NCBI RefSeq assembly: GCF_001628715.1
Contig: NZ_CP011120.1
Coordinates: forward strand, 2,015,501 to 2,079,500
Source of the DNA: Acetobacter oryzifermentans
Lineage (GTDB): Bacteria; Pseudomonadota; Alphaproteobacteria; Acetobacterales; Acetobacteraceae
Length of the DNA stretch: 64,000 nucleotides
Direction: 5' to 3'
Below, piece after piece: positions 1 through 64,000 of the stretch. Every line of letters starts with the position of its first letter. The stretch's first letter is position 1. Position numbers and translations under genes: made by a program. The notes under the pieces were generated by a model that worked only from the letters and a program-made list of their open reading frames with translations, did not search any database and was not told the DNA's origin.

Positions 1-14
1 TAATCTAAAAGTTT

Positions 15-41
15 GAGGCAGGAGAAATCATCTTCTGCCTC
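15..41. terminator. Rho-independent terminator, probably bidirectional
   Basis: A seven-base stem (GAGGCAG at 15-21, CTGCCTC at 35-41) is followed on the plus strand by TCTTTTTTAT. On the minus strand it is followed by AAACTTTTAG. It would end a plus-strand gene lying left of the window and the minus-strand xerC-pip-protease operon. Confidence 0.75.
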
Positions 42-52
42 TCTTTTTTATA

Positions 53-2926
<2,874 letters not shown>

Positions 2927-3009
2927 GATCTTCCTCTATCGGGCAGAAAGCTTTGTACGCTTTTTCTCCCCTGTTCTTTCCCTGTAGGCAGCATTACAAC
3001 CGAATCCTG

Positions 3010-5280
3010 ATGGCGCAGAAACCTTTTTCCCATATACCTTTGCAGGATTCTGGCAACTTAACGGCCAGCACTTCTGGCACTACACGCATTTCCGTGCTGC
3101 TCCCCATGCCTTTTGCTGGGCCTTTTGATTACCGCGCACCAGTAGATATGGATCTGCAACCCGGTGATATCGTTGTCGCCCCCCTGGGTAAGCGGCAGGA
3201 AACCGGCGTGGTGTGGGATACAACATCTTCGCTCCCTGCCGATCTGGCCCCACCGGCCACAGAAAAAAAGGTAGATGCGGCCCGCCTGCGTCCGGTTGTC
3301 TGTCGGCTGGATCTGCCTCCACTATCCGCTGAATTGCGCCAATTCATAGATTGGGTTGCTGCTTACACCCTCACCCCTCCGGGTATGGTGCTGGCCATGA
3401 CCTTACGGCTGCATATGCGGGCAGCCCCTACCCCTACTATGGGGTGGGCTTTGGCAGAAAATCCTGATTTGGAGGCTTTACGCCTTACGCCTGCACGCCA
3501 AAAAGTGTTGGACCTTCTTGCTGATGGGAACCATCGCACCACCACAGATATTACCAATGCCACAGGTGTAAGTGCTGGTGTAGTGAAGGGACTTGCCAAT
3601 ACAGGCGTGCTGCGCCCTGTTTCCTTGGGGCCAGAACGCCCGTTTGGCCACCCCGATGCGCATTATAACCCGCCTATCCTAGAAGGTGAGCAACAGAGCG
3701 CAGCTATGGCTCTGCGCCAAACTGTTACGGAAAACCGTTTTTCCGTAACCCTGCTGGAAGGGGTGACTGGCTCTGGTAAAACAGAAATCTATCTGGAAGC
3801 CATTGCAGCCTGTCTGGAACAGGGCAAACAAGCCCTTATTCTTCTGCCCGAAATTGCACTTTCCGCCCAATGGATGGAACGTTTTTCCCGCCGCTTTGGT
3901 GTGCAACCTGCTGTATGGCACTCCGAAATTGGGCAACGCGCACGTAGGCTCACCTGGCTTGGCGCAGCAGATGGCTCTGCCTCTGTGATAGTCGGCGCTC
4001 GTTCTGCTTTATTTCTGCCCTTCCATAACCTCGGCCTGATTATTGTAGATGAAGAGCACGAAGCCCTGTTCAAGCAGGAAGAAGGCGTTATCTACAATGC
4101 CCGCGATATGGCCGTAGTGCGAGGGCGGCTGGCACGTTTTCCGGTTGTTGTGGTTTCCGCCACGCCTAGCTTGGAAACACTGGCAAATGTAGAAGCTGGC
4201 CGGTATCGGCATCTGGTTCTACCCACCCGGCACGGAGGAGCAGAACTGCCAGAAACCCGCGTGCTGGATTTGCGCGACCATCCCCCACCCAGAGGGCTTT
4301 TTCTCTCACCCGAGCTGGTGGAAGATATTGGCGCCACGCTGGAACGGCAGGAGCAGGTTATGCTGTTTCTCAACCGGCGCGGCTATGCTCCCCTTACCCT
4401 TTGCCGATCCTGCGGGCACCGTATGGAGTGCCCGCATTGCACGGCATGGCTGGTGGAACACCGCAACCGCAAGGTGCTCTCCTGCCATTATTGCGATCAT
4501 ACAGAACCTATGCCCCCCGCATGCCCGCAATGTGGATCAGACCACAGCCTGACCGCCATAGGCCCCGGTATTGAGCGGATTACGGAAGAAGCCCGACAGT
4601 TGTTCCCCGATGCGCGCTTGCTGGTGATGTCTAGCGATACGCTTGGAGGCCCAGCCGCCACAGCGGAAGCCGTGGCCAAAATCTCGCGCCGGGAAGTGGA
4701 TCTGATTATCGGAACACAGATTGTTGCCAAAGGATGGCACTTTCCGCACCTCACTCTTGTTGGGGTAGTGGATGCAGACCTTGGGCTTGGTGGGGCAGAC
4801 CTACGGGCTGGGGAACGCACCATTCAGCTTTTGCATCAGGTGGCGGGGCGAGCAGGCCGTGCATCCTCACCCGGTCGGGTTATTCTGCAAAGCTATACAC
4901 CAGAACACCCGGTAATGCAGGCGCTGCTTTCGGGGGATTTTGATGCCTTTATGCAGCAAGAAGCTGCACAGCGTAAGCCGGGTTTTTGGCCCCCTTACGG
5001 GCGGTTGGCTGCCTTAATTGTAAGTGCAGATACACCTGTTGCCGCAGATGAAGCCGCAGCCCAACTGGGCCGCACCGCCCCTTATGGAGAAGGCATACAG
5101 GTGCTTGGCCCTGCCCCAGCCCCGCTGGCTGTATTACGCGGGCGGCACCGTAGGCGGCTGCTATTGCGCACGCACCGCAATATTGCGGTACAGCCTATCC
5201 TGCGCCGCTGGCTAGGCATGGTAAATCTGGCCAGAAACGCCAAAGTGGACGTGGATATAGACCCCGTTTCTTTTCTCTAA
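3010..5280 (+). CDS. priA: Primosomal protein N', replication restart helicase PriA
   Basis: A DEAH-type 3'-5' DNA helicase that reloads the replisome at collapsed forks. Seen are the 3'-binding domain start (VLLPMPFAGPFDYR), a winged-helix stretch, Walker A GVTGSGKT near residue 252, DEEH (Walker B), and a zinc-binding region with paired cysteines (CRSCG, CPHC, CHYC, CPQCG). Frame also opens at a TTG at 2953, but the ATG at 3010 gives 756 aa with the N-terminus close to the conserved domain. No strong ribosome site precedes either start. Confidence 0.92.
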   Translation: MAQKPFSHIPLQDSGNLTASTSGTTRISVLLPMPFAGPFDYRAPVDMDLQPGDIVVAPLGKRQETGVVWDTTSSLPADLAPPATEKKVDAARLRPVVCRLDLPPLSAELRQFIDWVAAYTLTPPGMVLAMTLRLHMRAAPTPTMGWALAENPDLEALRLTPARQKVLDLLADGNHRTTTDITNATGVSAGVVKGLANTGVLRPVSLGPERPFGHPDAHYNPPILEGEQQSAAMALRQTVTENRFSVTLLEGVTGSGKTEIYLEAIAACLEQGKQALILLPEIALSAQWMERFSRRFGVQPAVWHSEIGQRARRLTWLGAADGSASVIVGARSALFLPFHNLGLIIVDEEHEALFKQEEGVIYNARDMAVVRGRLARFPVVVVSATPSLETLANVEAGRYRHLVLPTRHGGAELPETRVLDLRDHPPPRGLFLSPELVEDIGATLERQEQVMLFLNRRGYAPLTLCRSCGHRMECPHCTAWLVEHRNRKVLSCHYCDHTEPMPPACPQCGSDHSLTAIGPGIERITEEARQLFPDARLLVMSSDTLGGPAATAEAVAKISRREVDLIIGTQIVAKGWHFPHLTLVGVVDADLGLGGADLRAGERTIQLLHQVAGRAGRASSPGRVILQSYTPEHPVMQALLSGDFDAFMQQEAAQRKPGFWPPYGRLAALIVSADTPVAADEAAAQLGRTAPYGEGIQVLGPAPAPLAVLRGRHRRRLLLRTHRNIAVQPILRRWLGMVNLARNAKVDVDIDPVSFL

Positions 5281-5308
5281 CGTTTCTGAGCGCTTCGCCT
5301 AAAAAAGC

Positions 5309-5674
5309 TTACTTTTTTGCTGTTGCGGTATCGTTTGCAGGCTTAGCGGTGCTTGTCAGCACTGTGGAAATTGTGCTGCGCAGCACCATAACACGCACGT
5401 TTGGCGCGATTTCCACTTCCACTTCTTCCGAATCATCCTTGGAACGCTGCACAATACCCACAACGCCACCTGCCGTTACAATCCGGTCTCCACGGCGGAG
5501 GGCCTTCAGTTCTGCTTTAAGCTGCTTTTGCTGCTTTTGCTGAGGGCGGATGAGCAAAAAATACATAATCACAAAAACGGCCACAAACGGCAGGAAGGAC
5601 ATCAGGCTAGAGCCCCCACCGGCACCTCCGACACTCTGGGCATAGGCGGCGGGAATAAGGAAATTGGACATCAA
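5309..5674 (-). CDS. yajC: Sec translocon accessory protein YajC
   Basis: A small inner-membrane protein (121 aa) with one transmembrane helix (about residues 26-45) ending LLIRPQQKQQKQ, the YajC hallmark. A basic segment and a small cytoplasmic domain (GDRIVTAGGVVGIV) follow. YajC associates with SecDF. In many relatives yajC sits with secD and secF; here it stands alone on its strand, convergent with priA and divergent from the DUF815 ATPase gene, so secDF must lie elsewhere. Confidence 0.93.
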   Translation of the reverse strand: MMSNFLIPAAYAQSVGGAGGGSSLMSFLPFVAVFVIMYFLLIRPQQKQQKQLKAELKALRRGDRIVTAGGVVGIVQRSKDDSEEVEVEIAPNVRVMVLRSTISTVLTSTAKPANDTATAKK

Positions 5675-5819
5675 GCAGACTTTCCTGAAAGGCGTGTTGC
5701 GAAAACAGAGAAAGTGACCATAATTTTCAATCCTCGTGCGTCAAGCACCTGCGCGGATGAAAACGCCTTCCGCCCGTATTTTATAACCAATATCGGCGAC
5801 AAACAGGATAGATACCCAG

Positions 5820-6689
5820 ATGGACACACCAACACTCCCTGTTCTGGAACGCATTGCCTCTGCTCTGGAGCGGCTTTCTCCTCCCCCCGCCACGCTGGAA
5901 GGCGTGGATAAAGCCGATGCCTTTGTCTGGCTGCCAGAACGTGGGCGCCTTCTGCCTGTTCCGCATGTTGCACACGTACCGGTTGATCTGCTGTGCGGGG
6001 TGGATCTGCAACGCAAGATCCTGATTGAAAATACAGAGCACTTTGCCCGTGGCCTACCTGCCAACAACGCCATGCTCTGGGGTGCGCGCGGCATGGGCAA
6101 ATCCTCACTGGTGAAAGGCGCGCATGCCTTGGCCAATCAGGTTGATGGCAAACCGTGCGCCCCCGGCAAGGGCGCTATTGCTCTGATTGAAATCCAGCGT
6201 GAAGATCTGGCAACCCTGCCACTGCTGCTCAGCCTGCTGCGGGAAAACCTGCGCCGCTTTATTCTGTTCTGCGATGATCTGTCCTTTGAAAAGGAAGACC
6301 GGGATTACAAGGCTCTTAAATCTGTTCTGGATGGTGGTATTGCCGGGCGGCCAGAAAATGTTCTGTTCTATGCAACCTCCAACCGCCGCCACCTGATGCC
6401 GCGCGATATGATTGAAAATGAACGCGCAACCGCTATTAATCCCTCCGAAGCAACAGAAGAAAAAGTCTCGCTTTCAGACCGGTTTGGCCTGTGGCTTGGT
6501 TTTTATGCTTGTGAACAGGATACGTTTGCAGACATGGTGCGGAGCTATGCGCGTGAACGTAATCTGACCATTGATGATGAGAACCTGATGGCCCGTGCCA
6601 ATGAGTGGGCGATTACACGCGGAAGCCGCTCTGGACGGGTAGCTTTCCAGTTTATTGAGGACCTGACGGCAGAGCTTACAGAACATTAA
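5820..6689 (+). CDS. DUF815 family P-loop ATPase
   Basis: 289 aa. Walker A is GARGMGKSS (about residues 87-95) and Walker B is ILFCDDLSF (about 142-150). The sensor-like segment VLFYATSNRRHLMP and the C-terminal part match the DUF815 ATP-binding family known from many Proteobacteria. The family's biological role is not established. Its position next to yajC is a recurrent arrangement in relatives, but I can infer no mechanism from it. Confidence 0.85.
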   Translation: MDTPTLPVLERIASALERLSPPPATLEGVDKADAFVWLPERGRLLPVPHVAHVPVDLLCGVDLQRKILIENTEHFARGLPANNAMLWGARGMGKSSLVKGAHALANQVDGKPCAPGKGAIALIEIQREDLATLPLLLSLLRENLRRFILFCDDLSFEKEDRDYKALKSVLDGGIAGRPENVLFYATSNRRHLMPRDMIENERATAINPSEATEEKVSLSDRFGLWLGFYACEQDTFADMVRSYARERNLTIDDENLMARANEWAITRGSRSGRVAFQFIEDLTAELTEH

Positions 6690-6805
6690 TTTCTGTCAGC
6701 TATGCGCTCCTGTCTTGCTTCTTGCGTCACGATGAGTTGAGATAGCATTCGCAACAGCGGCATCAAAACGGCGCCGCACAGGTATTCTTTGTGATTTGAG
6801 GCGAA

Positions 6806-7924
6806 ATGGATCAGACCGCTCAGACCGATTCCTCCACCCCTGCACTGGCTGTTGAAGCCAGAAAGGGTAAAATAGATCTGCGGCGCGTCAGATCCAATCC
6901 AGACTACTGGTACCCTGTTGCATGGTCGCGGGAGCTAAAACCCGGCAAAACCATTGGCACGCGTTATGCTGGCATGCCTATTGCCTTGGTGCGCCCGGAT
7001 GAAGGCCCTGTATTTGCGCTGGAAGACCGCTGCGCCCACCGGCAGGTGCCGCTTAGCAAAGGCACGGTGGAAGGTGCCTCGGTTAAATGCTGCTATCATG
7101 GCTGGGCCTATGGCCGCTCTGGCCGGTGCATTGATGTGCCTTATCTGGGCAAAGGCAAGCTTCCTAACGGGGTGCGTACATTCCCCTGCCGGGAACAGGA
7201 CGGCATGATCTTTGTTTTCCCCGGTGATCCGGAAAAAGCAGACACCGTGCCCCTGCCTACACATTTGGCACGCGCCAGCAACCCAGCTTACAAAACCCGC
7301 TACTTTGGCACCACCATTGGTTGCCACTACAGCTTCATGCATGAAAATCTGATGGATATGAATCATCAGTTCATGCACTCCAAACAAATGGGGCAGATGA
7401 AACCCCGTTTTCTGGGCCAAAAGCGTGAGCCAAAGCTAGTGGAAGCCCGTTATAGCTTTGCCCGCACTGGCGGCAAACAGCCTTTTGGTGAAGCGCTGAT
7501 TTTTGGTGAACGCCGCGATTCTTCGGAAAAATTCCAGCATCGCGATGTCATGACCATTCGTACGGAATATCCGTATCAAACCTTGCGTATCCAAACCGGA
7601 GATGAAGACCCGGTAATGGATTTGTGGATTGTTTATGTACCGCAAAGCGCAGATGAGCTGACCAACCGCACCTTTGGCCTGCTGTCCGTTAAACGGCCTA
7701 AAATAGGTGGGTTGCTGGATATTGCATGGCCTTTCCTTGTTGCCTTTACCAACCGCATTTTTGCCGAAGACCGTGAGATTGTGGAACTGGAGCAAAATGC
7801 ATGGCGCGAACTGGGCGGTGACCACAACGTAGAGGTTTTTCCCGTTATTAACGCCCTGCGTGAACTTCTGACCGAATGCGGTATTCCCCCAGAACCAGCG
7901 CAAACACCTCAACCCAATGCCTGA
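6806..7924 (+). CDS. Rieske non-haem iron oxygenase, catalytic subunit
   Basis: 372 aa. The Rieske [2Fe-2S] ligands are C76-x-H78 (CAHRQVPL) and C95-x2-H98 (CCYHGW). The C-terminal catalytic part contains HENLMDMNHQFMH, which supplies plausible mononuclear-iron histidines. Such enzymes hydroxylate or demethylate small molecules using a separate reductase. No ferredoxin or reductase gene is adjacent, so the substrate is unknown. GAGG stands five bases before the ATG. Its last 8 bases overlap the GNAT-Nudix gene, so the two are co-transcribed and coupled. Confidence 0.85.
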   Translation: MDQTAQTDSSTPALAVEARKGKIDLRRVRSNPDYWYPVAWSRELKPGKTIGTRYAGMPIALVRPDEGPVFALEDRCAHRQVPLSKGTVEGASVKCCYHGWAYGRSGRCIDVPYLGKGKLPNGVRTFPCREQDGMIFVFPGDPEKADTVPLPTHLARASNPAYKTRYFGTTIGCHYSFMHENLMDMNHQFMHSKQMGQMKPRFLGQKREPKLVEARYSFARTGGKQPFGEALIFGERRDSSEKFQHRDVMTIRTEYPYQTLRIQTGDEDPVMDLWIVYVPQSADELTNRTFGLLSVKRPKIGGLLDIAWPFLVAFTNRIFAEDREIVELEQNAWRELGGDHNVEVFPVINALRELLTECGIPPEPAQTPQPNA

Positions 7925-8909
7925 TACTGCCCCGACCGAACTGGAAGCCCCACCCTATCACCTGCGCCCACTTTGCGCGCAGGATGCTCCTGCCCTCCAT
8001 CATCTGGTGAATGATTGGGAAGTGGTGCGGATGCTCAGCCGCCTGCCTTTTCCCTACCCGCGTGAACTGGCCGATAGCTGGATAGCTTCCACGCAGCAGA
8101 TGCAGCAAAAGGGTGAAGGATATCATTTTGCCATTCTGGATAAGGATGGCACTTTTATTGGTTGTATTGGCTTGGGTATTCAAACCCCAGCCAATTCTGC
8201 ACGCATTGGGGTGCTGGGCTATTGGATTGGCCGCCCCTATTGGGGGCAAGGCATTGCAACATGTGCAGCAGCACGCATCACCAGTTGGGCGCTGGCGCAT
8301 CTGGAAATTTCCTGCATCCGCGCAAATGTAGCGGTTGATAATATTGCCTCTGCCCGCGTGCTGGAGCACATCGGTTTTCAGCAAATCGGAACAGACAAAC
8401 AAGTTTTTGCCTCCCGCGGCAGCGAACAACCTATGCTGGTTTTTGAAACCACGCGCCATATGCAGGATGCACGCCGCGGCTCTGCATCCGCCACCACATC
8501 ATCAGCCCCCAAAAAGCTGGTTCTGGTTTCCGCCGCAGCACTTATTGATACACAAGGCCATATTTTGCTTGCCCGCCGTCCGGAAGGAAAAAGCATGGCG
8601 GGCCTGTGGGAATTTCCGGGTGGCAAAATAGAAGCAGGCGAAACACCAGAAGCCGCTTTGGTGCGCGAACTGCATGAAGAGCTGGGGCTTGATATGTCCC
8701 GCGCCTGTTTGGCGCCGTTTACCTTTGCATCCCATTCTTACCCGACATTTAATTTGCTCATGCCGCTTTATGTGTGTCGGCGCTGGCAAGGTACACCTAT
8801 CCCTAAGGAAGGGCAGAAACTGGCATGGGTTGCGCCGCAAGACCTGCGCAAATACCCTATGCCCGAAGCAGATCTACCGTTTATTCCGCTGCTTCAGGCT
8901 TTGCTTTAA
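7917..8909 (+). CDS. GNAT acetyltransferase fused to MutT-type Nudix hydrolase
   Basis: 330 aa with two domains. Residues about 10-185 are a GNAT (RimJ/RimL-like) acetyltransferase, with the acetyl-CoA loop region GRPYWGQGIAT. Residues about 200-330 are a MutT-type Nudix domain with a full box: GG-x5-E-x7-RELHEELGL. The Nudix half probably hydrolyses oxidised nucleoside triphosphates such as 8-oxo-dGTP. The GNAT substrate is unknown. The start codon lies inside the Rieske oxygenase gene. The join is in one uninterrupted frame through a short Ser/Ala/Thr-rich linker, so it is a true fusion. Confidence 0.88.
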   Translation: MPDTAPTELEAPPYHLRPLCAQDAPALHHLVNDWEVVRMLSRLPFPYPRELADSWIASTQQMQQKGEGYHFAILDKDGTFIGCIGLGIQTPANSARIGVLGYWIGRPYWGQGIATCAAARITSWALAHLEISCIRANVAVDNIASARVLEHIGFQQIGTDKQVFASRGSEQPMLVFETTRHMQDARRGSASATTSSAPKKLVLVSAAALIDTQGHILLARRPEGKSMAGLWEFPGGKIEAGETPEAALVRELHEELGLDMSRACLAPFTFASHSYPTFNLLMPLYVCRRWQGTPIPKEGQKLAWVAPQDLRKYPMPEADLPFIPLLQALL

Positions 8910-8955
8910 ACATTCAGGAATAGATTGGGCCTTCTCTATTGGCCCTCTGTAATGC

Positions 8956-10419
8956 CTACTCCCGGCTATACAAATCCTGCACACGCACAATATCGTCCTC
9001 CCCCAGATAGGGGCCAGACTGCACTTCTATCAGCGTAAGGGGGATACGGCCGGGGTTTTCAAGGCGGTGCAACATACCCAGCGGCAAGTAAACGCTTTCA
9101 TTTTCCCGTACGAGAATTTCCTCATCTCCTCGGGTTACAAGAGCTGTGCCTTCCACCACCACCCAGTGCTCCGAGCGATGGAAATGCTTTTGCAAGGAAA
9201 GTTTCTGCGCCGGGTTCACCACAATACGCTTAACCTGAAAACGATCCCCTTGGGTAAGACCCTCGTAAAACCCCCACGGCCTATATGTGCGCGCATGGTG
9301 CGTTGCCTCTGTGCGGCCTTCTGATTTCAGACGCTCAACAATGTTTTTAACATCCTGCGCCCGATCCTTCCGGGCAACCATAACGGCATCCTGCGTTACC
9401 ACAATGGTCAGATTTTCAACACCAAGCGCAACGGTTAGGGTGCCATCTGTACGGATGTAGGAATCATGCACATCCTCCAGCATCACATTGCCATAAACTG
9501 CGTTGGCGTTTTTGTCTTTCGTGCTGAGTTCCCACAGGGAATCCCAGCTTCCGATATCGGACCACCCAAAATCGGCGGGCACCACAGCCGCTTTATCCGT
9601 GCGTTCCGCAACTGCATAATCCACTGAAATATCAGGAGATTTTTTAAAACTTTCCACGTCCAGACGTTCAAAATCCATATCTGTCTGGCGTTTTTCTACA
9701 GCTTGGCGCACGCATTCGTATAATTCGGGTTCGTATTTTTGAAGCTCATGCAAAAACGTGCACGCACGGGCAACAAACATGCCCGAATTCCACAAATACT
9801 TGCCACTCTCTAAAAAATGGTGCGCTGTTTGCGCATCCGGCTTTTCAACAAACCGAGCTACACGGCACACGCCAGAAAGGCCGGAAAGAGGCGCTCCTTC
9901 CTCTATATATCCATACCCTGTTTCCGGACGGGAGGGCTTCATGCCAAACGTGACGACATATCCGGCTTGGGCTGCCTGAACAGCACTTTCCAGCGCCTTA
10001 TACAAACACTGCGTATCCGTTATAGCGGCATCTGCCGCCATAACCCACAACACGGCATTCGGGTCTTTTTCCGCTGCCAAAAAAGCAGCCGCCGCAATGG
10101 CTGGGGCAGAATTACGGCCAACAGGTTCTAGCACAATACGAGCATCTTGCACGCCCACATCCCGCAGTTGTTCTGCTATAATAAAACGGTGCTCGGCATT
10201 GCAGATCACAACCGGCCCGCACAATTTGGCGGCTACGCCACGCAGAGCTGTTTCCTGTAACAAGGTTTTTTCTGTCAGCAATGGCCAAAACTGTTTGGGA
10301 TAACTTCCGCGAGAAACTGGCCACAGACGGCTGCCTGAACCACCAGAAAGAATAACAGGCACAACCTCCTGCCCATTGGCTACATGCACAGAAGTGGCTG
10401 TTTCTTTCTTAGCGGACAT
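8956..10419 (-). CDS. manC: Mannose-1-phosphate guanylyltransferase / mannose-6-phosphate isomerase
   Basis: A bifunctional type II enzyme giving GDP-mannose for exopolysaccharide and glycan synthesis. The N-terminal nucleotidyltransferase shows the signature GGSGSRLWPVSR and PKQF, then VEKP. The C-terminal cupin isomerase domain shows RPWGFYEGL, QKHFHRSEHW and LPLGMLHRLENPG. I chose the ATG at 10419 (488 aa), with GGAT about seven bases upstream. An ATG at 10431 and a TTG at 10455 are in frame but lack a ribosome site. The name xanB is also used for such genes. It is divergent from metZ. Confidence 0.9.
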   Translation of the reverse strand: MSAKKETATSVHVANGQEVVPVILSGGSGSRLWPVSRGSYPKQFWPLLTEKTLLQETALRGVAAKLCGPVVICNAEHRFIIAEQLRDVGVQDARIVLEPVGRNSAPAIAAAAFLAAEKDPNAVLWVMAADAAITDTQCLYKALESAVQAAQAGYVVTFGMKPSRPETGYGYIEEGAPLSGLSGVCRVARFVEKPDAQTAHHFLESGKYLWNSGMFVARACTFLHELQKYEPELYECVRQAVEKRQTDMDFERLDVESFKKSPDISVDYAVAERTDKAAVVPADFGWSDIGSWDSLWELSTKDKNANAVYGNVMLEDVHDSYIRTDGTLTVALGVENLTIVVTQDAVMVARKDRAQDVKNIVERLKSEGRTEATHHARTYRPWGFYEGLTQGDRFQVKRIVVNPAQKLSLQKHFHRSEHWVVVEGTALVTRGDEEILVRENESVYLPLGMLHRLENPGRIPLTLIEVQSGPYLGEDDIVRVQDLYSRE

Positions 10420-10556
10420 GCATAAATCCATCAGATTTTTGAAATATTCGTCCAAGTTAAATCACCGCAAGCCTGTTTTGTGAAGGCTGCATGCACAGAA
10501 CTTGACGATAGCGGATATCCGGGCTTACCCTGCTTGCCAGCAAGGTGTTGAGCCCT

Positions 10557-10613
10557 GCCCTCGTGATTTGTAAGGCCGGCTTGCGGCGAGGTAAAAGAAA
10601 CGCGCTAAAGAGG
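10557..10613 (+). promoter_or_regulatory. SAM-II (SAM-alpha) riboswitch upstream of metZ
   Basis: The stretch has the family's conserved elements in order: P1 arm CCTCG (10559-10563), TGATTTG in loop 1, GGCCGGCTTGC, the closing P1 arm CGAGG (10587-10591), an A-rich spacer, and CGCTAAAG (10603-10610) that forms the pseudoknot. In this class S-adenosylmethionine binding hides the ribosome site to shut off methionine genes, and the downstream gene here makes homocysteine. Oddly the end of the element lies about 130 bases before the metZ ATG. Confidence 0.85.
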
Positions 10614-10741
10614 CTCTGACACGGCATTTAGCCGGCTGTCATGGTTTCCACGGTCAATTTAAGAGATTGAGCTGCTTTGGCAGGCACATATGGGCCTGTC
10701 TGCTGCTTGGTCTGACACGCCAGAACCGGATACAAAGACCC

Positions 10742-11950
10742 ATGAGTGACAACAAGATTGCATTTTCTGAAGCGTGGCGCCCCGCAACCCGTCAGCTCCA
10801 TGCTGGTGTGGAACGCACGGAATATGGTGAAACCAGTGAAGCCGTGTTTCTGACCTCCGGCTTTGTTTACGATAATGCCGAACAAGCTGCCCGCACCTTC
10901 CGTGGTGAGGAAGACCACTATCAGTATAGCCGCTTTGGCAACCCTACAGTTGCAGCTTTGGAACGCCGGCTGGCAGATCTGGAAGGCGCAGAAGCCTGCG
11001 TAGCAACGGCTACTGGCATGGGTGCTGTATCCTCCGCCCTGCTAAGCCACGTTAAAGCCGGGGACCGAGTGGTAGCTTCTCGCGCACTGTTTGGCTCCTG
11101 CCACTGGATTGTTGCCAACCTTCTGCCCCGTTATGGCGTAGAAACCGTTTTTGTAGATGGCTGTAATCTGGACGAATGGGCAAAGGCACTTTCCAAGCCC
11201 ACCGCCGCCGTACTGCTGGAAAGCCCATCCAACCCCATGCTTGATATTCTGGATATCCAAGCCATTTCAGATCTCGCCCACAAGGCAGGCGCGATTGTGG
11301 TGGTGGATAACGTGTTTGCTTCCCCTGTTTTCCAAAAGCCTCTCCAGTTGGGCGCGGATGTTGTTGTCTATTCCTGCACCAAGCATATTGATGGCCAAGG
11401 CCGCGTGCTCGGCGGTGCCGTGCTTGGCCGGAAAGACTGGATTACAGAAACACTTCAGCCTTTTACCCGTAATACGGGCAACGCGCTTTCTCCTTTCAAC
11501 GCATGGGTCATGCTCAAGGGGCTGGAAACACTTTCCCTGCGCGTCAACGCCATGGCAGCCAATGCCGCAGCCGTTGCTGATTATCTGGCATCTGCCCCCG
11601 GTATTGTAAGCGTGCGCTATCCGGGCCGGGCCGATCATCCGCAGTATGAACTGGCTAAACGCCAGATGAGCGGCAGCGGAAGCCTGATTGCCTTTGAAGT
11701 AAAGGGCGGCCAGAAAGGCGCGTTTGCGTTCATGGATGCCTTGAAGCTGATTGCCATTTCCAACAATCTTGGAGATGCACGCTCTCTGGTCACACACCCT
11801 GCCACAACCACACATTCCAAAGTGGGTGCAGAAGACCGCGCAGTGTTGGGCATTACGGATGGCGCCATTCGCTTTTCCGTTGGGCTGGAAGACAGCGCAG
11901 ATCTGATAGATGATCTCGCCCGCGGTGTTGCTGCCCTTCAGGCTCTTTAA
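10742..11950 (+). CDS. metZ: O-succinylhomoserine sulfhydrylase
   Basis: A PLP enzyme of the Cys/Met metabolism family that joins sulfide to O-succinyl- (or O-acetyl-) homoserine to give homocysteine. Seen are the YSRFGNPT phosphate/substrate motif, ESPSNP, and the PLP-lysine segment SCTKHIDGQGR. I use the ATG at 10742 (402 aa), whose product begins MSDNKIAF. The MetZ assignment over MetB, MetC or MetY rests on overall sequence character and the SAM-II element upstream. The substrate ester is not provable from sequence. Confidence 0.87.
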   Translation: MSDNKIAFSEAWRPATRQLHAGVERTEYGETSEAVFLTSGFVYDNAEQAARTFRGEEDHYQYSRFGNPTVAALERRLADLEGAEACVATATGMGAVSSALLSHVKAGDRVVASRALFGSCHWIVANLLPRYGVETVFVDGCNLDEWAKALSKPTAAVLLESPSNPMLDILDIQAISDLAHKAGAIVVVDNVFASPVFQKPLQLGADVVVYSCTKHIDGQGRVLGGAVLGRKDWITETLQPFTRNTGNALSPFNAWVMLKGLETLSLRVNAMAANAAAVADYLASAPGIVSVRYPGRADHPQYELAKRQMSGSGSLIAFEVKGGQKGAFAFMDALKLIAISNNLGDARSLVTHPATTTHSKVGAEDRAVLGITDGAIRFSVGLEDSADLIDDLARGVAALQAL

Positions 11951-11959
11951 ACAATACCA

Positions 11960-12005
11960 GCATTTTCCCTCCCCTCCGCCGTAACAGGATCGGGAGGGAG
12001 AATGC
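11960..12005. terminator. Long hairpin after metZ
   Basis: A 14-base stem with one G-U pair (11960-11973 with 11992-12005, core CCCTCCC/GGGAGGG) closes an 18-base loop. No T-run follows on the plus strand, so termination is plausible but not certain. Confidence 0.5.
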
Positions 12006-12069
12006 TTGGCATAACAGATGGGTTCGTGATAGGTGCAACCACCATCCCGTACCATAAACAGGATATTCC

Positions 12070-12540
12070 ATGCCCGACTGGGCCACTTCTCCCCTTTTGC
12101 AAGATCCAGAAGAAGCCATGAACGAGCTATTCTCCTCACTGCCCGTCTATGAGGCCGTTACGGAGCATGTGCGCGTACAGGTACAGGTGTTCTGGCTGCC
12201 AGATCAATCCGAACCAGATGAGCATTCCTACTGCTGGGCCTATCGTATCCGTATTGGCAATGATGGTACCCAGCCTGTGCAACTTCTGGAACGTACATGG
12301 CACATTACGGATACAGCCGGGCACACAGAATATGTGCACGGTTCTGGCGTAGTGGGAGAACTGCCGGTTATTCAGCCCGGTGCGCTTTATGAATATACCT
12401 CCGGGGCATCCCTTACCACGCCGGGCGGATTTATGAGCGGACACTACCTGATGCAGGATAAAAGCAGCGGCAGACGGTTTGATGTCAGCATTCCTGCTTT
12501 TAGCTTGGACAGTCCTTTTCTGCTCCGCCAGATTCACTAA
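12070..12540 (+). CDS. apaG: ApaG/DUF525 domain protein
   Basis: 156 aa. The ApaG fold is recognised from VWAYRI-like YCWAYRIRIGN, QLLERTWHITD, GSGVVGELPVIQPG, YEYTSGASLTTPGGFMSGHY and the C-terminal IPAF. The family is linked to Co2+ resistance and Mg2+ efflux in enterics, and binds pyrophosphate in some species, but its role is unsettled. AGGA sits six bases before the ATG at 12070. An in-frame ATG at 12118 would give 140 aa, nearer the usual length, so the start is uncertain. Confidence 0.88.
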   Translation: MPDWATSPLLQDPEEAMNELFSSLPVYEAVTEHVRVQVQVFWLPDQSEPDEHSYCWAYRIRIGNDGTQPVQLLERTWHITDTAGHTEYVHGSGVVGELPVIQPGALYEYTSGASLTTPGGFMSGHYLMQDKSSGRRFDVSIPAFSLDSPFLLRQIH

Positions 12541-12579
12541 TCCGCCCCATTCATATCCCTATTTTTTCTGGAGTGTGGC

Positions 12580-13191
12580 ATGAGCGTGCCTCCGTCTGAT
12601 ACATCTAAGCGCCCAACACAAGCAGAAGCAGAACAGGCTGTACGCACCCTGTTGCGCTGGGCTGGCGATAATCCGGATCGTGAAGGCCTGCACGATACCC
12701 CCGCCCGTGTTGCCCGCGCTTACACCGAATTTTTCTGCGGGTATGAAATTGACCCCGCAGCCCTGTTACGCCGCACCTTTTCCGAAGTGGAAGGGTATGA
12801 TGAAATTGTGCTGCTGCGTGATATTCGCTTTGAAAGCCACTGCGAGCATCATTTAGCCCCCATTATTGGGCGGGCACATGTTGCCTATCTGCCGCGCCAG
12901 CGCGTTGTAGGTATTTCCAAACTGGCACGCGTGGTGGATGCCTATGCCAAGCGTCTGCAAATTCAGGAACGGCTCACGGCACAGATCGCCAATACCATCA
13001 ATGATGAATTGGAACCGCACGGGGTTGCCGTTATTATTGAATCTGCCCACGAATGCATGACAACACGCGGTGTGCATAAACCCGGTGTTTCCATGGTAAC
13101 CAGTACTATGCTGGGCGTTTTTCGGGAAAATTCAGACACACGGCGTGAACTCATGGCAATGCTGAACCGCCCAGCCGTCTGCGAATACTAA
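12580..13191 (+). CDS. folE: GTP cyclohydrolase I, folate biosynthesis
   Basis: 203 aa. The enzyme converts GTP to 7,8-dihydroneopterin triphosphate, the first step to tetrahydrofolate. Zinc and active-site motifs are seen: [13 protein letters not shown], then [21 protein letters not shown], and [12 protein letters not shown], which supplies the second zinc cysteine. The C-terminal segment MLGVFREN is also typical. GGAG lies about seven bases before the ATG. It follows apaG by 39 bases on the same strand and may be co-transcribed. Confidence 0.95.
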
Positions 13192-13198
13192 AAAAGAC

Positions 13199-13230
13199 TT
13201 CTCTCCCACTATAAAATAGATGGGAGAGAA
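13199..13230. terminator. Terminator between convergent folE and DJ-1 gene
   Basis: A perfect ten-base stem (TTCTCTCCCA at 13199-13208, TGGGAGAGAA at 13221-13230). On the minus strand it is followed by GTCTTTTTT, a good tail for the DJ-1/PfpI gene. The plus-strand tail for folE is weaker. Confidence 0.75.
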
Positions 13231-13243
13231 AAGACTTTGGGCC

Positions 13244-13822
13244 TTAAATACTTACGTTTGCACCCAGTACCTTAAGAAACTGAGCCAGCCACGCTGGGTG
13301 CGCGGGCCATGCGGGCGCTGTTACAAGCTCCCCATCCGTTACGGCTTCCGTTACCGGAATATCAGCGTAAGTGCCGCCAGCCAGTTCCACATCTGGGCGG
13401 CAGGCTGGGTAAGCTGAAACTTCACGCCCCTTGATAATACCCGCAGCGGCTAAAAGCTGTGCCCCATGGCAAATTGCGGCAATAGGCCTATCGGAAAACG
13501 CTTTTACAATTTCCAATACCCGCGCATTCAGACGCAGATATTCAGGCGCACGCCCACCAGGAATAATCAGCCCCAGATATTCATCCGTATCAATGGCATC
13601 AAAGTCTGCATTGAGCACAAAAGCATGGCCGGGCTTTTCGCTATATGTCTGCGCACCTTCAAAATCATGAATGGCCGTCAGCACCTTATCGCCCGCTTTT
13701 TTGCCGGGGCAGACCACGTCCACCTTATACCCCACCATCAGCAGGGCCTGATAAGGCACCATAATTTCATAGTCTTCTACGTAATCACCTGCCAGCATCA
13801 GCAGTTTGACATCATCAGTCAT
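13244..13822 (-). CDS. DJ-1/PfpI family protein
   Basis: 192 aa with the class I glutamine amidotransferase-like fold. The nucleophile elbow AAICHGAQ places the catalytic Cys at 118 followed by His 119, and an acidic partner may be Glu near residue 16 (GDYVEDYE). Members act as proteases, deglycases, chaperones or hydratases; which applies here cannot be told. Its ATG lies inside the end of moaB (8-base overlap), so the two are translated together. Confidence 0.85.
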
Positions 13823-14369
13823 GATGACCGTTCCCTTTCAAGCCTTCGCGCAAACGCGGCATCAACTCCACAAAGTTACAAGGGCGGTGGCGGCTATCAA
13901 GCTGGAAAACCAGAATGTCATCCCACCCATCCTTCACAGCCCCCGTAGAACCTGGCAGCGCAAACAGATACGTGCCACCAGCCACACCAGCCAACGCACG
14001 AGACTGAATGGTGGATGTACCGATCTTGCGATAAGACAGCATACGGAACAGCTCGCCAAAGCCTTCAATGCGTTTTTCCAACACGCTTTCAAAAGCCTCT
14101 GGTGTCACATCACGGCCAGTTACGCCTGTGCCGCCATTTGTAATAACAACATCCACCTGCGGATCAGCAATCCATTTGCGCAGTTGTGTGGCTATCTTGT
14201 CTGCATCGTCCGAGATAATGGCCCGATCAGCCAGCACATGGCCCGCACCTTCAAGCCGCGCAACAAGCGCTGCCCCAGAGGTATCTGTTTCTAGCGTGCG
14301 CGAATCCGAAACGGTAAGCACTGCAATACGAACAGGAAGAAACGGCAGGTTGGTATCGATTTTAGACAT
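13815..14369 (-). CDS. moaB: Molybdenum cofactor biosynthesis protein B
   Basis: 184 aa with the MoCF (MoaB/MogA) fold. Seen are [15 protein letters not shown] near the start, the molybdopterin-binding segment [17 protein letters not shown] and the C-terminal [13 protein letters not shown]. It probably adenylylates or binds molybdopterin in cofactor maturation. I begin at the ATG at 14369 (MSKIDTNLP). A longer frame to 14465 has no matching conserved residues. GGAGA stands about 13 bases upstream, a little far. It overlaps the DJ-1 gene by 8 bases. Confidence 0.9.
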
Positions 14370-14587
14370 TGAGAGAATCTTATCTCCATAATTCTGATGC
14401 AGAACTGCACCATATGGCCGTAATAATGGCCTATTTTTATATAAAAAATCCATTAAACTGCACAACAGCGTCTACAATCGCATAAAAATTGCTTTAGAAA
14501 ACGGGAACCGCAGTATCCCGAAACCCAAGGCCACACTTTTTTCTGCTGAAATATGAGGTGGCCGAAAGAAATAAAAATCAAGGGAAC

Positions 14588-16054
14588 ATGATTAAACGCC
14601 TTCACCTCCATTTTCCTTTTCGCGCTTTATGGCTGACCTGCCTGCTTATTCTGTCTTTTTTTGTTGTTTTACCTGCGCATGCACAGTTGCTGACAGGTGG
14701 AAACAGCGCCGTGGGCCTTTGGCCCAGCTTGCAGGTAGATAACGAAGCCGATCAGGTAGAAGATCCCGGCCCGCTTTTTTCTGCACCCTATGGCAAGGAT
14801 CATTTTTTTGGAAACTGGTGGGGCGCGCAGCCTTGGCTGCTCAACCACGGCATTCATATTCTGGCAGATGTGCATGAAGAACTTGCAGGCAACTTTAGGG
14901 GCGGCCGCAGAAAAGGTGTGGATAATGCCGGACAGGTGGGTGTGGAGCTTGATGTAGACTGGGGCAAACTCACCAATGCCGACATCATGAAAGGGTTCTG
15001 GACCCACATGATGGTGGTAAACGGGCATGGCCGTAACCTGAGCACAGATTACATTGGGGATTCACTCGGCGGCGTGCAGCAGATTTATGGTGCACGTGGT
15101 AACGTGGTGGCCCATCTTGTTTACCTGTATGGTGAACATGCTTTTCTGCACAACCATATCGATATCAGCGCTGGCTGGATTCCGGTTGGCAGCTTTTTTG
15201 CCGCCTCCCCGCTGTTTTGTATGTACATGAACGTTGCCATGTGCGGGAACCCAGCCCCCACCAAATACACAGAAGGCGCACGAGACTGGCCGTCTGGTAA
15301 CCTCGGCTTTGTTGCGCGCGTTATGCCCACAAAACAAACCTATATTATGGCAGGCCTGTTTGCTGTTTCCCCCCATGCTTATAACGGCGGCATTTCTGGC
15401 TGGGCTTGGGCGCAGGATGGGTTGGGCAAGTTTTCCTCCCCAGTTGAAATTGGCTGGCTGCCTTCTTTCGGGCGCAACCATCTGGTGGGCCACTATAAGG
15501 CTGGGTTTGGCTACGATAACTCCAAATACAAAAATCTGCTGAATGACGTAAACGGCAATGCATGGGTGCAAACCGGCGCACAACCGCAATACGAGGCAGG
15601 CCGCGCAAGTGCATGGTTTATGGCTGACCAGATGCTGATGCGGAATGGTGATGGCCCAACCAATGGCCTAATCGCACTGGCCGGTTGGATGTGGTCTGAT
15701 GGTAAAACCACAGCCATGTCTCACCACGTATGGGCCGGTATGACAGAAACTGGCGCAGCATGGGGCCGCCCCAATGATAGCGTTGGCGCCATGTTCCAGT
15801 GGATGACTATGAGCCGCGCCTCTGTTCTGCAACAGGAAGCTGCATTAGCTGCTGGCGTGCCCTTCCCCGATAACCAGTGGGGCAAGGTGTGGGGTATTCA
15901 AACCCACGAAAACATCTACGAAGTGTTTTATAACGCACACGTTGCCAATGGCATGTCTTTGCAGCCGGACTTCCAGTATATCAACCGCCCCGGTGGTTCC
16001 ACCGTGTTCCATGATGCTGCCGTTATGGCCCTTCAGTTCAACGTGGTGATGTAA
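14588..16054 (+). CDS. OprB family carbohydrate-selective outer-membrane porin
   Basis: 488 aa. An N-terminal signal peptide (cleavage after LPAHA, about residue 35) precedes a beta-barrel of the OprB class, with aromatic girdle residues and recurrent GxxxGW patterns (NWWGAQPWLLNHGIHI, VGVELDVDWG). The C-terminus is typical for a barrel (LQFNVVM). Such porins pass glucose and other sugars into the periplasm, which suits an organism using periplasmic dehydrogenases. AGGGA lies just before the ATG at 14588. The last 17 bases overlap the end of the convergent ATPase gene. Confidence 0.87.
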   Translation: MIKRLHLHFPFRALWLTCLLILSFFVVLPAHAQLLTGGNSAVGLWPSLQVDNEADQVEDPGPLFSAPYGKDHFFGNWWGAQPWLLNHGIHILADVHEELAGNFRGGRRKGVDNAGQVGVELDVDWGKLTNADIMKGFWTHMMVVNGHGRNLSTDYIGDSLGGVQQIYGARGNVVAHLVYLYGEHAFLHNHIDISAGWIPVGSFFAASPLFCMYMNVAMCGNPAPTKYTEGARDWPSGNLGFVARVMPTKQTYIMAGLFAVSPHAYNGGISGWAWAQDGLGKFSSPVEIGWLPSFGRNHLVGHYKAGFGYDNSKYKNLLNDVNGNAWVQTGAQPQYEAGRASAWFMADQMLMRNGDGPTNGLIALAGWMWSDGKTTAMSHHVWAGMTETGAAWGRPNDSVGAMFQWMTMSRASVLQQEAALAAGVPFPDNQWGKVWGIQTHENIYEVFYNAHVANGMSLQPDFQYINRPGGSTVFHDAAVMALQFNVVM

Positions 16055-18743
16055 AACTTTCTTGCGGGCGCAGGCTTAACATCCTGCCCCGCAATGGCGC
16101 GAACAGTTCCGCATGGCATGTGAGAATAAGAATCTGAAAGCGCTTTGCGGCTTCTGCCAGCACATCAAACAAACGTTCCAGCCGCATTGAATCTGCAAAA
16201 CTCAGCGCATCATCCAGCACCAAAATAGCTGGAACACCGCGTGCATGCAGCATTTCAGCAAACCCCAAACGCACCAGAACAGCTATCTGCTCGCGCGTGC
16301 CATCAGAAAGATCTGCCACATCTTCCCGCTGAGTGCGCGAAAGGGCAGCTACTCCAAAATCTGCATTCATTTCCAGTGCAGCGCCAGGAAACAGAGCTGA
16401 AAATGCAGGCTGCATGGTTTTCACCAGCGGCCCCATATAGCGTGCTGTTTGCTCCTGCTCCGCCTTGCTTAAAACCTGATCCAGCAAAACAAGGGCAGAT
16501 CTATCTCGCGTGCAGGCGGCCTCTTCCATATTCAAGCGCTGCTGGTGCCGGTCTGCCTCTGCTATGCGCTCATCCAGCCCTTCACCTTCCGCGCCACGCA
16601 CACGGGTTTCGCGTTCACGTATATCTTCACGCAGCCGGGCTATGGTTTCGCCATCCGTTTTCTGGGCCTGTTCACGCCGTTGAATACCACTTTCCACTAG
16701 GCTAAGAGGCTGTTCTTTCTGGCGTGCCTGCTCACAATGCTCCAAGGCGGCTTGTGCTGCTTGCTGCTCCTGCTGGCAGGCCTGCTTGCGTTGGACTAAT
16801 GCTGCATCGGGCTCACGCTCCTGCCAGAGCGCCAGTTCACGCTGCACACGGGCTAGCCCGGATACCTGCTGCTGTTGTGCCGCACTGGCTTTATCCAACG
16901 CCGTTTTGGCTGTTATCAACACCTGTTGCGCATCACGCTCTTTTTCTCGCGCTTGATCTACCGCTACGGCTGCATCCTGCTCCTGCTGCACGGCTTCATC
17001 TGGCTGACAATTAAGATCACATTCCTCAGCACTTCCGATCTGGCTGGCCAGATTTTGCGCCAAGGCCTGTTTTTTCTGTGTGCATGCTGCTTCTTCTCTA
17101 GCCAGAACCTGCCGCAATTCCAACAGAACCTGATCAGGGGATGCGCTCTTTTTATTGGGCACTGTAGCAGCAAAAACGGCCTTAGCTTCCTTAAACTGAC
17201 GTTCCGCCAAGCAGCGCTTTTCGTAATGTTGCTCGGCTTCTTCTGCATTTTGGCAACCAGCCTGTTGCAAAATATCTGCTAATGCTGCTTGGGCTGTCTG
17301 AAGAGCCTGCTGCAATTCAACCGTATTTCCCCCAACCGAAGGGGTAATAATAAACCGGCCAATACCTTCAATCTGAAGTTCAGCAGGAGCATGCAGCAGG
17401 CTTTTACCAGATGCGCAGACTTGACCATTTAACAGAACATGTTGGGAAGCTTGCGGCAGCAAATCCATTTCCAGCACAGTGGCTTGCGCTTGCAACTGTT
17501 GTTCCAGCGTTGCCACTTTCTGGGCGGCTTTACGCACGCGCTGGATTTTGGCTTCGTCCATAGGCAACGCATCAAAAACGGCCTGCGCCTGTTCTATTTG
17601 GACAAAAGTTTCCTGCACATGCTTTAGGTTTTCACGCTGGCGCAAAAGTGCTGCTTCCATGTGCAGCACTTCGCGCTGCTGCATGCCATGATGCAAAACA
17701 GCACGCCGCACCTGATGGCGCTGTACTGCCTTAAGGCATTCAGCCTGAGCAGCCTGATACCGCAAATTGGCAACTTTTTCGTGTTCTGCCAGTTCTGCAA
17801 GATCTTGTTTACTGTCCGAAATGAGTTGCTCTAACCGCGCGCATTCGGCCCGGTGCTCTTGCCGCCGTTCCTCTTCATCTCGAATATTCTGCAACTGCTG
17901 CACTGCTGCGGCTTTTCTGGCCTGCGCGGCTTTTTCCTCTGCGTCCAAGTTTCGCAGGCGGTCTCGTACGGCCCGCAGTTTATGTAGTTCTTGTTCTTCC
18001 TGTTTTTGCCGTTCTGGGTTTTCCTGCTCACGTAACATACGGCGTGTTTGTTCTAGTAAAACCAGATCTTCTTCCAGCGCAGCACGCTTGGCATGCAGGC
18101 TTTTCAACGTTTCTGCTGCTTTGGCCTGATCTTCCAGAAGCTGCTTATAACGCCCTGTGGGTTTTCCTGTAGTGGCGGTTTGTAACTGCCCCAACCGGGC
18201 CTTTACACGCTCCAGCATAGCCCCCGCTGTAGCAATACCGGTAACTTCCTGAATACCTTGTTCCAAACAGTTCTGAATACTGGAGCGGCCTGCATTGTTC
18301 AGAACGGGTGCAGCAAAACTTTCCCCTTGGCGTACTAAAAGAGCATTCCACAAACCTGTTGCTTCGCTTTTGCCGTTTTTCTCCAACTCCAGCAGAGCAT
18401 TCAGGCGTTCTTCTGCTGTATCCCCATCAAAACGCTCCTGCCCCAGATTAAGACGCGCAAACGCGCCCTTCATGAAGCGTTTTTCCAACCAGCAGGACTG
18501 ACCACTCCATTCAAACCCGACGCCAATATGGGGCGCACCGCCGCCATAGGGCTGCATGTCTTTTACAGATTGGGCTTTGGAACCATGGCGTAGGGTTAGT
18601 GCTGCCCGTAGAGCCATCAACAATGTAGATTTACCGGCCTCATTCGGGGCGACCAGCACATTCAGCCCATCGCCCAACCCTTCCAGACGCACTGGTGATG
18701 TAAACCGACGCACACATTCAAGCTGGATATCTGTTAGAATCAT
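16038..18743 (-). CDS. SMC/Rad50-like ATPase (YhaN family)
   Basis: 901 aa. The N-terminus has Walker A PNEAGKST near residue 33. A long Glu/Gln/Ala-rich coiled coil (about residues 160-320 and 500-760) follows. The C-terminal lobe shows an ABC-like signature region (DLSDGTREQ), Walker B (ILVLDDALSFAD) and a late switch (LILTCHAELF). No Rad50 CxxC hook was seen. With the YhaO-like nuclease gene, whose stop overlaps this ATG (ATGA), it should form a Mre11-Rad50/SbcCD-like complex acting on DNA ends. Confidence 0.87.
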   Translation of the reverse strand: MILTDIQLECVRRFTSPVRLEGLGDGLNVLVAPNEAGKSTLLMALRAALTLRHGSKAQSVKDMQPYGGGAPHIGVGFEWSGQSCWLEKRFMKGAFARLNLGQERFDGDTAEERLNALLELEKNGKSEATGLWNALLVRQGESFAAPVLNNAGRSSIQNCLEQGIQEVTGIATAGAMLERVKARLGQLQTATTGKPTGRYKQLLEDQAKAAETLKSLHAKRAALEEDLVLLEQTRRMLREQENPERQKQEEQELHKLRAVRDRLRNLDAEEKAAQARKAAAVQQLQNIRDEEERRQEHRAECARLEQLISDSKQDLAELAEHEKVANLRYQAAQAECLKAVQRHQVRRAVLHHGMQQREVLHMEAALLRQRENLKHVQETFVQIEQAQAVFDALPMDEAKIQRVRKAAQKVATLEQQLQAQATVLEMDLLPQASQHVLLNGQVCASGKSLLHAPAELQIEGIGRFIITPSVGGNTVELQQALQTAQAALADILQQAGCQNAEEAEQHYEKRCLAERQFKEAKAVFAATVPNKKSASPDQVLLELRQVLAREEAACTQKKQALAQNLASQIGSAEECDLNCQPDEAVQQEQDAAVAVDQAREKERDAQQVLITAKTALDKASAAQQQQVSGLARVQRELALWQEREPDAALVQRKQACQQEQQAAQAALEHCEQARQKEQPLSLVESGIQRREQAQKTDGETIARLREDIRERETRVRGAEGEGLDERIAEADRHQQRLNMEEAACTRDRSALVLLDQVLSKAEQEQTARYMGPLVKTMQPAFSALFPGAALEMNADFGVAALSRTQREDVADLSDGTREQIAVLVRLGFAEMLHARGVPAILVLDDALSFADSMRLERLFDVLAEAAKRFQILILTCHAELFAPLRGRMLSLRPQESFTSPR

Positions 18744-19888
18744 GCTGCGGCACCTTCTACTTCGTGCCAGAACAGGAACAGCCTTTGCAGGGCCTCCCTT
18801 GCCACGGCACCTTCCTCCCCCCCCCGCTCAACCATTTGTAGCAGTTCTTGGGCAGCCACCTTTACCGTTGCTGAGGCTTCAAGCCGCTCCATATCCTGTG
18901 CGCCTGCAACCAGTTGGGGAGCGCCGGTTATACGTAAACACGCCACCGCACTTTGTAAGCGCGAGAGAATAACACTTTCGTATTTACGCAAATCATCCAC
19001 ACCCAGCAGGCCAGAAACTTCCAGCCATGCCATAACAACACTAGGATTATCCGGATTTATACTTCTTACACGGGCTTCCAATGCTTCAATATCTTCACCA
19101 TTGGTCAGCACAATATCTTCCAGTTTGCGCCAGAGATACTTACCCGTTCGATGCCGAGAAATAACAGGTTGAGCACATGGACCATCTACTGACACAACCA
19201 GCGTTTCTCCGCCGCCTGCGCCACCTGTTACAAAACGGTCTGTTTCCGGGGTGCCAGAATAACAGGTGTGCGCATCAATCTGGCAAAAGCCGTGCCAATC
19301 TCCCAACCCCAGATAGGCAAGCCCAGCCTGCTTTGCCCGATCCAGCGCAATAGGGTTATGCTCGGCTTCCTGTCCATTACTAAACCCGACAACAGATCCA
19401 TGCGCCAATCCAATGCGCAAGGCTTCTGGCGGGGTGGCCGCATCATTCATATAATCGGTGAGATCAGAAAGCGTATGCCGCCGCTTGAGCACAGCAGGCA
19501 GCAACCACGCATTATATGTTTTATCTATTTCCACCGCTTGTGGGCATGTATGCAGATGCACATTGTCTGGCACCGCATCTTCACGCCTTAAACGTGCCCA
19601 CACACCCTCTGCCGTATCCGCATCATGGTTACCGGGAATAAGATGCCACTGCACATCGGGAAACTGCCGCATCCGCTCCATGGGTTGATGCAATGTGCGT
19701 CTTTCTGGTGTTTCGTGCTCATAAATATCGCCCGCCACCAATACGCAGGTCACCCCTTCCTGCCGCGCCAAAGCGCCAATCGTGCGCACAACATCTACAC
19801 GCGCGGCCTGTAACGCACCCAGTGTATCATCATCTGCAAAACTAAATGTCTTGCCGATCTGCCAATCTGATGTGTGGATAAATTTCAT
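18740..19888 (-). CDS. Metallophosphoesterase, Mre11/SbcD-like (YhaO family)
   Basis: 382 aa. Calcineurin-like nuclease motifs are in order: HTSDWQIG (residues 5-12), VAGDIYEHE, PGNHDADT, and LAHGS with LGDWHGF further on. The family supplies the DNA nuclease of an SbcCD-like complex. Residue W in SDWQ replaces the more usual H in the first motif (D-x-H), as in many YhaO relatives. It is translationally coupled to the ATPase gene behind it by a 4-base overlap. Confidence 0.87.
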   Translation of the reverse strand: MKFIHTSDWQIGKTFSFADDDTLGALQAARVDVVRTIGALARQEGVTCVLVAGDIYEHETPERRTLHQPMERMRQFPDVQWHLIPGNHDADTAEGVWARLRREDAVPDNVHLHTCPQAVEIDKTYNAWLLPAVLKRRHTLSDLTDYMNDAATPPEALRIGLAHGSVVGFSNGQEAEHNPIALDRAKQAGLAYLGLGDWHGFCQIDAHTCYSGTPETDRFVTGGAGGGETLVVSVDGPCAQPVISRHRTGKYLWRKLEDIVLTNGEDIEALEARVRSINPDNPSVVMAWLEVSGLLGVDDLRKYESVILSRLQSAVACLRITGAPQLVAGAQDMERLEASATVKVAAQELLQMVERGGEEGAVAREALQRLFLFWHEVEGAAA

Positions 19889-20196
19889 GAATTCTGGCGC
19901 ACTCCATCACGCAACTGGCAGAAAAATTTCACTTTTCCATGACATACCCAGATCGTGAGCAGCCATCCCTTAACCTCACTTCATCTTATCATTAGGTTAG
20001 ATATAATTCACACCCTCGCCATCTGGCCTGACCCGCGTTAAGCGCAACCCCCCTCATCACTCATGGCATCACGCCAAAGATTATATTTTATTTTAAGAAG
20101 CATGCTGATACTGCGAGATTCGCTCTCACCCACCTTGTCTGGCCGGAAATGGCATGCCCCCTAATATGAAGCAAAGAGGTTAAAGACAGAGCAGAC
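19889..20196 (+). promoter_or_regulatory. Divergent intergenic region with candidate promoter
   Basis: This 308-base gap separates the minus-strand yhaO-like gene from the plus-strand efflux operon. A perfect TATAAT is at 20002-20007, with a poor -35 match (TTCATC, 16-base spacer). It could serve the efflux operon with a leader of about 190 bases. No palindromic operator or RNA motif was recognised. Confidence 0.3.
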
Positions 20197-22281
20197 ATGA
20201 CAACAGAAACACCGGCAGCATTCCGTATGGGATCTTGGAAGACACTGTTTCTTCCCCTGCCACGCAGCATCTTCGCACATGGCTGGTTTCTGTTTTGTCT
20301 GCGCACGTGGCTGTCTGCTGTTCTGGCGCTTGCCACAGCTTTCTGGCTCCAGCTTTCCTCCCCCGGTTCTGCTGCTGTTACTGTTATGATCTTGGCGCAG
20401 CCCACACGTGGGCAGGTGCTCTCCAAAGCCCTTTACCGGCTGGCTGGCACAATTATTGGGGCATTTGTCGCGCTGTTTTTAACCGCCTGCTTTAATCAAG
20501 AACGTGGGGTTTTTCTGGGCGGCGTGGCGCTATGGCTAACGTTATGCACCATTATGGGCACATTGGAGCGAGACTTCCGTGCCTATGCAGCCATGCTTTC
20601 TGGCTACACCGTAGCCATTGTGGGCATTAGCTGTATTGATAACCCGGCTTCTATTTTTGATGTCACCGTTAACCGTGTGTCGGCCATTGTCGTTGGCATT
20701 GCAGCCACCGCTGCCATTAACGATGTATTTGGGTCTCCCACCGCGTTTGAAAAACTGGCAGCCAATCTGCGCCGCACGGGTGAAATGGTGCAACGTATTG
20801 CGCGTGATGCCATAGCAGGCCACGGCGTACCAGATGACATGACATGCGCGGGGCTGGCTGGCGAAATTATTGCCCTGACATCTCAGGTTTCCTTTGCCAA
20901 AACCGAGCTTGCTGATGCCAAGCTGCGCCTTGCAGGTGCGCGCTCCGCCATGGTGGCCTTGCTGGAAATGCTAACCTGTAGCCGTGCCATTGCCAATGTG
21001 CTGCGCCGGGGCAACATCTCTGGCCCCATACTCAAACATATTCGCACATCATTTGGAGATGGCACTCCGGTAGAATCTCCCCTTCAAGCTGTGCATGATC
21101 TGGAAGATCTGGCCAAGGAAGCCCACGCAGAGGAAGCATCTCTTGGCCCAACGCTGGATGAAGCGTGGCTGATTGAACGTTCCATGGCGCTTCTGTCCGA
21201 TGCGCGTTGGGCAGCAGATGGCATAGATGCGCTCCAACATGGGCAACGTGCTCGCACACAGGCGCCAGAACTCAAGATTGATCAGCATCATGATGTTATT
21301 GCGGCCCTACTCAATGGCTTGCGCACCCTGATTGGATTTTCCGTTGCGGCCGGGCTGTGCATTATCTCTGATATTCCCGCCACTTACAGCGCGCTGTCTC
21401 AGGTTGCCATTATCCTCACCTTGGCCGCCACCACTTACAATGCGCGCGGTTTTGGTATGGGTGCCCTTATAGGTACGCCTTTGGCTATTGCCGTGGCCGC
21501 AGTGCTGAACTTTGGAGTGCTGCCCCACGGTGCAGACATGCCTTTTCTGGCAATGGCTATTCTCCCCATTATCTTTGGCGGTTGCTTACTGCTGATGAAC
21601 CCCAAAACAGCCACTATCGGGTTTAACGCGGGTGTCTTTTTCTTTGTGATTTTGGGAGTGGCGAACCAACAGAACTATGAACCCTCTGCGTTTATAGACC
21701 GCAACGTGTTGTACCTGTTTGCAGCCATTATTATCTTTATCTCACTGGTGCTGTTGTTGCCCCCTTCTGCCACAGGTAGGCGCTTCCGAGTTGGCATTAC
21801 CATCGGGCACGATTTGCTGCTTCAGTTTGAAGGGCATGGCGAACAAGCCGGTTCCGCCCTTATCAGCCGCCATTATGATCGGCTCTGCCGCATTCTGGAA
21901 TGGAACCGCTACCTGCCTAACAACAAGGCAAAACAGCGCGTTTTCTCCCGCCTTGCCAGTTTAGATGAACTGAACGTGGAACTGGCCCGCGCACGCCGCC
22001 ATTTGCAACGCGCCGCCACTATTCCCGCCATTCGGCTGGATGCGGAATCCGCCTACCGCGCCACCATTATCTACAACGTGGATTCAGCACTTTACCGCAT
22101 GAAGCGCAAAGCCCGCGTTCTGCTTGATCACTCCATCAACCTGCCACATGGCCAGATGGCTACAGCCCTTGCTGCCGTATCCGCCATGGTTGGCGCCATA
22201 CATTTGCTGGAACACAACCGTTCCGCTTTGCATCTGTATGATCTTGTTCCTGTGCCAGATCAGCAATGGAAGGCCCGCTAA
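20197..22281 (+). CDS. FUSC family inner-membrane efflux protein (AaeB-like)
   Basis: 694 aa. Two blocks of hydrophobic helices (about residues 28-170 and 365-520) each precede a soluble region, the FUSC/AaeB pattern. Conserved PTRGQVLSKALYRLAGTIIG marks the first block. Such proteins work with a periplasmic adaptor to export aromatic carboxylic acids or similar compounds. It is followed after one base by a DUF1656 gene and then an HlyD-type adaptor, exactly the aaeB-aaeX-aaeA set, so function in one complex is well supported while the substrate is not known. Confidence 0.88.
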   Translation: MTTETPAAFRMGSWKTLFLPLPRSIFAHGWFLFCLRTWLSAVLALATAFWLQLSSPGSAAVTVMILAQPTRGQVLSKALYRLAGTIIGAFVALFLTACFNQERGVFLGGVALWLTLCTIMGTLERDFRAYAAMLSGYTVAIVGISCIDNPASIFDVTVNRVSAIVVGIAATAAINDVFGSPTAFEKLAANLRRTGEMVQRIARDAIAGHGVPDDMTCAGLAGEIIALTSQVSFAKTELADAKLRLAGARSAMVALLEMLTCSRAIANVLRRGNISGPILKHIRTSFGDGTPVESPLQAVHDLEDLAKEAHAEEASLGPTLDEAWLIERSMALLSDARWAADGIDALQHGQRARTQAPELKIDQHHDVIAALLNGLRTLIGFSVAAGLCIISDIPATYSALSQVAIILTLAATTYNARGFGMGALIGTPLAIAVAAVLNFGVLPHGADMPFLAMAILPIIFGGCLLLMNPKTATIGFNAGVFFFVILGVANQQNYEPSAFIDRNVLYLFAAIIIFISLVLLLPPSATGRRFRVGITIGHDLLLQFEGHGEQAGSALISRHYDRLCRILEWNRYLPNNKAKQRVFSRLASLDELNVELARARRHLQRAATIPAIRLDAESAYRATIIYNVDSALYRMKRKARVLLDHSINLPHGQMATALAAVSAMVGAIHLLEHNRSALHLYDLVPVPDQQWKAR

Positions 22282-22282
22282 C

Positions 22283-22483
22283 ATGGAATTACGCCCTGTT
22301 CTGGATATAGGCGGGCTGCTTGTTTCGTCCTTTGTTGTCCATGCCGGATTGGCTATTGCCACCCTGCTGGCTCTTAACCCGGTTCTATCCAAAGTACGTG
22401 CCCGCCGCGTGGTATGGAACCTGCCTCTGGCTGAATTTGGCATTCTTATATGCCTTATCGGCCTTTACACTATTTTGTTGTGA
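22283..22483 (+). CDS. DUF1656 (AaeX-like) small membrane protein
   Basis: 66 aa with two hydrophobic segments. The start MELRPVLDIGGLLV is typical for DUF1656. It lies one base after the FUSC stop codon and 15 bases before the adaptor gene. The family always travels with FUSC/HlyD efflux pairs, but its task is unknown. Confidence 0.85.
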   Translation: MELRPVLDIGGLLVSSFVVHAGLAIATLLALNPVLSKVRARRVVWNLPLAEFGILICLIGLYTILL

Positions 22484-22498
22484 AAGGGCTTTCCGACC

Positions 22499-23461
22499 GT
22501 GTTTGAGCGCGCCCGCCGCGTCCTGCAGTTTATCACAACGGTGACCATTCTTGCCATTGCGGCCGTTGTTTGCTTTGTACTGTGGGATTATTACACAGCC
22601 GCCCCCTGGACCCGAAACGGACAAGTGCGTGTACAGGTTGCAGATATTGCCCCTCGTGTTTCAGGCCAGATTATTGCTGTGCGCGTAAGAGATAACCAGT
22701 TCGTTCATGCCGGAGATATTCTGTACGAAATTGATCCGTTTGACTTCAAGGTAGCGCTGGCCACAGCAACGGCTGTTGTCAACCAGCGCAAGGCGGATAT
22801 GGCGCTGAAAGATACGCAGGAGTTTCGGCGTGATAGGCTGACAGATGCTGCGGCCTCCCGCGAAGAAAAACAGGTTTATCAAGCCACGGCAGACATTGCC
22901 AAAGCTGCTTATGCGCAGGCATTGGCCAATCTTTCCCAAGCCAAAATCAACCTTGATCGTACGTATGTGCGCAGCACGGTAACAGGTTACGTCAATAACC
23001 TCATCATGCGTGTGGGTGATTACGCAACAGCAGGCAAATCCAATATTGAGGTTATTGATGCCTCATCCTACTGGGTGGATGGATATTTTGAGGAAACAAA
23101 AATTCGCTCCATTCACGTTGGGGATCGGGTACGCTTGGATCTGATGGGGTATCGGGAGCCTATGTGGGGCCATGTTGTCAGCCTTACGCGCGGCATTGCA
23201 ACCGCCAACGCAGCCACAGCAACGCAGGGCCTGCCATCGGTCGATCCGGTTTATACATGGGTGCGTCTGGCGCAGCGTATTCCTGTGCGTGTGCAGATAG
23301 ACAGTATTCCCCCCGGCACCCAGTTGGCTGCTGGCATGACCAGCACGGTGACTGTTGTGGGCAGCAAAGGCAAACGCGCGCATGATACACTCACCGAAGC
23401 ACTGGATCGTATGCACGATGCCTTAATGGGCGGCACTGGCGGCAGTGGGCTGCGCCATTAA
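22499..23461 (+). CDS. HlyD-type periplasmic adaptor (membrane fusion protein)
   Basis: 320 aa starting with GTG; AAAGGG lies upstream. One N-terminal transmembrane helix (about residues 11-30) is followed by the lipoyl/biotinyl-like half (VRVQVADIAPRVSGQI), an alpha-hairpin (about 85-150) and the second half (ARVSGYV-like VRSTVTGYVNNL). The beta-barrel part contains SYWVDGYFEETKI. It should link the FUSC pump to an outer-membrane channel, whose gene is not adjacent. Confidence 0.9.
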   Translation: MFERARRVLQFITTVTILAIAAVVCFVLWDYYTAAPWTRNGQVRVQVADIAPRVSGQIIAVRVRDNQFVHAGDILYEIDPFDFKVALATATAVVNQRKADMALKDTQEFRRDRLTDAAASREEKQVYQATADIAKAAYAQALANLSQAKINLDRTYVRSTVTGYVNNLIMRVGDYATAGKSNIEVIDASSYWVDGYFEETKIRSIHVGDRVRLDLMGYREPMWGHVVSLTRGIATANAATATQGLPSVDPVYTWVRLAQRIPVRVQIDSIPPGTQLAAGMTSTVTVVGSKGKRAHDTLTEALDRMHDALMGGTGGSGLRH

Positions 23462-23502
23462 AACAGATAGACGCACCTCTCTGGCACTGGCAAAAAGAAG
23501 AC

Positions 23503-24267
23503 ATGCTGTATTCTTTTTTTCGTTCAGAACTTTGCGCTGCAATGGCTCTTTGCTTGACGGTTTTTCTGCCCTCTACTGCCTGTGGGGCAGAAAAAACCAG
23601 AACCCCGGCACTCAATATTGCAGCGCCCTGTCTGAACAGCCTGCATATCCGCGCCCAAAAAGGCGTAACGCAGCCTGAACCAGCAAATGGCCAATGGCCA
23701 GCAGGCCTACAGCTTGCCACCAACTCTGATGGCAGCCTGTCTCTTGCAGGGCAAAACTGTCAGGCAGATACCAATCTTACGCTCACCACCCCCCCCAATA
23801 TGCCGTTGGTTATTACCAGCACAGGCAGAACAGCCATTCAGGTGGATGACCGTAAAGGCCCTGTTTTTCTGCAGGCTGGCAGCGGAGCCGTAACACTAGG
23901 GCGCACTGCGGAACTGAATGTTACTTCTGATTCCACTGGCGCTATCACCATTCCTGTATTGGCTGACTCTGCACGTTTGCGTTCCACACTTTCTGCCCCG
24001 TTCATGATCGGGAAGGTGCAAGCTCCTGCTCTGGCGGTTTATATTGGCGGCTCTGCTGCCTTTACGGCCCAGCAAGGCATACTGGAGGCGTTGGAAATCA
24101 CCTCTAACAGCACGGCAGACGCTGTATTTCACGGTGAAACATCCGTGGCGGCCCTGCATGTTGAAAATGCAGGCAATATTTTAGTGGATAAAGCCACCGG
24201 CACCTTAGCCACAGAGCGTGATGGCAAAGGGAAAATTGTTGTAACCTCAACCCAAGGCAACCACTAG
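23503..24267 (+). CDS. Exported protein of unknown function
   Basis: 254 aa. A signal peptide covers about residues 1-28 (ending ACGA). The mature part is rich in Ser, Thr, Ala and Gly with alternating hydrophobic beta-strand pattern, and resembles the head/auto-adhesin (DUF2807-like) style of repeated strands without a motif I can name. It begins 41 bases after the HlyD gene with AAGAAG before the ATG, so it may belong to the efflux operon. The function is not recognised. Confidence 0.7.
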   Translation: MLYSFFRSELCAAMALCLTVFLPSTACGAEKTRTPALNIAAPCLNSLHIRAQKGVTQPEPANGQWPAGLQLATNSDGSLSLAGQNCQADTNLTLTTPPNMPLVITSTGRTAIQVDDRKGPVFLQAGSGAVTLGRTAELNVTSDSTGAITIPVLADSARLRSTLSAPFMIGKVQAPALAVYIGGSAAFTAQQGILEALEITSNSTADAVFHGETSVAALHVENAGNILVDKATGTLATERDGKGKIVVTSTQGNH

Positions 24268-24368
24268 CCCGTATTCTGCGCTGTAAATGCGGATCGAGCA
24301 TGGTCTTTCCATATGAAAGCCCTTAAAACGTCGGTGCACTTTTAACCGATATATCAAGGACTCTCTAA

Positions 24369-24605
24369 ATGTCTGATACCCTGCCCGACCGCCTTTCCGT
24401 AAACCCGGAAAGCCCTTTTTATAATGAAGACCTGCTGGCCCGGGGCATTGGCGTGCGCTTTAAAGGCGTAGAAAAAACAAACGTTGAAGAATATTGCATC
24501 AGCGAAGGTTGGGTACGTGTGGCCGTGGGCAAAACGGTAGATCGGCGTGGCAACCCCCTTACCATGAAGCTAAGCGGCCCGGTTGAAGTGTGGGTCAAGG
24601 ACTGA
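24369..24605 (+). CDS. DUF3297 family protein
   Basis: 78 aa, nearly full-length match by eye to the DUF3297 type: PDRLSVNPESPFYN, GIGVRFKG, EYCISEGWVRV and GNPLTMKLSGPVEVW. Often wrongly labelled glutathione peroxidase. The function is unknown. AAGGA stands about eight bases before the ATG. Confidence 0.85.
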   Translation: MSDTLPDRLSVNPESPFYNEDLLARGIGVRFKGVEKTNVEEYCISEGWVRVAVGKTVDRRGNPLTMKLSGPVEVWVKD

Positions 24606-24620
24606 CCTGCCCTCCACACA

Positions 24621-24669
24621 TATCCCAAATACAATTAAATACTTTATTAAATTGTAGATGTTTGGGATA
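24621..24669. promoter_or_regulatory. 49-base imperfect palindrome upstream of the sulfide:quinone oxidoreductase gene
   Basis: TATCCCAAA (24621-24629) is mirrored by TTTGGGATA (24661-24669), and inside it ACAATT (24631-24636) is mirrored by AATTGT (24650-24655). The AT-rich centre is 13 bases. No T-run follows, so an operator or mRNA structure is at least as likely as a terminator for the DUF3297 gene. Confidence 0.6.
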
Positions 24670-24706
24670 GTACACCCACGTCAACGTGAGATTCAGGGAG
24701 ACTTCC

Positions 24707-25966
24707 ATGACTCAAACAGAAAACTCCACAACACCAGATCTACGCTACACTGTTGTTGTCGTGGGTGGTGGATCTGCTGGCATTGCCGTAGCAGCCCGCC
24801 TACTGCGTGAACGGGCCACACTGGATATTGCCATTATAGACCCCGCAACCACCCACGCCTATCAGCCCGGCTGGACACTGGTTGGCGCAGGCGTCATGAA
24901 GCTGCGGAGCACGCTGGATCAGGAAGGTGGCGTTATCCCCAAAGGCTGCACCTGGTTGCGTGCTGCGGCGGCATCCTTCCAGCCAGATAATAACATGCTT
25001 ACGCTGGAAGATGGCCGCACCGTTGCTTACAACCGCCTGATTGTTTGCCCCGGCCTCCAGTTGGATTGGGATAAGATTGAAGGGCTAACAGATACGCTGG
25101 GCCGCAATGGCGTGTGCAGTAACTATTCCAAAGATACTGTGGAATATACATGGACATGCATCCAATCCCTTTCCGGTGGCACGGCACTGTTCACCCAGCC
25201 GCCCATGCCTATCAAATGCGCTGGCGCGCCACAGAAAATTGCCTATCTGGCATCTGATTACTGGCGCAAGCAAGGCACACTTAACCGCACCAATGTAGAT
25301 TTCTGCATGACAGGTGATGCGCTGTTTGGCGTGGCTTACTATCGCCCCGGTTTGCAGGAAGCCGTAGATTATTATGGCATTAACGTGCTGTACAAGCATA
25401 CACTGGTTGCCGTAAACGGGCCGGAACACAAGGCAACCTTTGCTGTTACCGGGCCAGATGGAAAAGTTACAAATGTGGTGAAAGAGTTTGACATGCTGCA
25501 TGTCACCCCACCACAGAGCGCTCCAGACTTCATCAAAAAAAGTCCGTTGGCGAATGAAGGTGGCTGGTTGGATGTAGACCCCAGCACGCTCCAGCATGCC
25601 AAGTATCCTTCCATCTTTGGTATAGGCGATGTTATCGGCACATCCAACGCCAAAACCATGGCCGCTGCGCGTGCGCAAACCCCAGTGGTAACAGCAAACG
25701 TTCTGGCATCTCTGGATGGCAAACCGCTAACAGGCAGCTACGATGGATACGGCGCCTGCCCGCTAACAGTTGCTTACGGCAAGATTATTCTGGCGGAATT
25801 CCTGTATGGCGGCAAACCTGCCCCCAGCTTCCCTTACGATCAGCGCAAGCCTAGCCGCTTTGCATGGTTCCTTAAGACAACCGTATTCCCACGTGTTTAC
25901 TGGGATATGATGTTGAAAGGGCGGGATATTGAAATGCCGCACCATCCGGAATGGGTGAAGAAATAA
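24707..25966 (+). CDS. sqr: Sulfide:quinone oxidoreductase, type II
   Basis: 419 aa. The N-terminal FAD fold shows VVVVGGGSAGIAVAARL. Type II SQR features are C171 in KCAGAPQK and C351 in GYGACPL, the pair of redox cysteines that form the trisulfide bridge, with GIGDVIGTSNAKT binding flavin near residue 305. It would oxidise sulfide at the membrane and pass electrons to quinone. GGGAG stands before the ATG at 24707; a frame to 24686 has no ribosome site. Confidence 0.87.
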   Translation: MTQTENSTTPDLRYTVVVVGGGSAGIAVAARLLRERATLDIAIIDPATTHAYQPGWTLVGAGVMKLRSTLDQEGGVIPKGCTWLRAAAASFQPDNNMLTLEDGRTVAYNRLIVCPGLQLDWDKIEGLTDTLGRNGVCSNYSKDTVEYTWTCIQSLSGGTALFTQPPMPIKCAGAPQKIAYLASDYWRKQGTLNRTNVDFCMTGDALFGVAYYRPGLQEAVDYYGINVLYKHTLVAVNGPEHKATFAVTGPDGKVTNVVKEFDMLHVTPPQSAPDFIKKSPLANEGGWLDVDPSTLQHAKYPSIFGIGDVIGTSNAKTMAAARAQTPVVTANVLASLDGKPLTGSYDGYGACPLTVAYGKIILAEFLYGGKPAPSFPYDQRKPSRFAWFLKTTVFPRVYWDMMLKGRDIEMPHHPEWVKK

Positions 25967-26011
25967 GTTCCGGTCTTTCTGATCCCCCTTTTCAGAAAGC
26001 AGACATAAAAA

Positions 26012-26040
26012 AAAGCCTCCCGATATTTTCGGGAGGCTTT
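26012..26040. terminator. Bidirectional rho-independent terminator
   Basis: A 12-base perfect stem (AAAGCCTCCCGA at 26012-26023 and TCGGGAGGCTTT at 26029-26040) with A- and T-runs on both sides. It ends the sqr gene and the convergent hpnN gene. Confidence 0.92.
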
Positions 26041-26071
26041 TTTATTACCTCACTCTTATACCTGCTTTTTA

Positions 26072-28666
26072 TCAGGCCTCATCTATCGGCCGCTTGGGTA
26101 GTAGGGCTGGCACAAACACAAGTGTTGCCAACAATGTGCACCCTAAAGAAAGCAACAGCAAGCGCCCCATACTTGCTGTGCCCGGATGGTGAGAAAGCGC
26201 CAGAGAACCAAAAGCTGTACCCGTTGTCAGGGCAGAAAACAGCACGGCACGTGCAGTGGGCGAAGCCAGCGGATATTTCACACCATCCCGCCAGTTCATG
26301 ACAAAATAGATATTGAAGGAAACCCCAACCCCTAGCAGCAGGGGCAATGCAATAATGTTTGCAAAGTTTAGGGTTTCAGGCAGCAGCACAATCAAAATAA
26401 CTGTCATCAAAGCAGAAAGCAGCAACGGTGCCAGCACCAGCGCCATATCCTTAACGCGGCGCAGGGCCAGCATCAGAATAACGGCAATCATAACAATAGC
26501 TGCGCCTGCGGCCTGTTCAAACGCCTTCACAATAGAACGTGCGCTTTCCACAATATCAACCGCTGTGCCAGCCATTTGTGGCTCTACTTTCTGGAGAGAA
26601 CCCACAAATTTACGCAGCGCGCCAGAATTGGACATCACTCCCTTAGGATGCACTTCCACCAAGGCACGGCCATCTGGCAGCAAGTAATCATCTGCAATTT
26701 CAGCAGGCACATCCTTGATGCTTACAGGCGTTGCCTGAAGCATGGTGCGCAACTGATCCAGCTCTGTCGGCAAAAAGCGCACCAATGCGGTGTTAGCAGC
26801 CTGCACTGTGGCATCTGGAGCTTCTGCCAGCTTGGCCAGAGCAGCCTGAATACGGCGTAACGGATCTTGAGCAGGCAGTTTATCCAGCACAGCAGCCAAA
26901 GCAACAGACGTATCATGTGCTGATTTACGCAGATCATCCGCTGTGGGAGCAGCTTTAGGCTGTGGCACAATAAGAGTTGGTAACAGAATAGAAGCCGCAT
27001 CCTGAATAAGAGCCAGTTTCTGCTGCTGTTGGGTTGGCACAAAGGAGCCCAACCACATCACATCATTCACATCTGGCATATTAGACAAGCGTGTTGTTTC
27101 TTTTTCTGCATCAGCAAGGGAATGCACCAGCAATTCTGCACTATAAGGAGATGTCTGCGGGTTGTTGATCAGCAGTTTAAGGGCGCGCATCCCTTCCGAG
27201 TTCGGATTTTTGGTATGCAGCGGGTCACCATCAAACTGTAGGCTGGGTACTAGCGCCAAGCCCACCAAAGCCACCAGTGCAAAAAAGCCCAAAAGCAGCT
27301 TGCGCATATGGCGGATTTTAATGTCCACCGGCTTCATGAACGCATAGCCCATGCTTGGACAGTTGAGCGGCGGATGGCAGATTTTTAGCAGTGAAGGCAA
27401 AAGCGTGGTGGTGCAGATAAACGCAACCAACATGCCAATACCAGCAATAAGACCAAGCTGCGCAACACCCAGAAAAGCTGTGGGCGTAAAGGCCAGAAAC
27501 CCTGCGGATGTTGCCAAGGCAGCTACAAGAATCTGATGCCCGGTTTCTTCACCCGTAAGGCGCAGCGCTTCAAACATGCCTTCTTCGCCCGTGTGTGTGG
27601 GTGTTTGAGCCCGAAAGCGCACAGAAAACTGAATGGCAAAGTCCACCGCAATGCCAACAAACAGAATAGCAAATGCCACGGAAATCAGGTTAAGCGTACC
27701 AACAGCTACAGCGGCAAATCCGGTGGTAAGCAACAAGCCCACAACAAGTGTGACCACAATAGGCAGCACCACACGCCATGTTCTAACAGCAAGCGTAAGC
27801 CACAAGGTAACAAGCGCTAGAGACCCCAGAAGCCCTGCCACCATGCCTTCTGCCACGGTTGCAAACTCTTCATCATCTAGCTGCACCTGCCCGGTTAGAT
27901 AAACCTTGGCGTGCCCATTTTTAACAAATTCCAGAGAACTGATAGCCTGCCGCATGGCATCTGCGGAGGCACCACCCGGCTGAAAAGACCCATAATCCAA
28001 TATCGGTTTGGTGATAACGAACTGATAATTTCCAGCCAGATCAGAAAGTTTGCCGCCCAAAAGCTGCTGCCATGACATAGCCTCGGCATGCCCTGCCACG
28101 GCTTGTTCCAGCGTATTGGCAAAACCGGACAAAGGCGCCTGAAAGCCAGACAGATTGGCCTGATCCTGCTTTACGCCCTCTGCCATAAGGGAAAGAGCAC
28201 CAAACAGCCCTCGTGCTGAAGGATCTTGCGATAACGCCGCCAGAAATGGCTGCGCCGCAATTGTATCATTCAGCACCTGAGAAAGCGGCTGCGGCTCCAG
28301 AAACATCAAGCCGTTGCGTAGCAGATACGGGTTGGCATCTGGCCTATGCGCAAAGGAAAAGTGTTTATGATCGGCACTTATCTTGGCGGCCAGCTCCCGC
28401 GCGGTTTCCTGTCCTTCTTCAGGCATTTTAGCCTGAATGACAGCTACCAGAAGGTTTTCCTTCTGGGGGAATAAGCGCCCCATTTCATCGGAACGCTGCT
28501 TCCACTCTAAACGAGGAGAAAGCATTTTGCTGGTATCTGTCGTTACTCCCAGACGGGTCATGCCAGCGTAAACGCCTGCCCCCGAAAGCACGAGAAACAA
28601 CGCCACAACAGCCCAGGCATGGCGGGCGCAAAACGCAATGAAACGACCTATGGGTGCAAACAGCAT
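26072..28666 (-). CDS. hpnN: Hopanoid-associated RND (MMPL) transporter HpnN
   Basis: 864 aa with the 12-helix MMPL/RND plan: one helix at residues about 15-33, a large periplasmic loop, helices about 275-440, a second periplasmic loop and a last helix block about 715-860. In Rhodopseudomonas and Burkholderia HpnN moves hopanoids to the outer membrane. The assignment rests on length, topology, the MMPL sequence GIAVDFAIQFSVRFR and the neighbouring HpnL-type gene. A hairpin separates it from hpnL upstream, so it may have its own promoter. Confidence 0.82.
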   Translation of the reverse strand: MLFAPIGRFIAFCARHAWAVVALFLVLSGAGVYAGMTRLGVTTDTSKMLSPRLEWKQRSDEMGRLFPQKENLLVAVIQAKMPEEGQETARELAAKISADHKHFSFAHRPDANPYLLRNGLMFLEPQPLSQVLNDTIAAQPFLAALSQDPSARGLFGALSLMAEGVKQDQANLSGFQAPLSGFANTLEQAVAGHAEAMSWQQLLGGKLSDLAGNYQFVITKPILDYGSFQPGGASADAMRQAISSLEFVKNGHAKVYLTGQVQLDDEEFATVAEGMVAGLLGSLALVTLWLTLAVRTWRVVLPIVVTLVVGLLLTTGFAAVAVGTLNLISVAFAILFVGIAVDFAIQFSVRFRAQTPTHTGEEGMFEALRLTGEETGHQILVAALATSAGFLAFTPTAFLGVAQLGLIAGIGMLVAFICTTTLLPSLLKICHPPLNCPSMGYAFMKPVDIKIRHMRKLLLGFFALVALVGLALVPSLQFDGDPLHTKNPNSEGMRALKLLINNPQTSPYSAELLVHSLADAEKETTRLSNMPDVNDVMWLGSFVPTQQQQKLALIQDAASILLPTLIVPQPKAAPTADDLRKSAHDTSVALAAVLDKLPAQDPLRRIQAALAKLAEAPDATVQAANTALVRFLPTELDQLRTMLQATPVSIKDVPAEIADDYLLPDGRALVEVHPKGVMSNSGALRKFVGSLQKVEPQMAGTAVDIVESARSIVKAFEQAAGAAIVMIAVILMLALRRVKDMALVLAPLLLSALMTVILIVLLPETLNFANIIALPLLLGVGVSFNIYFVMNWRDGVKYPLASPTARAVLFSALTTGTAFGSLALSHHPGTASMGRLLLLSLGCTLLATLVFVPALLPKRPIDEA

Positions 28667-28693
28667 GATGAACGACAGGATCCCAAAATAATC

Positions 28694-28716
28694 ACAGCCC
28701 CAGCAGAAGGGGCTGT
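28694..28716 (-). terminator. Hairpin between hpnL and hpnN
   Basis: An eight-base stem (ACAGCCCC at 28694-28701, GGGGCTGT at 28709-28716) with a 7-base loop, followed on the minus strand by GATTATTTT. A weak terminator or attenuator. Confidence 0.5.
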
Positions 28717-28780
28717 CATGGTTTGCCCAACCCCCCAGCCAGAAGCAAGTGATGATGTAAGCAGGGCTCTGTTTTCCTTT

Positions 28781-29791
28781 TTACAGACCCGTGCGGGAAA
28801 AGGGCATTTTACGCAGGCGCTCGGCATAAAGGCGCCATGTATGCTCAAGCCATTGCCACAATATAAGAGAGGGCAAACCCCAAGCAATTTCACGCAAACG
28901 TTTGATAAGAGAAAGCGCGATGGCAACTGCAGGCGGCATGCCAAAAAGGCTACCAACCATAATGTAGCCCCCTTCTGACACACCAAGGGCCCCGGGTACG
29001 GCAAACCCGGCTGATTTAGCTGCTTCTCCCACACCTTCGATCACAAATCCGGTAGCAAGAGAGCACCCATGCCCCATGAAGTGCAGAATCAGCCACACCT
29101 CAACGGCCCCCAAAGCCCACGCACAAAACTGCAATATCAGACCACTAACCGCATTGCGGCCTGATTTATACAGCGCGAGCACTTCCTTATTAAGGCCGCG
29201 AATACCATCAACACCGCTCCACCCCAGATGAGCAGCTATGCGGATAAGCAATTTTTCTATGAAAGCCACGGCCCCAAGCCACTGGCTGATAAATACGCCG
29301 CCGCCAATAGCCAAAAGCACCAATGCGCTTTCCAGCAATCGGTCTGTAACGGCGGAGCGCTTGACCAAGAACAGCAACATGACCAAGCCACTGAGGGTAA
29401 ACACCACTTGGCTGAGCAACTCTATTGTCAGATCACAAATTGTCGCGGCAGCCGCATGTTTTAGGCCCAAGCCACGCCGTGCGAGCAAGCGGGAGGACAT
29501 CACCTCCCCACCAACCTGTGCAACTGGGAGAAGGTTATTTATGCCCTCTCGCACACAGCGGAGCATGAAATAGGCTCTTAATGGCAGAACCGGGCCAAAA
29601 GTCTGGCCCGCAATAGTGCGCCAAGCGGAAGCAGAAAGAAAAACCTGTACGCTATGAAAAGCAATAACAGCTAAAATGCCCCAACCGCCTGTCATAACAA
29701 GAGAAAAAATGGAGGACACCCCAAACTGGGCCAGCATCCATACGGTCAACCCCAAACCGAAAATCCCGGCAATGAGAGTGACCCGCTTCAT
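28781..29791 (-). CDS. hpnL: HpnL-type membrane protein (lysylphosphatidylglycerol synthase TM family)
   Basis: 336 aa, hydrophobic, about eight transmembrane helices of the UPF0104/LPG-synthase TM type. Seen are YFMLRCVREGINNLLPVAQVGGE and GVGEAAKSAGFAVPGALGVSEGG, both characteristic of this group. HpnL genes accompany hopanoid biosynthesis genes. Its role (flipping or holding lipid) is not settled. Adjacent hpnN supports the name. It follows ribH on the same strand after 70 bases. Confidence 0.78.
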   Translation of the reverse strand: MKRVTLIAGIFGLGLTVWMLAQFGVSSIFSLVMTGGWGILAVIAFHSVQVFLSASAWRTIAGQTFGPVLPLRAYFMLRCVREGINNLLPVAQVGGEVMSSRLLARRGLGLKHAAAATICDLTIELLSQVVFTLSGLVMLLFLVKRSAVTDRLLESALVLLAIGGGVFISQWLGAVAFIEKLLIRIAAHLGWSGVDGIRGLNKEVLALYKSGRNAVSGLILQFCAWALGAVEVWLILHFMGHGCSLATGFVIEGVGEAAKSAGFAVPGALGVSEGGYIMVGSLFGMPPAVAIALSLIKRLREIAWGLPSLILWQWLEHTWRLYAERLRKMPFSRTGL

Positions 29792-29861
29792 GCTCCCTCC
29801 ATCCTTTTTCTGGCTTGGCTTTTACACTTTCGGTTGGTGCAGCCTAACACACCTCATTTAT

Positions 29862-30347
29862 TCAGCCTTTGATCTGGCGCAGCAAGGCCAGAGATTCCAC
29901 ACACGCCGCAGCGGCTTCGCGCCCTTTGTTATGGATATCATCCGCAGAACGTACCTGCGCCTGCTCTTCTGTATAAGTTGTCAGCACACCAAAGGCGATA
30001 GGCGTTTCTGTGGCCAAAGATGCCTGAAGAATACCCATTGTGGCGCCCAGGCTAATAAATTCAAAATGCGCTGTATCCCCTTTTACCACGCACCCAAGGC
30101 AGATAACGCCTTCATAGTTGCCTGTTTTGGCGAGTGTCTGTGCCAGAAGTGGCATTTCAAAGGCACCGGGCGCAGCAAATACATCACCATCTTTCACGGC
30201 AATGTTATGTTCTGCCAGCCAAGCCACTGCGCCATCACGCAGGCCACCTGTCACAGTTTCATTAAATCGGCTGACAATAATAGCCAAACGCGGCGCAGGA
30301 GAAAGCGCCTTGAGATCCGGCAAGGAAACGGGGGAACGTGTACCCAT
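29862..30347 (-). CDS. ribH: 6,7-dimethyl-8-ribityllumazine synthase
   Basis: 161 aa. It condenses the RibBA and RibD/phosphatase products to lumazine. Motifs seen are SRFNETVT (substrate phosphate side), PGAFEMPLLAQ, VICLGCVVKGDTAHFEF with the catalytic histidine, and GVLTTYTEEQA. It is the last rib gene of the operon, 36 bases after ribBA. Confidence 0.95.
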   Translation of the reverse strand: MGTRSPVSLPDLKALSPAPRLAIIVSRFNETVTGGLRDGAVAWLAEHNIAVKDGDVFAAPGAFEMPLLAQTLAKTGNYEGVICLGCVVKGDTAHFEFISLGATMGILQASLATETPIAFGVLTTYTEEQAQVRSADDIHNKGREAAAACVESLALLRQIKG

Positions 30348-30383
30348 CAGTTAAACACCTTTAATAACTCACTTATGTAAAAA

Positions 30384-31727
30384 TCAGACAACCGCATCCG
30401 GTTCGGCATCAACGGCAATAAACTGCCCAAGATGATGCCCCATGCGCCGGCGTTTGGCTTCCAGATAGGCACGATTATGCGCGGTAGGTGGAATTTCCAG
30501 CCCAATCCGGCGGCGCACCATAAACCCGCGTGCTTCCAGTGCGCGCACTTTATCTGGGTTGTTCGTCAGCAAATCCAATTCGCCCATGCCAAGGCTGCGC
30601 AATACGCCAGAGGCTGCGCGCCAATCTCTGGCATCTGTTGCAAAACCAAGCCGATGGTTGGCATCCACCGTATCTAGCCCGGCATCCTGTAGTTCATAGG
30701 CCCGGATTTTGTTGACCAACCCGATACCACGCCCTTCGTGCCCGCGCACATAGACCAGCACGCCACATTCCGCCTGCCCTATGGCCCGCAACGCTGCATG
30801 CAACTGTGCCCCACAATCGCACCGCAGGGAGCCAAGAGCATCACCTGTCACGCACTCAGAATGCAAACGCACCAGCGGCACAGCACCGCTGCGGCGCACA
30901 TCCCCTTTTACCAAGGCAACATGCTCCACGCCGTTTTCATCCTGAAAAGCATGGATGATCAAATCGTCCCCACCGTAAGCACTGGGTAAGGATGCCTGCG
31001 CCAGATCTGGCACCGCAGGCTCTGGCGCAGTTTCCGGATTTGCTTCGGCGGCCTGCGCAGCCAAGGATGACAAACCGTGTGCTTTAATCCACGTTACCAG
31101 CTCTGCAATAGAGACAATCGGCAGATCATGCTGGCGGGCAAACACTTCTAACTGAGGACGGCGCGCCATGGTGCCATCTTCATTCAGAATTTCACAGATA
31201 ACGGCAGCTGGCTTTAACCCGGCCAAACGCAGCAGATCTATTGATCCCTCGGTATGCCCAATACGTTCCAGCACCCCACCTGGGGCGGCCCGCAGTGGAA
31301 AGATATGGCCCGGTGTGGCGATATCTGCTGGCGTTGCGTTTTCTGATGCCGCGACACGCACAGTATGCGCCCTGTCTGGCGCAGAAATGCCGGTGCTAAC
31401 GCCTTCCTTCGCCTCAATAGAGACCGTAAACGCCGTGCCGTACTGAGCGGTATTGTCGCTTTGCCGCACCATCATGGCCAGACCGAGGCGATCCACCTGT
31501 TTTGGCGTAAGTGGCAGGCACACAAGGCCACGCGCATGGGTGATCATGAAGTTCATGGCTTCTGGCGTCATAAACTCAGCGGCCATGACCAGATCGCCTT
31601 CGTTTTCACGATCTTCATCATCCACCATAATGACCATCCGGCCAGCACGCACGGCTTCAACCGCCTGCAAAAGCCTTGCCGATGCCTTAGCTGCCACAGG
31701 AGCTGCTGTTTTTACTTGGTCCGGCAT
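30384..31727 (-). CDS. ribBA: Bifunctional DHBP synthase / GTP cyclohydrolase II
   Basis: 447 aa. The N-terminal RibB domain (residues about 20-220) has DDEDRENEGDLV, and RIGHTEGSIDL near its end, and gives 3,4-dihydroxy-2-butanone 4-phosphate. The C-terminal RibA domain (about 250-440) has zinc cysteines in HSECVTGDALGSLRCDCG, GHEGRGIGLVNK, and LLTNNPDK. Unlike many alphaproteobacterial fusions, which keep an inactive RibA half, the zinc motif here is complete. The start lies inside ribE (16-base overlap). Confidence 0.93.
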   Translation of the reverse strand: MPDQVKTAAPVAAKASARLLQAVEAVRAGRMVIMVDDEDRENEGDLVMAAEFMTPEAMNFMITHARGLVCLPLTPKQVDRLGLAMMVRQSDNTAQYGTAFTVSIEAKEGVSTGISAPDRAHTVRVAASENATPADIATPGHIFPLRAAPGGVLERIGHTEGSIDLLRLAGLKPAAVICEILNEDGTMARRPQLEVFARQHDLPIVSIAELVTWIKAHGLSSLAAQAAEANPETAPEPAVPDLAQASLPSAYGGDDLIIHAFQDENGVEHVALVKGDVRRSGAVPLVRLHSECVTGDALGSLRCDCGAQLHAALRAIGQAECGVLVYVRGHEGRGIGLVNKIRAYELQDAGLDTVDANHRLGFATDARDWRAASGVLRSLGMGELDLLTNNPDKVRALEARGFMVRRRIGLEIPPTAHNRAYLEAKRRRMGHHLGQFIAVDAEPDAVV

Positions 31728-32314
31728 TGTGCCTCCACGTATTTGGCAATGATATCCACTTCCACATTCACGGCATCACCCACCTTCAATGTGCCGAGCG
31801 TGGTGTGCTCCCATGTGTGCGGAATAATCATCAGTTCGATGGGAAAGGTCTCGCCATTTGGCTCACCCACTTCGTTCAACGTCAGGCTAATGCCCGCAAG
31901 TGCCACAGACCCTTTAGCCACCATGTAGCGCCGTAGCTGGGCTGGCACTTCAAACACCACGCGCCGCGCATCGCCAAACTGCGTACATTCTGTAAACCGC
32001 GCCACGGCATCCACATGGCCTTGCACAATATGGCCAGAAAGACGTGTAGCGGGGGTAACGGCACGTTCCAGATTGATCTGGTGCCCGACTTTAAGCGCGC
32101 CCAACGTGGTGCAATCCAGTGTCTCGCTGCTTACAAAAAAGCGAACAAGGCCAGTTGTCGAAGGCGCGACTGCCGTTAAACACACACCATTTACGGCTAT
32201 ACTTTCACCCTCCGCCACATCATGCAGCCCGGTTTCCACTTCCAGCATAAGAGACTGGGGGCTGTGCTCCGCCTTAACCACATGACCGAGAGATTCTATG
32301 ATACCGGAAAACAT
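31712..32314 (-). CDS. ribE: Riboflavin synthase, alpha subunit
   Basis: 200 aa with two lumazine-binding halves, each about 95 residues: MFSGIIESLG, NGVCLT and GHIVQGHVDA in the first, and GSVALAGISLTLNEV in the second. It dismutates two lumazine molecules to riboflavin. The ATG at 32314 with AGGAG upstream fits the conserved MFTGI-type start. It overlaps ribD by 19 bases and ribBA by 16 bases, so the whole set is coupled. Confidence 0.94.
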   Translation of the reverse strand: MFSGIIESLGHVVKAEHSPQSLMLEVETGLHDVAEGESIAVNGVCLTAVAPSTTGLVRFFVSSETLDCTTLGALKVGHQINLERAVTPATRLSGHIVQGHVDAVARFTECTQFGDARRVVFEVPAQLRRYMVAKGSVALAGISLTLNEVGEPNGETFPIELMIIPHTWEHTTLGTLKVGDAVNVEVDIIAKYVEAQCRTK

Positions 32315-33348
32315 ACCTGCTCCTGCGCACACCGCATCCATTCAGGAAACAAAGAAAGAGGTGTGACATCATGTTGAGTTGAAACAGCAAGATGATCCTG
32401 CCCTGAAGCATCCTGAAGGATGGTCAGCCAATCATCCCACAAATTATGGGTTTTAAGGGCCTCCAGCAGAGTTGGCCCGGCTTCTACCAGCACCCACAGC
32501 GCATCACTTTGCGCCAGAATATATGGCAGTTGTGCAATATCAGGGCAGAAGCTTACATCGAACGCGGCTGAAACACTGGCCAGCCACTCAGCCGGAGCAT
32601 GTTTTTCCTGGCCACATACCACCAACAGGCGGCGGCGTTCAGGGTGATCTTCAACATGCCGAACAGTTAGCGTGGGCCTATCAGCCAGCACGGTGCCTGT
32701 GCCTGTTACAATACCATCTGTTACGCGCCGCAAAGCATGTGCCAGACGGAGGGATGCAGGGGTTGTAAAGGTTTTTTGCCCTTGGGGTGGCACCATGGAC
32801 CCTTTGCTATCCAGCGCCTGTTTAACGGTTATCCAAGGCCGCCCATGTGTCATGCGCCAAGCAAATGGTGCCAGCAACGCACGGCAACGTGCATATGTGC
32901 CCGCAGCATTCATGCACTGCCACAAGCGGTTAACCGTAATACCTTCATGCTCCAAACGTGCGGCACCCCCGCCCTGCACGTGTGGATTAGGATCTGCACA
33001 GCCAATCCAGACAGTTTTTACTGGGGTAGAAAGCAGTGCTTCCGTACATGGGGGGGTGCGACCGGTATGATTACAAGGCTCCAGCGTGACAACAGCGGTA
33101 TCAATCCGCTCCACCAACCCAAGAGCACGCGCCTGCTCTACAGCCAGTCTTTCTGCATGTGCGGTGCCTGCCTGATGATGTGCGGCCACAACCAACACAT
33201 CTCCTTGCGCATCCAATAACACACACCCTACTGGCGGGTTGGGGGCTGTGCGCCCTACAAAACTCCACGCCTCAGCCACGGCGAGATGAAACGCCGCACC
33301 AATGCGTTCTGGCATGATCTGTCGGGAAATCTGTGAAAAGCTGTTCAC
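32296..33348 (-). CDS. ribD: Riboflavin biosynthesis deaminase/reductase
   Basis: 350 aa from a GTG start; an ATG at 33315 is also in frame. The N-terminal deaminase shows PNPPVGCV, HAERLAVEQA and the zinc segment TLEPCNHTGRTPPC. The C-terminal reductase (from about residue 165) shows RPWITVKQA and LDSKGS, then TGTGTVLADRPTL. It is the first gene behind the FMN riboswitch, which begins about 100 bases upstream. Confidence 0.93.
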   Translation of the reverse strand: MNSFSQISRQIMPERIGAAFHLAVAEAWSFVGRTAPNPPVGCVLLDAQGDVLVVAAHHQAGTAHAERLAVEQARALGLVERIDTAVVTLEPCNHTGRTPPCTEALLSTPVKTVWIGCADPNPHVQGGGAARLEHEGITVNRLWQCMNAAGTYARCRALLAPFAWRMTHGRPWITVKQALDSKGSMVPPQGQKTFTTPASLRLAHALRRVTDGIVTGTGTVLADRPTLTVRHVEDHPERRRLLVVCGQEKHAPAEWLASVSAAFDVSFCPDIAQLPYILAQSDALWVLVEAGPTLLEALKTHNLWDDWLTILQDASGQDHLAVSTQHDVTPLSLFPEWMRCAQEQVCFPVS

Positions 33349-33451
33349 CCTGTTTCTGCCCGCGTTCTCATAAACCAGACGGACTCAGGGCGTAAGATAG
33401 CCTTGCACGCACGTCATTCTGAACGAATCACGATCACGCACCAGTCTTTCT

Positions 33452-33590
33452 GTTCTCTTCCATCCGGACTATCACCGTCGGCCCCGGAATTGCACCGGAT
33501 CTGCTGACCCCGCCAGAAGCGAGCGCTCGCGGGCTTACAACGCTTTGCGCTGCTTACCGCCGGTAGGGATTTGCACCCTGCCCTGAGAAC
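33452..33590 (-). promoter_or_regulatory. FMN riboswitch (RFN element) controlling the rib operon
   Basis: Read on the minus strand it has all conserved RFN blocks: the closing stem GTTCTC/GAGAAC at both ends, GGGCAGGGTGCAAATCCC, TACCGGCGGT, the GC-rich variable arm, GATCCGGTGCAATTCCGG, GGGCCGACGGT and TAGTCCGGATG. FMN binding would switch off ribD-ribE-ribBA-ribH. The 100-base leader to ribD contains no clear T-run, so control at translation start is the more likely mode. Confidence 0.95.
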
Positions 33591-34001
33591 ATCACACCCA
33601 CAACATGCGAGTGATAACAAGTATGATGGCCCTGCATTTTCTCTTATGCAAGAGCAAATGCCTTCACAGTTTGTTAAAAACCGCCTCTACCTTGCCCAAA
33701 TGTTTCGGGAAAGTTATGATGCCGCCATATCTATCTAAACTAGGTAAAAGGAACTTATTGCTCCTTAAACCCGGTCATTCTGATAGCAATCTATGGCAGG
33801 TTTTTATGGCATATCCACAGGCACGTGCGTTTTGCATCATACGCAGGCAGACGAAACAACTTTAACCTGTATGCCCTTCATATCAGATCTGCACCACAGA
33901 TTCCGCATGCCGTTTTTGGCTATGCGTTGCCTTTCCTTACAGCCACAGCGGAATACGGAGCACTATCTGCCCCTGTTTCTGCCAGCCAACATGGATTTAC
34001 C
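33591..34001. other. Intergenic region between rib riboswitch and cytochrome bc1 operon
   Basis: About 410 bases between divergent operons. It must hold both promoters, but I cannot point to a convincing -35/-10 pair on either strand. Two short overlapping frames here show no conserved features. I see no gene, repeat or hairpin. Confidence 0.5.
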
Positions 34002-35243
34002 ATGAGCATACCCGACCAGAAGCAAACATCTGCTTCTTCTACACCACCCTATTCTGGCCTGGCTGGCTGGATTAACAGACGCCTTCCGGTCATTTCTGCC
34101 TTTCGGGCTGAATATGTTGATTTCCGTGTGCCGCGCAATCTGAATGGCTGGTGGAATTTTGGGGCCATTCTTACGCTTGTTCTGGGGCTGATGCTGGCCA
34201 GTGGCATTTTTCTTGCCATGAACTATACCCCCACAGATGCAGGGGCTTTTCTTTCTGTTGAAGCTATAGAACGCCAGCTTTCTGGCGGATGGCTTTTACG
34301 TGCCATGCATATGACAGGCGCAAACCTGTTTCTGGCTGCTTTGTATTTGCATCTGTTCCGTGGGCTTTATTATGGATCTTACAAAGCCCCGCGTGAACTG
34401 CTGTGGTTAACCGGCCTTGTACTGATGCTGATGGTTATGGCCACCGCTTTTGCAGGCTATCTGCTGCCGTGGGGCCAAATGTCCTACTGGGGCGCAGATG
34501 TAATTACCAAGGCCGTTGGCGCCATACCGGGTATTGGCCCAACGCTAGAACACATCATGACAGGCAGCGACCATCTAGGAGACATCTTCCTCCATCGTTT
34601 TTTTGTGCTGCATTTTGTTTTGGCATTTCTGATTGTTGGGGTTGTAGGCATACACGTAGCGGCTGTGCACGTTTCTGGATCCAACAACCCAACTGGGGTT
34701 GAGCCACGCACCCCCAAAGATACGGTGCCGTTTTACCCATACTATATCAGCAAAGATCTGGTTGGCCTTATTCTGTTTGCCATGGTGTTTGCGGCCCTGA
34801 TGTTCTTCTGGCCCAATATGCTGATTGAACCAGACAACTACACCCCGGCCGACCCTATGCACACGCCTGCGGACATTGAGCCTGAATGGTATTTCCTGCC
34901 GTTTTACGGGCTGCTGCAATCTGTGCCATCCAAATTTGGCGGGCTGGTTGCGGCCGCTGGTTCTCTGCTGGTTTTGTTTGCTTTACCGTGGCTTGACCGC
35001 TCCCCCGTGCGCTCCATGCGTTTCCGCCCCCTGTGCCGTATTGGGCTGTTGGGCGTTGTATGTGCATTTATTGTGCTGGCAGATGCGGGCAAACACCACG
35101 CACAAGGTGGCTGGCTGATTGCCGCCCGTTTGGCCGGGCTTTACTATTTTGGGTATTTTCTTGTGTTCCTTCCCCTTGTGTCCCGCACGGAAAAAACGCG
35201 CCCTCTCCCTTCCTCCATTGCTGCATCACAGGGAGACGCCTAA
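34002..35243 (+). CDS. petB: Cytochrome b subunit of the bc1 complex
   Basis: 413 aa, eight transmembrane helices. Haem-binding histidines lie in MHMTGANLFLAALYLHL and in HRFFVLHF with GIHVAAVHV; the quinol-oxidation motif PEWY is intact (PEWYFLPFYG). It carries quinol electrons to cytochrome c1. I use the ATG at 34002; longer frames to 33825 show nothing conserved. The stop codon and the c1 start share one base (TAATG), so translation is coupled. Confidence 0.95.
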   Translation: MSIPDQKQTSASSTPPYSGLAGWINRRLPVISAFRAEYVDFRVPRNLNGWWNFGAILTLVLGLMLASGIFLAMNYTPTDAGAFLSVEAIERQLSGGWLLRAMHMTGANLFLAALYLHLFRGLYYGSYKAPRELLWLTGLVLMLMVMATAFAGYLLPWGQMSYWGADVITKAVGAIPGIGPTLEHIMTGSDHLGDIFLHRFFVLHFVLAFLIVGVVGIHVAAVHVSGSNNPTGVEPRTPKDTVPFYPYYISKDLVGLILFAMVFAALMFFWPNMLIEPDNYTPADPMHTPADIEPEWYFLPFYGLLQSVPSKFGGLVAAAGSLLVLFALPWLDRSPVRSMRFRPLCRIGLLGVVCAFIVLADAGKHHAQGGWLIAARLAGLYYFGYFLVFLPLVSRTEKTRPLPSSIAASQGDA

Positions 35244-36019
35244 TGCGTAAGCATGTTTTTGCAGGCTCCTTACTGGCAGCATTTACGCTTGCAACGCCCA
35301 CACTGGCCAACACATCGGATAATAAAGCCCCGCCTCATCAGAAATGGAGCTTTGAGGGTGCCACCGGCACCTATGATAAAGCCAGCCTGCAACGCGGCTT
35401 TCTGGTGTATGATCATGTGTGCGCCAGTTGCCACGGCATGCGCAGTCTGACATATCGAGATCTGGAAGGCATTGGGCTAAGTGATCAGGCAATTACAGAC
35501 CTTGCCCATAGCAAGCAGATTCCCGGCCCGGTTGGCATCTCCGGCATGCCCACAATGCGCCCCGGCTTGCCGGATGATCACTTCCGGTCCCCCTTCCCCA
35601 ATGATGCAGCGGCAGCCGCTGTTATGGGTGGGGTTGCGCCTCCAGATCAATCTCGCTTGGCTGCTGTGCACCCTGGTGGCGCAGACTGGCTTTACGCCTT
35701 TCTGACAGGCTACCGCATGCCCCCGCCCGCTGATGCCCCTATTGTGCCGGGCAAATTCTATAATGATTGGGCAGAAGGCCATATGATTGGTATGCCACCG
35801 CCGTTGATGAACGGTGCCATTCAATACCCTGATGGCACACCGGCAACTGTGGAGCAGCAAGCCAAAGATATCACCACTTTCTTGGTCTGGGCCGCAGATC
35901 CGCACCGTAATGAGCGCCACCATATTGGCAAAGGGGTTCTGGCTTATCTGGCTGTTCTGCTTGTTCTGGCTATCGCATGGAAGCGGAAAATCTGGAAAAA
36001 CCTGAAATCGCACGGATAA
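35243..36019 (+). CDS. petC: Cytochrome c1 subunit of the bc1 complex
   Basis: 258 aa. A signal peptide of about 22 residues is followed by the haem c site C60-A-S-C63-H64. The axial methionine is probably M184 in GHMIGMPPPL. A C-terminal membrane anchor (about residues 234-250) ends in a basic tail. It takes electrons from the Rieske protein and sits in the periplasm. Second gene of the operon. Confidence 0.94.
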   Translation: MRKHVFAGSLLAAFTLATPTLANTSDNKAPPHQKWSFEGATGTYDKASLQRGFLVYDHVCASCHGMRSLTYRDLEGIGLSDQAITDLAHSKQIPGPVGISGMPTMRPGLPDDHFRSPFPNDAAAAAVMGGVAPPDQSRLAAVHPGGADWLYAFLTGYRMPPPADAPIVPGKFYNDWAEGHMIGMPPPLMNGAIQYPDGTPATVEQQAKDITTFLVWAADPHRNERHHIGKGVLAYLAVLLVLAIAWKRKIWKNLKSHG

Positions 36020-36037
36020 ACGGAAAGCACGAACAGC

Positions 36038-36676
36038 ATGACACGCGAAACCGAAGAAACCGCAGCAACAGAACAAGCCCCCGGACGCCGTGACTTTTTG
36101 GGAATTGTAACCACGGCTGGCACAGTGACAGGCTTGGCAGCCTGTGCTGTTCCGTTTGTGCAAAGCCTGAAGCCGCAAGACAGCGCATCCGCCCATCTGC
36201 CTGTGGATGTTGATATTTCCAAACTTACCCCCGGCCAACAGATGACAGTTGTGTGGCAGGGCAAGCCTGTGTTCATCATGCGCCGCACACCAGAAGAAAT
36301 TGCTGCACTGCAAGACCACGCGCTGGCCGAAAAACTACGGGATGCAGAGTCTGCTGCAAACCAGCAGCCCGCTTACGCCCGCAACTGGCATCGCTCTCTT
36401 GTGCCAGAATATGGTGTTTACGTGGGTATTTGCACGCATTTGGGCTGCGTACCGGGCCTTAACCAACCTACAGGCAACACGGCTGATACATGTGGCGGCT
36501 ATGGCTGCCCCTGCCACGGGTCAAAATTTGATCTGGCAGGCCGCGTTTATAAAGGCGCACCGGCTCCGTATAATTTGCCTGTGCCGCCTTATTCCATGCC
36601 CTCACCAACCAGTATCCGGCTGGGAGAAAACCCCAAGGGGCAAAATTTCGATTTCTCAACAATCGAACAGATCTAA
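36038..36676 (+). CDS. petA: Rieske iron-sulfur subunit of the bc1 complex
   Basis: 212 aa. A twin-arginine signal-anchor (GRRDFLG, residues 16-22) precedes the membrane helix. [2Fe-2S] ligands lie in CTHLGC (C132, H134) and CPCHGS (C157 or C159, H160), with the usual disulfide cysteines alongside. Here the Rieske gene is last, after cytochrome b and c1, whereas it is first in the common fbcFBC/petABC order. A strong terminator follows. Confidence 0.94.
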   Translation: MTRETEETAATEQAPGRRDFLGIVTTAGTVTGLAACAVPFVQSLKPQDSASAHLPVDVDISKLTPGQQMTVVWQGKPVFIMRRTPEEIAALQDHALAEKLRDAESAANQQPAYARNWHRSLVPEYGVYVGICTHLGCVPGLNQPTGNTADTCGGYGCPCHGSKFDLAGRVYKGAPAPYNLPVPPYSMPSPTSIRLGENPKGQNFDFSTIEQI

Positions 36677-36688
36677 ACACCTACTACA

Positions 36689-36717
36689 AACGCCGCACTC
36701 ACCCTGCGGCGTTTTTT
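36689..36717 (+). terminator. Rho-independent terminator of the bc1 operon
   Basis: AACGCCGCA (36689-36697) pairs with TGCGGCGTT (36705-36713), directly followed by TTTTTA. Confidence 0.93.
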
Positions 36718-36850
36718 ATATCTGCGTAGTAGGCTCACCTCACTCTTGGAGTGTGAGATGAATTGCCAAAATGCACTCTTATCGAGAGAATGGAAAACCG
36801 CCAATCTAAATTGTGTTTTTCAACCATCTTGATTGCAAGGGTATAAATAA

Positions 36851-37402
36851 ATGTCTGATATTGTGGTGGTTTATCATTCTGGGTTTGGCCACACGCGCAG
36901 AGTAGCAGAATACGTTGCCAAAGGTGCTAACGCTGCAATTCTGGAAATTGATCAAAATGGTGATCTGCCAGAAAACGGCTGGGAAGCTTTAAACAAAGCC
37001 AAAACCATTGTGTTTGGTTCCCCCACCTATATGGGCAATGCCAGTTGGCAGTTTAAGAAATTTGCAGATGCTACATCCCGCATCTGGTTCAATCGTGGGT
37101 GGCAGAACAAACTGTTTGCCGGATTTACAAACAGCGCCAGCCCGGTGGGGGATAAAGGATGCACTATGGCATGGTTTCAGGTTCTGGCGGCGCAGCACGG
37201 TGGCATCTGGATCAGCCTAGACCTGCTGCCTTCCAACACAAAAGCCGCTACAAAAGCCGATATCAACGTGCTGGGTGGTGCCGCCGGCCTGCTGGTGCAA
37301 AGCCCATCTGATGCTAGTGTAGATGAAATTCCGAGCGGTGATCTGGATACAGCCACCACTTACGGCACACGCATTGCCGAGGTAACTGCGCGCTTTAGAT
37401 AA
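36851..37402 (+). CDS. Flavodoxin-like NAD(P)H:quinone oxidoreductase family protein
   Basis: 183 aa. The N-terminal FMN-binding loop VVYHSGFGHTRRVAEYV and the later FGSPTYMGNASWQFKKFADA match the flavodoxin/WrbA family. Likely a cytoplasmic flavoprotein reducing quinones by two electrons. AAGGG lies about 11 bases before the ATG. It stands alone between two terminators. Confidence 0.82.
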   Translation: MSDIVVVYHSGFGHTRRVAEYVAKGANAAILEIDQNGDLPENGWEALNKAKTIVFGSPTYMGNASWQFKKFADATSRIWFNRGWQNKLFAGFTNSASPVGDKGCTMAWFQVLAAQHGGIWISLDLLPSNTKAATKADINVLGGAAGLLVQSPSDASVDEIPSGDLDTATTYGTRIAEVTARFR

Positions 37403-37410
37403 CAAGCATT

Positions 37411-37464
37411 TAGCCAGCATGTTTCCTGCCCCCGAATAGCAGACATGCTGGCTATACCTTTTTC
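37411..37464 (+). terminator. Terminator after flavodoxin-like gene
   Basis: A perfect 12-base stem, TAGCCAGCATGT (37411-37422) with ACATGCTGGCTA (37443-37454), then TACCTTTTTC. Confidence 0.82.
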
Positions 37465-37519
37465 AGCCAGCCCCTCAAACGCTAAAATACCCCCAGTATC
37501 TACCGCAAACGGGGACGTA

Positions 37520-38032
37520 ATGGCTGTTTCTTGGGGGGATTTTCAGGCTATCATCCAGCTTTCTGCGGGGCTGAATGTTGCTATTCTCAGCTTTGTGGAT
37601 ATCAGCATCCCTGCCATTAAGGAACGCCGCCGTGTGTTTTCCAAAGCACGGCAGGAGTTGGAAATCTACCGCAAGAACCCACACAAAGTAACAACAGAAG
37701 ATAAAGCAGCCCATGCAGGCGCGGTGGGTGAAATAGACCGCCAGCTTTTTGACCTATGGCGTGAGACATCAGAGTTTGAAACCGTGGAAGATTCCATGAT
37801 TAAAACAACGGGTGTTTTTGGCTTTATTGGTGCAATCGTGAGCATAAGCTTGTTGTGGTATTCTGGCCTGCATTACGATGATCCAATGCGAACATCTGGA
37901 GAGTTGCTAACGTTACTTTCCTTCCTCTCCTTGGCTGCGGCGTTTTTCATTAACTTTCTTACTGCGTTCAAGGCCGCTCATTATACAAAACGCTGCAATG
38001 ACCTGCGCCAACAAATGCGGCAAAAATTATAA
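37520..38032 (+). CDS. Membrane protein of unknown function
   Basis: 170 aa from the ATG at 37520, chosen because GGGGA stands six bases upstream; the frame also extends to 37445 through the preceding terminator. A hydrophobic stretch (about residues 10-30), a charged middle (KERRRVFSKARQ, EDKAAHAG) and two C-terminal membrane helices (about 98-118 and 128-150) are seen. No family recognised. Confidence 0.65.
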   Translation: MAVSWGDFQAIIQLSAGLNVAILSFVDISIPAIKERRRVFSKARQELEIYRKNPHKVTTEDKAAHAGAVGEIDRQLFDLWRETSEFETVEDSMIKTTGVFGFIGAIVSISLLWYSGLHYDDPMRTSGELLTLLSFLSLAAAFFINFLTAFKAAHYTKRCNDLRQQMRQKL

Positions 38033-38160
38033 CTGCCAATCCTACGCCACGGGTAAATAACATTCATTATTTCTTTTTTATTTCTTTATCGGAATGTTTC
38101 TGCCTAAACTACCAAACACTTTGGCCATGTAACAGCCGCACTGAAGGGACATCCCCCTCC

Positions 38161-39477
38161 ATGACGACGCTTCCTAAAAAACAGAAAGTTCTGCTGCTTC
38201 TCTCTGCTTCTTCACTGTTGTTTCCGGTTTTGCATAAAACTGCACATGCGCAGGTTCTGCCCTTTACAAGCCTGAAAACCAGCAGTTCCAGCTTGGGCCG
38301 CTGGTTGTCTGATATTACCCTTACGGGGCAGATTGAAGGCGGTATCATGGCCAATCCGGCACGCCCCAATCCCGGCTATAACTACGGAGACTTTCTGGCC
38401 GACCACGCCAACCAGGTACAACTGAACCAAGCTGAATTCACTATTTCCAAAGCCATCGATTCCAGCCTGAACGAGTATCAGATCGGATTCACCCTAGAAG
38501 GGCTGTATGGTTCCGATGCCAGATACTACCATGTGCTTGGCATTTCAGATCAGGAATGGAAGGCGCGTTACCAGCTTATTCCCGCCCAAGCGCATGTGGA
38601 TGTGCATCTACCGTGGCTAACAAAAGGTGGGCTGGATATGCAGGTTGGTATTCTACAGGCCCCCATGGGTGTTGAAGGGTTAGACCCCACATCCCGCGCC
38701 TTTTATACACTTGCCTATACATCTGAATATTCTGTGCCGTTTGAGCATATTGGCGCTATGTTTAACTGGCACGTAACGCCAATAGTGGATGTCACTTTCG
38801 GAATTGATACCGGGAACCAGACATCCTTTGGCAGCTCCGATAACAACCACATGCCTGCGGCTTATTTTGGCTTCAACCTCAATAATCTCGCACATGGGAA
38901 ACTACGCATTGTAGAACTCAGCCGCGTTGGGCCGGAAAACTCTTGGCGCTCGGTCGGGCATTACGAAGCAGACCACGCACAACGCTTCTGGAACGATATC
39001 AACGCCACCTATAATATAAATGACAAGCTCTCTGTTACTGCAGAATTCAACTACCTGCATGATGAAGGGGTGCGTGGCATAGGTGCGCGTGGGCAATTTG
39101 CTGGCGCAGATGCAGAAAGTTTTGTCAGCTTCCTGAGCTACAAGATCAACAAGGAATTCACCTTCAATTACCGCGGCGAAATTTACCGCGATAATAACAA
39201 CATGATGGTAGCCACCTTCCGCGGCAACAACTCCTATATGGAAGCCTTGGCTGGCACGGGCGGAGAAACTGTTGCTGGCCCCTCTGGTCATGGCACCACA
39301 TATGGGGATCTCTCCTTGAACGTCGTGTATCATCCAGATTTGGGGCACCATGTGCGCGTATTTCAGCTTCGGCCAGAAATACGGTTTGATCGCTCCCTTA
39401 ATGGCACCACACCTTTTAATGGTGGCCGCAACAACGGCATGTTCACCTTTGGTGGCGATGCGGTTATCGGATTCTGA
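38161..39477 (+). CDS. BBP2-type outer-membrane porin
   Basis: 438 aa. Signal peptide about residues 1-30 (ending AHAQ). The mature part is a beta-barrel of the putative porin-2 (BBP2) kind: NQVQLNQAEFTISKAID, GLDMQVGILQAPMGVEG, FNWHVTPIVDVTFGID, with barrel-type C-terminus GDAVIGF. It probably forms a channel for small solutes. No substrate evidence. A terminator follows. Confidence 0.8.
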   Translation: MTTLPKKQKVLLLLSASSLLFPVLHKTAHAQVLPFTSLKTSSSSLGRWLSDITLTGQIEGGIMANPARPNPGYNYGDFLADHANQVQLNQAEFTISKAIDSSLNEYQIGFTLEGLYGSDARYYHVLGISDQEWKARYQLIPAQAHVDVHLPWLTKGGLDMQVGILQAPMGVEGLDPTSRAFYTLAYTSEYSVPFEHIGAMFNWHVTPIVDVTFGIDTGNQTSFGSSDNNHMPAAYFGFNLNNLAHGKLRIVELSRVGPENSWRSVGHYEADHAQRFWNDINATYNINDKLSVTAEFNYLHDEGVRGIGARGQFAGADAESFVSFLSYKINKEFTFNYRGEIYRDNNNMMVATFRGNNSYMEALAGTGGETVAGPSGHGTTYGDLSLNVVYHPDLGHHVRVFQLRPEIRFDRSLNGTTPFNGGRNNGMFTFGGDAVIGF

Positions 39478-39487
39478 TACATTCAGA

Positions 39488-39524
39488 CACAGGCTGCAAT
39501 ATTCACCGCAGCCTGTTTTGTCTT
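39488..39524. terminator. Terminator between porin and purine permease
   Basis: ACAGGCTGC (39488-39496) pairs with GCAGCCTGT (39508-39516), followed by TTTGTCTTTTT on the plus strand. It lies between convergent genes. Confidence 0.85.
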
Positions 39525-39525
39525 T

Positions 39526-40884
39526 TTAACTGCCTAATCTGGATGAGAGCACCAGATACAAAATAAACACACAGTCCAACCCGCAGAGCATCAGGGTAAG
39601 TTCTGCCCATTTGCGGGTTGTCAGCACAAAGGCTGTGTGCAGCAGCAAACCCAGCGCCAGACTGACCATAAAATCACCCGTCAGCACGGTTACAAGCAAC
39701 ATAAACAGCGGAATAACCCGCTCCTGCACAGCCAAAGATTTCAGCTCTGGCAGGCTGCCAAGCATACCCAAGCCAACCAGAATAAGAGCCGGAGCAGTTG
39801 CCACAGCAGGCACGCAGATAATAAGCGGCCACAAGATAGATGACACAGCAAACAAACATGCCACTACCAGCGCTGTCAGCCCTGTGCGCCCCCCTTCTTC
39901 CACGCCCACCAAAGATTCTAGATAAGCCGAAACAGTGGATGTGCCTAAAGCAGAACCAATAACACTGGCCGTTGCATCTGCCACAAAAGCCGATTTTGCC
40001 AATAAAGGCTGCCCCTGTTTATCCTTAAGGCCAGAACGCTGCATTACGGCCATCATGGTGCCGGTAGCATCAAAAAAATCACCCAAAAAGAAATAAAGCG
40101 TTATGGGCAAAACCAGAAACAGATTGGCAAACAGGCCATGAAAATCATACGGAAACAACATGAACCACGGATAGGATGGCCAATCCACCCAATGCGCGGG
40201 AAGTTGCGTCACCTTGCTGCCATCTGGATGTGCAACCCATAAACCAGCTATTGTTACGGCAATAACAGACACCAAAATGGCGGCCGGTACACGCGCCCAT
40301 TTTAACATCATGGCCAGAAAAACCCCGGCCAGCGCTAAAAGCACAACAGGGTTGGACAACTGCCCAAAAACCAACCCTTCTCCACCCTTCGTTACCAAGC
40401 CACCATTTACAATGCCGATATGAGCCACAAAGGCTCCAATGGCAAAATGAATGCCCTGTTTGACCGAAAGCGGAAACGTTTCAACAATTCTGCGGCGCCA
40501 CGGCGTAAGGGAGAGAAACAGAAAGGCCAGCCCTCCTAACAGCACCATTGTAAAGGCCTGAGCCGGTGGCACTCCCATACGCACAATAACAATCTGGGCG
40601 AACACCACATTGCTGCTCATAACAGGTGCAAGCGCTATGGGCAGGTTGGCCCCCACCGCCATGATAAAGGACCCCACAACCGCAGAGGCAATTGTAGTGA
40701 TAACCATGGCATGTTGATCTAACCCGGCAGAAGCCAGAATATTGGGGTTAACCGCCATAATATAGGCCATTGCCCCAAAGGTGGTGATACCCGCCACAAC
40801 TTCCTTGGGAATACTGGAACCTCGGCCAGAAATATCAAAAACACGATCCAGACATGCACGCATGCCTGACCATAAATCTCTCAT
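39526..40884 (-). CDS. AzgA/PbuG-type purine (adenine/guanine/hypoxanthine) permease
   Basis: 452 aa with about 12-14 membrane helices of the NCS2 AzgA-like branch. Seen are GITTFGAMAYIMAVNPNIL at the first helix, GANLPIALAPVMSSN, FFDATGTMMAV in the middle and SAYLESLVGVEEGGRTGLTALV, all typical. It takes up purine bases by proton symport. AGGA stands five bases before the ATG. The exact base taken up cannot be told. Confidence 0.87.
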   Translation of the reverse strand: MRDLWSGMRACLDRVFDISGRGSSIPKEVVAGITTFGAMAYIMAVNPNILASAGLDQHAMVITTIASAVVGSFIMAVGANLPIALAPVMSSNVVFAQIVIVRMGVPPAQAFTMVLLGGLAFLFLSLTPWRRRIVETFPLSVKQGIHFAIGAFVAHIGIVNGGLVTKGGEGLVFGQLSNPVVLLALAGVFLAMMLKWARVPAAILVSVIAVTIAGLWVAHPDGSKVTQLPAHWVDWPSYPWFMLFPYDFHGLFANLFLVLPITLYFFLGDFFDATGTMMAVMQRSGLKDKQGQPLLAKSAFVADATASVIGSALGTSTVSAYLESLVGVEEGGRTGLTALVVACLFAVSSILWPLIICVPAVATAPALILVGLGMLGSLPELKSLAVQERVIPLFMLLVTVLTGDFMVSLALGLLLHTAFVLTTRKWAELTLMLCGLDCVFILYLVLSSRLGS

Positions 40885-41107
40885 CCATTCCTCGGCAGTG
40901 CTGCTGGGGCCAGTTTCTGCTTTATCTTACGGATGTACGAACAAAAATAACACCAGCAGAATAAAAGATTTCCTGCCTTAACGCACGCAATCTGCGCAGC
41001 ACATAGCAGCCATCCCTCCTTCCCCGTAGCTGAATGCAGGGAGCATCCCCATTTCGTAAAATGAACAAATGCTTAGGCTTGAGCATCAAAGCAGAAAGGA
41101 CTTTTTT

Positions 41108-41350
41108 ATGACCGATAAAGCACCGCACGAAACCAGCTCCCTTTTCCATCTGGCAGAACGCGCCCTTAAACAGCCCAAGCTGGCAACTAAGGAAGAAGTG
41201 CGTGAACTGGCAAATTATGTGCTTAAAGGCGGCGTTAAGGCTGGTGAAGCCGAACGCGAAGTGGCTAAAAAAGCAGAGCGCAACCCAGAAGGTGTAGAAG
41301 CCTCTGAAATTGAATCTCTAGCAAAAACCGTTATTACCGCACATTCCTGA
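41108..41350 (+). CDS. Small charged protein of unknown function
   Basis: 80 aa from the ATG at 41108, with AAAGGA about eight bases upstream. It is highly charged and helical (ERALKQPKLATKEEVRELANYV, shown in part), no signal peptide or membrane segment. It may be a stress or nucleoid-associated small protein, but no family is recognised. Confidence 0.65.
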   Translation: MTDKAPHETSSLFHLAERALKQPKLATKEEVRELANYVLKGGVKAGEAEREVAKKAERNPEGVEASEIESLAKTVITAHS

Positions 41351-41362
41351 TAATCGCGCAGG

Positions 41363-41383
41363 CGGGTGGTCAAAAACCACCCG
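41363..41383 (+). terminator. Hairpin after small charged protein
   Basis: CGGGTGGT (41363-41370) pairs with ACCACCCG (41376-41383), followed by TCATTCATTTT. A moderate terminator. Confidence 0.6.
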
Positions 41384-41456
41384 TCATTCATTTTAGAACG
41401 GGGCTGCCTCTTCTTCTTTCCGAAGGATATAATACGGATAAAGAAGGGAGATGAAT

Positions 41457-42155
41457 TTGAAAAAGATACTTTTGGTTGCCATGCTGATATGGGCAACACC
41501 AGTTATAGCCTCTTCTGCACCGCAGACTGTAGATGATGCTTACCCTTATGTAGATGCCGCATCCATTTTACTAACCAATGATATCAAAGCATTTTTAAGT
41601 GGTGGCAAAAGCCTTATTAACTGGGCTCCAGTTTTTCCGCGCCCAACATCCATAACAGCCCAAGCCTATTGGGCAGAATGGAAATCCAGTTCTGTTACTG
41701 CTGCAAAAAATTTCCCCATGGATAAGCCTATCTATATTACCGGGCAGGCTCTTTCTGTTTCCCAAACTGGGGAAGATTTTTATGTTGATTATGCTTCCTC
41801 CCCATCAGGAATAGATGATGTGCAGGCATATCTTTCCAATAATGGTGTAAATGCTGCCTCATCTTATTCTGCCGGAAAAAAAATTTCTCTGCTCTGCTTT
41901 CGTGCAAAAAACATGTTCCAGCCAACAGATTTAGGCGGCTGCGAAGACACAGGCAGTGTTGCACAAAATATTTTTGTAGATGCGTATAAAGATTTGGCTC
42001 TTATCGCAGCAGGCAAAAGTGGAGGCAGACTGCCCTTTTCTGCCAGCGCACAAAGAATGATCATTTCAGCGCAAAATTGTGCCCAGCAATTGCGCAAAGC
42101 GGCATCAGAAGCGGTTTCCATCAGAGAAATGGCTTCATGCAGAGGTGGTGGGTAA
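41457..42155 (+). CDS. Exported protein with OB-fold (tRNA_anti-like) segment
   Basis: 232 aa if it starts at TTG 41457. I prefer that start because AGGGAG (41445-41450) is six bases upstream and the product begins MKKILLVAM, a good signal peptide; the in-frame ATG at 41451 directly abuts the ribosome site. The middle part (about residues 95-165: YITGQALSVSQTGEDFYVDY, then LLCFRAK) resembles the tRNA_anti-like OB fold seen in exported proteins. A TATAAT occurs at 41428-41433. Role unknown. Confidence 0.62.
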   Translation: MKKILLVAMLIWATPVIASSAPQTVDDAYPYVDAASILLTNDIKAFLSGGKSLINWAPVFPRPTSITAQAYWAEWKSSSVTAAKNFPMDKPIYITGQALSVSQTGEDFYVDYASSPSGIDDVQAYLSNNGVNAASSYSAGKKISLLCFRAKNMFQPTDLGGCEDTGSVAQNIFVDAYKDLALIAAGKSGGRLPFSASAQRMIISAQNCAQQLRKAASEAVSIREMASCRGGG

Positions 42156-42173
42156 ATACAATACAACACCACA

Positions 42174-42201
42174 GCCTGACAGGCTAAATAACCTGTCAGG
42201 C
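42174..42201. terminator. Hairpin between convergent genes
   Basis: A perfect ten-base stem GCCTGACAGG/CCTGTCAGGC with an 8-base loop. No T-run; probably still ends transcripts from both sides. Confidence 0.6.
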
Positions 42202-42211
42202 ACTAATGGTA

Positions 42212-43168
42212 TTACAGATTCAATGTGCGTTTAAGTGCTGCACAGTAGGCATCCATAAACCTACGGGAAAGTTCTGCATCCGGCACATACATATCAAACA
42301 CATGATAAGCCCCCGGCACCACCATAACTTCCGTGGGCACAGCCGCTGCCATCAGGCGGGTTGCGTAATCAAGGTCTTCCTTCAAAAACAGATCCATTGA
42401 TCCCACACCAATAAAGGTGGGGGGCAAACCTGCCAGATCTGTTGCACGACCAGCGGCTGCATATGGCGGCGTTTTTAGGCCACCCGCTTTATCGCCCAAA
42501 TAAGCCTGCCATGCGTATTTGTTGGCAGAACGTGTCCAGACAAATTCGCCAAAATTAGCGCCTGGATCACTGTTTACTGCTGTACGATCATCCAGCATGG
42601 GGTAAATAAGCAGCTGAAAAGCAAGTTTGTATTCTTTTTTGTCACGCGCCATCAGGCTTAGGGCTGCGCTTAAACCACCACCTGCACTTTCACCGGCAAC
42701 AACAACCTTATCGCGCGAAATGCCAAGTGTGCTGGCGTTTTCATGCACCCATTTCAGAACGGCATAACAATCTTCAATAGCGCCGGGATATTTCACCTCT
42801 GGCGCGAGACGGTAATCAACCGAAAAAATCTGAAAACCCAGATCACTAGCCAGCTTTTGGCATTTGGGGTCATCCACTTCCGGGTGGCCAGAAACAAGGC
42901 CGCCGCCATGAATGTAAACCATAGCGGGTGCATTGGGTTGCACTTCGCGCGGTGTATAAACAACAACACGTACATCTGGGGCATTATTCAACCCCGGCAC
43001 GTATTCTTCCCGCGTGATAACATCTGGCAGAGGCCGACCTTCTATAAGGCGCACAGATGTTAGAAAAACTTCTCGCACTTCTGGAAGTGAAAGCGATGAA
43101 AGACCATCAAATGACGGCATTTTCTCAAGAATGGGAAGAAATTCGGGATTAACTACTGATTTTGGCAT
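42212..43168 (-). CDS. HSL-family alpha/beta hydrolase (esterase)
   Basis: 318 aa. Hormone-sensitive-lipase-type motifs: oxyanion HGGGLVSGH, VDYRLAPE, nucleophile GESAGG, then the Asp region DLFLKEDLDYA and His in PGAYHVFDM. It should hydrolyse short acyl esters in the cytoplasm; no signal peptide. A second, different member is at 61.3-62.3 kb. Substrate unknown. Confidence 0.88.
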   Translation of the reverse strand: MPKSVVNPEFLPILEKMPSFDGLSSLSLPEVREVFLTSVRLIEGRPLPDVITREEYVPGLNNAPDVRVVVYTPREVQPNAPAMVYIHGGGLVSGHPEVDDPKCQKLASDLGFQIFSVDYRLAPEVKYPGAIEDCYAVLKWVHENASTLGISRDKVVVAGESAGGGLSAALSLMARDKKEYKLAFQLLIYPMLDDRTAVNSDPGANFGEFVWTRSANKYAWQAYLGDKAGGLKTPPYAAAGRATDLAGLPPTFIGVGSMDLFLKEDLDYATRLMAAAVPTEVMVVPGAYHVFDMYVPDAELSRRFMDAYCAALKRTLNL

Positions 43169-43458
43169 AGTAACTCGCCTCCTATTTTGCGGCTGGCATC
43201 ACAGACCGTGCCGCAAGACAAGTTTATATACTCACGATCATCATAATTTATTGATTAGTATCAATATAAAAATAAAATATATCAATATTTTATATATGAT
43301 TTTCATATAATACATTATTATATATGCGTTATAAATTCAATTTATAAAAAATATATAGTTTAAATAAAATTAAAACGCATAATATATTTTGCATGAATGT
43401 GAAATTCATCAACAAACAACAGGTATTTTAAAATACAACCTGTATCTATTGTCCAAAT
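43169..43458. other. Very AT-rich intergenic block
   Basis: About 290 bases without a gene, of which roughly 43235-43440 is mostly A and T with runs such as TATATATGATTTTCATATA and repeated TATATATGCG-like pieces. It stands at the change from core genes to the repeat-protein locus. It may hold the esterase promoter and could attract H-NS-like silencers. Confidence 0.6.
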
Positions 43459-43502
43459 GCCTTCATGGCCAGACTGATTTACATCCGTCTGGCCATGAAG
43501 GC
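43459..43502. terminator. Long perfect hairpin at the end of the 1114-aa repeat-protein gene
   Basis: A perfect 16-base stem: 43459-43474 with 43487-43502 (core CATGGCCAGAC/GTCTGGCCATG), 12-base loop. On the minus strand it starts 11 bases after the stop codon and is followed by ATTTGG. Likely terminator despite the weak T-tail. Confidence 0.75.
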
Positions 43503-43513
43503 TTATTCTCTAA

Positions 43514-46500
43514 TTAAGCAAAGTTCTTTGTATTATCAGCCAGTTTTTCATTACCCAGAACATAATATCCGGCGGCCCGGATTGTTATAGACAGCAGTCC
43601 CATGTGATGGCTGCTCAGGAGATCCCCCAAAGGCAACAAGGCATTTCCGTTTGTCCATGCACAATCTGTCCAATCGGTCTCATGCCAGCCTTCAGGCTTA
43701 TCCTGCATCAGATGCGCTGCAATGTCATGCTGCTGTCCGGCTGTTGCAAGATGCACATCCGCAACGGCAACACCCATGTCACGCCGATCATCCACAAATG
43801 GCCCAATCACATCAGATGGGCGGCTGGCGCGTGAGACAATACGCACAAAGCGTGTGCCAGAACGTAGCATGAAGCTATAACGCTGCCCATTGCGCCTTAC
43901 GGCACGCACAACAGCACCTTTATCTGTTACCAGATGCAGGTCGGGCTCATCTGTCAGAACCTGCGATGCTGTAGCCACTGGCTGCCCGCCGACACTTGCA
44001 GCCCGCTCCGCCAGCTTGCAGAACAAAGGTTCCACAAAAGCACGGTCAACACACAGATCTACTGCGGCATCATCTTCCCAGCTTTTGATTTTTCCACCCA
44101 AGCTCATGACAGAACCAGCCTGACGGAACGCACGGCGGTTACCTGTATCCAGATAACTTTCTGTCAGCATGCCATCTGCTGTAATCACAGAGTGCTCTTC
44201 TGTTTCCACATGGTAGTAATCGTAAGAGGTGATGGATTTATCGTAAAAAATGGAAGATCCATTCACCAGCATGCGCACAGGCACAAACCTGCCTTCAAAG
44301 AACAGGCAATGTTCAGATGTAATCAGCATATCCTTGTAAGGCACACCATCTGCAATGGCATTCTTAAGGATACGCACAGGGTAACCTGCCTCATCATCCG
44401 GCAATCCTGCGCGCACAGTGGCATGCGCCTTACCGACCCATGTCACTTTACGAACAGTGCTTTGTCCATCTGCAAATGTCAGAACATCATCACCCAGTTG
44501 CAGTGTTTCAACAGCAACATCACCACATGGTGTGCGGATCATGGAGCCAGGCAAAAAACAGACTTCATAAACAGCATTGCCATCTGCATCAGAAGAAAGT
44601 GCATACCCATACTGGCTGACATCATCAATGTACAGCGTGACAGACCCACCCTCGTTAAACGACAAGGTGACGTAGTTGCCATCTGCTGAATAACTGGTGG
44701 ACGTAATATCGGTTGCCTTAACCCCGGCAAGCACAATCCCGTCCGAGTTTCCCGCAGAAGCTCCATCAAAACCTGTCACTTCTGTCGTAACGGTTGTGGC
44801 GGAAGATGTCTCAACACCCTCCAAAGTCAGCCCCGTATTGGTGCTGCCTTCCAGATCAACAATGCCACCTGCCCCGGCCCATATGGTGGCTTTGCCGCCG
44901 TTTTGCAGAACCTCCGTACCACTCAGCACAGCACTGCTCTGCACGTTCAACTGGCCACCACTGGCAACATTGACATCTGCCGCAGATCCACCAGAACTGA
45001 CATCCACAGTCCCGCCAGACACATTGGCGCCATTCAGGCTACCCTGTGAGAAAACGTTGAGCGTGCCACCACGTCCTACGGTTTCATTGTGTGCTGTAGC
45101 ACCTGCCTCAACATCTTCAAGGCCGCCATTGTTAACCGTTGTGCTGGTAGTGACGCCACCGCTTTGAACAAATTCGATACCACCAGAATTCACAACGGCA
45201 CTCACAGCCGAGCCGTTAATGTAGCCAAAGCCATTGGCGTTATACGTTGTATGGTTTGCGACCCCACCAGCACTCACAACTTCATGCCCGTGGCTTGCAA
45301 CAATCATGTCACTGTCCTGGCCGCCGGACATCACACGTTCTTCACCCAAATTGGTAATGGTGCCCGATACGGCACTCCCGGCATTATTCTGCCGACCCGT
45401 CTCAATGGTGAAATTGCTGACAACACCGCCCTGAGCCACGTTTTCTACGCCAGAGCGCTCAATCAGAATATTGGAGCCACTACCGCCAGACTGAATATCC
45501 GCGCTGCCGCCACTTGCAATGGTGACACCGCTTTCATACCCGCCAGAGAGTACGGATACCGTTGCGCCCGCGCTGAGTATGCCGCCACTCAAGCTGCCAC
45601 CACTCAGGATGGTTTGACCGCCTATGATCCCAGACGCATCAACAACAACAGTGCCTTGGGAATGAACAGTCTGATTAAGCGCTGTGCCACCAGCTCCTAC
45701 AGTTTCAAGGCCACCGGCGTTCACGGTTGTTGCAGATGCAATGCCACCAGATGCCGCCTGAAGCTGACCGCCATCCAGGATGGTTCCAGAGGTCACGCCT
45801 TTTGTTGCTACCAACTGAAGACCACCAGCAGAAATGGTTGCAGCTTCACTCAGACCATTCAGAACAGCGTCTTCACCACCGCTATTCACAGTGTTGTTGT
45901 ATGCTGAACCGTTTGTATATTCTACAATGGCGCCAGCGTTATTCACGACCGCATCATGGGATACGCCGCCATCAATATACGCGGCATAAATACCTTGGGC
46001 ATTCACAGTCATGGCAGACACCACGCCGTTGCTCTGCACGGTAATACCAGCATCATTCAAGGTTACGCCAGATGCCAGGCCACCACCATTCACCACCAGA
46101 TGATCGTGATAGACCGTCACATCATCCGCAACGCCGCCTGAATTGACAATAACATCGTGAACTTCACCACCTGTTGCAGCCTGCGCGCTGTTATCCGCCG
46201 CACCAGAAACATTTACACCAGAAACATACCCTTTACTGCCAACAACAAGCGTACCTTCCTTGTCCCCAGTAATCTTAATATCCGTCGCAAAAGCACCATC
46301 TGAAACTTGCAGACTTCCGCCTGCTGTCATTGTGACGTCTGTGAGGGTGGCAGACTGAACCGCACCGATAGATGCACCGGAATTTACCGTAACAGAAGAA
46401 CCTGACCCTCCCATAAAAAGAACATTGGCACCCGTATCTGCTGTTAAAGCGGATACAGCACCACCGTCAGTTTCATATGTAGCGCCGTTCTGGACAGTTA

Positions 46501-46858
46501 CGTCCTGCACATTACCTGCATAGCTTGCGGCATGCCCCTTACTTTCTATAGTAAGGTTTGTAATTGTTGCTGTATTTTCTAGATTTCCACCACTTTGAAC
46601 CGTTACGCTGTTCAGGCTTCCCCCCGCATTCTCCAAGAGGCCACCTTCTTCCACAACAGCACTTTGCATTGTGGACAGATTCTGCACTTCCCCCTGATCC
46701 GTCACACTGGATATGTTGCCAAGATTTGTAACTGAACCCGCACTTTGAACGGTCAGACCTACAATAGTATCCATTACTGTAAGTGATTGACCGCTCGTCA
46801 CAACAACGTTGGAAGAAGTATTATTATCTTCAGACACAAATATACCCTCTCTAGACAC
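43514..46858 (-). CDS. Strand-loop-strand (AIDA-type) repeat protein with Hint domain, paralogue 1
   Basis: 1114 aa. Residues about 15-690 are tandem units of about 19-20 aa of the type GGxASxxTVNSGGxxxVxxGG, the AIDA-I strand-loop-strand repeat that autotransporter heptosyltransferases modify. At Cys767 (VCFLPGSMI) a Hint (hedgehog/intein) module begins, with the block-B Thr847 and His850 (LITSEHC). A further conserved region of about 200 aa (SRASRPSDVIGPFVDDRR, TDWTDCAWTNG) ends the chain. There is no signal peptide and no autotransporter barrel. The last about 348 aa are nearly the same as in the two paralogues at 49.3 and 51.4 kb. Probably a surface or secreted, self-processing protein; that is inference. 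Confidence 0.8.
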   Translation of the reverse strand: MSREGIFVSEDNNTSSNVVVTSGQSLTVMDTIVGLTVQSAGSVTNLGNISSVTDQGEVQNLSTMQSAVVEEGGLLENAGGSLNSVTVQSGGNLENTATITNLTIESKGHAASYAGNVQDVTVQNGATYETDGGAVSALTADTGANVLFMGGSGSSVTVNSGASIGAVQSATLTDVTMTAGGSLQVSDGAFATDIKITGDKEGTLVVGSKGYVSGVNVSGAADNSAQAATGGEVHDVIVNSGGVADDVTVYHDHLVVNGGGLASGVTLNDAGITVQSNGVVSAMTVNAQGIYAAYIDGGVSHDAVVNNAGAIVEYTNGSAYNNTVNSGGEDAVLNGLSEAATISAGGLQLVATKGVTSGTILDGGQLQAASGGIASATTVNAGGLETVGAGGTALNQTVHSQGTVVVDASGIIGGQTILSGGSLSGGILSAGATVSVLSGGYESGVTIASGGSADIQSGGSGSNILIERSGVENVAQGGVVSNFTIETGRQNNAGSAVSGTITNLGEERVMSGGQDSDMIVASHGHEVVSAGGVANHTTYNANGFGYINGSAVSAVVNSGGIEFVQSGGVTTSTTVNNGGLEDVEAGATAHNETVGRGGTLNVFSQGSLNGANVSGGTVDVSSGGSAADVNVASGGQLNVQSSAVLSGTEVLQNGGKATIWAGAGGIVDLEGSTNTGLTLEGVETSSATTVTTEVTGFDGASAGNSDGIVLAGVKATDITSTSYSADGNYVTLSFNEGGSVTLYIDDVSQYGYALSSDADGNAVYEVCFLPGSMIRTPCGDVAVETLQLGDDVLTFADGQSTVRKVTWVGKAHATVRAGLPDDEAGYPVRILKNAIADGVPYKDMLITSEHCLFFEGRFVPVRMLVNGSSIFYDKSITSYDYYHVETEEHSVITADGMLTESYLDTGNRRAFRQAGSVMSLGGKIKSWEDDAAVDLCVDRAFVEPLFCKLAERAASVGGQPVATASQVLTDEPDLHLVTDKGAVVRAVRRNGQRYSFMLRSGTRFVRIVSRASRPSDVIGPFVDDRRDMGVAVADVHLATAGQQHDIAAHLMQDKPEGWHETDWTDCAWTNGNALLPLGDLLSSHHMGLLSITIRAAGYYVLGNEKLADNTKNFA

Positions 46859-47144
46859 TTCATATCTAAATGAATGTTATTCATACATTAACTAAAATGA
46901 TACAGCACATTTTTTAGATTATTACCAACATCATTTCGACATCTCTGATCGTTTGTTCTGCCGAAACTGGACATATACATTTAAATTGATGCGATCTATT
47001 CGTGCGCACGATCACGCCATCATCCCTGAAAGCACTCATACGAAGCTCTTTTGACTGCTCGTTGTCCGCTCACTGGCCCTCCTTTTGCCACGCGAGCTCT
47101 ACGCTATCTCACTGGAAAGCAAAGCGGGGTTCCATCGGTGCTTA
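46859..47144. other. Intergenic region upstream of paralogue 1
   Basis: About 290 bases. AT-rich up to 47000, where the promoter of the 1114-aa gene must lie. The part 47000-47144 looks like decayed insertion-sequence DNA with no open frame of note. Confidence 0.4.
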
Positions 47145-47321
47145 CGGATCACACGGTGGACGCCCACCTTATACTTTTGTCTGAAATAGGTCAGTGCCTT
47201 GTTCAGATCCGGACGGAACGCCTTAAAATCCACAGTCCGAGAAAACGCTTCAAGTTGGTCACCAATCTCGCCCAGCCGAGCAAGCCGCTCTATCAACATC
47301 AAAGAAACCAGGCTGCCTCAT
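47145..47321 (-). pseudogene. IS5-like (IS1031-type) transposase remnant
   Basis: The N-terminal part of an IS5-family transposase is readable on the minus strand in pieces: MRQPGFFDVD from 47321, then after a one-base shift ERLARLGEIGDQLEAFSR and VDFKAFRPDLNKALTY, then after another shift GGRPPCDP. A stop follows. The DDE catalytic part and terminal repeats are missing. It sits between paralogue 1 and the heptosyltransferase pseudogene. Confidence 0.65.
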
Positions 47322-47547
47322 GAGCCACCCCTCCAGTCATGACACAAGAGAAGGAATCATAGAGAGAGACCCAAAACCAGAGGCTTTTTCGAACTATCCA
47401 ACTGATACATGATAGTTTCCTTCACTGACATTCAACTCCTCAGCATCCTTACAGAATCATAAGGAACCTTACACACCACCAGTTCTCAGTGAAAATCACC
47501 AAATAGGTTTTCTAATTTATATAGGCTGTAGCAAACAATGACTGGTA
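47322..47547. other. Non-coding stretch next to the IS remnant
   Basis: About 226 bases between the transposase remnant and the end of the heptosyltransferase pseudogene. I see no gene, hairpin or recognisable IS end. Confidence 0.4.
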
Positions 47548-48837
47548 TTATGACAGCGCATGAATGGCTGCACTAATTTTAGCGATGACCTGCTGTGACG
47601 TAATCAGGCGTGTACACTCAAACTGACGTGGTGTATTGGCATGACGAGGGCACCAGAGAAAATCATGATGATCAAAGCGTTCTCGCTCATCATTCCAACA
47701 GGAATTACATGTATGCCAATTGATATTACGGTAAGGAGTATAAAACTCATTGATAGGATGAGTAAAGCCGGAGATCATGACCACAGGCGTACCCGCAGCC
47801 CACGCTAGCCACGCAAGACCTGAACTGAGGCCGATGAAGAACTCAGCATGTCGTAACCAACGTGCACGTTCTGTTAAGGGGCGATTGCCTGTTTGATCCT
47901 CTGCCCCATAAGGAATATGATTCCAGACAATAGCTGTGCCATGTACAGGTCTTTGATCAATACAGATAACCCGGTAGCCCTGCTTTTTAAGATAGGCAAC
48001 AATCTCCATCCATCCAGTGGGATTGTTCCAGTATTTACACTGAGTGCTGGCCTGCACAGCAATACAGACATATTTTTCGGCTATCAGGCGTGTTTCATCA
48101 GACAAAGCAAGTTTGGGTGCTTCTTCCGCAGGATCAACACCTAGAATATACGCGGCAGTGCGATGAAGACCCACCAACCGAAAATCGGTTGGTTGAAAAA
48201 CATTTTCTTTATCATCAAAAAATAACCCCATGCAGTACATTGCATAACTGTCTGCCAGTATGTCTTGTTCCTAAGCTATTTCTGGGGACATAAGTGTTAA
48301 TTCTGGATATGCATCTTTCAGCACAGGAATAATCAAAGCAGAGAGAATGCAGGTTACATTTGCCTGATGGATATGCGCAAAGCGTGCTGCGTAGGGAAAC
48401 CATGCAAGCGTATCGCCCAAAGTACCGACAGGAAATTGAATGACAACTTTTTTGTTTTTCAAATTCAATTCATGCTGGAAAACAATGCGGGCTTCTTTTT
48501 GAGGTAAAATATCTTCAACAATAATACCAAAGCGAACGTAAAAGCGTTTGGCAGAGTGTACGGTAGCGTCCGTATTTTCATTCTGGAACAGAATATTCCC
48601 TGTATCCAGATCACGTCATGTAATCCGCCATTTTCCTTCTGTACGTGCAGGCAGAACAATACGGGCACCCTGATTGAAATCAAACAAAATTCCATCAGGC
48701 CCATGTAAAATTGGGAAAGCAGAAGGGTTGATGTAAGGAGATTTGACCGAAGCCGAATGGTTTGATGAAGCTTCGGTAATACCATCTGCAGAAGACGTAG
48801 AAATTGTGGTTTCTGAATTTGAAAAAACTTCGGTCAT
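47548..48837 (-). pseudogene. Autotransporter strand-loop-strand O-heptosyltransferase, broken by two in-frame stops
   Basis: One frame of 430 codons runs from the ATG at 48837 to 47548, with only two stop codons inside: TGA at 48616-48618 (after GKWRIT, before RDLDTGN) and TAG at 48271-48273 (after MSPEIA). No frameshift is present. Family features are clear: HGPDGILFDFNQGAR and VQFPVGTLGDTLAWF-type QFPVGTLGDTLAWFPYAARF, then GLFFDD, VGLHRTAAYILGVDP, and the iron-finger cysteines CNSC, WCP and FEC near the end. Intact enzymes use ADP-heptose to glycosylate Ser in AIDA-type repeats in the cytoplasm, which are the repeats encoded on both sides. It follows the small NPDVA-repeat gene by 30 bases. 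Confidence 0.88.
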
Positions 48838-48867
48838 GAAACAATCAGTCCAAATATTTAAGAAAAA

Positions 48868-49200
48868 TTATGGAGCCTGAAATTTACGCCCTTCATGGTA
48901 ACCATAGAAAACATAATGGAGTAAAGGCCCTAATGGAAAAGATGCAATATCTGGATTCAAGCGCAAATAAGTTTCTGTATCAAAATCAGGGTTAGGATTT
49001 CTTTTTTCGTGTGCACCAAAATCCATGAAATGAACAAGAGGATCAATCCCAGATTCTGCAACATCGGGATTTACTAAAAGATACCATTCACCATCAAAAT
49101 AGATGGGAAATGTCTTTTCCTGGGAAGGAACTATTTTTTTCATCCGGACTGTTGGGGTGCGAGGATTACGTGATTCCAGATTTGCTGTTTTACGAAGCAT
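48868..49200 (-). CDS. Small protein with two NPDVA/HY-GxxEGR repeats
   Basis: 110 aa. Two imperfect repeats are seen: WYLLVNPDVAESGIDPL-VHF-MDFGAHEKR and YLRLNPDIASFPLGPL-LHY-VFYGYHEGR (each about 30 aa). This short helical unit occurs in proteins linked to glycosyltransferases and surface glycans. It lacks a signal peptide. Being directly upstream of the heptosyltransferase gene on the same strand, it may be its partner or a target-recognition piece; this is inference. Confidence 0.65.
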   Translation of the reverse strand: MLRKTANLESRNPRTPTVRMKKIVPSQEKTFPIYFDGEWYLLVNPDVAESGIDPLVHFMDFGAHEKRNPNPDFDTETYLRLNPDIASFPLGPLLHYVFYGYHEGRKFQAP

Positions 49201-49221
49201 AGCTGTTCCATCAAGATCATA

Positions 49222-49263
49222 AAAAATCTCTCCCTTAATACTAACGATAAGGGAGAGATTTTT
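49222..49263 (-). terminator. Terminator after paralogue 2
   Basis: A perfect 16-base stem (49222-49237 with 49248-49263, core CTCTCCCTTA/TAAGGGAGAG) flanked by A- and T-runs. It begins 5 bases after the stop codon of the 656-aa gene on the minus strand. Confidence 0.9.
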
Positions 49264-49268
49264 AATTT

Positions 49269-51239
49269 TTAAGCAGATTTTGTTTTTATACGTGTCGTTT
49301 TCTGATCATTCACAACATAAGGGCCTGCGGCACGGATGATCATGGAGAGTATCCCCATTTTCCCATGTGACAGATGATCCCCTAATGGCAGTTCGGCATT
49401 GCCATTTGTCCATGCGCAATCTGCCCAATCGGTCTCATGCCAACCTTCTGGCTTCTCGGCCTGAAGGTGAGAGGTGATGTTGAATTGCTGTTTAGCACAC
49501 ATCAGATGCACCTCGGAGACTGCGACCCCCATATGGCGTCGATCATCCACAAACGGACCAATCACATCAGATGGGCGGCTGGCGCGTGAGACAATACGCA
49601 CAGACTGCGTATCAGGCGGCAGCATGAAACTATACTGATGCGCCGTCTTGCGCATCGAACGCACAGTAGCTCCTGTATCCGTTACGAGATGCAGATCTGA
49701 ATCATCCGTGAATTCCATCGTTTCTACCGGCATCTGTGCGCCAACCACACTGTTTTCACGCCATTCCAGTGCTCGAAATAGTGGCTCCACAAAGGAACGA
49801 TCAACACAGAGTGGCGCACCGGCATCATGTTCCCATGTCCGAGGCTTTCCACCCAGCATGATAACGGAACCTTCCTGACGGAAAGAAGAGCGGTTCCCGG
49901 TATCCAGATAGCTTTCGGTCAGCATGCCATCTGCCCGGATAACAGAATGCTGCTCTGTTTCTACATGGTAATAATCGTAGGAGGTAATGGATTTGTCATA
50001 GAAAATGGACACGCCATTCACCAGCATACGTACGGGCACAAACCGATCTTTAAAAAACAAGCAGTGCTCGGCAGTAATCAGCATGTCCTTGTAAGGCACA
50101 CCATCGGCAATGGCGTCTTTCAGGACACGAACAGGATATCCCGCCTCATCATCAGAACGTTCAGGACGGACGGTTGTATGTGCCTTGCCTGCCCAGATAA
50201 TAGAACGTGTTTCTGTTTTGCCATCCACATAGACTGTGATGTTATCTCCAAAACGGATGTTTTCTACAGGCACATCACCTTGTGGGGTCTGGATCATGCT
50301 ACCCGCAAGAAAACAGGTTTCTATGGCAAGCGTGCCATCACTATTTTCAACGAGATCAAATTGTTGACCATCCACAATATCTGAAGTTTTGGGGTCAAGT
50401 GTAACACTCGCTGTTCCACCACTTCCTGTCACGGTCAGGGTATATGTGGCAGCATCGTAGCTATATTTGGCAGAGGAATCATATGTCAGAGTAGAAAAAT
50501 CAATAAGCCCACCACTTTGCAGGCCGACATTTGTAGCTGAACCGCCATTGCCAACAGTTAATGTTCCACCGCTACTAATGATACACTGGTCAATGGTTCC
50601 GTTAAGGTAACCACCTGAACTCGTGGCGGAATCATACGAATATCCTCTTTCTACCGAAACGTTGCCGCCACTTTCAATGGTAGCTGAAGCGATGCTACCA
50701 CCTGTGTTGTCTACAGTGCCGCCATTGGAGACGGTAATGTTGGAAACCTGAGACTTGGCATCAATATCAACCTCTGTTGTGTTATTGACCTGAACACCTG
50801 TAACAGTAGCGCCAGATTCAACCTTCATACTGGCACTTGTGGTCAACGTCACATTGGAAAGTGTGCCTCCTCGTAAGTCAATGCCCGCACTATTGGAGGC
50901 CGAGACAGTGTCAACTGCGCCGCCTGACTCTACGATAAGGTCAGCACTTCTACTGCCATCCAATGAAATATGAGAAGCACTCCCACCATCCAGCGCAAAG
51001 ATATTACCACCCGAGGTAACTGTGGCGCCATTGAGTGTTCCGCCACTTTGCACAACGATAGATCCGATACCACCCCCATTCTGGGTCAGAGTGGCATTTG
51101 TCAAAGAGCCTTCCACAACAACATGGTCAGCTGTGTTGTAAGATGCACCATTGACTGTTTGACCAGCGGAAATTGTTTGGGTCGCCGCAGGAAGCGGATA
51201 ATTAGACATCGTAACCGTAGCTTTCTTTGCCGCTTTCAT
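49269..51239 (-). CDS. Strand-loop-strand repeat protein with Hint domain, paralogue 2
   Basis: 656 aa, the shortest paralogue. Residues about 15-265 are AIDA-type repeats (QSGGTLNGATVTSGGN and similar). The Hint module starts at Cys309 (TCFLAGSMI) with Thr389 and His392 in LITAEHC. The shared C-terminal region follows (SRASRPSDVIGPFVDDRR). No signal peptide or barrel. The first ATG at 51239 lacks a clear ribosome site; an ATG at 51209 (MSNYPLPAAT) is also possible. A strong hairpin lies in its leader at 51293-51328. Confidence 0.78.
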   Translation of the reverse strand: MKAAKKATVTMSNYPLPAATQTISAGQTVNGASYNTADHVVVEGSLTNATLTQNGGGIGSIVVQSGGTLNGATVTSGGNIFALDGGSASHISLDGSRSADLIVESGGAVDTVSASNSAGIDLRGGTLSNVTLTTSASMKVESGATVTGVQVNNTTEVDIDAKSQVSNITVSNGGTVDNTGGSIASATIESGGNVSVERGYSYDSATSSGGYLNGTIDQCIISSGGTLTVGNGGSATNVGLQSGGLIDFSTLTYDSSAKYSYDAATYTLTVTGSGGTASVTLDPKTSDIVDGQQFDLVENSDGTLAIETCFLAGSMIQTPQGDVPVENIRFGDNITVYVDGKTETRSIIWAGKAHTTVRPERSDDEAGYPVRVLKDAIADGVPYKDMLITAEHCLFFKDRFVPVRMLVNGVSIFYDKSITSYDYYHVETEQHSVIRADGMLTESYLDTGNRSSFRQEGSVIMLGGKPRTWEHDAGAPLCVDRSFVEPLFRALEWRENSVVGAQMPVETMEFTDDSDLHLVTDTGATVRSMRKTAHQYSFMLPPDTQSVRIVSRASRPSDVIGPFVDDRRHMGVAVSEVHLMCAKQQFNITSHLQAEKPEGWHETDWADCAWTNGNAELPLGDHLSHGKMGILSMIIRAAGPYVVNDQKTTRIKTKSA

Positions 51240-51292
51240 GAAGAGCGTAAAATCGTGAAAAGAAATCCGGCTTCATGAAATATTGAGAAGAG

Positions 51293-51328
51293 ACAAATAT
51301 CCGATGTGAAAACACATCGGATATTTGT
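51293..51328. other. Perfect 16-base inverted repeat in the leader of paralogue 2
   Basis: ACAAATATCCGATGTG (51293-51308) and CACATCGGATATTTGT (51313-51328) enclose AAAA. On the minus strand the loop is TTTT. It lies after the terminator of paralogue 3 and 54 bases before the paralogue 2 start, so it may be an operator, a second terminator or an mRNA stabiliser. Confidence 0.7.
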
Positions 51329-51336
51329 AAAAAACT

Positions 51337-51358
51337 CCCTCCATCAAAAAATGGAGGG
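51337..51358 (-). terminator. Terminator after paralogue 3
   Basis: CCCTCCAT/ATGGAGGG stem (51337-51344, 51351-51358) followed on the minus strand by AGTTTTTTAC. A textbook rho-independent terminator 11 bases after the stop codon. Confidence 0.92.
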
Positions 51359-51369
51359 AAGTATTCGGA

Positions 51370-54012
51370 TTAGGCAGAACGTCTGTTTTCCAAAACAGCT
51401 TTCGTGTTCTGTTCCAGATAGGGGCCAGCAGCTCGGATATTCAGAGAAAGAATACCCATTCCGCTCTGTGTCAGTTCATCCAAGGGCAAAACAGCATCAC
51501 CATTTGTCCATGCGCAATCCGTCCAGTCTGTTGCGTGCCAACCAACTGGTTTTTCAGACTGAAGATGCGCAGTAATGTGTGTTTGCTGCTTGGCTGTCAC
51601 AAAATATACGTCAGCTACAGCAACGCCCATCATGCGGCGATCATCCACAAATGGCCCGATCACATCCGCTGGTCGGCTGGCGCGAGAGACAATACGCACA
51701 CAGGCCATGTTAGCCGGCAGCATAAAGCTGTAACGCTCACCATCATGGCGAATGGGGCGAATGATGGCCCCGCTTTCCGTGACGAGATGTAGATCTGGGT
51801 CGTTTGTCAGGTTTGACTTTGCAAGAGGAACTGAAGTCGTCTGTGTCAGACGACTAGTCCGTGCTTCCAGCTTTTGAAAAAGCGGTTCAACAAAGGACCG
51901 TTCCACTCCTAAAGGTGCACCGGCGTTCTTTTCCCAGCTTTGAACCGCACCACGTAAGGTGACAACGGTACCTGTCTGACGGAAAGAAGAACGGTTGCCT
52001 GTATCCAGATAGCTTTCTGTCAGCATGCCATCAGCCTGAATGACGGAATGCTGCTCGGTTTCCACGTGATAGTAATCGTAGGAGGTAATGGATTTGTCAT
52101 AGAAAATAGACACGCCATTCACCAGCATACGTACGGGTACAAACCGATTTTCAAAAAACAAGCAATGTTCCGCAGTAATCAGCATGTCTTTGTAAGGCAC
52201 ACCATCGGCAATGGCATCCTTCAGAACACGTACAGGATATCCGGCTTCATCATCTGGTAAGCCGGGCCGAACAACAGCATGTGATTTACCAACCCAAACA
52301 ACGGGCCGGGTCACTTCCTTGTTGTTCTTCCAGTCGAAAGCAAGGACTTCATCACCAATCTGAATATCTTCTACAGCTACATCACCTTCACTCATACGGA
52401 TCATGCTGCCAGACAGAAAACAGACTTCGTAGTAAAGACCACCATTACCATCAGAAATAATTTTGTTTCCGATTTTGTCGGCATCAGGAATATTCAGATG
52501 AAAATCAACACTATTTCCATTTTCATCTATACCAATAAAATCAATACCAGAAGATGTGGTGTTGATGTTCGTGACGCTCTTCAGATCAACGAGATCAATT
52601 TTACCGCCATTTTCCAAACCGCTAATCACGTTGGTGGGCATGGTGTTCCCACTGATGGTCAGCAGAGAACTACTGCCTGCCAGAAGGATATCACCACTAC
52701 CGGCAGCACCGTTCAGGATCAGCTGACCACCATTGCTTACCGTAGTCGTGCCAACCAGTGTACTTGCACTATCAACATCAACAATACCGCCGCTCTCAAC
52801 CGTAGATGCACTGAGCACACCACCACTGATAATATTGGCTGAACCGCTACCCAAGATGGTGGCGCTGATAACAGTGCCACCCATGTCTTTCATGACACCG
52901 CCCGACACAGTTACAACAGTGGCTGTCCCAGCGATTTTACCAGTAGAGTCTGTTTGAACATTGAACTGCCCTGCGCCAACCGTGCTGCTGGTAACAGAGC
53001 CCCCCAGCACATTCAATTGAGCCTGATTACCGTCAACAGAATTGCCTGTACCTGAGGCACCGGCCTGAATATTGATATAACCCGCAGATGCCGTAGAACT
53101 ATCTACAGAAGCTCCACTAAGAACATTTAGACTACCGCCTTGTGTTGTAATGCCAGAAGCATAACCGCCAGCTTCAACATTGGCATAATCCTGTGTCTGA
53201 TTGGCTGTATCTGTATTGCTGAGCGTACCTGAGCCTGAAATGGTGCTATTTTCAAATACACCTTTGTCGCCCACAAAAATGGTGCCGCCATTTATAGTCG
53301 CATTGTCCACCGTGCCACTGGAAAGATAAATACGTCCTACAGCCGTCCCACTGCTGCCATCCTGTACACCGCTAGCTGTTCCGCCCTTGTTAACCCACAA
53401 CTCGCCGCCTGATAGGGTGCTGTCCGTCAGCGTGCCACCCACAGCATTTAGCTGGCCGCCCTCAAAAACAGTATTACCTGTTCCGGAACCGCCAGTGGAT
53501 ACGTTAATATAACCGGACGACGCATGGGAACTTTCTACAAATCCACCACTACCGATGTTCAGACTACCACCCATTGTGGTAATTCCGGAGGCCGTGCCAC
53601 CGCTTAGGACATTAACGTAGTCCTGCGTCTGGTTGGCTGTACCTGTATTTGTGTAGTTGCCGCTTCCAAAAATATTGGAATCGCCAATCAGGCCACCGCT
53701 CCCAATTTCAACGGCACCACCATCAATACTGCCGTTTACCAGCTTTCCACCATTACTGGCATAGGCCAGAGCATAGTTGCTGATGGTATAATCTTTAACA
53801 ATTGCAGTGCCACCATCACCATGCGCGCTGATGGTGGCGACTGAAGCCACGCCGTTCCATCCTTGTGAACCAAGAGCAGTTACATAATCTACAGTGCCCC
53901 CGTTTCCAACATTCAGTGTACCACCACCATTTACTATGACATCATCTAATGATGCTTGAGCATATGGGTTACCACTAAAAACGTATGTCGTCTGGTTTAC
54001 TTGTGTCGTCAT
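51370..54012 (-). CDS. Strand-loop-strand repeat protein with Hint domain, paralogue 3
   Basis: 880 aa. Residues about 20-440 are AIDA-like repeats, including an internal duplication of about 95 aa: TANQTQDYVNVLSGG..ASGITTMGGSLN and TANQTQDYANVEAGG..ASGITTQGGSLN, each followed by GSGTGN or ASGTGN. The Hint module starts at Cys531 (VCFLSGSMI) with Thr613 and His616 in LITAEHC, then the shared C-terminal region. No signal peptide or barrel. GAGAGG lies about 12 bases before the ATG. Just upstream are the inverted repeats at 54033-54172 and, divergent, the serine recombinase gene. Confidence 0.8.
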   Translation of the reverse strand: MTTQVNQTTYVFSGNPYAQASLDDVIVNGGGTLNVGNGGTVDYVTALGSQGWNGVASVATISAHGDGGTAIVKDYTISNYALAYASNGGKLVNGSIDGGAVEIGSGGLIGDSNIFGSGNYTNTGTANQTQDYVNVLSGGTASGITTMGGSLNIGSGGFVESSHASSGYINVSTGGSGTGNTVFEGGQLNAVGGTLTDSTLSGGELWVNKGGTASGVQDGSSGTAVGRIYLSSGTVDNATINGGTIFVGDKGVFENSTISGSGTLSNTDTANQTQDYANVEAGGYASGITTQGGSLNVLSGASVDSSTASAGYINIQAGASGTGNSVDGNQAQLNVLGGSVTSSTVGAGQFNVQTDSTGKIAGTATVVTVSGGVMKDMGGTVISATILGSGSANIISGGVLSASTVESGGIVDVDSASTLVGTTTVSNGGQLILNGAAGSGDILLAGSSSLLTISGNTMPTNVISGLENGGKIDLVDLKSVTNINTTSSGIDFIGIDENGNSVDFHLNIPDADKIGNKIISDGNGGLYYEVCFLSGSMIRMSEGDVAVEDIQIGDEVLAFDWKNNKEVTRPVVWVGKSHAVVRPGLPDDEAGYPVRVLKDAIADGVPYKDMLITAEHCLFFENRFVPVRMLVNGVSIFYDKSITSYDYYHVETEQHSVIQADGMLTESYLDTGNRSSFRQTGTVVTLRGAVQSWEKNAGAPLGVERSFVEPLFQKLEARTSRLTQTTSVPLAKSNLTNDPDLHLVTESGAIIRPIRHDGERYSFMLPANMACVRIVSRASRPADVIGPFVDDRRMMGVAVADVYFVTAKQQTHITAHLQSEKPVGWHATDWTDCAWTNGDAVLPLDELTQSGMGILSLNIRAAGPYLEQNTKAVLENRRSA

Positions 54013-54032
54013 AAAATCAGACCTCTCTTAAT

Positions 54033-54172
54033 TCTTGAATTACGCAAAAAAAAGAACGTGTATTTTTTTTGTCTTGAATGTTTTTGTTGCATTAACAATA
54101 CTTGAGGTGTAGGCGTTTCTGTGACTATTTTACATGGCGAGAGTAGGAATTCTGCTCTTGCGTAATTCAAGA
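54033..54172. repeat. 15-base perfect inverted repeats around a 110-base AT-rich segment
   Basis: TCTTGAATTACGCAA (54033-54047) and TTGCGTAATTCAAGA (54158-54172) are exact inverted copies. Each arm also has its own small dyad (AATTC-TT-GAATT; CTCTTG-N7-CAAGAG), and a part copy TCTTGAAT is at 54072-54079. The enclosed segment includes a possible plus-strand promoter (TTGTCT near 54069, 17-18 bases, TTAACA/TAACAA). It stands between the 880-aa surface-protein gene and the serine recombinase gene. It may be an invertible promoter, a res site, or a pair of operators. Confidence 0.7.
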
Positions 54173-54216
54173 GTTTTACAAGAAACCTTTGAGTGTTTTT
54201 ATGTGTTTAAGATTGA

Positions 54217-54837
54217 ATGAAATCAGAGACTACACGCCGTAAAGTGGGATATGCCCGTGTCAGCACAATCGGGCAGACTCTCGAACTTCAATTAAAAACA
54301 CTCAAGGAATTTGGATGTCGCGGTATTTATCGCGAGAAGGCAAGCGGAGCCGATGCCGATCGTTCCGAATTAAGAAAACTTCTCAAAAATCTCAAACCAG
54401 GCCAGACCGTAGTCGTCACCCGTCTGGATCGTCTGGCACGTAGTACATTCGACTTGTTCTCAATTGTTAAAACTATTTCCGAACGCAAGGCTCTTTTTTA
54501 CTCTCTGGCTGAACCCTGGACTGATACCAGCACAAGTACAGGTCGGCTTATGCTTGCAGTCCTTGGTGGCTTGGCCGATGTGGAACGTGACCTGATCCGG
54601 ACACGCACCTCAGAAGGACGTGCACGCGCTCAGGCGTTAGGTAAGCGTATGGGACGCCCCACCAAAATTACCGATGCACAAAGACGCGCCATCATTGATC
54701 GCAGGCAAAGAGGAGAACCTCTAAAATCCATTGCCCTCGCCTTTGCGATAAGCGAGAGCACAGCATCACGGATAGCGCGTAGTAAAGACAGCCATCGCCA
54801 TTATGGTAGAAGGGGTGGAAAGACCCCGATAACGTAG
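54217..54837 (+). CDS. Serine recombinase (resolvase/invertase family)
   Basis: 206 aa. The catalytic serine is in GYARVST (about residue 16). Other signature parts are the arginine segment VVTRLDRLARST, and LMLAVLGGLADVERDLIRTRT with the long helix E, then GRMGRPTKIT-type KRMGRPTKIT and a C-terminal helix-turn-helix (about 165-190). Size and plan fit small resolvases and DNA invertases. No transposase gene is adjacent. The nearby inverted repeats are its natural candidate site. It ends 29 bases before tRNA-Ser. Confidence 0.88.
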   Translation: MKSETTRRKVGYARVSTIGQTLELQLKTLKEFGCRGIYREKASGADADRSELRKLLKNLKPGQTVVVTRLDRLARSTFDLFSIVKTISERKALFYSLAEPWTDTSTSTGRLMLAVLGGLADVERDLIRTRTSEGRARAQALGKRMGRPTKITDAQRRAIIDRRQRGEPLKSIALAFAISESTASRIARSKDSHRHYGRRGGKTPIT

Positions 54838-54866
54838 AACTATGGACTGTCATGGGATATATCAAA

Positions 54867-54956
54867 TGGCGGAGAGAGAGGGATTCGAACCCTCGGTACA
54901 ATTGCTTGCACAACGGTTTTCGAGACCGCCCCGTTCGACCGCTCCGGCATCTCTCC
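54867..54956 (-). tRNA. tRNA-Ser (anticodon CGA)
   Basis: 90 bases with encoded CCA. Acceptor arms GGAGAGA and TCTCTCC pair; the anticodon loop reads CTCGAAA (CGA); a long variable arm, usual for serine, and the GGTTCGAATCC T-arm are present. It lies between the recombinase gene and rplU, at the right edge of the accessory locus. Confidence 0.95.
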
Positions 54957-55177
54957 TATATCGCGAGCTTATAGACACGCTTTTCTAGCCCATGCAAGTA
55001 CGTGAACTCCATATTTCTATTGACGCGCCCTACCCTCACCGCTTAAAAAGCCGCCCTAATCCACACAGATGGAACCATGCTGCGCGTATTGTGCAGCCAA
55101 AGAAGAAAAAGCGACCAGAATTTTCGCCTGTATCTAACAAGGTACCGCGAGAATCCAGAGATCGGAAGAGACAGTTT

Positions 55178-55492
55178 ATGTACGCAGTTATCCGCACCGG
55201 CGGCAAGCAGTACCGGGTTGAACCCAACATGGTGCTGAAGGTTGAAAAGCTGGAAGTTGAAGCCGGCGCAACCGTTACATTTGATGAAGTTCTGGCCGTT
55301 GGTGGCGAAAGCGGCAGCCAGATTGGTGCCCCCACCGTGGCCGGCGCAAAGGTAACGGCAACCGTTATCGCTCAAGACCGCCTCAAGAAGGTCATCATCT
55401 TCAAGAAGCGCCGTCGGCAGAACAGCCGCCGTAAAAATGGTCATCGCCAGCCGGTTACCGTTCTGCGCATTCAGGAAATCAACGCAGCTTAA
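55178..55492 (+). CDS. rplU: 50S ribosomal protein L21
   Basis: 104 aa. [14 protein letters not shown] is the typical start and [16 protein letters not shown] the typical C-terminal rRNA-binding part. The ATG at 55178 follows GGAAGAG; the open frame upstream is not conserved. It is the first gene of rplU-rpmA-obgE-proB. Confidence 0.97.
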
Positions 55493-55539
55493 TCCCGCAC
55501 AGGGTATTAAGCTGGTTAAGACCACGGAGGACTTAGGTC

Positions 55540-55809
55540 ATGGCACAAAAAAAAGCTGGCGGTTCATCCCGTAACGGGCGCGATAGCGCCGGACGCCGCC
55601 TTGGCGTCAAGAAATTTGGTGGCGAGCAGGTTATTGCTGGCAACATCATCGTGCGCCAGCGTGGCACGAAGGTGAAAGCTGGCGTAAACGTTGGTGTTGG
55701 CAAAGACCACACCCTGTTTGCACTGATTAACGGCAATGTTCGCTTCGAACGCCGCGCAGAAGGCCGCGTACACGTTTCTGTGGATGCGCTGCCTGCCGCT
55801 GCTGAATAA
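55540..55809 (+). CDS. rpmA: 50S ribosomal protein L27
   Basis: 89 aa. [20 protein letters not shown] and [10 protein letters not shown] are the L27 hallmarks; the N-terminal tail reaches the peptidyl-transferase centre. GGAGG lies about nine bases before the ATG. A terminator hairpin follows. Confidence 0.97.
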
Positions 55810-55862
55810 GTAGTTCGGGTTTTTCCACCGCACGTTTTCCCGTGTGGCCGGAGCAGGAACAG

Positions 55863-55890
55863 GGGCCGGTCCTCAGGATCGGCCCTTTTT
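55863..55890 (+). terminator. Terminator after rpmA
   Basis: GGGCCGGTCC pairs with GGATCGGCCC (one G-T pair), then TTTTTCG. It separates the ribosomal-protein pair from obgE. Confidence 0.88.
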
Positions 55891-55906
55891 CGCGTTCTGG
55901 ACTTGA

Positions 55907-56938
<1,032 letters not shown>

Positions 56939-56992
56939 ACACTTAGCTACAAGCAGGCCCCTCTAGCCCCTTTCCTTTTACGGAACTGATCC

Positions 56993-58120
56993 ATGACCGG
57001 ATACACCAGCCCCTCCCTTACCAATGCCAAACGGCTTGTTGTTAAAATAGGTAGCGCGCTGGTGGTGGACCCAGAAAAACAGGCCCCACGTCAGGAATGG
57101 TTAGCCAGTGTGGCTGCCGATATTGCATATCTGCGCAAACAGGGTACAGCTGTTACCGTTGTATCCTCTGGCGCTATTGCGCTTGCCCGGCACACATTGG
57201 GGCTGGCTGGCGGCGCACTCCGCTTGGCAGAAAAGCAGGCGGCAGCGGCTGTGGGGCAGATTAGCCTCGCACAAGCATGGAGCAATGCCCTTTCAGCCCA
57301 CGGTCTTGTTGCCGCCCAGCTTTTGCTAACCCCGGAAGACACGGAAGACCGCAAGCGCTACTTGAATGCCCGCGCAACGCTGAACACTCTGCTGGAAATG
57401 GGATGTGTTCCCGTCATTAACGAGAACGATACCGTTGCCACTGCCGAAATCCGTTTTGGCGATAATGACAGACTGGCAGCCCGCGTTGCACAAATGACGG
57501 ACTCGGATCAGCTTGTGCTCCTTTCTGATATTGATGGCCTGTACACAGCAGACCCGCGCACAAACCCCGATGCACAGCATTTGCCCGTGATTGAAACTCT
57601 TACCCCAGAAATTGAGGCCATGGGGGGTGAACCGCCTCCGGGTTATTCTTCCGGAGGTATGCGCACCAAACTATTGGCAGCGGGTATTGCAACGCGCTCA
57701 GGCTGCGCCATGGCTATTGCTTTAGGGAAAACATCCCACCCGCTCCGCTCTTTACTGGAAGGTGGGCGCTGCTCATGGTTTTTGCCGCAGGATTGCCCCC
57801 ATACAGCCCGCAAGCAATGGATTGCAGGCAGCCTAACACCCGCAGGTGAGATTATGGTGGATGATGGTGCCGTAACCGCTCTGCAACAAGGTAAATCCCT
57901 TTTACCAGCAGGCGTGCTTGGCGTAAAAGGCGATTTCTCTCAGGGTGATCTGGTAGAAATTATCAATACTGATGGCATCGTGCTGGCACATGGGCTTGCT
58001 GCCTACGATGCAGATGACGCCCGGCGCATTGCAGGCCATCGTTCTACCGAACTTACAGATATTCTGGGATGGCATGGACGAGACGAGATCATCCATCGTG
58101 ATGACCTCGTCATGATCTAA
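56993..58120 (+). CDS. proB: Glutamate 5-kinase, proline biosynthesis
   Basis: 375 aa. Amino-acid kinase domain (about 1-260): VVKIGSALVV, VSSGAIALAR, NENDTVAT and RFGDNDRLAARVA, LLSDIDGLYTADP, then GGMRTKL. The C-terminal PUA domain (about 285-370) contains VDDGAVTAL and LAAYDADDARRIAGHRS. proA, which often follows, is not here; the next gene is on the other strand. Confidence 0.95.
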   Translation: MTGYTSPSLTNAKRLVVKIGSALVVDPEKQAPRQEWLASVAADIAYLRKQGTAVTVVSSGAIALARHTLGLAGGALRLAEKQAAAAVGQISLAQAWSNALSAHGLVAAQLLLTPEDTEDRKRYLNARATLNTLLEMGCVPVINENDTVATAEIRFGDNDRLAARVAQMTDSDQLVLLSDIDGLYTADPRTNPDAQHLPVIETLTPEIEAMGGEPPPGYSSGGMRTKLLAAGIATRSGCAMAIALGKTSHPLRSLLEGGRCSWFLPQDCPHTARKQWIAGSLTPAGEIMVDDGAVTALQQGKSLLPAGVLGVKGDFSQGDLVEIINTDGIVLAHGLAAYDADDARRIAGHRSTELTDILGWHGRDEIIHRDDLVMI

Positions 58121-58123
58121 AAC

Positions 58124-58777
58124 TTAATCGTTTGCCGGATTTTTTCTGGGCCAGTTCAGCACAGGTTCTGCACGGCCAGTATGCTCGTCAATACGCGGCA
58201 TCTGAACAGATGGGTTGGGCTGCGGAGCCTCATGTGAAAAATCAGGCCGGTACGGTGGCTGATTAGCATCTGGCGCACGCTGCCGACGCAAGATTTCTGC
58301 ACCAGTTTCCGCTGGTGGAGATTCTGGCTCGTGCCACGGCATGCGGCGCACCACTGGCTTTGCCGGGTCTGGCGCAAGATGCGGTGTTGGTGGGGCTTCT
58401 TCTCGCGCTTCATACGCATCAGAAACCTTCGGTGTCCGCAGTTCGGGAAAAACTGGCACTGCACGAGGTGCCGCAGAAGGTTTTTTCACCTCCGGCGGAC
58501 GCACCTCTTCCACCACCACGCCGGGTGATGTTCTGCCGTCCCGCTCTGCCACAACAGACAAAGCTGGCTCCTGATACGCAGGAGCACCCCGCACGGCCTG
58601 CGCACGCAATTCGGCCTGAATTTCTTCCAACTGGAGAGAAATCTCACCCAACCGCCCTTTTACCCCAAACACGGCAAAAGGCATCATCATGAAAGCAAGC
58701 CCGAACAACACGCCAAAAGCCAGAACCAGAAGCTGGCCCCAAACAGGCATCCAATCAGGAAAAGACAGAGACATCAT
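58124..58777 (-). CDS. Membrane protein with long proline-rich tail, unknown function
   Basis: 217 aa. One N-terminal membrane helix (about residues 13-37), a short coiled stretch (RLGEISLQLEEIQAELRAQ, about 42-60), then a Pro/Glu/Ala-rich disordered tail to the end. The stop lies three bases from the convergent proB stop. No family recognised. Confidence 0.7.
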   Translation of the reverse strand: MMSLSFPDWMPVWGQLLVLAFGVLFGLAFMMMPFAVFGVKGRLGEISLQLEEIQAELRAQAVRGAPAYQEPALSVVAERDGRTSPGVVVEEVRPPEVKKPSAAPRAVPVFPELRTPKVSDAYEAREEAPPTPHLAPDPAKPVVRRMPWHEPESPPAETGAEILRRQRAPDANQPPYRPDFSHEAPQPNPSVQMPRIDEHTGRAEPVLNWPRKNPAND

Positions 58778-58800
58778 GGGAAATAGACCCGACTAGCCTT

Positions 58801-59073
58801 TTACATACCCAATGCGCGACGGTAGATATCCAGCAGTGTTTCCTGCTCTTCTACTTCAGCAGGTTCCTGCTTACGCAGGCGGATGATCTGGCGAATAACC
58901 TTTACATCAAACCCGGCAGACTTTGCTTCTGTAAAGATATCCTTGATATCTCCAGCCAGAGCTTTGCGCTCTTCTTCCAAGCGTTCAACACGCTCAATAA
59001 TGCTTCTCAGCCGATCTGCGGCAATACCGCCAACAGCTGCATCTTCATCCCCGGAAATGCGTTCGCCATCCAT
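58801..59073 (-). CDS. gapR: GapR-type nucleoid-associated protein (DUF2312)
   Basis: 90 aa. ADRLRSIIERVERLEEERK and KDIFTEAKSAGFDVKVIRQIIRLRK are the DUF2312 core, a coiled-coil protein that clamps overtwisted AT-rich DNA ahead of forks in Caulobacter. AGGAGG is seven bases before the ATG at 59073. It lies 23 bases upstream of the proline-rich membrane-protein gene. Confidence 0.93.
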   Translation of the reverse strand: MDGERISGDEDAAVGGIAADRLRSIIERVERLEEERKALAGDIKDIFTEAKSAGFDVKVIRQIIRLRKQEPAEVEEQETLLDIYRRALGM

Positions 59074-59331
59074 GCTTCGGCCTCCTAAATTTATATACAA
59101 ACACCCAACACTGCGCAGGCAGAAGCTGCTAACATTGCCAGATAGTGAAGCGCGGGCTTATCGCGCCACGTGTATGTGGTCAATGATGCAGCACATCAGA
59201 ACCCCTTGCAAACACACGGGCGGCCTTCCATAAGCACAGCACCTTGTTCTTGTTCTGGGCATTTTGCCCGCAAACCACGACTTTTTTACGGCGGGCACCC
59301 CCCTCCGGCTGACCAGCGAGAACCCTGCATC

Positions 59332-60804
59332 ATGGCTCTTGTGAACCGCACGGAACCTTTTGACTTTGTTATCTTTGGCGCGACAGGTGATCTGACACGC
59401 CGAAAACTGCTGCCTGCATTTTTGCGCCGCTTCCATGCCCGCGAATTTGATGAGGAAGCACGGATTATCTGCACGGCGAGGTCTGAACTCACCACTGAGC
59501 AGTTCCGTAATTTGTGCAGCGCCACTTTGCACGAATTTGCCCCCGATATTGCCAAAGACACAGAAACGCTGAACCAGTTTCTGGGGCTTTTGACCTATGT
59601 GTACCTTGATGCCACGCAGGATGCCTCTCACTGGCCGGAACTCAGCGCCACGCTCCCTAACCCAGAACGCACGCGGGTTTTCTATTTTGCCACGGCACCG
59701 GCGCTGTATTCCGCCATTTGCGCTGGGCTTTCCCACCATAACCTGATCACTCAGCACACACGGGTTGTGCTGGAAAAACCCATTGGCACAGACCTACAAT
59801 CTGCCAATGAGATCAATGAAGGTGTGGGCCGCTACTTTTCTGAAGATGCCATTTATCGGATTGACCATTATCTGGGTAAAGAAGGCGTGCAGAATATTCT
59901 GGCCCTACGCTTTGCCAACCCTGCTCTGGAACAGTTATGGTCTTCCCAAGCGATCGCTCATGTGCAGATTACCGCAGCAGAAACAGTGGGCGTGGGAGAC
60001 CGCGGCTCCTACTACGATAAATCCGGCGCATTACGAGATATGGTGCAGAACCACCTTTTGCAGGTTCTGTGCATGGTTGCCATGGATGCCCCAGCCTCTC
60101 TGCGCGCAGATGATCTGCGGAATGAAAAGCTGAAAGTGCTTAACGCCCTGCGCCCCATGACACCGGATATGGTGCGTAAAAATGTTATCCGTGGGCAATA
60201 CACAGCGGGCCGCGTAAAAGGGGAAGATGTTCCGGACTACGTGGATGATCTGAAAACGGGCCGCCCTAGTGATACCGAAACATTTGTAGCCATTCGCACC
60301 AAAATTCGTACGGCCCGCTGGGGTGATACGCCTTTTTACCTGCGCACAGGCAAACGGTTGGCTACAAAAACCACAGAAATTGTAATCCAGTTCCGCCCGC
60401 AGGTTTGGCCTATTTTTACCAACATGCCCTCTCCCGGCCGGTTGGTTATCCGCATTGCCCCGCATGAAGAACTCTCACTTGTTCTGGCAGCGCGAGACCC
60501 CGGAGCAGGTGGGTTTAGAGTGCGCAACGCCACATTGCATATGTCTTACGAAAACGAATTTTCTGTGCAGTATCAGGATTCCTACGAGCGCCTACTGCTA
60601 GACGCTGTAAGAGGAGACCCTGCCCTTTTTATCCGGCGCGATGAAGTTGAGGCCTCGTGGAAATGGGTAGAGCCTATTCTGGACTCCTGGCGCTACGCTC
60701 TTACGCCGCTGGAACCCTACCCCGCCGGAAGCTGGGGCCCTCCAACCACGCGTGCACTTCTAGCGCGTGATGGCGCCCTTTGGCACGAAGATATGCTGAC
60801 ATGA
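59332..60804 (+). CDS. zwf: Glucose-6-phosphate 1-dehydrogenase
   Basis: 490 aa. The NADP-binding GATGDLTRRKLLPA, the catalytic RIDHYLGKE (about residue 176), and EKPIGTDL are present. It feeds glucose 6-phosphate into the pentose phosphate pathway, the main cytoplasmic sugar route in acetic acid bacteria. I use the ATG at 59332; the longer frame to 59170 shows no conserved residues. Its stop overlaps the next gene (ATGA). Confidence 0.95.
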   Translation: MALVNRTEPFDFVIFGATGDLTRRKLLPAFLRRFHAREFDEEARIICTARSELTTEQFRNLCSATLHEFAPDIAKDTETLNQFLGLLTYVYLDATQDASHWPELSATLPNPERTRVFYFATAPALYSAICAGLSHHNLITQHTRVVLEKPIGTDLQSANEINEGVGRYFSEDAIYRIDHYLGKEGVQNILALRFANPALEQLWSSQAIAHVQITAAETVGVGDRGSYYDKSGALRDMVQNHLLQVLCMVAMDAPASLRADDLRNEKLKVLNALRPMTPDMVRKNVIRGQYTAGRVKGEDVPDYVDDLKTGRPSDTETFVAIRTKIRTARWGDTPFYLRTGKRLATKTTEIVIQFRPQVWPIFTNMPSPGRLVIRIAPHEELSLVLAARDPGAGGFRVRNATLHMSYENEFSVQYQDSYERLLLDAVRGDPALFIRRDEVEASWKWVEPILDSWRYALTPLEPYPAGSWGPPTTRALLARDGALWHEDMLT

Positions 60805-61250
60805 ACACACCCTCCTCCAAAAAAATGACTGGCCGCGGGCCATTTGCAAAACGCACGCTGCGCCAACATATCCTGCGTCGGCTGGCAATCGTTCTGCCGC
60901 TTTCTTTAATGATGATTCTGTTGGCCAAAACCGGCACGCTGGATCGACTGGTGGATTCCTACACCTTCAAACCCGCAAGCTGGTTTGATGATACAGCCTT
61001 GGTGCAGCACCTGCGCCTGAAGGTCACCCATAATGGCATGACGCATGATCGGCCGGATTGTCTGCTGTTTGTAGTGAACGGAAATGATGCGCCCACGGCA
61101 TCACGTATTGATGTTATGGAAAAGCATTCCGGCACTTGCCCCGGCCCGAAAGATGATTTGCCTAAACTGTTTACGTTGCGTGTAGATAGGCTGAACCGCA
61201 TTGTTTATTCGGATCAGGGGTCACCGGGGGTTTTTCACCCCATTCCATAA
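60801..61250 (+). CDS. Small membrane-anchored protein, unknown function
   Basis: 149 aa starting within the zwf stop codon (ATGA). A basic N-terminus is followed by one membrane helix (about residues 28-44) and a soluble domain with two cysteines (DCLLFV and GTCPGP) that could form a disulfide if periplasmic. No family recognised. The coupling to zwf is plain; a link to sugar metabolism is only inference. Confidence 0.65.
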   Translation: MNTPSSKKMTGRGPFAKRTLRQHILRRLAIVLPLSLMMILLAKTGTLDRLVDSYTFKPASWFDDTALVQHLRLKVTHNGMTHDRPDCLLFVVNGNDAPTASRIDVMEKHSGTCPGPKDDLPKLFTLRVDRLNRIVYSDQGSPGVFHPIP

Positions 61251-61266
61251 CGCACTAAGGCTAATT

Positions 61267-62319
61267 TTATGCGGCAAAGGCTTTCTTCAGCGCCTTACCT
61301 CCCAAGCGTAAGGCTGCCTTGCCATGCGGCATAAAGGCGTAAAAGTTCAGAAACGCATGCAGGGCACCGGGGTAACAGTGATATATCACTTTAACTCCCG
61401 CCCGCTCCAAAGCCTGCGCATAGGCCGTGCCCTCATCACGCATTGGATCACATTCGGCTGTAATAATAACGGCTGGCGGTAAGCCTTGTAAATCTCGGTT
61501 TAAGCCCGGCGCAAAACGTGGATGCAGCCAGTCTTCTTCCTTTTGAATATACTGATCTCCATACCACTGCATGGACCTGCGGGAGAGAAAATATCCTTTC
61601 TCGTAAGTGCGGTGAGATGGAAAAAGCTTCTCTCCGTATAAGGATGGATAATACAACAACTGTATAACAGGTTTGGGCCCCAGCCCCGCGCGCCCATCCT
61701 GTGCCAAAACAGCAGCCAGATTTCCACCAGCACTATCCCCCGCAACGGCAACTTTACCCCCCCAATACCGGGCAGAAGCACCAGCAAGCCACTGCAAAGC
61801 AGCCTGACTGTCATCAATAGCAGCGGGAAAAGGATGCTCTGGCGCTAAGCGATAATCGGGCAAGAGCACAGCCGCCCCAGAAGCCCGCGCCAAGCGGCAG
61901 CAAATACCGTAATGGGAATTCAACCCACAGTGCACAAACCCCCCGCCATGCAGGTACAGCAACGCGCCCCTTACCCGCCCATAGGGAATAAAAAGGCGCG
62001 CCCGCATAGGCCCCGCAGCACCGGGGATAGATAATGTCACGACCCTTCGCATCGGCACAGATGAAAGACGTAGCGGGAAGGAAGGCGTATCCATAGCCTT
62101 GCGCAACCGCACAAGAAACGCAGCCATTTCCTGCGCTACATTATGGGGCCTGTCTGCTTCAGACGCATCTTTGCCCGCATACTTCCGCTTAAGCTGCTCC
62201 TGCCATGTGATACAGCGCAGCAAAAGCCGAGATGGAAGATTGGGCCGTGCGGGCACAGAGTTTTGAGGCACATCAGAAAAATCAGACATAGCTACCTGAT
62301 TACCGGCAATTTTCTGCAT
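61267..62319 (-). CDS. HSL-family alpha/beta hydrolase (esterase)
   Basis: 350 aa. Motifs: YLHGGGFVHCG (oxyanion), LPDYRLAPEHPFPAA, nucleophile AGDSAGGNL, Asp in ITAECDPMRDEG and His in YPGALHAFLNF. The start at 62319 (MQKIAG) has AAGG seven bases upstream; ATGs at 62325 and 62289 are also in frame. Cytoplasmic; substrate unknown. It converges on the small membrane-protein gene. Confidence 0.88.
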   Translation of the reverse strand: MQKIAGNQVAMSDFSDVPQNSVPARPNLPSRLLLRCITWQEQLKRKYAGKDASEADRPHNVAQEMAAFLVRLRKAMDTPSFPLRLSSVPMRRVVTLSIPGAAGPMRARLFIPYGRVRGALLYLHGGGFVHCGLNSHYGICCRLARASGAAVLLPDYRLAPEHPFPAAIDDSQAALQWLAGASARYWGGKVAVAGDSAGGNLAAVLAQDGRAGLGPKPVIQLLYYPSLYGEKLFPSHRTYEKGYFLSRRSMQWYGDQYIQKEEDWLHPRFAPGLNRDLQGLPPAVIITAECDPMRDEGTAYAQALERAGVKVIYHCYPGALHAFLNFYAFMPHGKAALRLGGKALKKAFAA

Positions 62320-62384
62320 CGTCATGCCTTCATAACATCAGTTGCGGCTTGACCTGAACGCAAGCCCGACGCAGGGTGCGCTCC

Positions 62385-62810
<426 letters not shown>

Positions 62811-63102
62811 ACTCTCTTTAATCTGTATTCATCCCGGTTTTTTCATCAAAAATAGAACATAAAAAGAACAGAAAACGGCAATCTTTTGTTTGCCGCCACA
62901 AAATCAATACATTCGCGTCAGAAATCTTTTCTGCATGAATACTTAAATAATGGCGGTTTTCTGCTGTTTTTTCTGTCATTTTAATTTGCGTCCCATAACA
63001 TCCCATGCTATCCCATACCAAACCACAAGTGTGGTGAAGGCGGTTCTGTTCCCCGCTGAATTGCGAACGGAAAGGCTGATTCTGCAAAGGCTTCTGACGT
63101 AC
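62811..63102 (+). promoter_or_regulatory. Leader and regulatory region of the mraZ (division/cell-wall) cluster
   Basis: A 292-base gap between rnpB and mraZ. It contains three TCCCA boxes at 62991, 63001 and 63011 (entered separately). I could not choose a secure -35/-10 pair. No further hairpin was noted. Confidence 0.5.
62991..63015 (-). promoter_or_regulatory. Triple MraZ-box repeat
   Basis: TCCCA occurs at 62991-62995, 63001-63005 and 63011-63015, exactly 10 bases apart, reading TGGGA on the minus strand. MraZ binds three or more TGGGN boxes with 5-base spacers upstream of its own gene in E. coli. The spacing is exact; here the boxes lie in the opposite orientation. Confidence 0.75.
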
Positions 63103-63588
63103 GTGGGCGTATTTCTCGGCACGCATGAAAATCGATTCGACGCCAAGGGGCGTATTTCGATTCCTGCCGGGTTCCGTTCAGTACTCAAAACGCAGCAGAC
63201 GGAAGGTGACGCGCTGATGATTCTCCGCCCCTCCCATACCCTGCCCTGTGTTGAGGCATGGCCTGCCGTGGCTTTTGCACGCCTGACCGAACCGCTTGAT
63301 CGGCTGGACATGTTTTCTGATGAGCATGATGATCTGGCGGCTGCCCTATATGCTGATGCTTACCCCATAGACCCCGATCGTGAAGGCCGCATTATTTTAC
63401 CCGAATTTTTACGTGATCATGCCGGGCTGGCAGATAGTCCCACGGCTGCCTTTATGGGCGTTGGTCGTATCTTTCAGATATGGGAACCTCAGGCCGCGCA
63501 GCAGCGCCGGGTAGAAGCACGCCAGCGTTCACGCCGCGTTAGCATTCCGGCTACAGGTGGGGCAGATTCAAAAGGGCGCAATGCATGA
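63103..63588 (+). CDS. mraZ: Transcriptional regulator MraZ
   Basis: 161 aa from GTG 63103. The two SpoVT-AbrB-like halves are clear: [21 protein letters not shown] and [21 protein letters not shown]. The family start (MGVFLG...) fits the GTG; the frame open upstream is not conserved. MraZ represses the dcw cluster and itself. Its stop overlaps the rsmH start (ATGA). Confidence 0.93.
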
Positions 63589-64000
63589 ACGCTCTTTCTG
63601 CCTTTACACCCCCTGAAACGGCTCAGGGCCATATTCCCGTTATGTTGCCAGAAGTTCTGGAATATCTTTATCCCGCAGATGGTGAGCGTATTCTGGATTG
63701 CACGTTTGGTGGAGGCGGCTACAGCTCTGCCATTCTAAAAAGCGCAGATTGCAATGTCTGGGGTATTGACCGTGACCCGGACGCAATTGCGCGCGGGCAA
63801 GCACTCAGCCGTCATTTCCCTGCCGCCAATGGCACATCTCGCCTCCATATGTTGCAAGGCAGCTTTGGCAACATGCAGGCGCTTGCCAGTGCCGCAGGCA
63901 TTTCCACGTTCGATGGCATTGTGCTGGACTTGGGCGTCTCCTCCTTTCAGTTGGATGAAGCTGACCGCGGCTTTTCCTTCCGTATGGAAGGCCCGTTGGA
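63585..64000 (+). CDS. rsmH: 16S rRNA (cytosine1402-N4)-methyltransferase, partial
   Basis: The first 138 or so residues are in the window and the gene continues past the right edge. [13 protein letters not shown], the SAM-binding [20 protein letters not shown] and [14 protein letters not shown] are all present. The enzyme methylates C1402 in the ribosomal decoding site. Second gene of the dcw cluster. Confidence 0.95.

Follow-up and report, generated by a model that had tools for sequence, protein, structure and literature searches.

Barrel-less Hint proteins, a decayed O-heptosyltransferase gene and a presumed invertible segment in Acetobacter oryzifermentans

Introduction

AIDA-I and TibA of Escherichia coli are self-associating autotransporters served by the O-heptosyltransferases Aah and TibC, respectively, and their secretion proceeds via a C-terminal barrel. 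Aah recognizes a strand-loop-strand (SLS) motif (PMC3835316). The locus considered here likewise combines a gene of the enzyme family TIGR04414 with an SLS-repeat protein, and the two co-occur over genomes. Unlike in AIDA-I and TibA, neither a barrel nor a Sec-like start was detected in its proteins; the repeats are followed by a Hint domain and another C-terminal domain, and the local enzyme gene is a pseudogene.

Hedgehog and BIL domains are characterized by Cys1, a TxxH motif and no terminal His-Asn. The proteins of the present locus share the Hint fold and all of these features. In Hedgehog/Hog proteins, Hint is followed by a sterol or adduct recognition region (PMC2362128); in the proteins described here a further domain occupies this position. 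Passenger, host and downstream domain differ from those of both Hedgehog/Hog and BIL proteins, and autoprocessing is in this case a prediction.

In Bacteroides, invertible promoters are run by the serine invertase Mpi. Promoters under serine invertases of the Hin/Gin class resemble our case in the Gin-like enzyme, the inverted repeats and the occurrence of both orientations in relatives, whereas here every such Hint gene is accompanied by a divergent recombinase of its own, and the segment measures only about 110 bp. The mycobacterial Pks2/FadD clusters, compared by profile only, likewise contain a reducing KS-AT-DH-ER-KR-ACP polyketide synthase (PKS) and a fatty-acyl-AMP ligase (FAAL). In contrast to these, the pair is operon-linked here to a Hint gene and an O-heptosyltransferase gene, and the synthase falls far under the Pks2 cut-off.

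To our knowledge, O-heptosylated repeats, Hint self-processing, an invertible DNA switch and a lipid-type polyketide operon are known only apart. Full-text searches on Acetobacter, Acetobacteraceae and Gluconobacter, in a collection with few subscription papers and no preprints, listed no paper on these Hint proteins or on such a switch, judging by titles and the first lines of abstracts. The new elements are the recombinase with inverted repeats before one of the Hint genes, the operon of Hint, PKS and heptosyltransferase genes, and a type I exporter pair divergent to a Hint gene. The broken enzyme is not what lends the locus its interest; its surroundings do, with a probable phase switch, a link to heptosyltransferase throughout the family and a conserved polyketide-Hint operon. 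The account preferred here is that of phase-variable, trans-heptosylated proteins which are probably exported by a type I route and undergo Hint processing of the Hedgehog kind, and as a whole it is judged moderately probable. If it is true, the acetic acid bacteria found in vinegar, fermented food and the fly gut can exchange a large repertoire of displayed barrel-less proteins and switch its expression by flipping, with possible consequences for the formation of pellicles and the colonization of the gut.

The three Hint genes and their neighbors

The window, that is, the whole analyzed stretch of 64,000 nucleotides, belongs to the 2.8-Mb contig C1; the genome totals 3.1 Mb. The three minus-strand paralogues reported in the initial annotation are present as open reading frames. 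P0001 (43514-46858, 1114 aa) has an SLS/AIDA-repeat passenger, P0002 (49269-51239, 656 aa) a repeat-like passenger with a sub-cut-off SLS match, and P0003 (51370-54012, 880 aa) a passenger rich in Gly, Ser and Thr. In each protein the passenger is followed by Hint_2 (44144-44563, 49899-50318 and 52000-52425, respectively) and by a C-terminal domain. The start codon of P0001 is ambiguous, being either GTG or an ATG 28 codons downstream.

A heptosyltransferase pseudogene (47548-48837) and a 110-aa ORF (48868-49200), which separates it from P0002, also lie on the minus strand. The ORF contains repeats of the NPDVAxxGxDPLxH type, and Pfam and NCBIfam profiles matched nothing in it at E<=0.1. Repeat proteins of this type adjoin Hint genes both here and at C1:574479-575606. 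Behind the presumed invertible segment, four genes follow one another on the same strand as a single run: P0003 comes first, and P0002, the 110-aa ORF and the pseudogene come after it. Head to head with P0003, just outside 43514-54012, a serine recombinase of 206 aa is encoded on the plus strand (54217-54837).

Between the pseudogene and P0001, positions 47000-47300 contain short ORF pieces that, judged by eye, resemble IS transposase remnants. The 5' end of P0001 may have been cut or replaced near this place. Window pieces 44876-46294 and 47548-48704, from the passenger and the heptosyltransferase, recur at 97-98% identity in another stretch (L024, 9833-13094), where their order is permuted.

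The genome contains 24 Hint_2 genes, three of which are located on the plasmid-like contigs C3 (116 kb) and C4 (25 kb). The locus would be one expression site of this 24-copy family of acetic acid bacteria, whose barrel-less members are probably secreted or exposed on the surface and are laid out as variable passenger, Hint and constant C-terminal domain. The same C-terminal domain follows Hint in 23/24 proteins, and the passengers differ in length and sequence. The exception (C1:685060-689511) has a glycosyltransferase after Hint instead. A group-1 glycosyltransferase stands in this position both in that protein (L021:7061-11509) and at L071:4553-8005. Hint_2 was found in 44/49 genomes of the genus, with up to 24 matches per genome.

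Related plasmids show a passenger slot in which an HU gene, a recombinase gene, a Hint gene of varying length and a relaxase gene follow one another; similarity to the query stops inside the Hint gene. One plasmid (L134) matches the C3:60k locus on the recombinase side, and on the Hint side it is 99.7% identical to C3:74k.

The Hint domain and the C-terminal domain

A Hint module starting at a Cys was correctly recognized at the outset: Hint_2 scores 117, 110 and 103 bits in P0001, P0002 and P0003 (cut-off 28.4) and begins with CFLxGSMI in all three. The shared C-terminal region is likewise found, as a conserved domain (about 170-190 residues) that comes after Hint_2 and closes each protein. 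The C-termini of the 24 proteins end in Ser-Ala in 14 cases and in Ala in 20, a possible tail signal.

Catalytic residues were compared in 43 aligned Hint domains, a similarity-thinned set excluding those followed by a glycosyltransferase. Cys1 is present in 42/43, the T/S of TxxH in 43/43 and its His in 42/43, and the domains end in TESY, not in His-Asn. Since Cys1 and TxxH are kept and the end lacks His-Asn, an N-S acyl shift with Hedgehog-type release is predicted, not splicing. After such a shift at the first Cys, the thioester would be resolved by water or another nucleophile, which would free or cap the passenger. Self-cleavage of the family proteins is probable.

Hint could also be structural or dead, the proteins then being uncleaved adhesins with the C-terminal domain as an export or anchoring tag. 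This would suit the constancy of the domain, which accompanies Hint_2 in all 120 homologues among the matches listed (of 541), and the loss of both Cys1 and His in the paralogue C1:648192-649382. We consider it rather unlikely, as the catalytic residues persist in 42-43/43 domains over identities to P0002 of 26-76% and the fold matches solved Hint domains. A polymorphic-toxin layout, in which Hint frees a C-terminal effector, was considered as well, Hint being known to release effectors in some polymorphic toxins and P0003 having a weak, sub-cut-off PT-HINT match. Such a layout is hardly credible here: it is the region preceding Hint that varies, whereas the one following it is constant, and profile searches matched no toxin family in P0001-P0003.

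Repeats and the O-heptosyltransferase

AIDA-type repeats had been assigned to all three proteins. Profile searches bear this out for P0001, which exceeds the cut-offs of both PF16168 (52.9 bits against 27) and TIGR04415 (73.6 against 30, in seven stretches). P0002 stays under the TIGR04415 cut-off (17.1 against 30); a weak match to 4q1q, the solved passenger of TibA, covers residues 38-251 (E 0.0014). P0003 is repetitive by eye, but no repeat family matched it at E<=0.1, nor did a home-made SLS profile. Thus, the profile searches support Hint_2 in all three proteins and over-cut-off SLS repeats in only one. The replacement of the barrel by Hint, also proposed initially, agrees with the data: no autotransporter barrel was detected in P0001-P0003 (profiles, E<=0.1) or in eight scanned relatives, and full-length AIDA-I, Ag43 and BafA models align solely to the repeat part.

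The gene between the paralogues belongs, as had been stated, to the heptosyltransferase family, yet it is broken, and the ORF at 47548-48240 is only its C-terminal fragment (431.5 bits). The whole TIGR04414 frame (48837-47548) reaches 614.7 bits with stops read through, the curated cut-off being 200. It is interrupted twice, by TGA (codon 74, 48616-48618) and by TAG (codon 189, 48271-48273), and because of these in-frame stops the gene is a pseudogene. A second degenerate copy (C1:2372856-2373986) has about 98% DNA identity, the TGA in common and a different TAG of its own; passenger sequence now stands where its 5' end would be. Most simply, the TGA is older than the duplication.

Two TIGR04414 copies contain no stops. 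One (C1:161383-162555) has no Hint gene in the surrounding 20 kb; the other (C1:435454-436572) forms the end of the polyketide operon described below. As the local enzyme is broken, any heptosylation must come in trans from these two copies, which would modify the SLS passengers. Heptosylation of P0002 and P0003 is doubtful, since neither is an SLS protein by profile.

A survey of 150 genomes of Acetobacteraceae found the enzyme together with SLS repeats in 38, repeats alone in four, the enzyme alone in two and neither in 106 (Fisher p 1.5e-28, kinship ignored). Repeats were counted by TIGR04415 at E<=0.001 (42 genomes, 40 of them over the cut-off) and the enzyme by TIGR04414 over its cut-off (40 genomes). 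G114, counted among the repeat-only genomes, carries an enzyme fragment under the cut-off. Hint_2 was found in 119/150 genomes, including all 40 with the enzyme, but it is not itself tied to the heptosyltransferase because 79 of the 110 enzyme-less genomes also carry it. At 40 enzyme loci of other genomes, drawn mostly from the best TIGR04414 matches with weaker ones left out, the same-strand abutting gene encodes a Hint protein in 10 cases, an SLS protein without Hint in 7, a FAAL in 6 and none of the three in 17. Locus L073, from another member of the genus, shows in succession a fragment of the recombinase gene, inverted repeats, a stop-free heptosyltransferase gene and a Hint gene. The pairing of SLS repeats with the enzyme is thus real at the level of Acetobacteraceae. 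The central idea of the initial annotation, in which Hint takes over from the barrel in SLS proteins encoded next to their heptosyltransferase, is sound, and the window locus is a decayed example of it.

These results weigh against a self-contained system in which the local heptosyltransferase decorates its three SLS-Hint neighbors. The enzyme family is correct, and such neighbors abut the enzyme elsewhere in Acetobacteraceae. However, the gene has two in-frame stops, one of them common to the second degenerate copy, and two of the three passengers are not SLS by profile. The local glycosylated system as first written does not hold, with a broken enzyme and a single recognizable SLS array, and we regard it as very improbable. 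Overall, the observation in the initial annotation is partly confirmed and its interpretation partly supported.

The recombinase and the inverted repeats

Between P0003 and the recombinase gene, two perfect 15-bp inverted-repeat arms (54033-54047 on the Hint side, 54158-54172 on the recombinase side) bound a spacer of 110 bp (54048-54157), the presumed invertible segment. The best solved relative of the recombinase is the DNA-invertase 4m6f (E 5e-32), followed by the gamma-delta and Tn3 resolvases. For each of the seven best matches to the recombinase within the genome, a Hint gene stands in divergent orientation, and inverted repeats were found in all seven gaps. The arms match within a locus (imperfectly in three), and their sequence differs between loci. 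When these seven loci, six of them testable in the cut used, were compared with 200 mononucleotide shuffles, 5/7 repeats were never equalled and one was equalled 3 times.

Inverted repeats accompany 37 of 43 unique recombinases of the clade (genus and plasmids, own copies included). A Hint gene was counted beside 36/43, which is one too few, as the 1.5-kb flank taken for the window recombinase (L042) misses P0003. Where the flank was at least 2.5 kb (24 recombinases), the divergent Hint gene was present in 24/24 and the repeats in 23/24. L028-L041, which were found via a Hint query, cannot be read as independent support for this pairing. At L103 and L139 two divergent recombinase genes stand back to back; at L103 a single segment with inverted repeats serves both, and the stretch examined contains no Hint gene.

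Five pairs of loci could be matched in both flanks, and the spacer is inverted in two of them and has the same orientation in three. One inverted pair is formed by A. pomorum pApBDGP5C and contig C4, the other by the A. oryzoeni B6 plasmid and A. pomorum pSH1. Exactly the spacer is reversed in both pairs, and the 60-bp flanks are identical on both sides. Inversion is thereby directly documented for two plasmid loci homologous to that of the window. By homology, the window segment would be invertible too; none of the relatives examined has this particular segment in the opposite orientation. The dedicated Gin-like recombinase would then flip the 110-bp segment and turn the same-strand run on or off, that is, cause phase variation. 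The promoter is presumed to lie inside the segment; no consensus promoter was found in 53950-54280, and an ad hoc promoter scan gave no clear candidate.

The recombinase and repeats could instead be a resolvase with its res site, or an operator, of a mobile element, the Hint pairing then reflecting shared plasmid mobility. The resolvases among the relatives and the many copies on plasmids fit this, as does the arm spacing, presumably near the size of a res site. Against it stand the reversal of an exactly arm-bounded spacer between records with identical flanks, the lack of a recurring transposase beside the recombinase in the annotated records examined and the constancy of the Hint partner in the clade wherever flank length allows a test. 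A resolvase or operator is hence thought improbable. Several facts count against the preferred account: the window segment has no oppositely oriented counterpart among the relatives, three of the five flank-matched pairs agree in orientation, no consensus promoter was found, the recombinase is present at only 7/24 Hint genes of the genome, and a strong relative of it (E<=1e-60) in only 9/150 genomes of the family.

Export

None of the 24 Hint proteins showed a Sec-like hydrophobic start in an ad hoc hydropathy screen, which detected both controls taken from the window (2/2). With the longer start, P0001 falls just short of the threshold (1.72 against 1.8). Elsewhere in the genome, a peptidase-type ABC exporter gene and an HlyD gene (L014, 5571-9031 and 9668-11062) are divergent to a Hint gene. 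Of 20 further stretches of the genus with this pair (L228-L247), 17 show it in divergent orientation to a Hint gene, 16 of them as a near neighbor; in the other 3/20 a Hint gene is absent. The pair stands beside a paralogue and not at the window locus. Its HlyD gene was found in 20/49 genomes of the genus against 44/49 for Hint_2, so this exporter pair cannot serve all Hint proteins. Type I export is nevertheless the most likely route, and the proteins without a Sec signal would leave via the peptidase-ABC/HlyD pair.

The polyketide operon

A same-strand run on C1 (422974-436597; L015, L016) consists of a Hint gene (422974-425754) and the genes for an AMP ligase, a synthase, a fatty-acyl-AMP ligase and the heptosyltransferase. 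The synthase (2099 aa) is a reducing PKS with KS-AT-DH-ER-KR-ACP domains, and its profile search matched no thioesterase. Its best profile is Pks2, at 1065 bits against a cut-off of 2400. The domain content and this far sub-cut-off profile suggest a product of lipid type.

The arrangement recurs at L188-L193, L197, L199-L202 and L205. In 13 of 15 clusters, located via the heptosyltransferase or via FAAL, the ligase-synthase pair is immediately preceded by a Hint gene whose product has the shared C-terminal domain (not in G032 and G193). One or two heptosyltransferase genes are directly beside the FAAL gene, also in 13 (not in G181 and G193).

On account of these two adjacencies, a Hedgehog-like lipid reading might be proposed. 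The Hint thioester would hand the heptosylated passenger to a lipid made by the PKS and its two acyl-AMP ligases, this C-terminal lipid would replace the barrel as anchor, and the recombinase switch would pick the passengers displayed. This extension is speculative and we hold it as possible but doubtful; it raises the testable question of whether a bacterial Hint domain attaches a lipid as Hedgehog does. A search of the genus with FAAL only gave 9 strong matches, of which 8 were accompanied by a Hint gene and 7 by a heptosyltransferase gene. In one cluster (G085), the part comprising the enzyme and FAAL is on the opposite strand.
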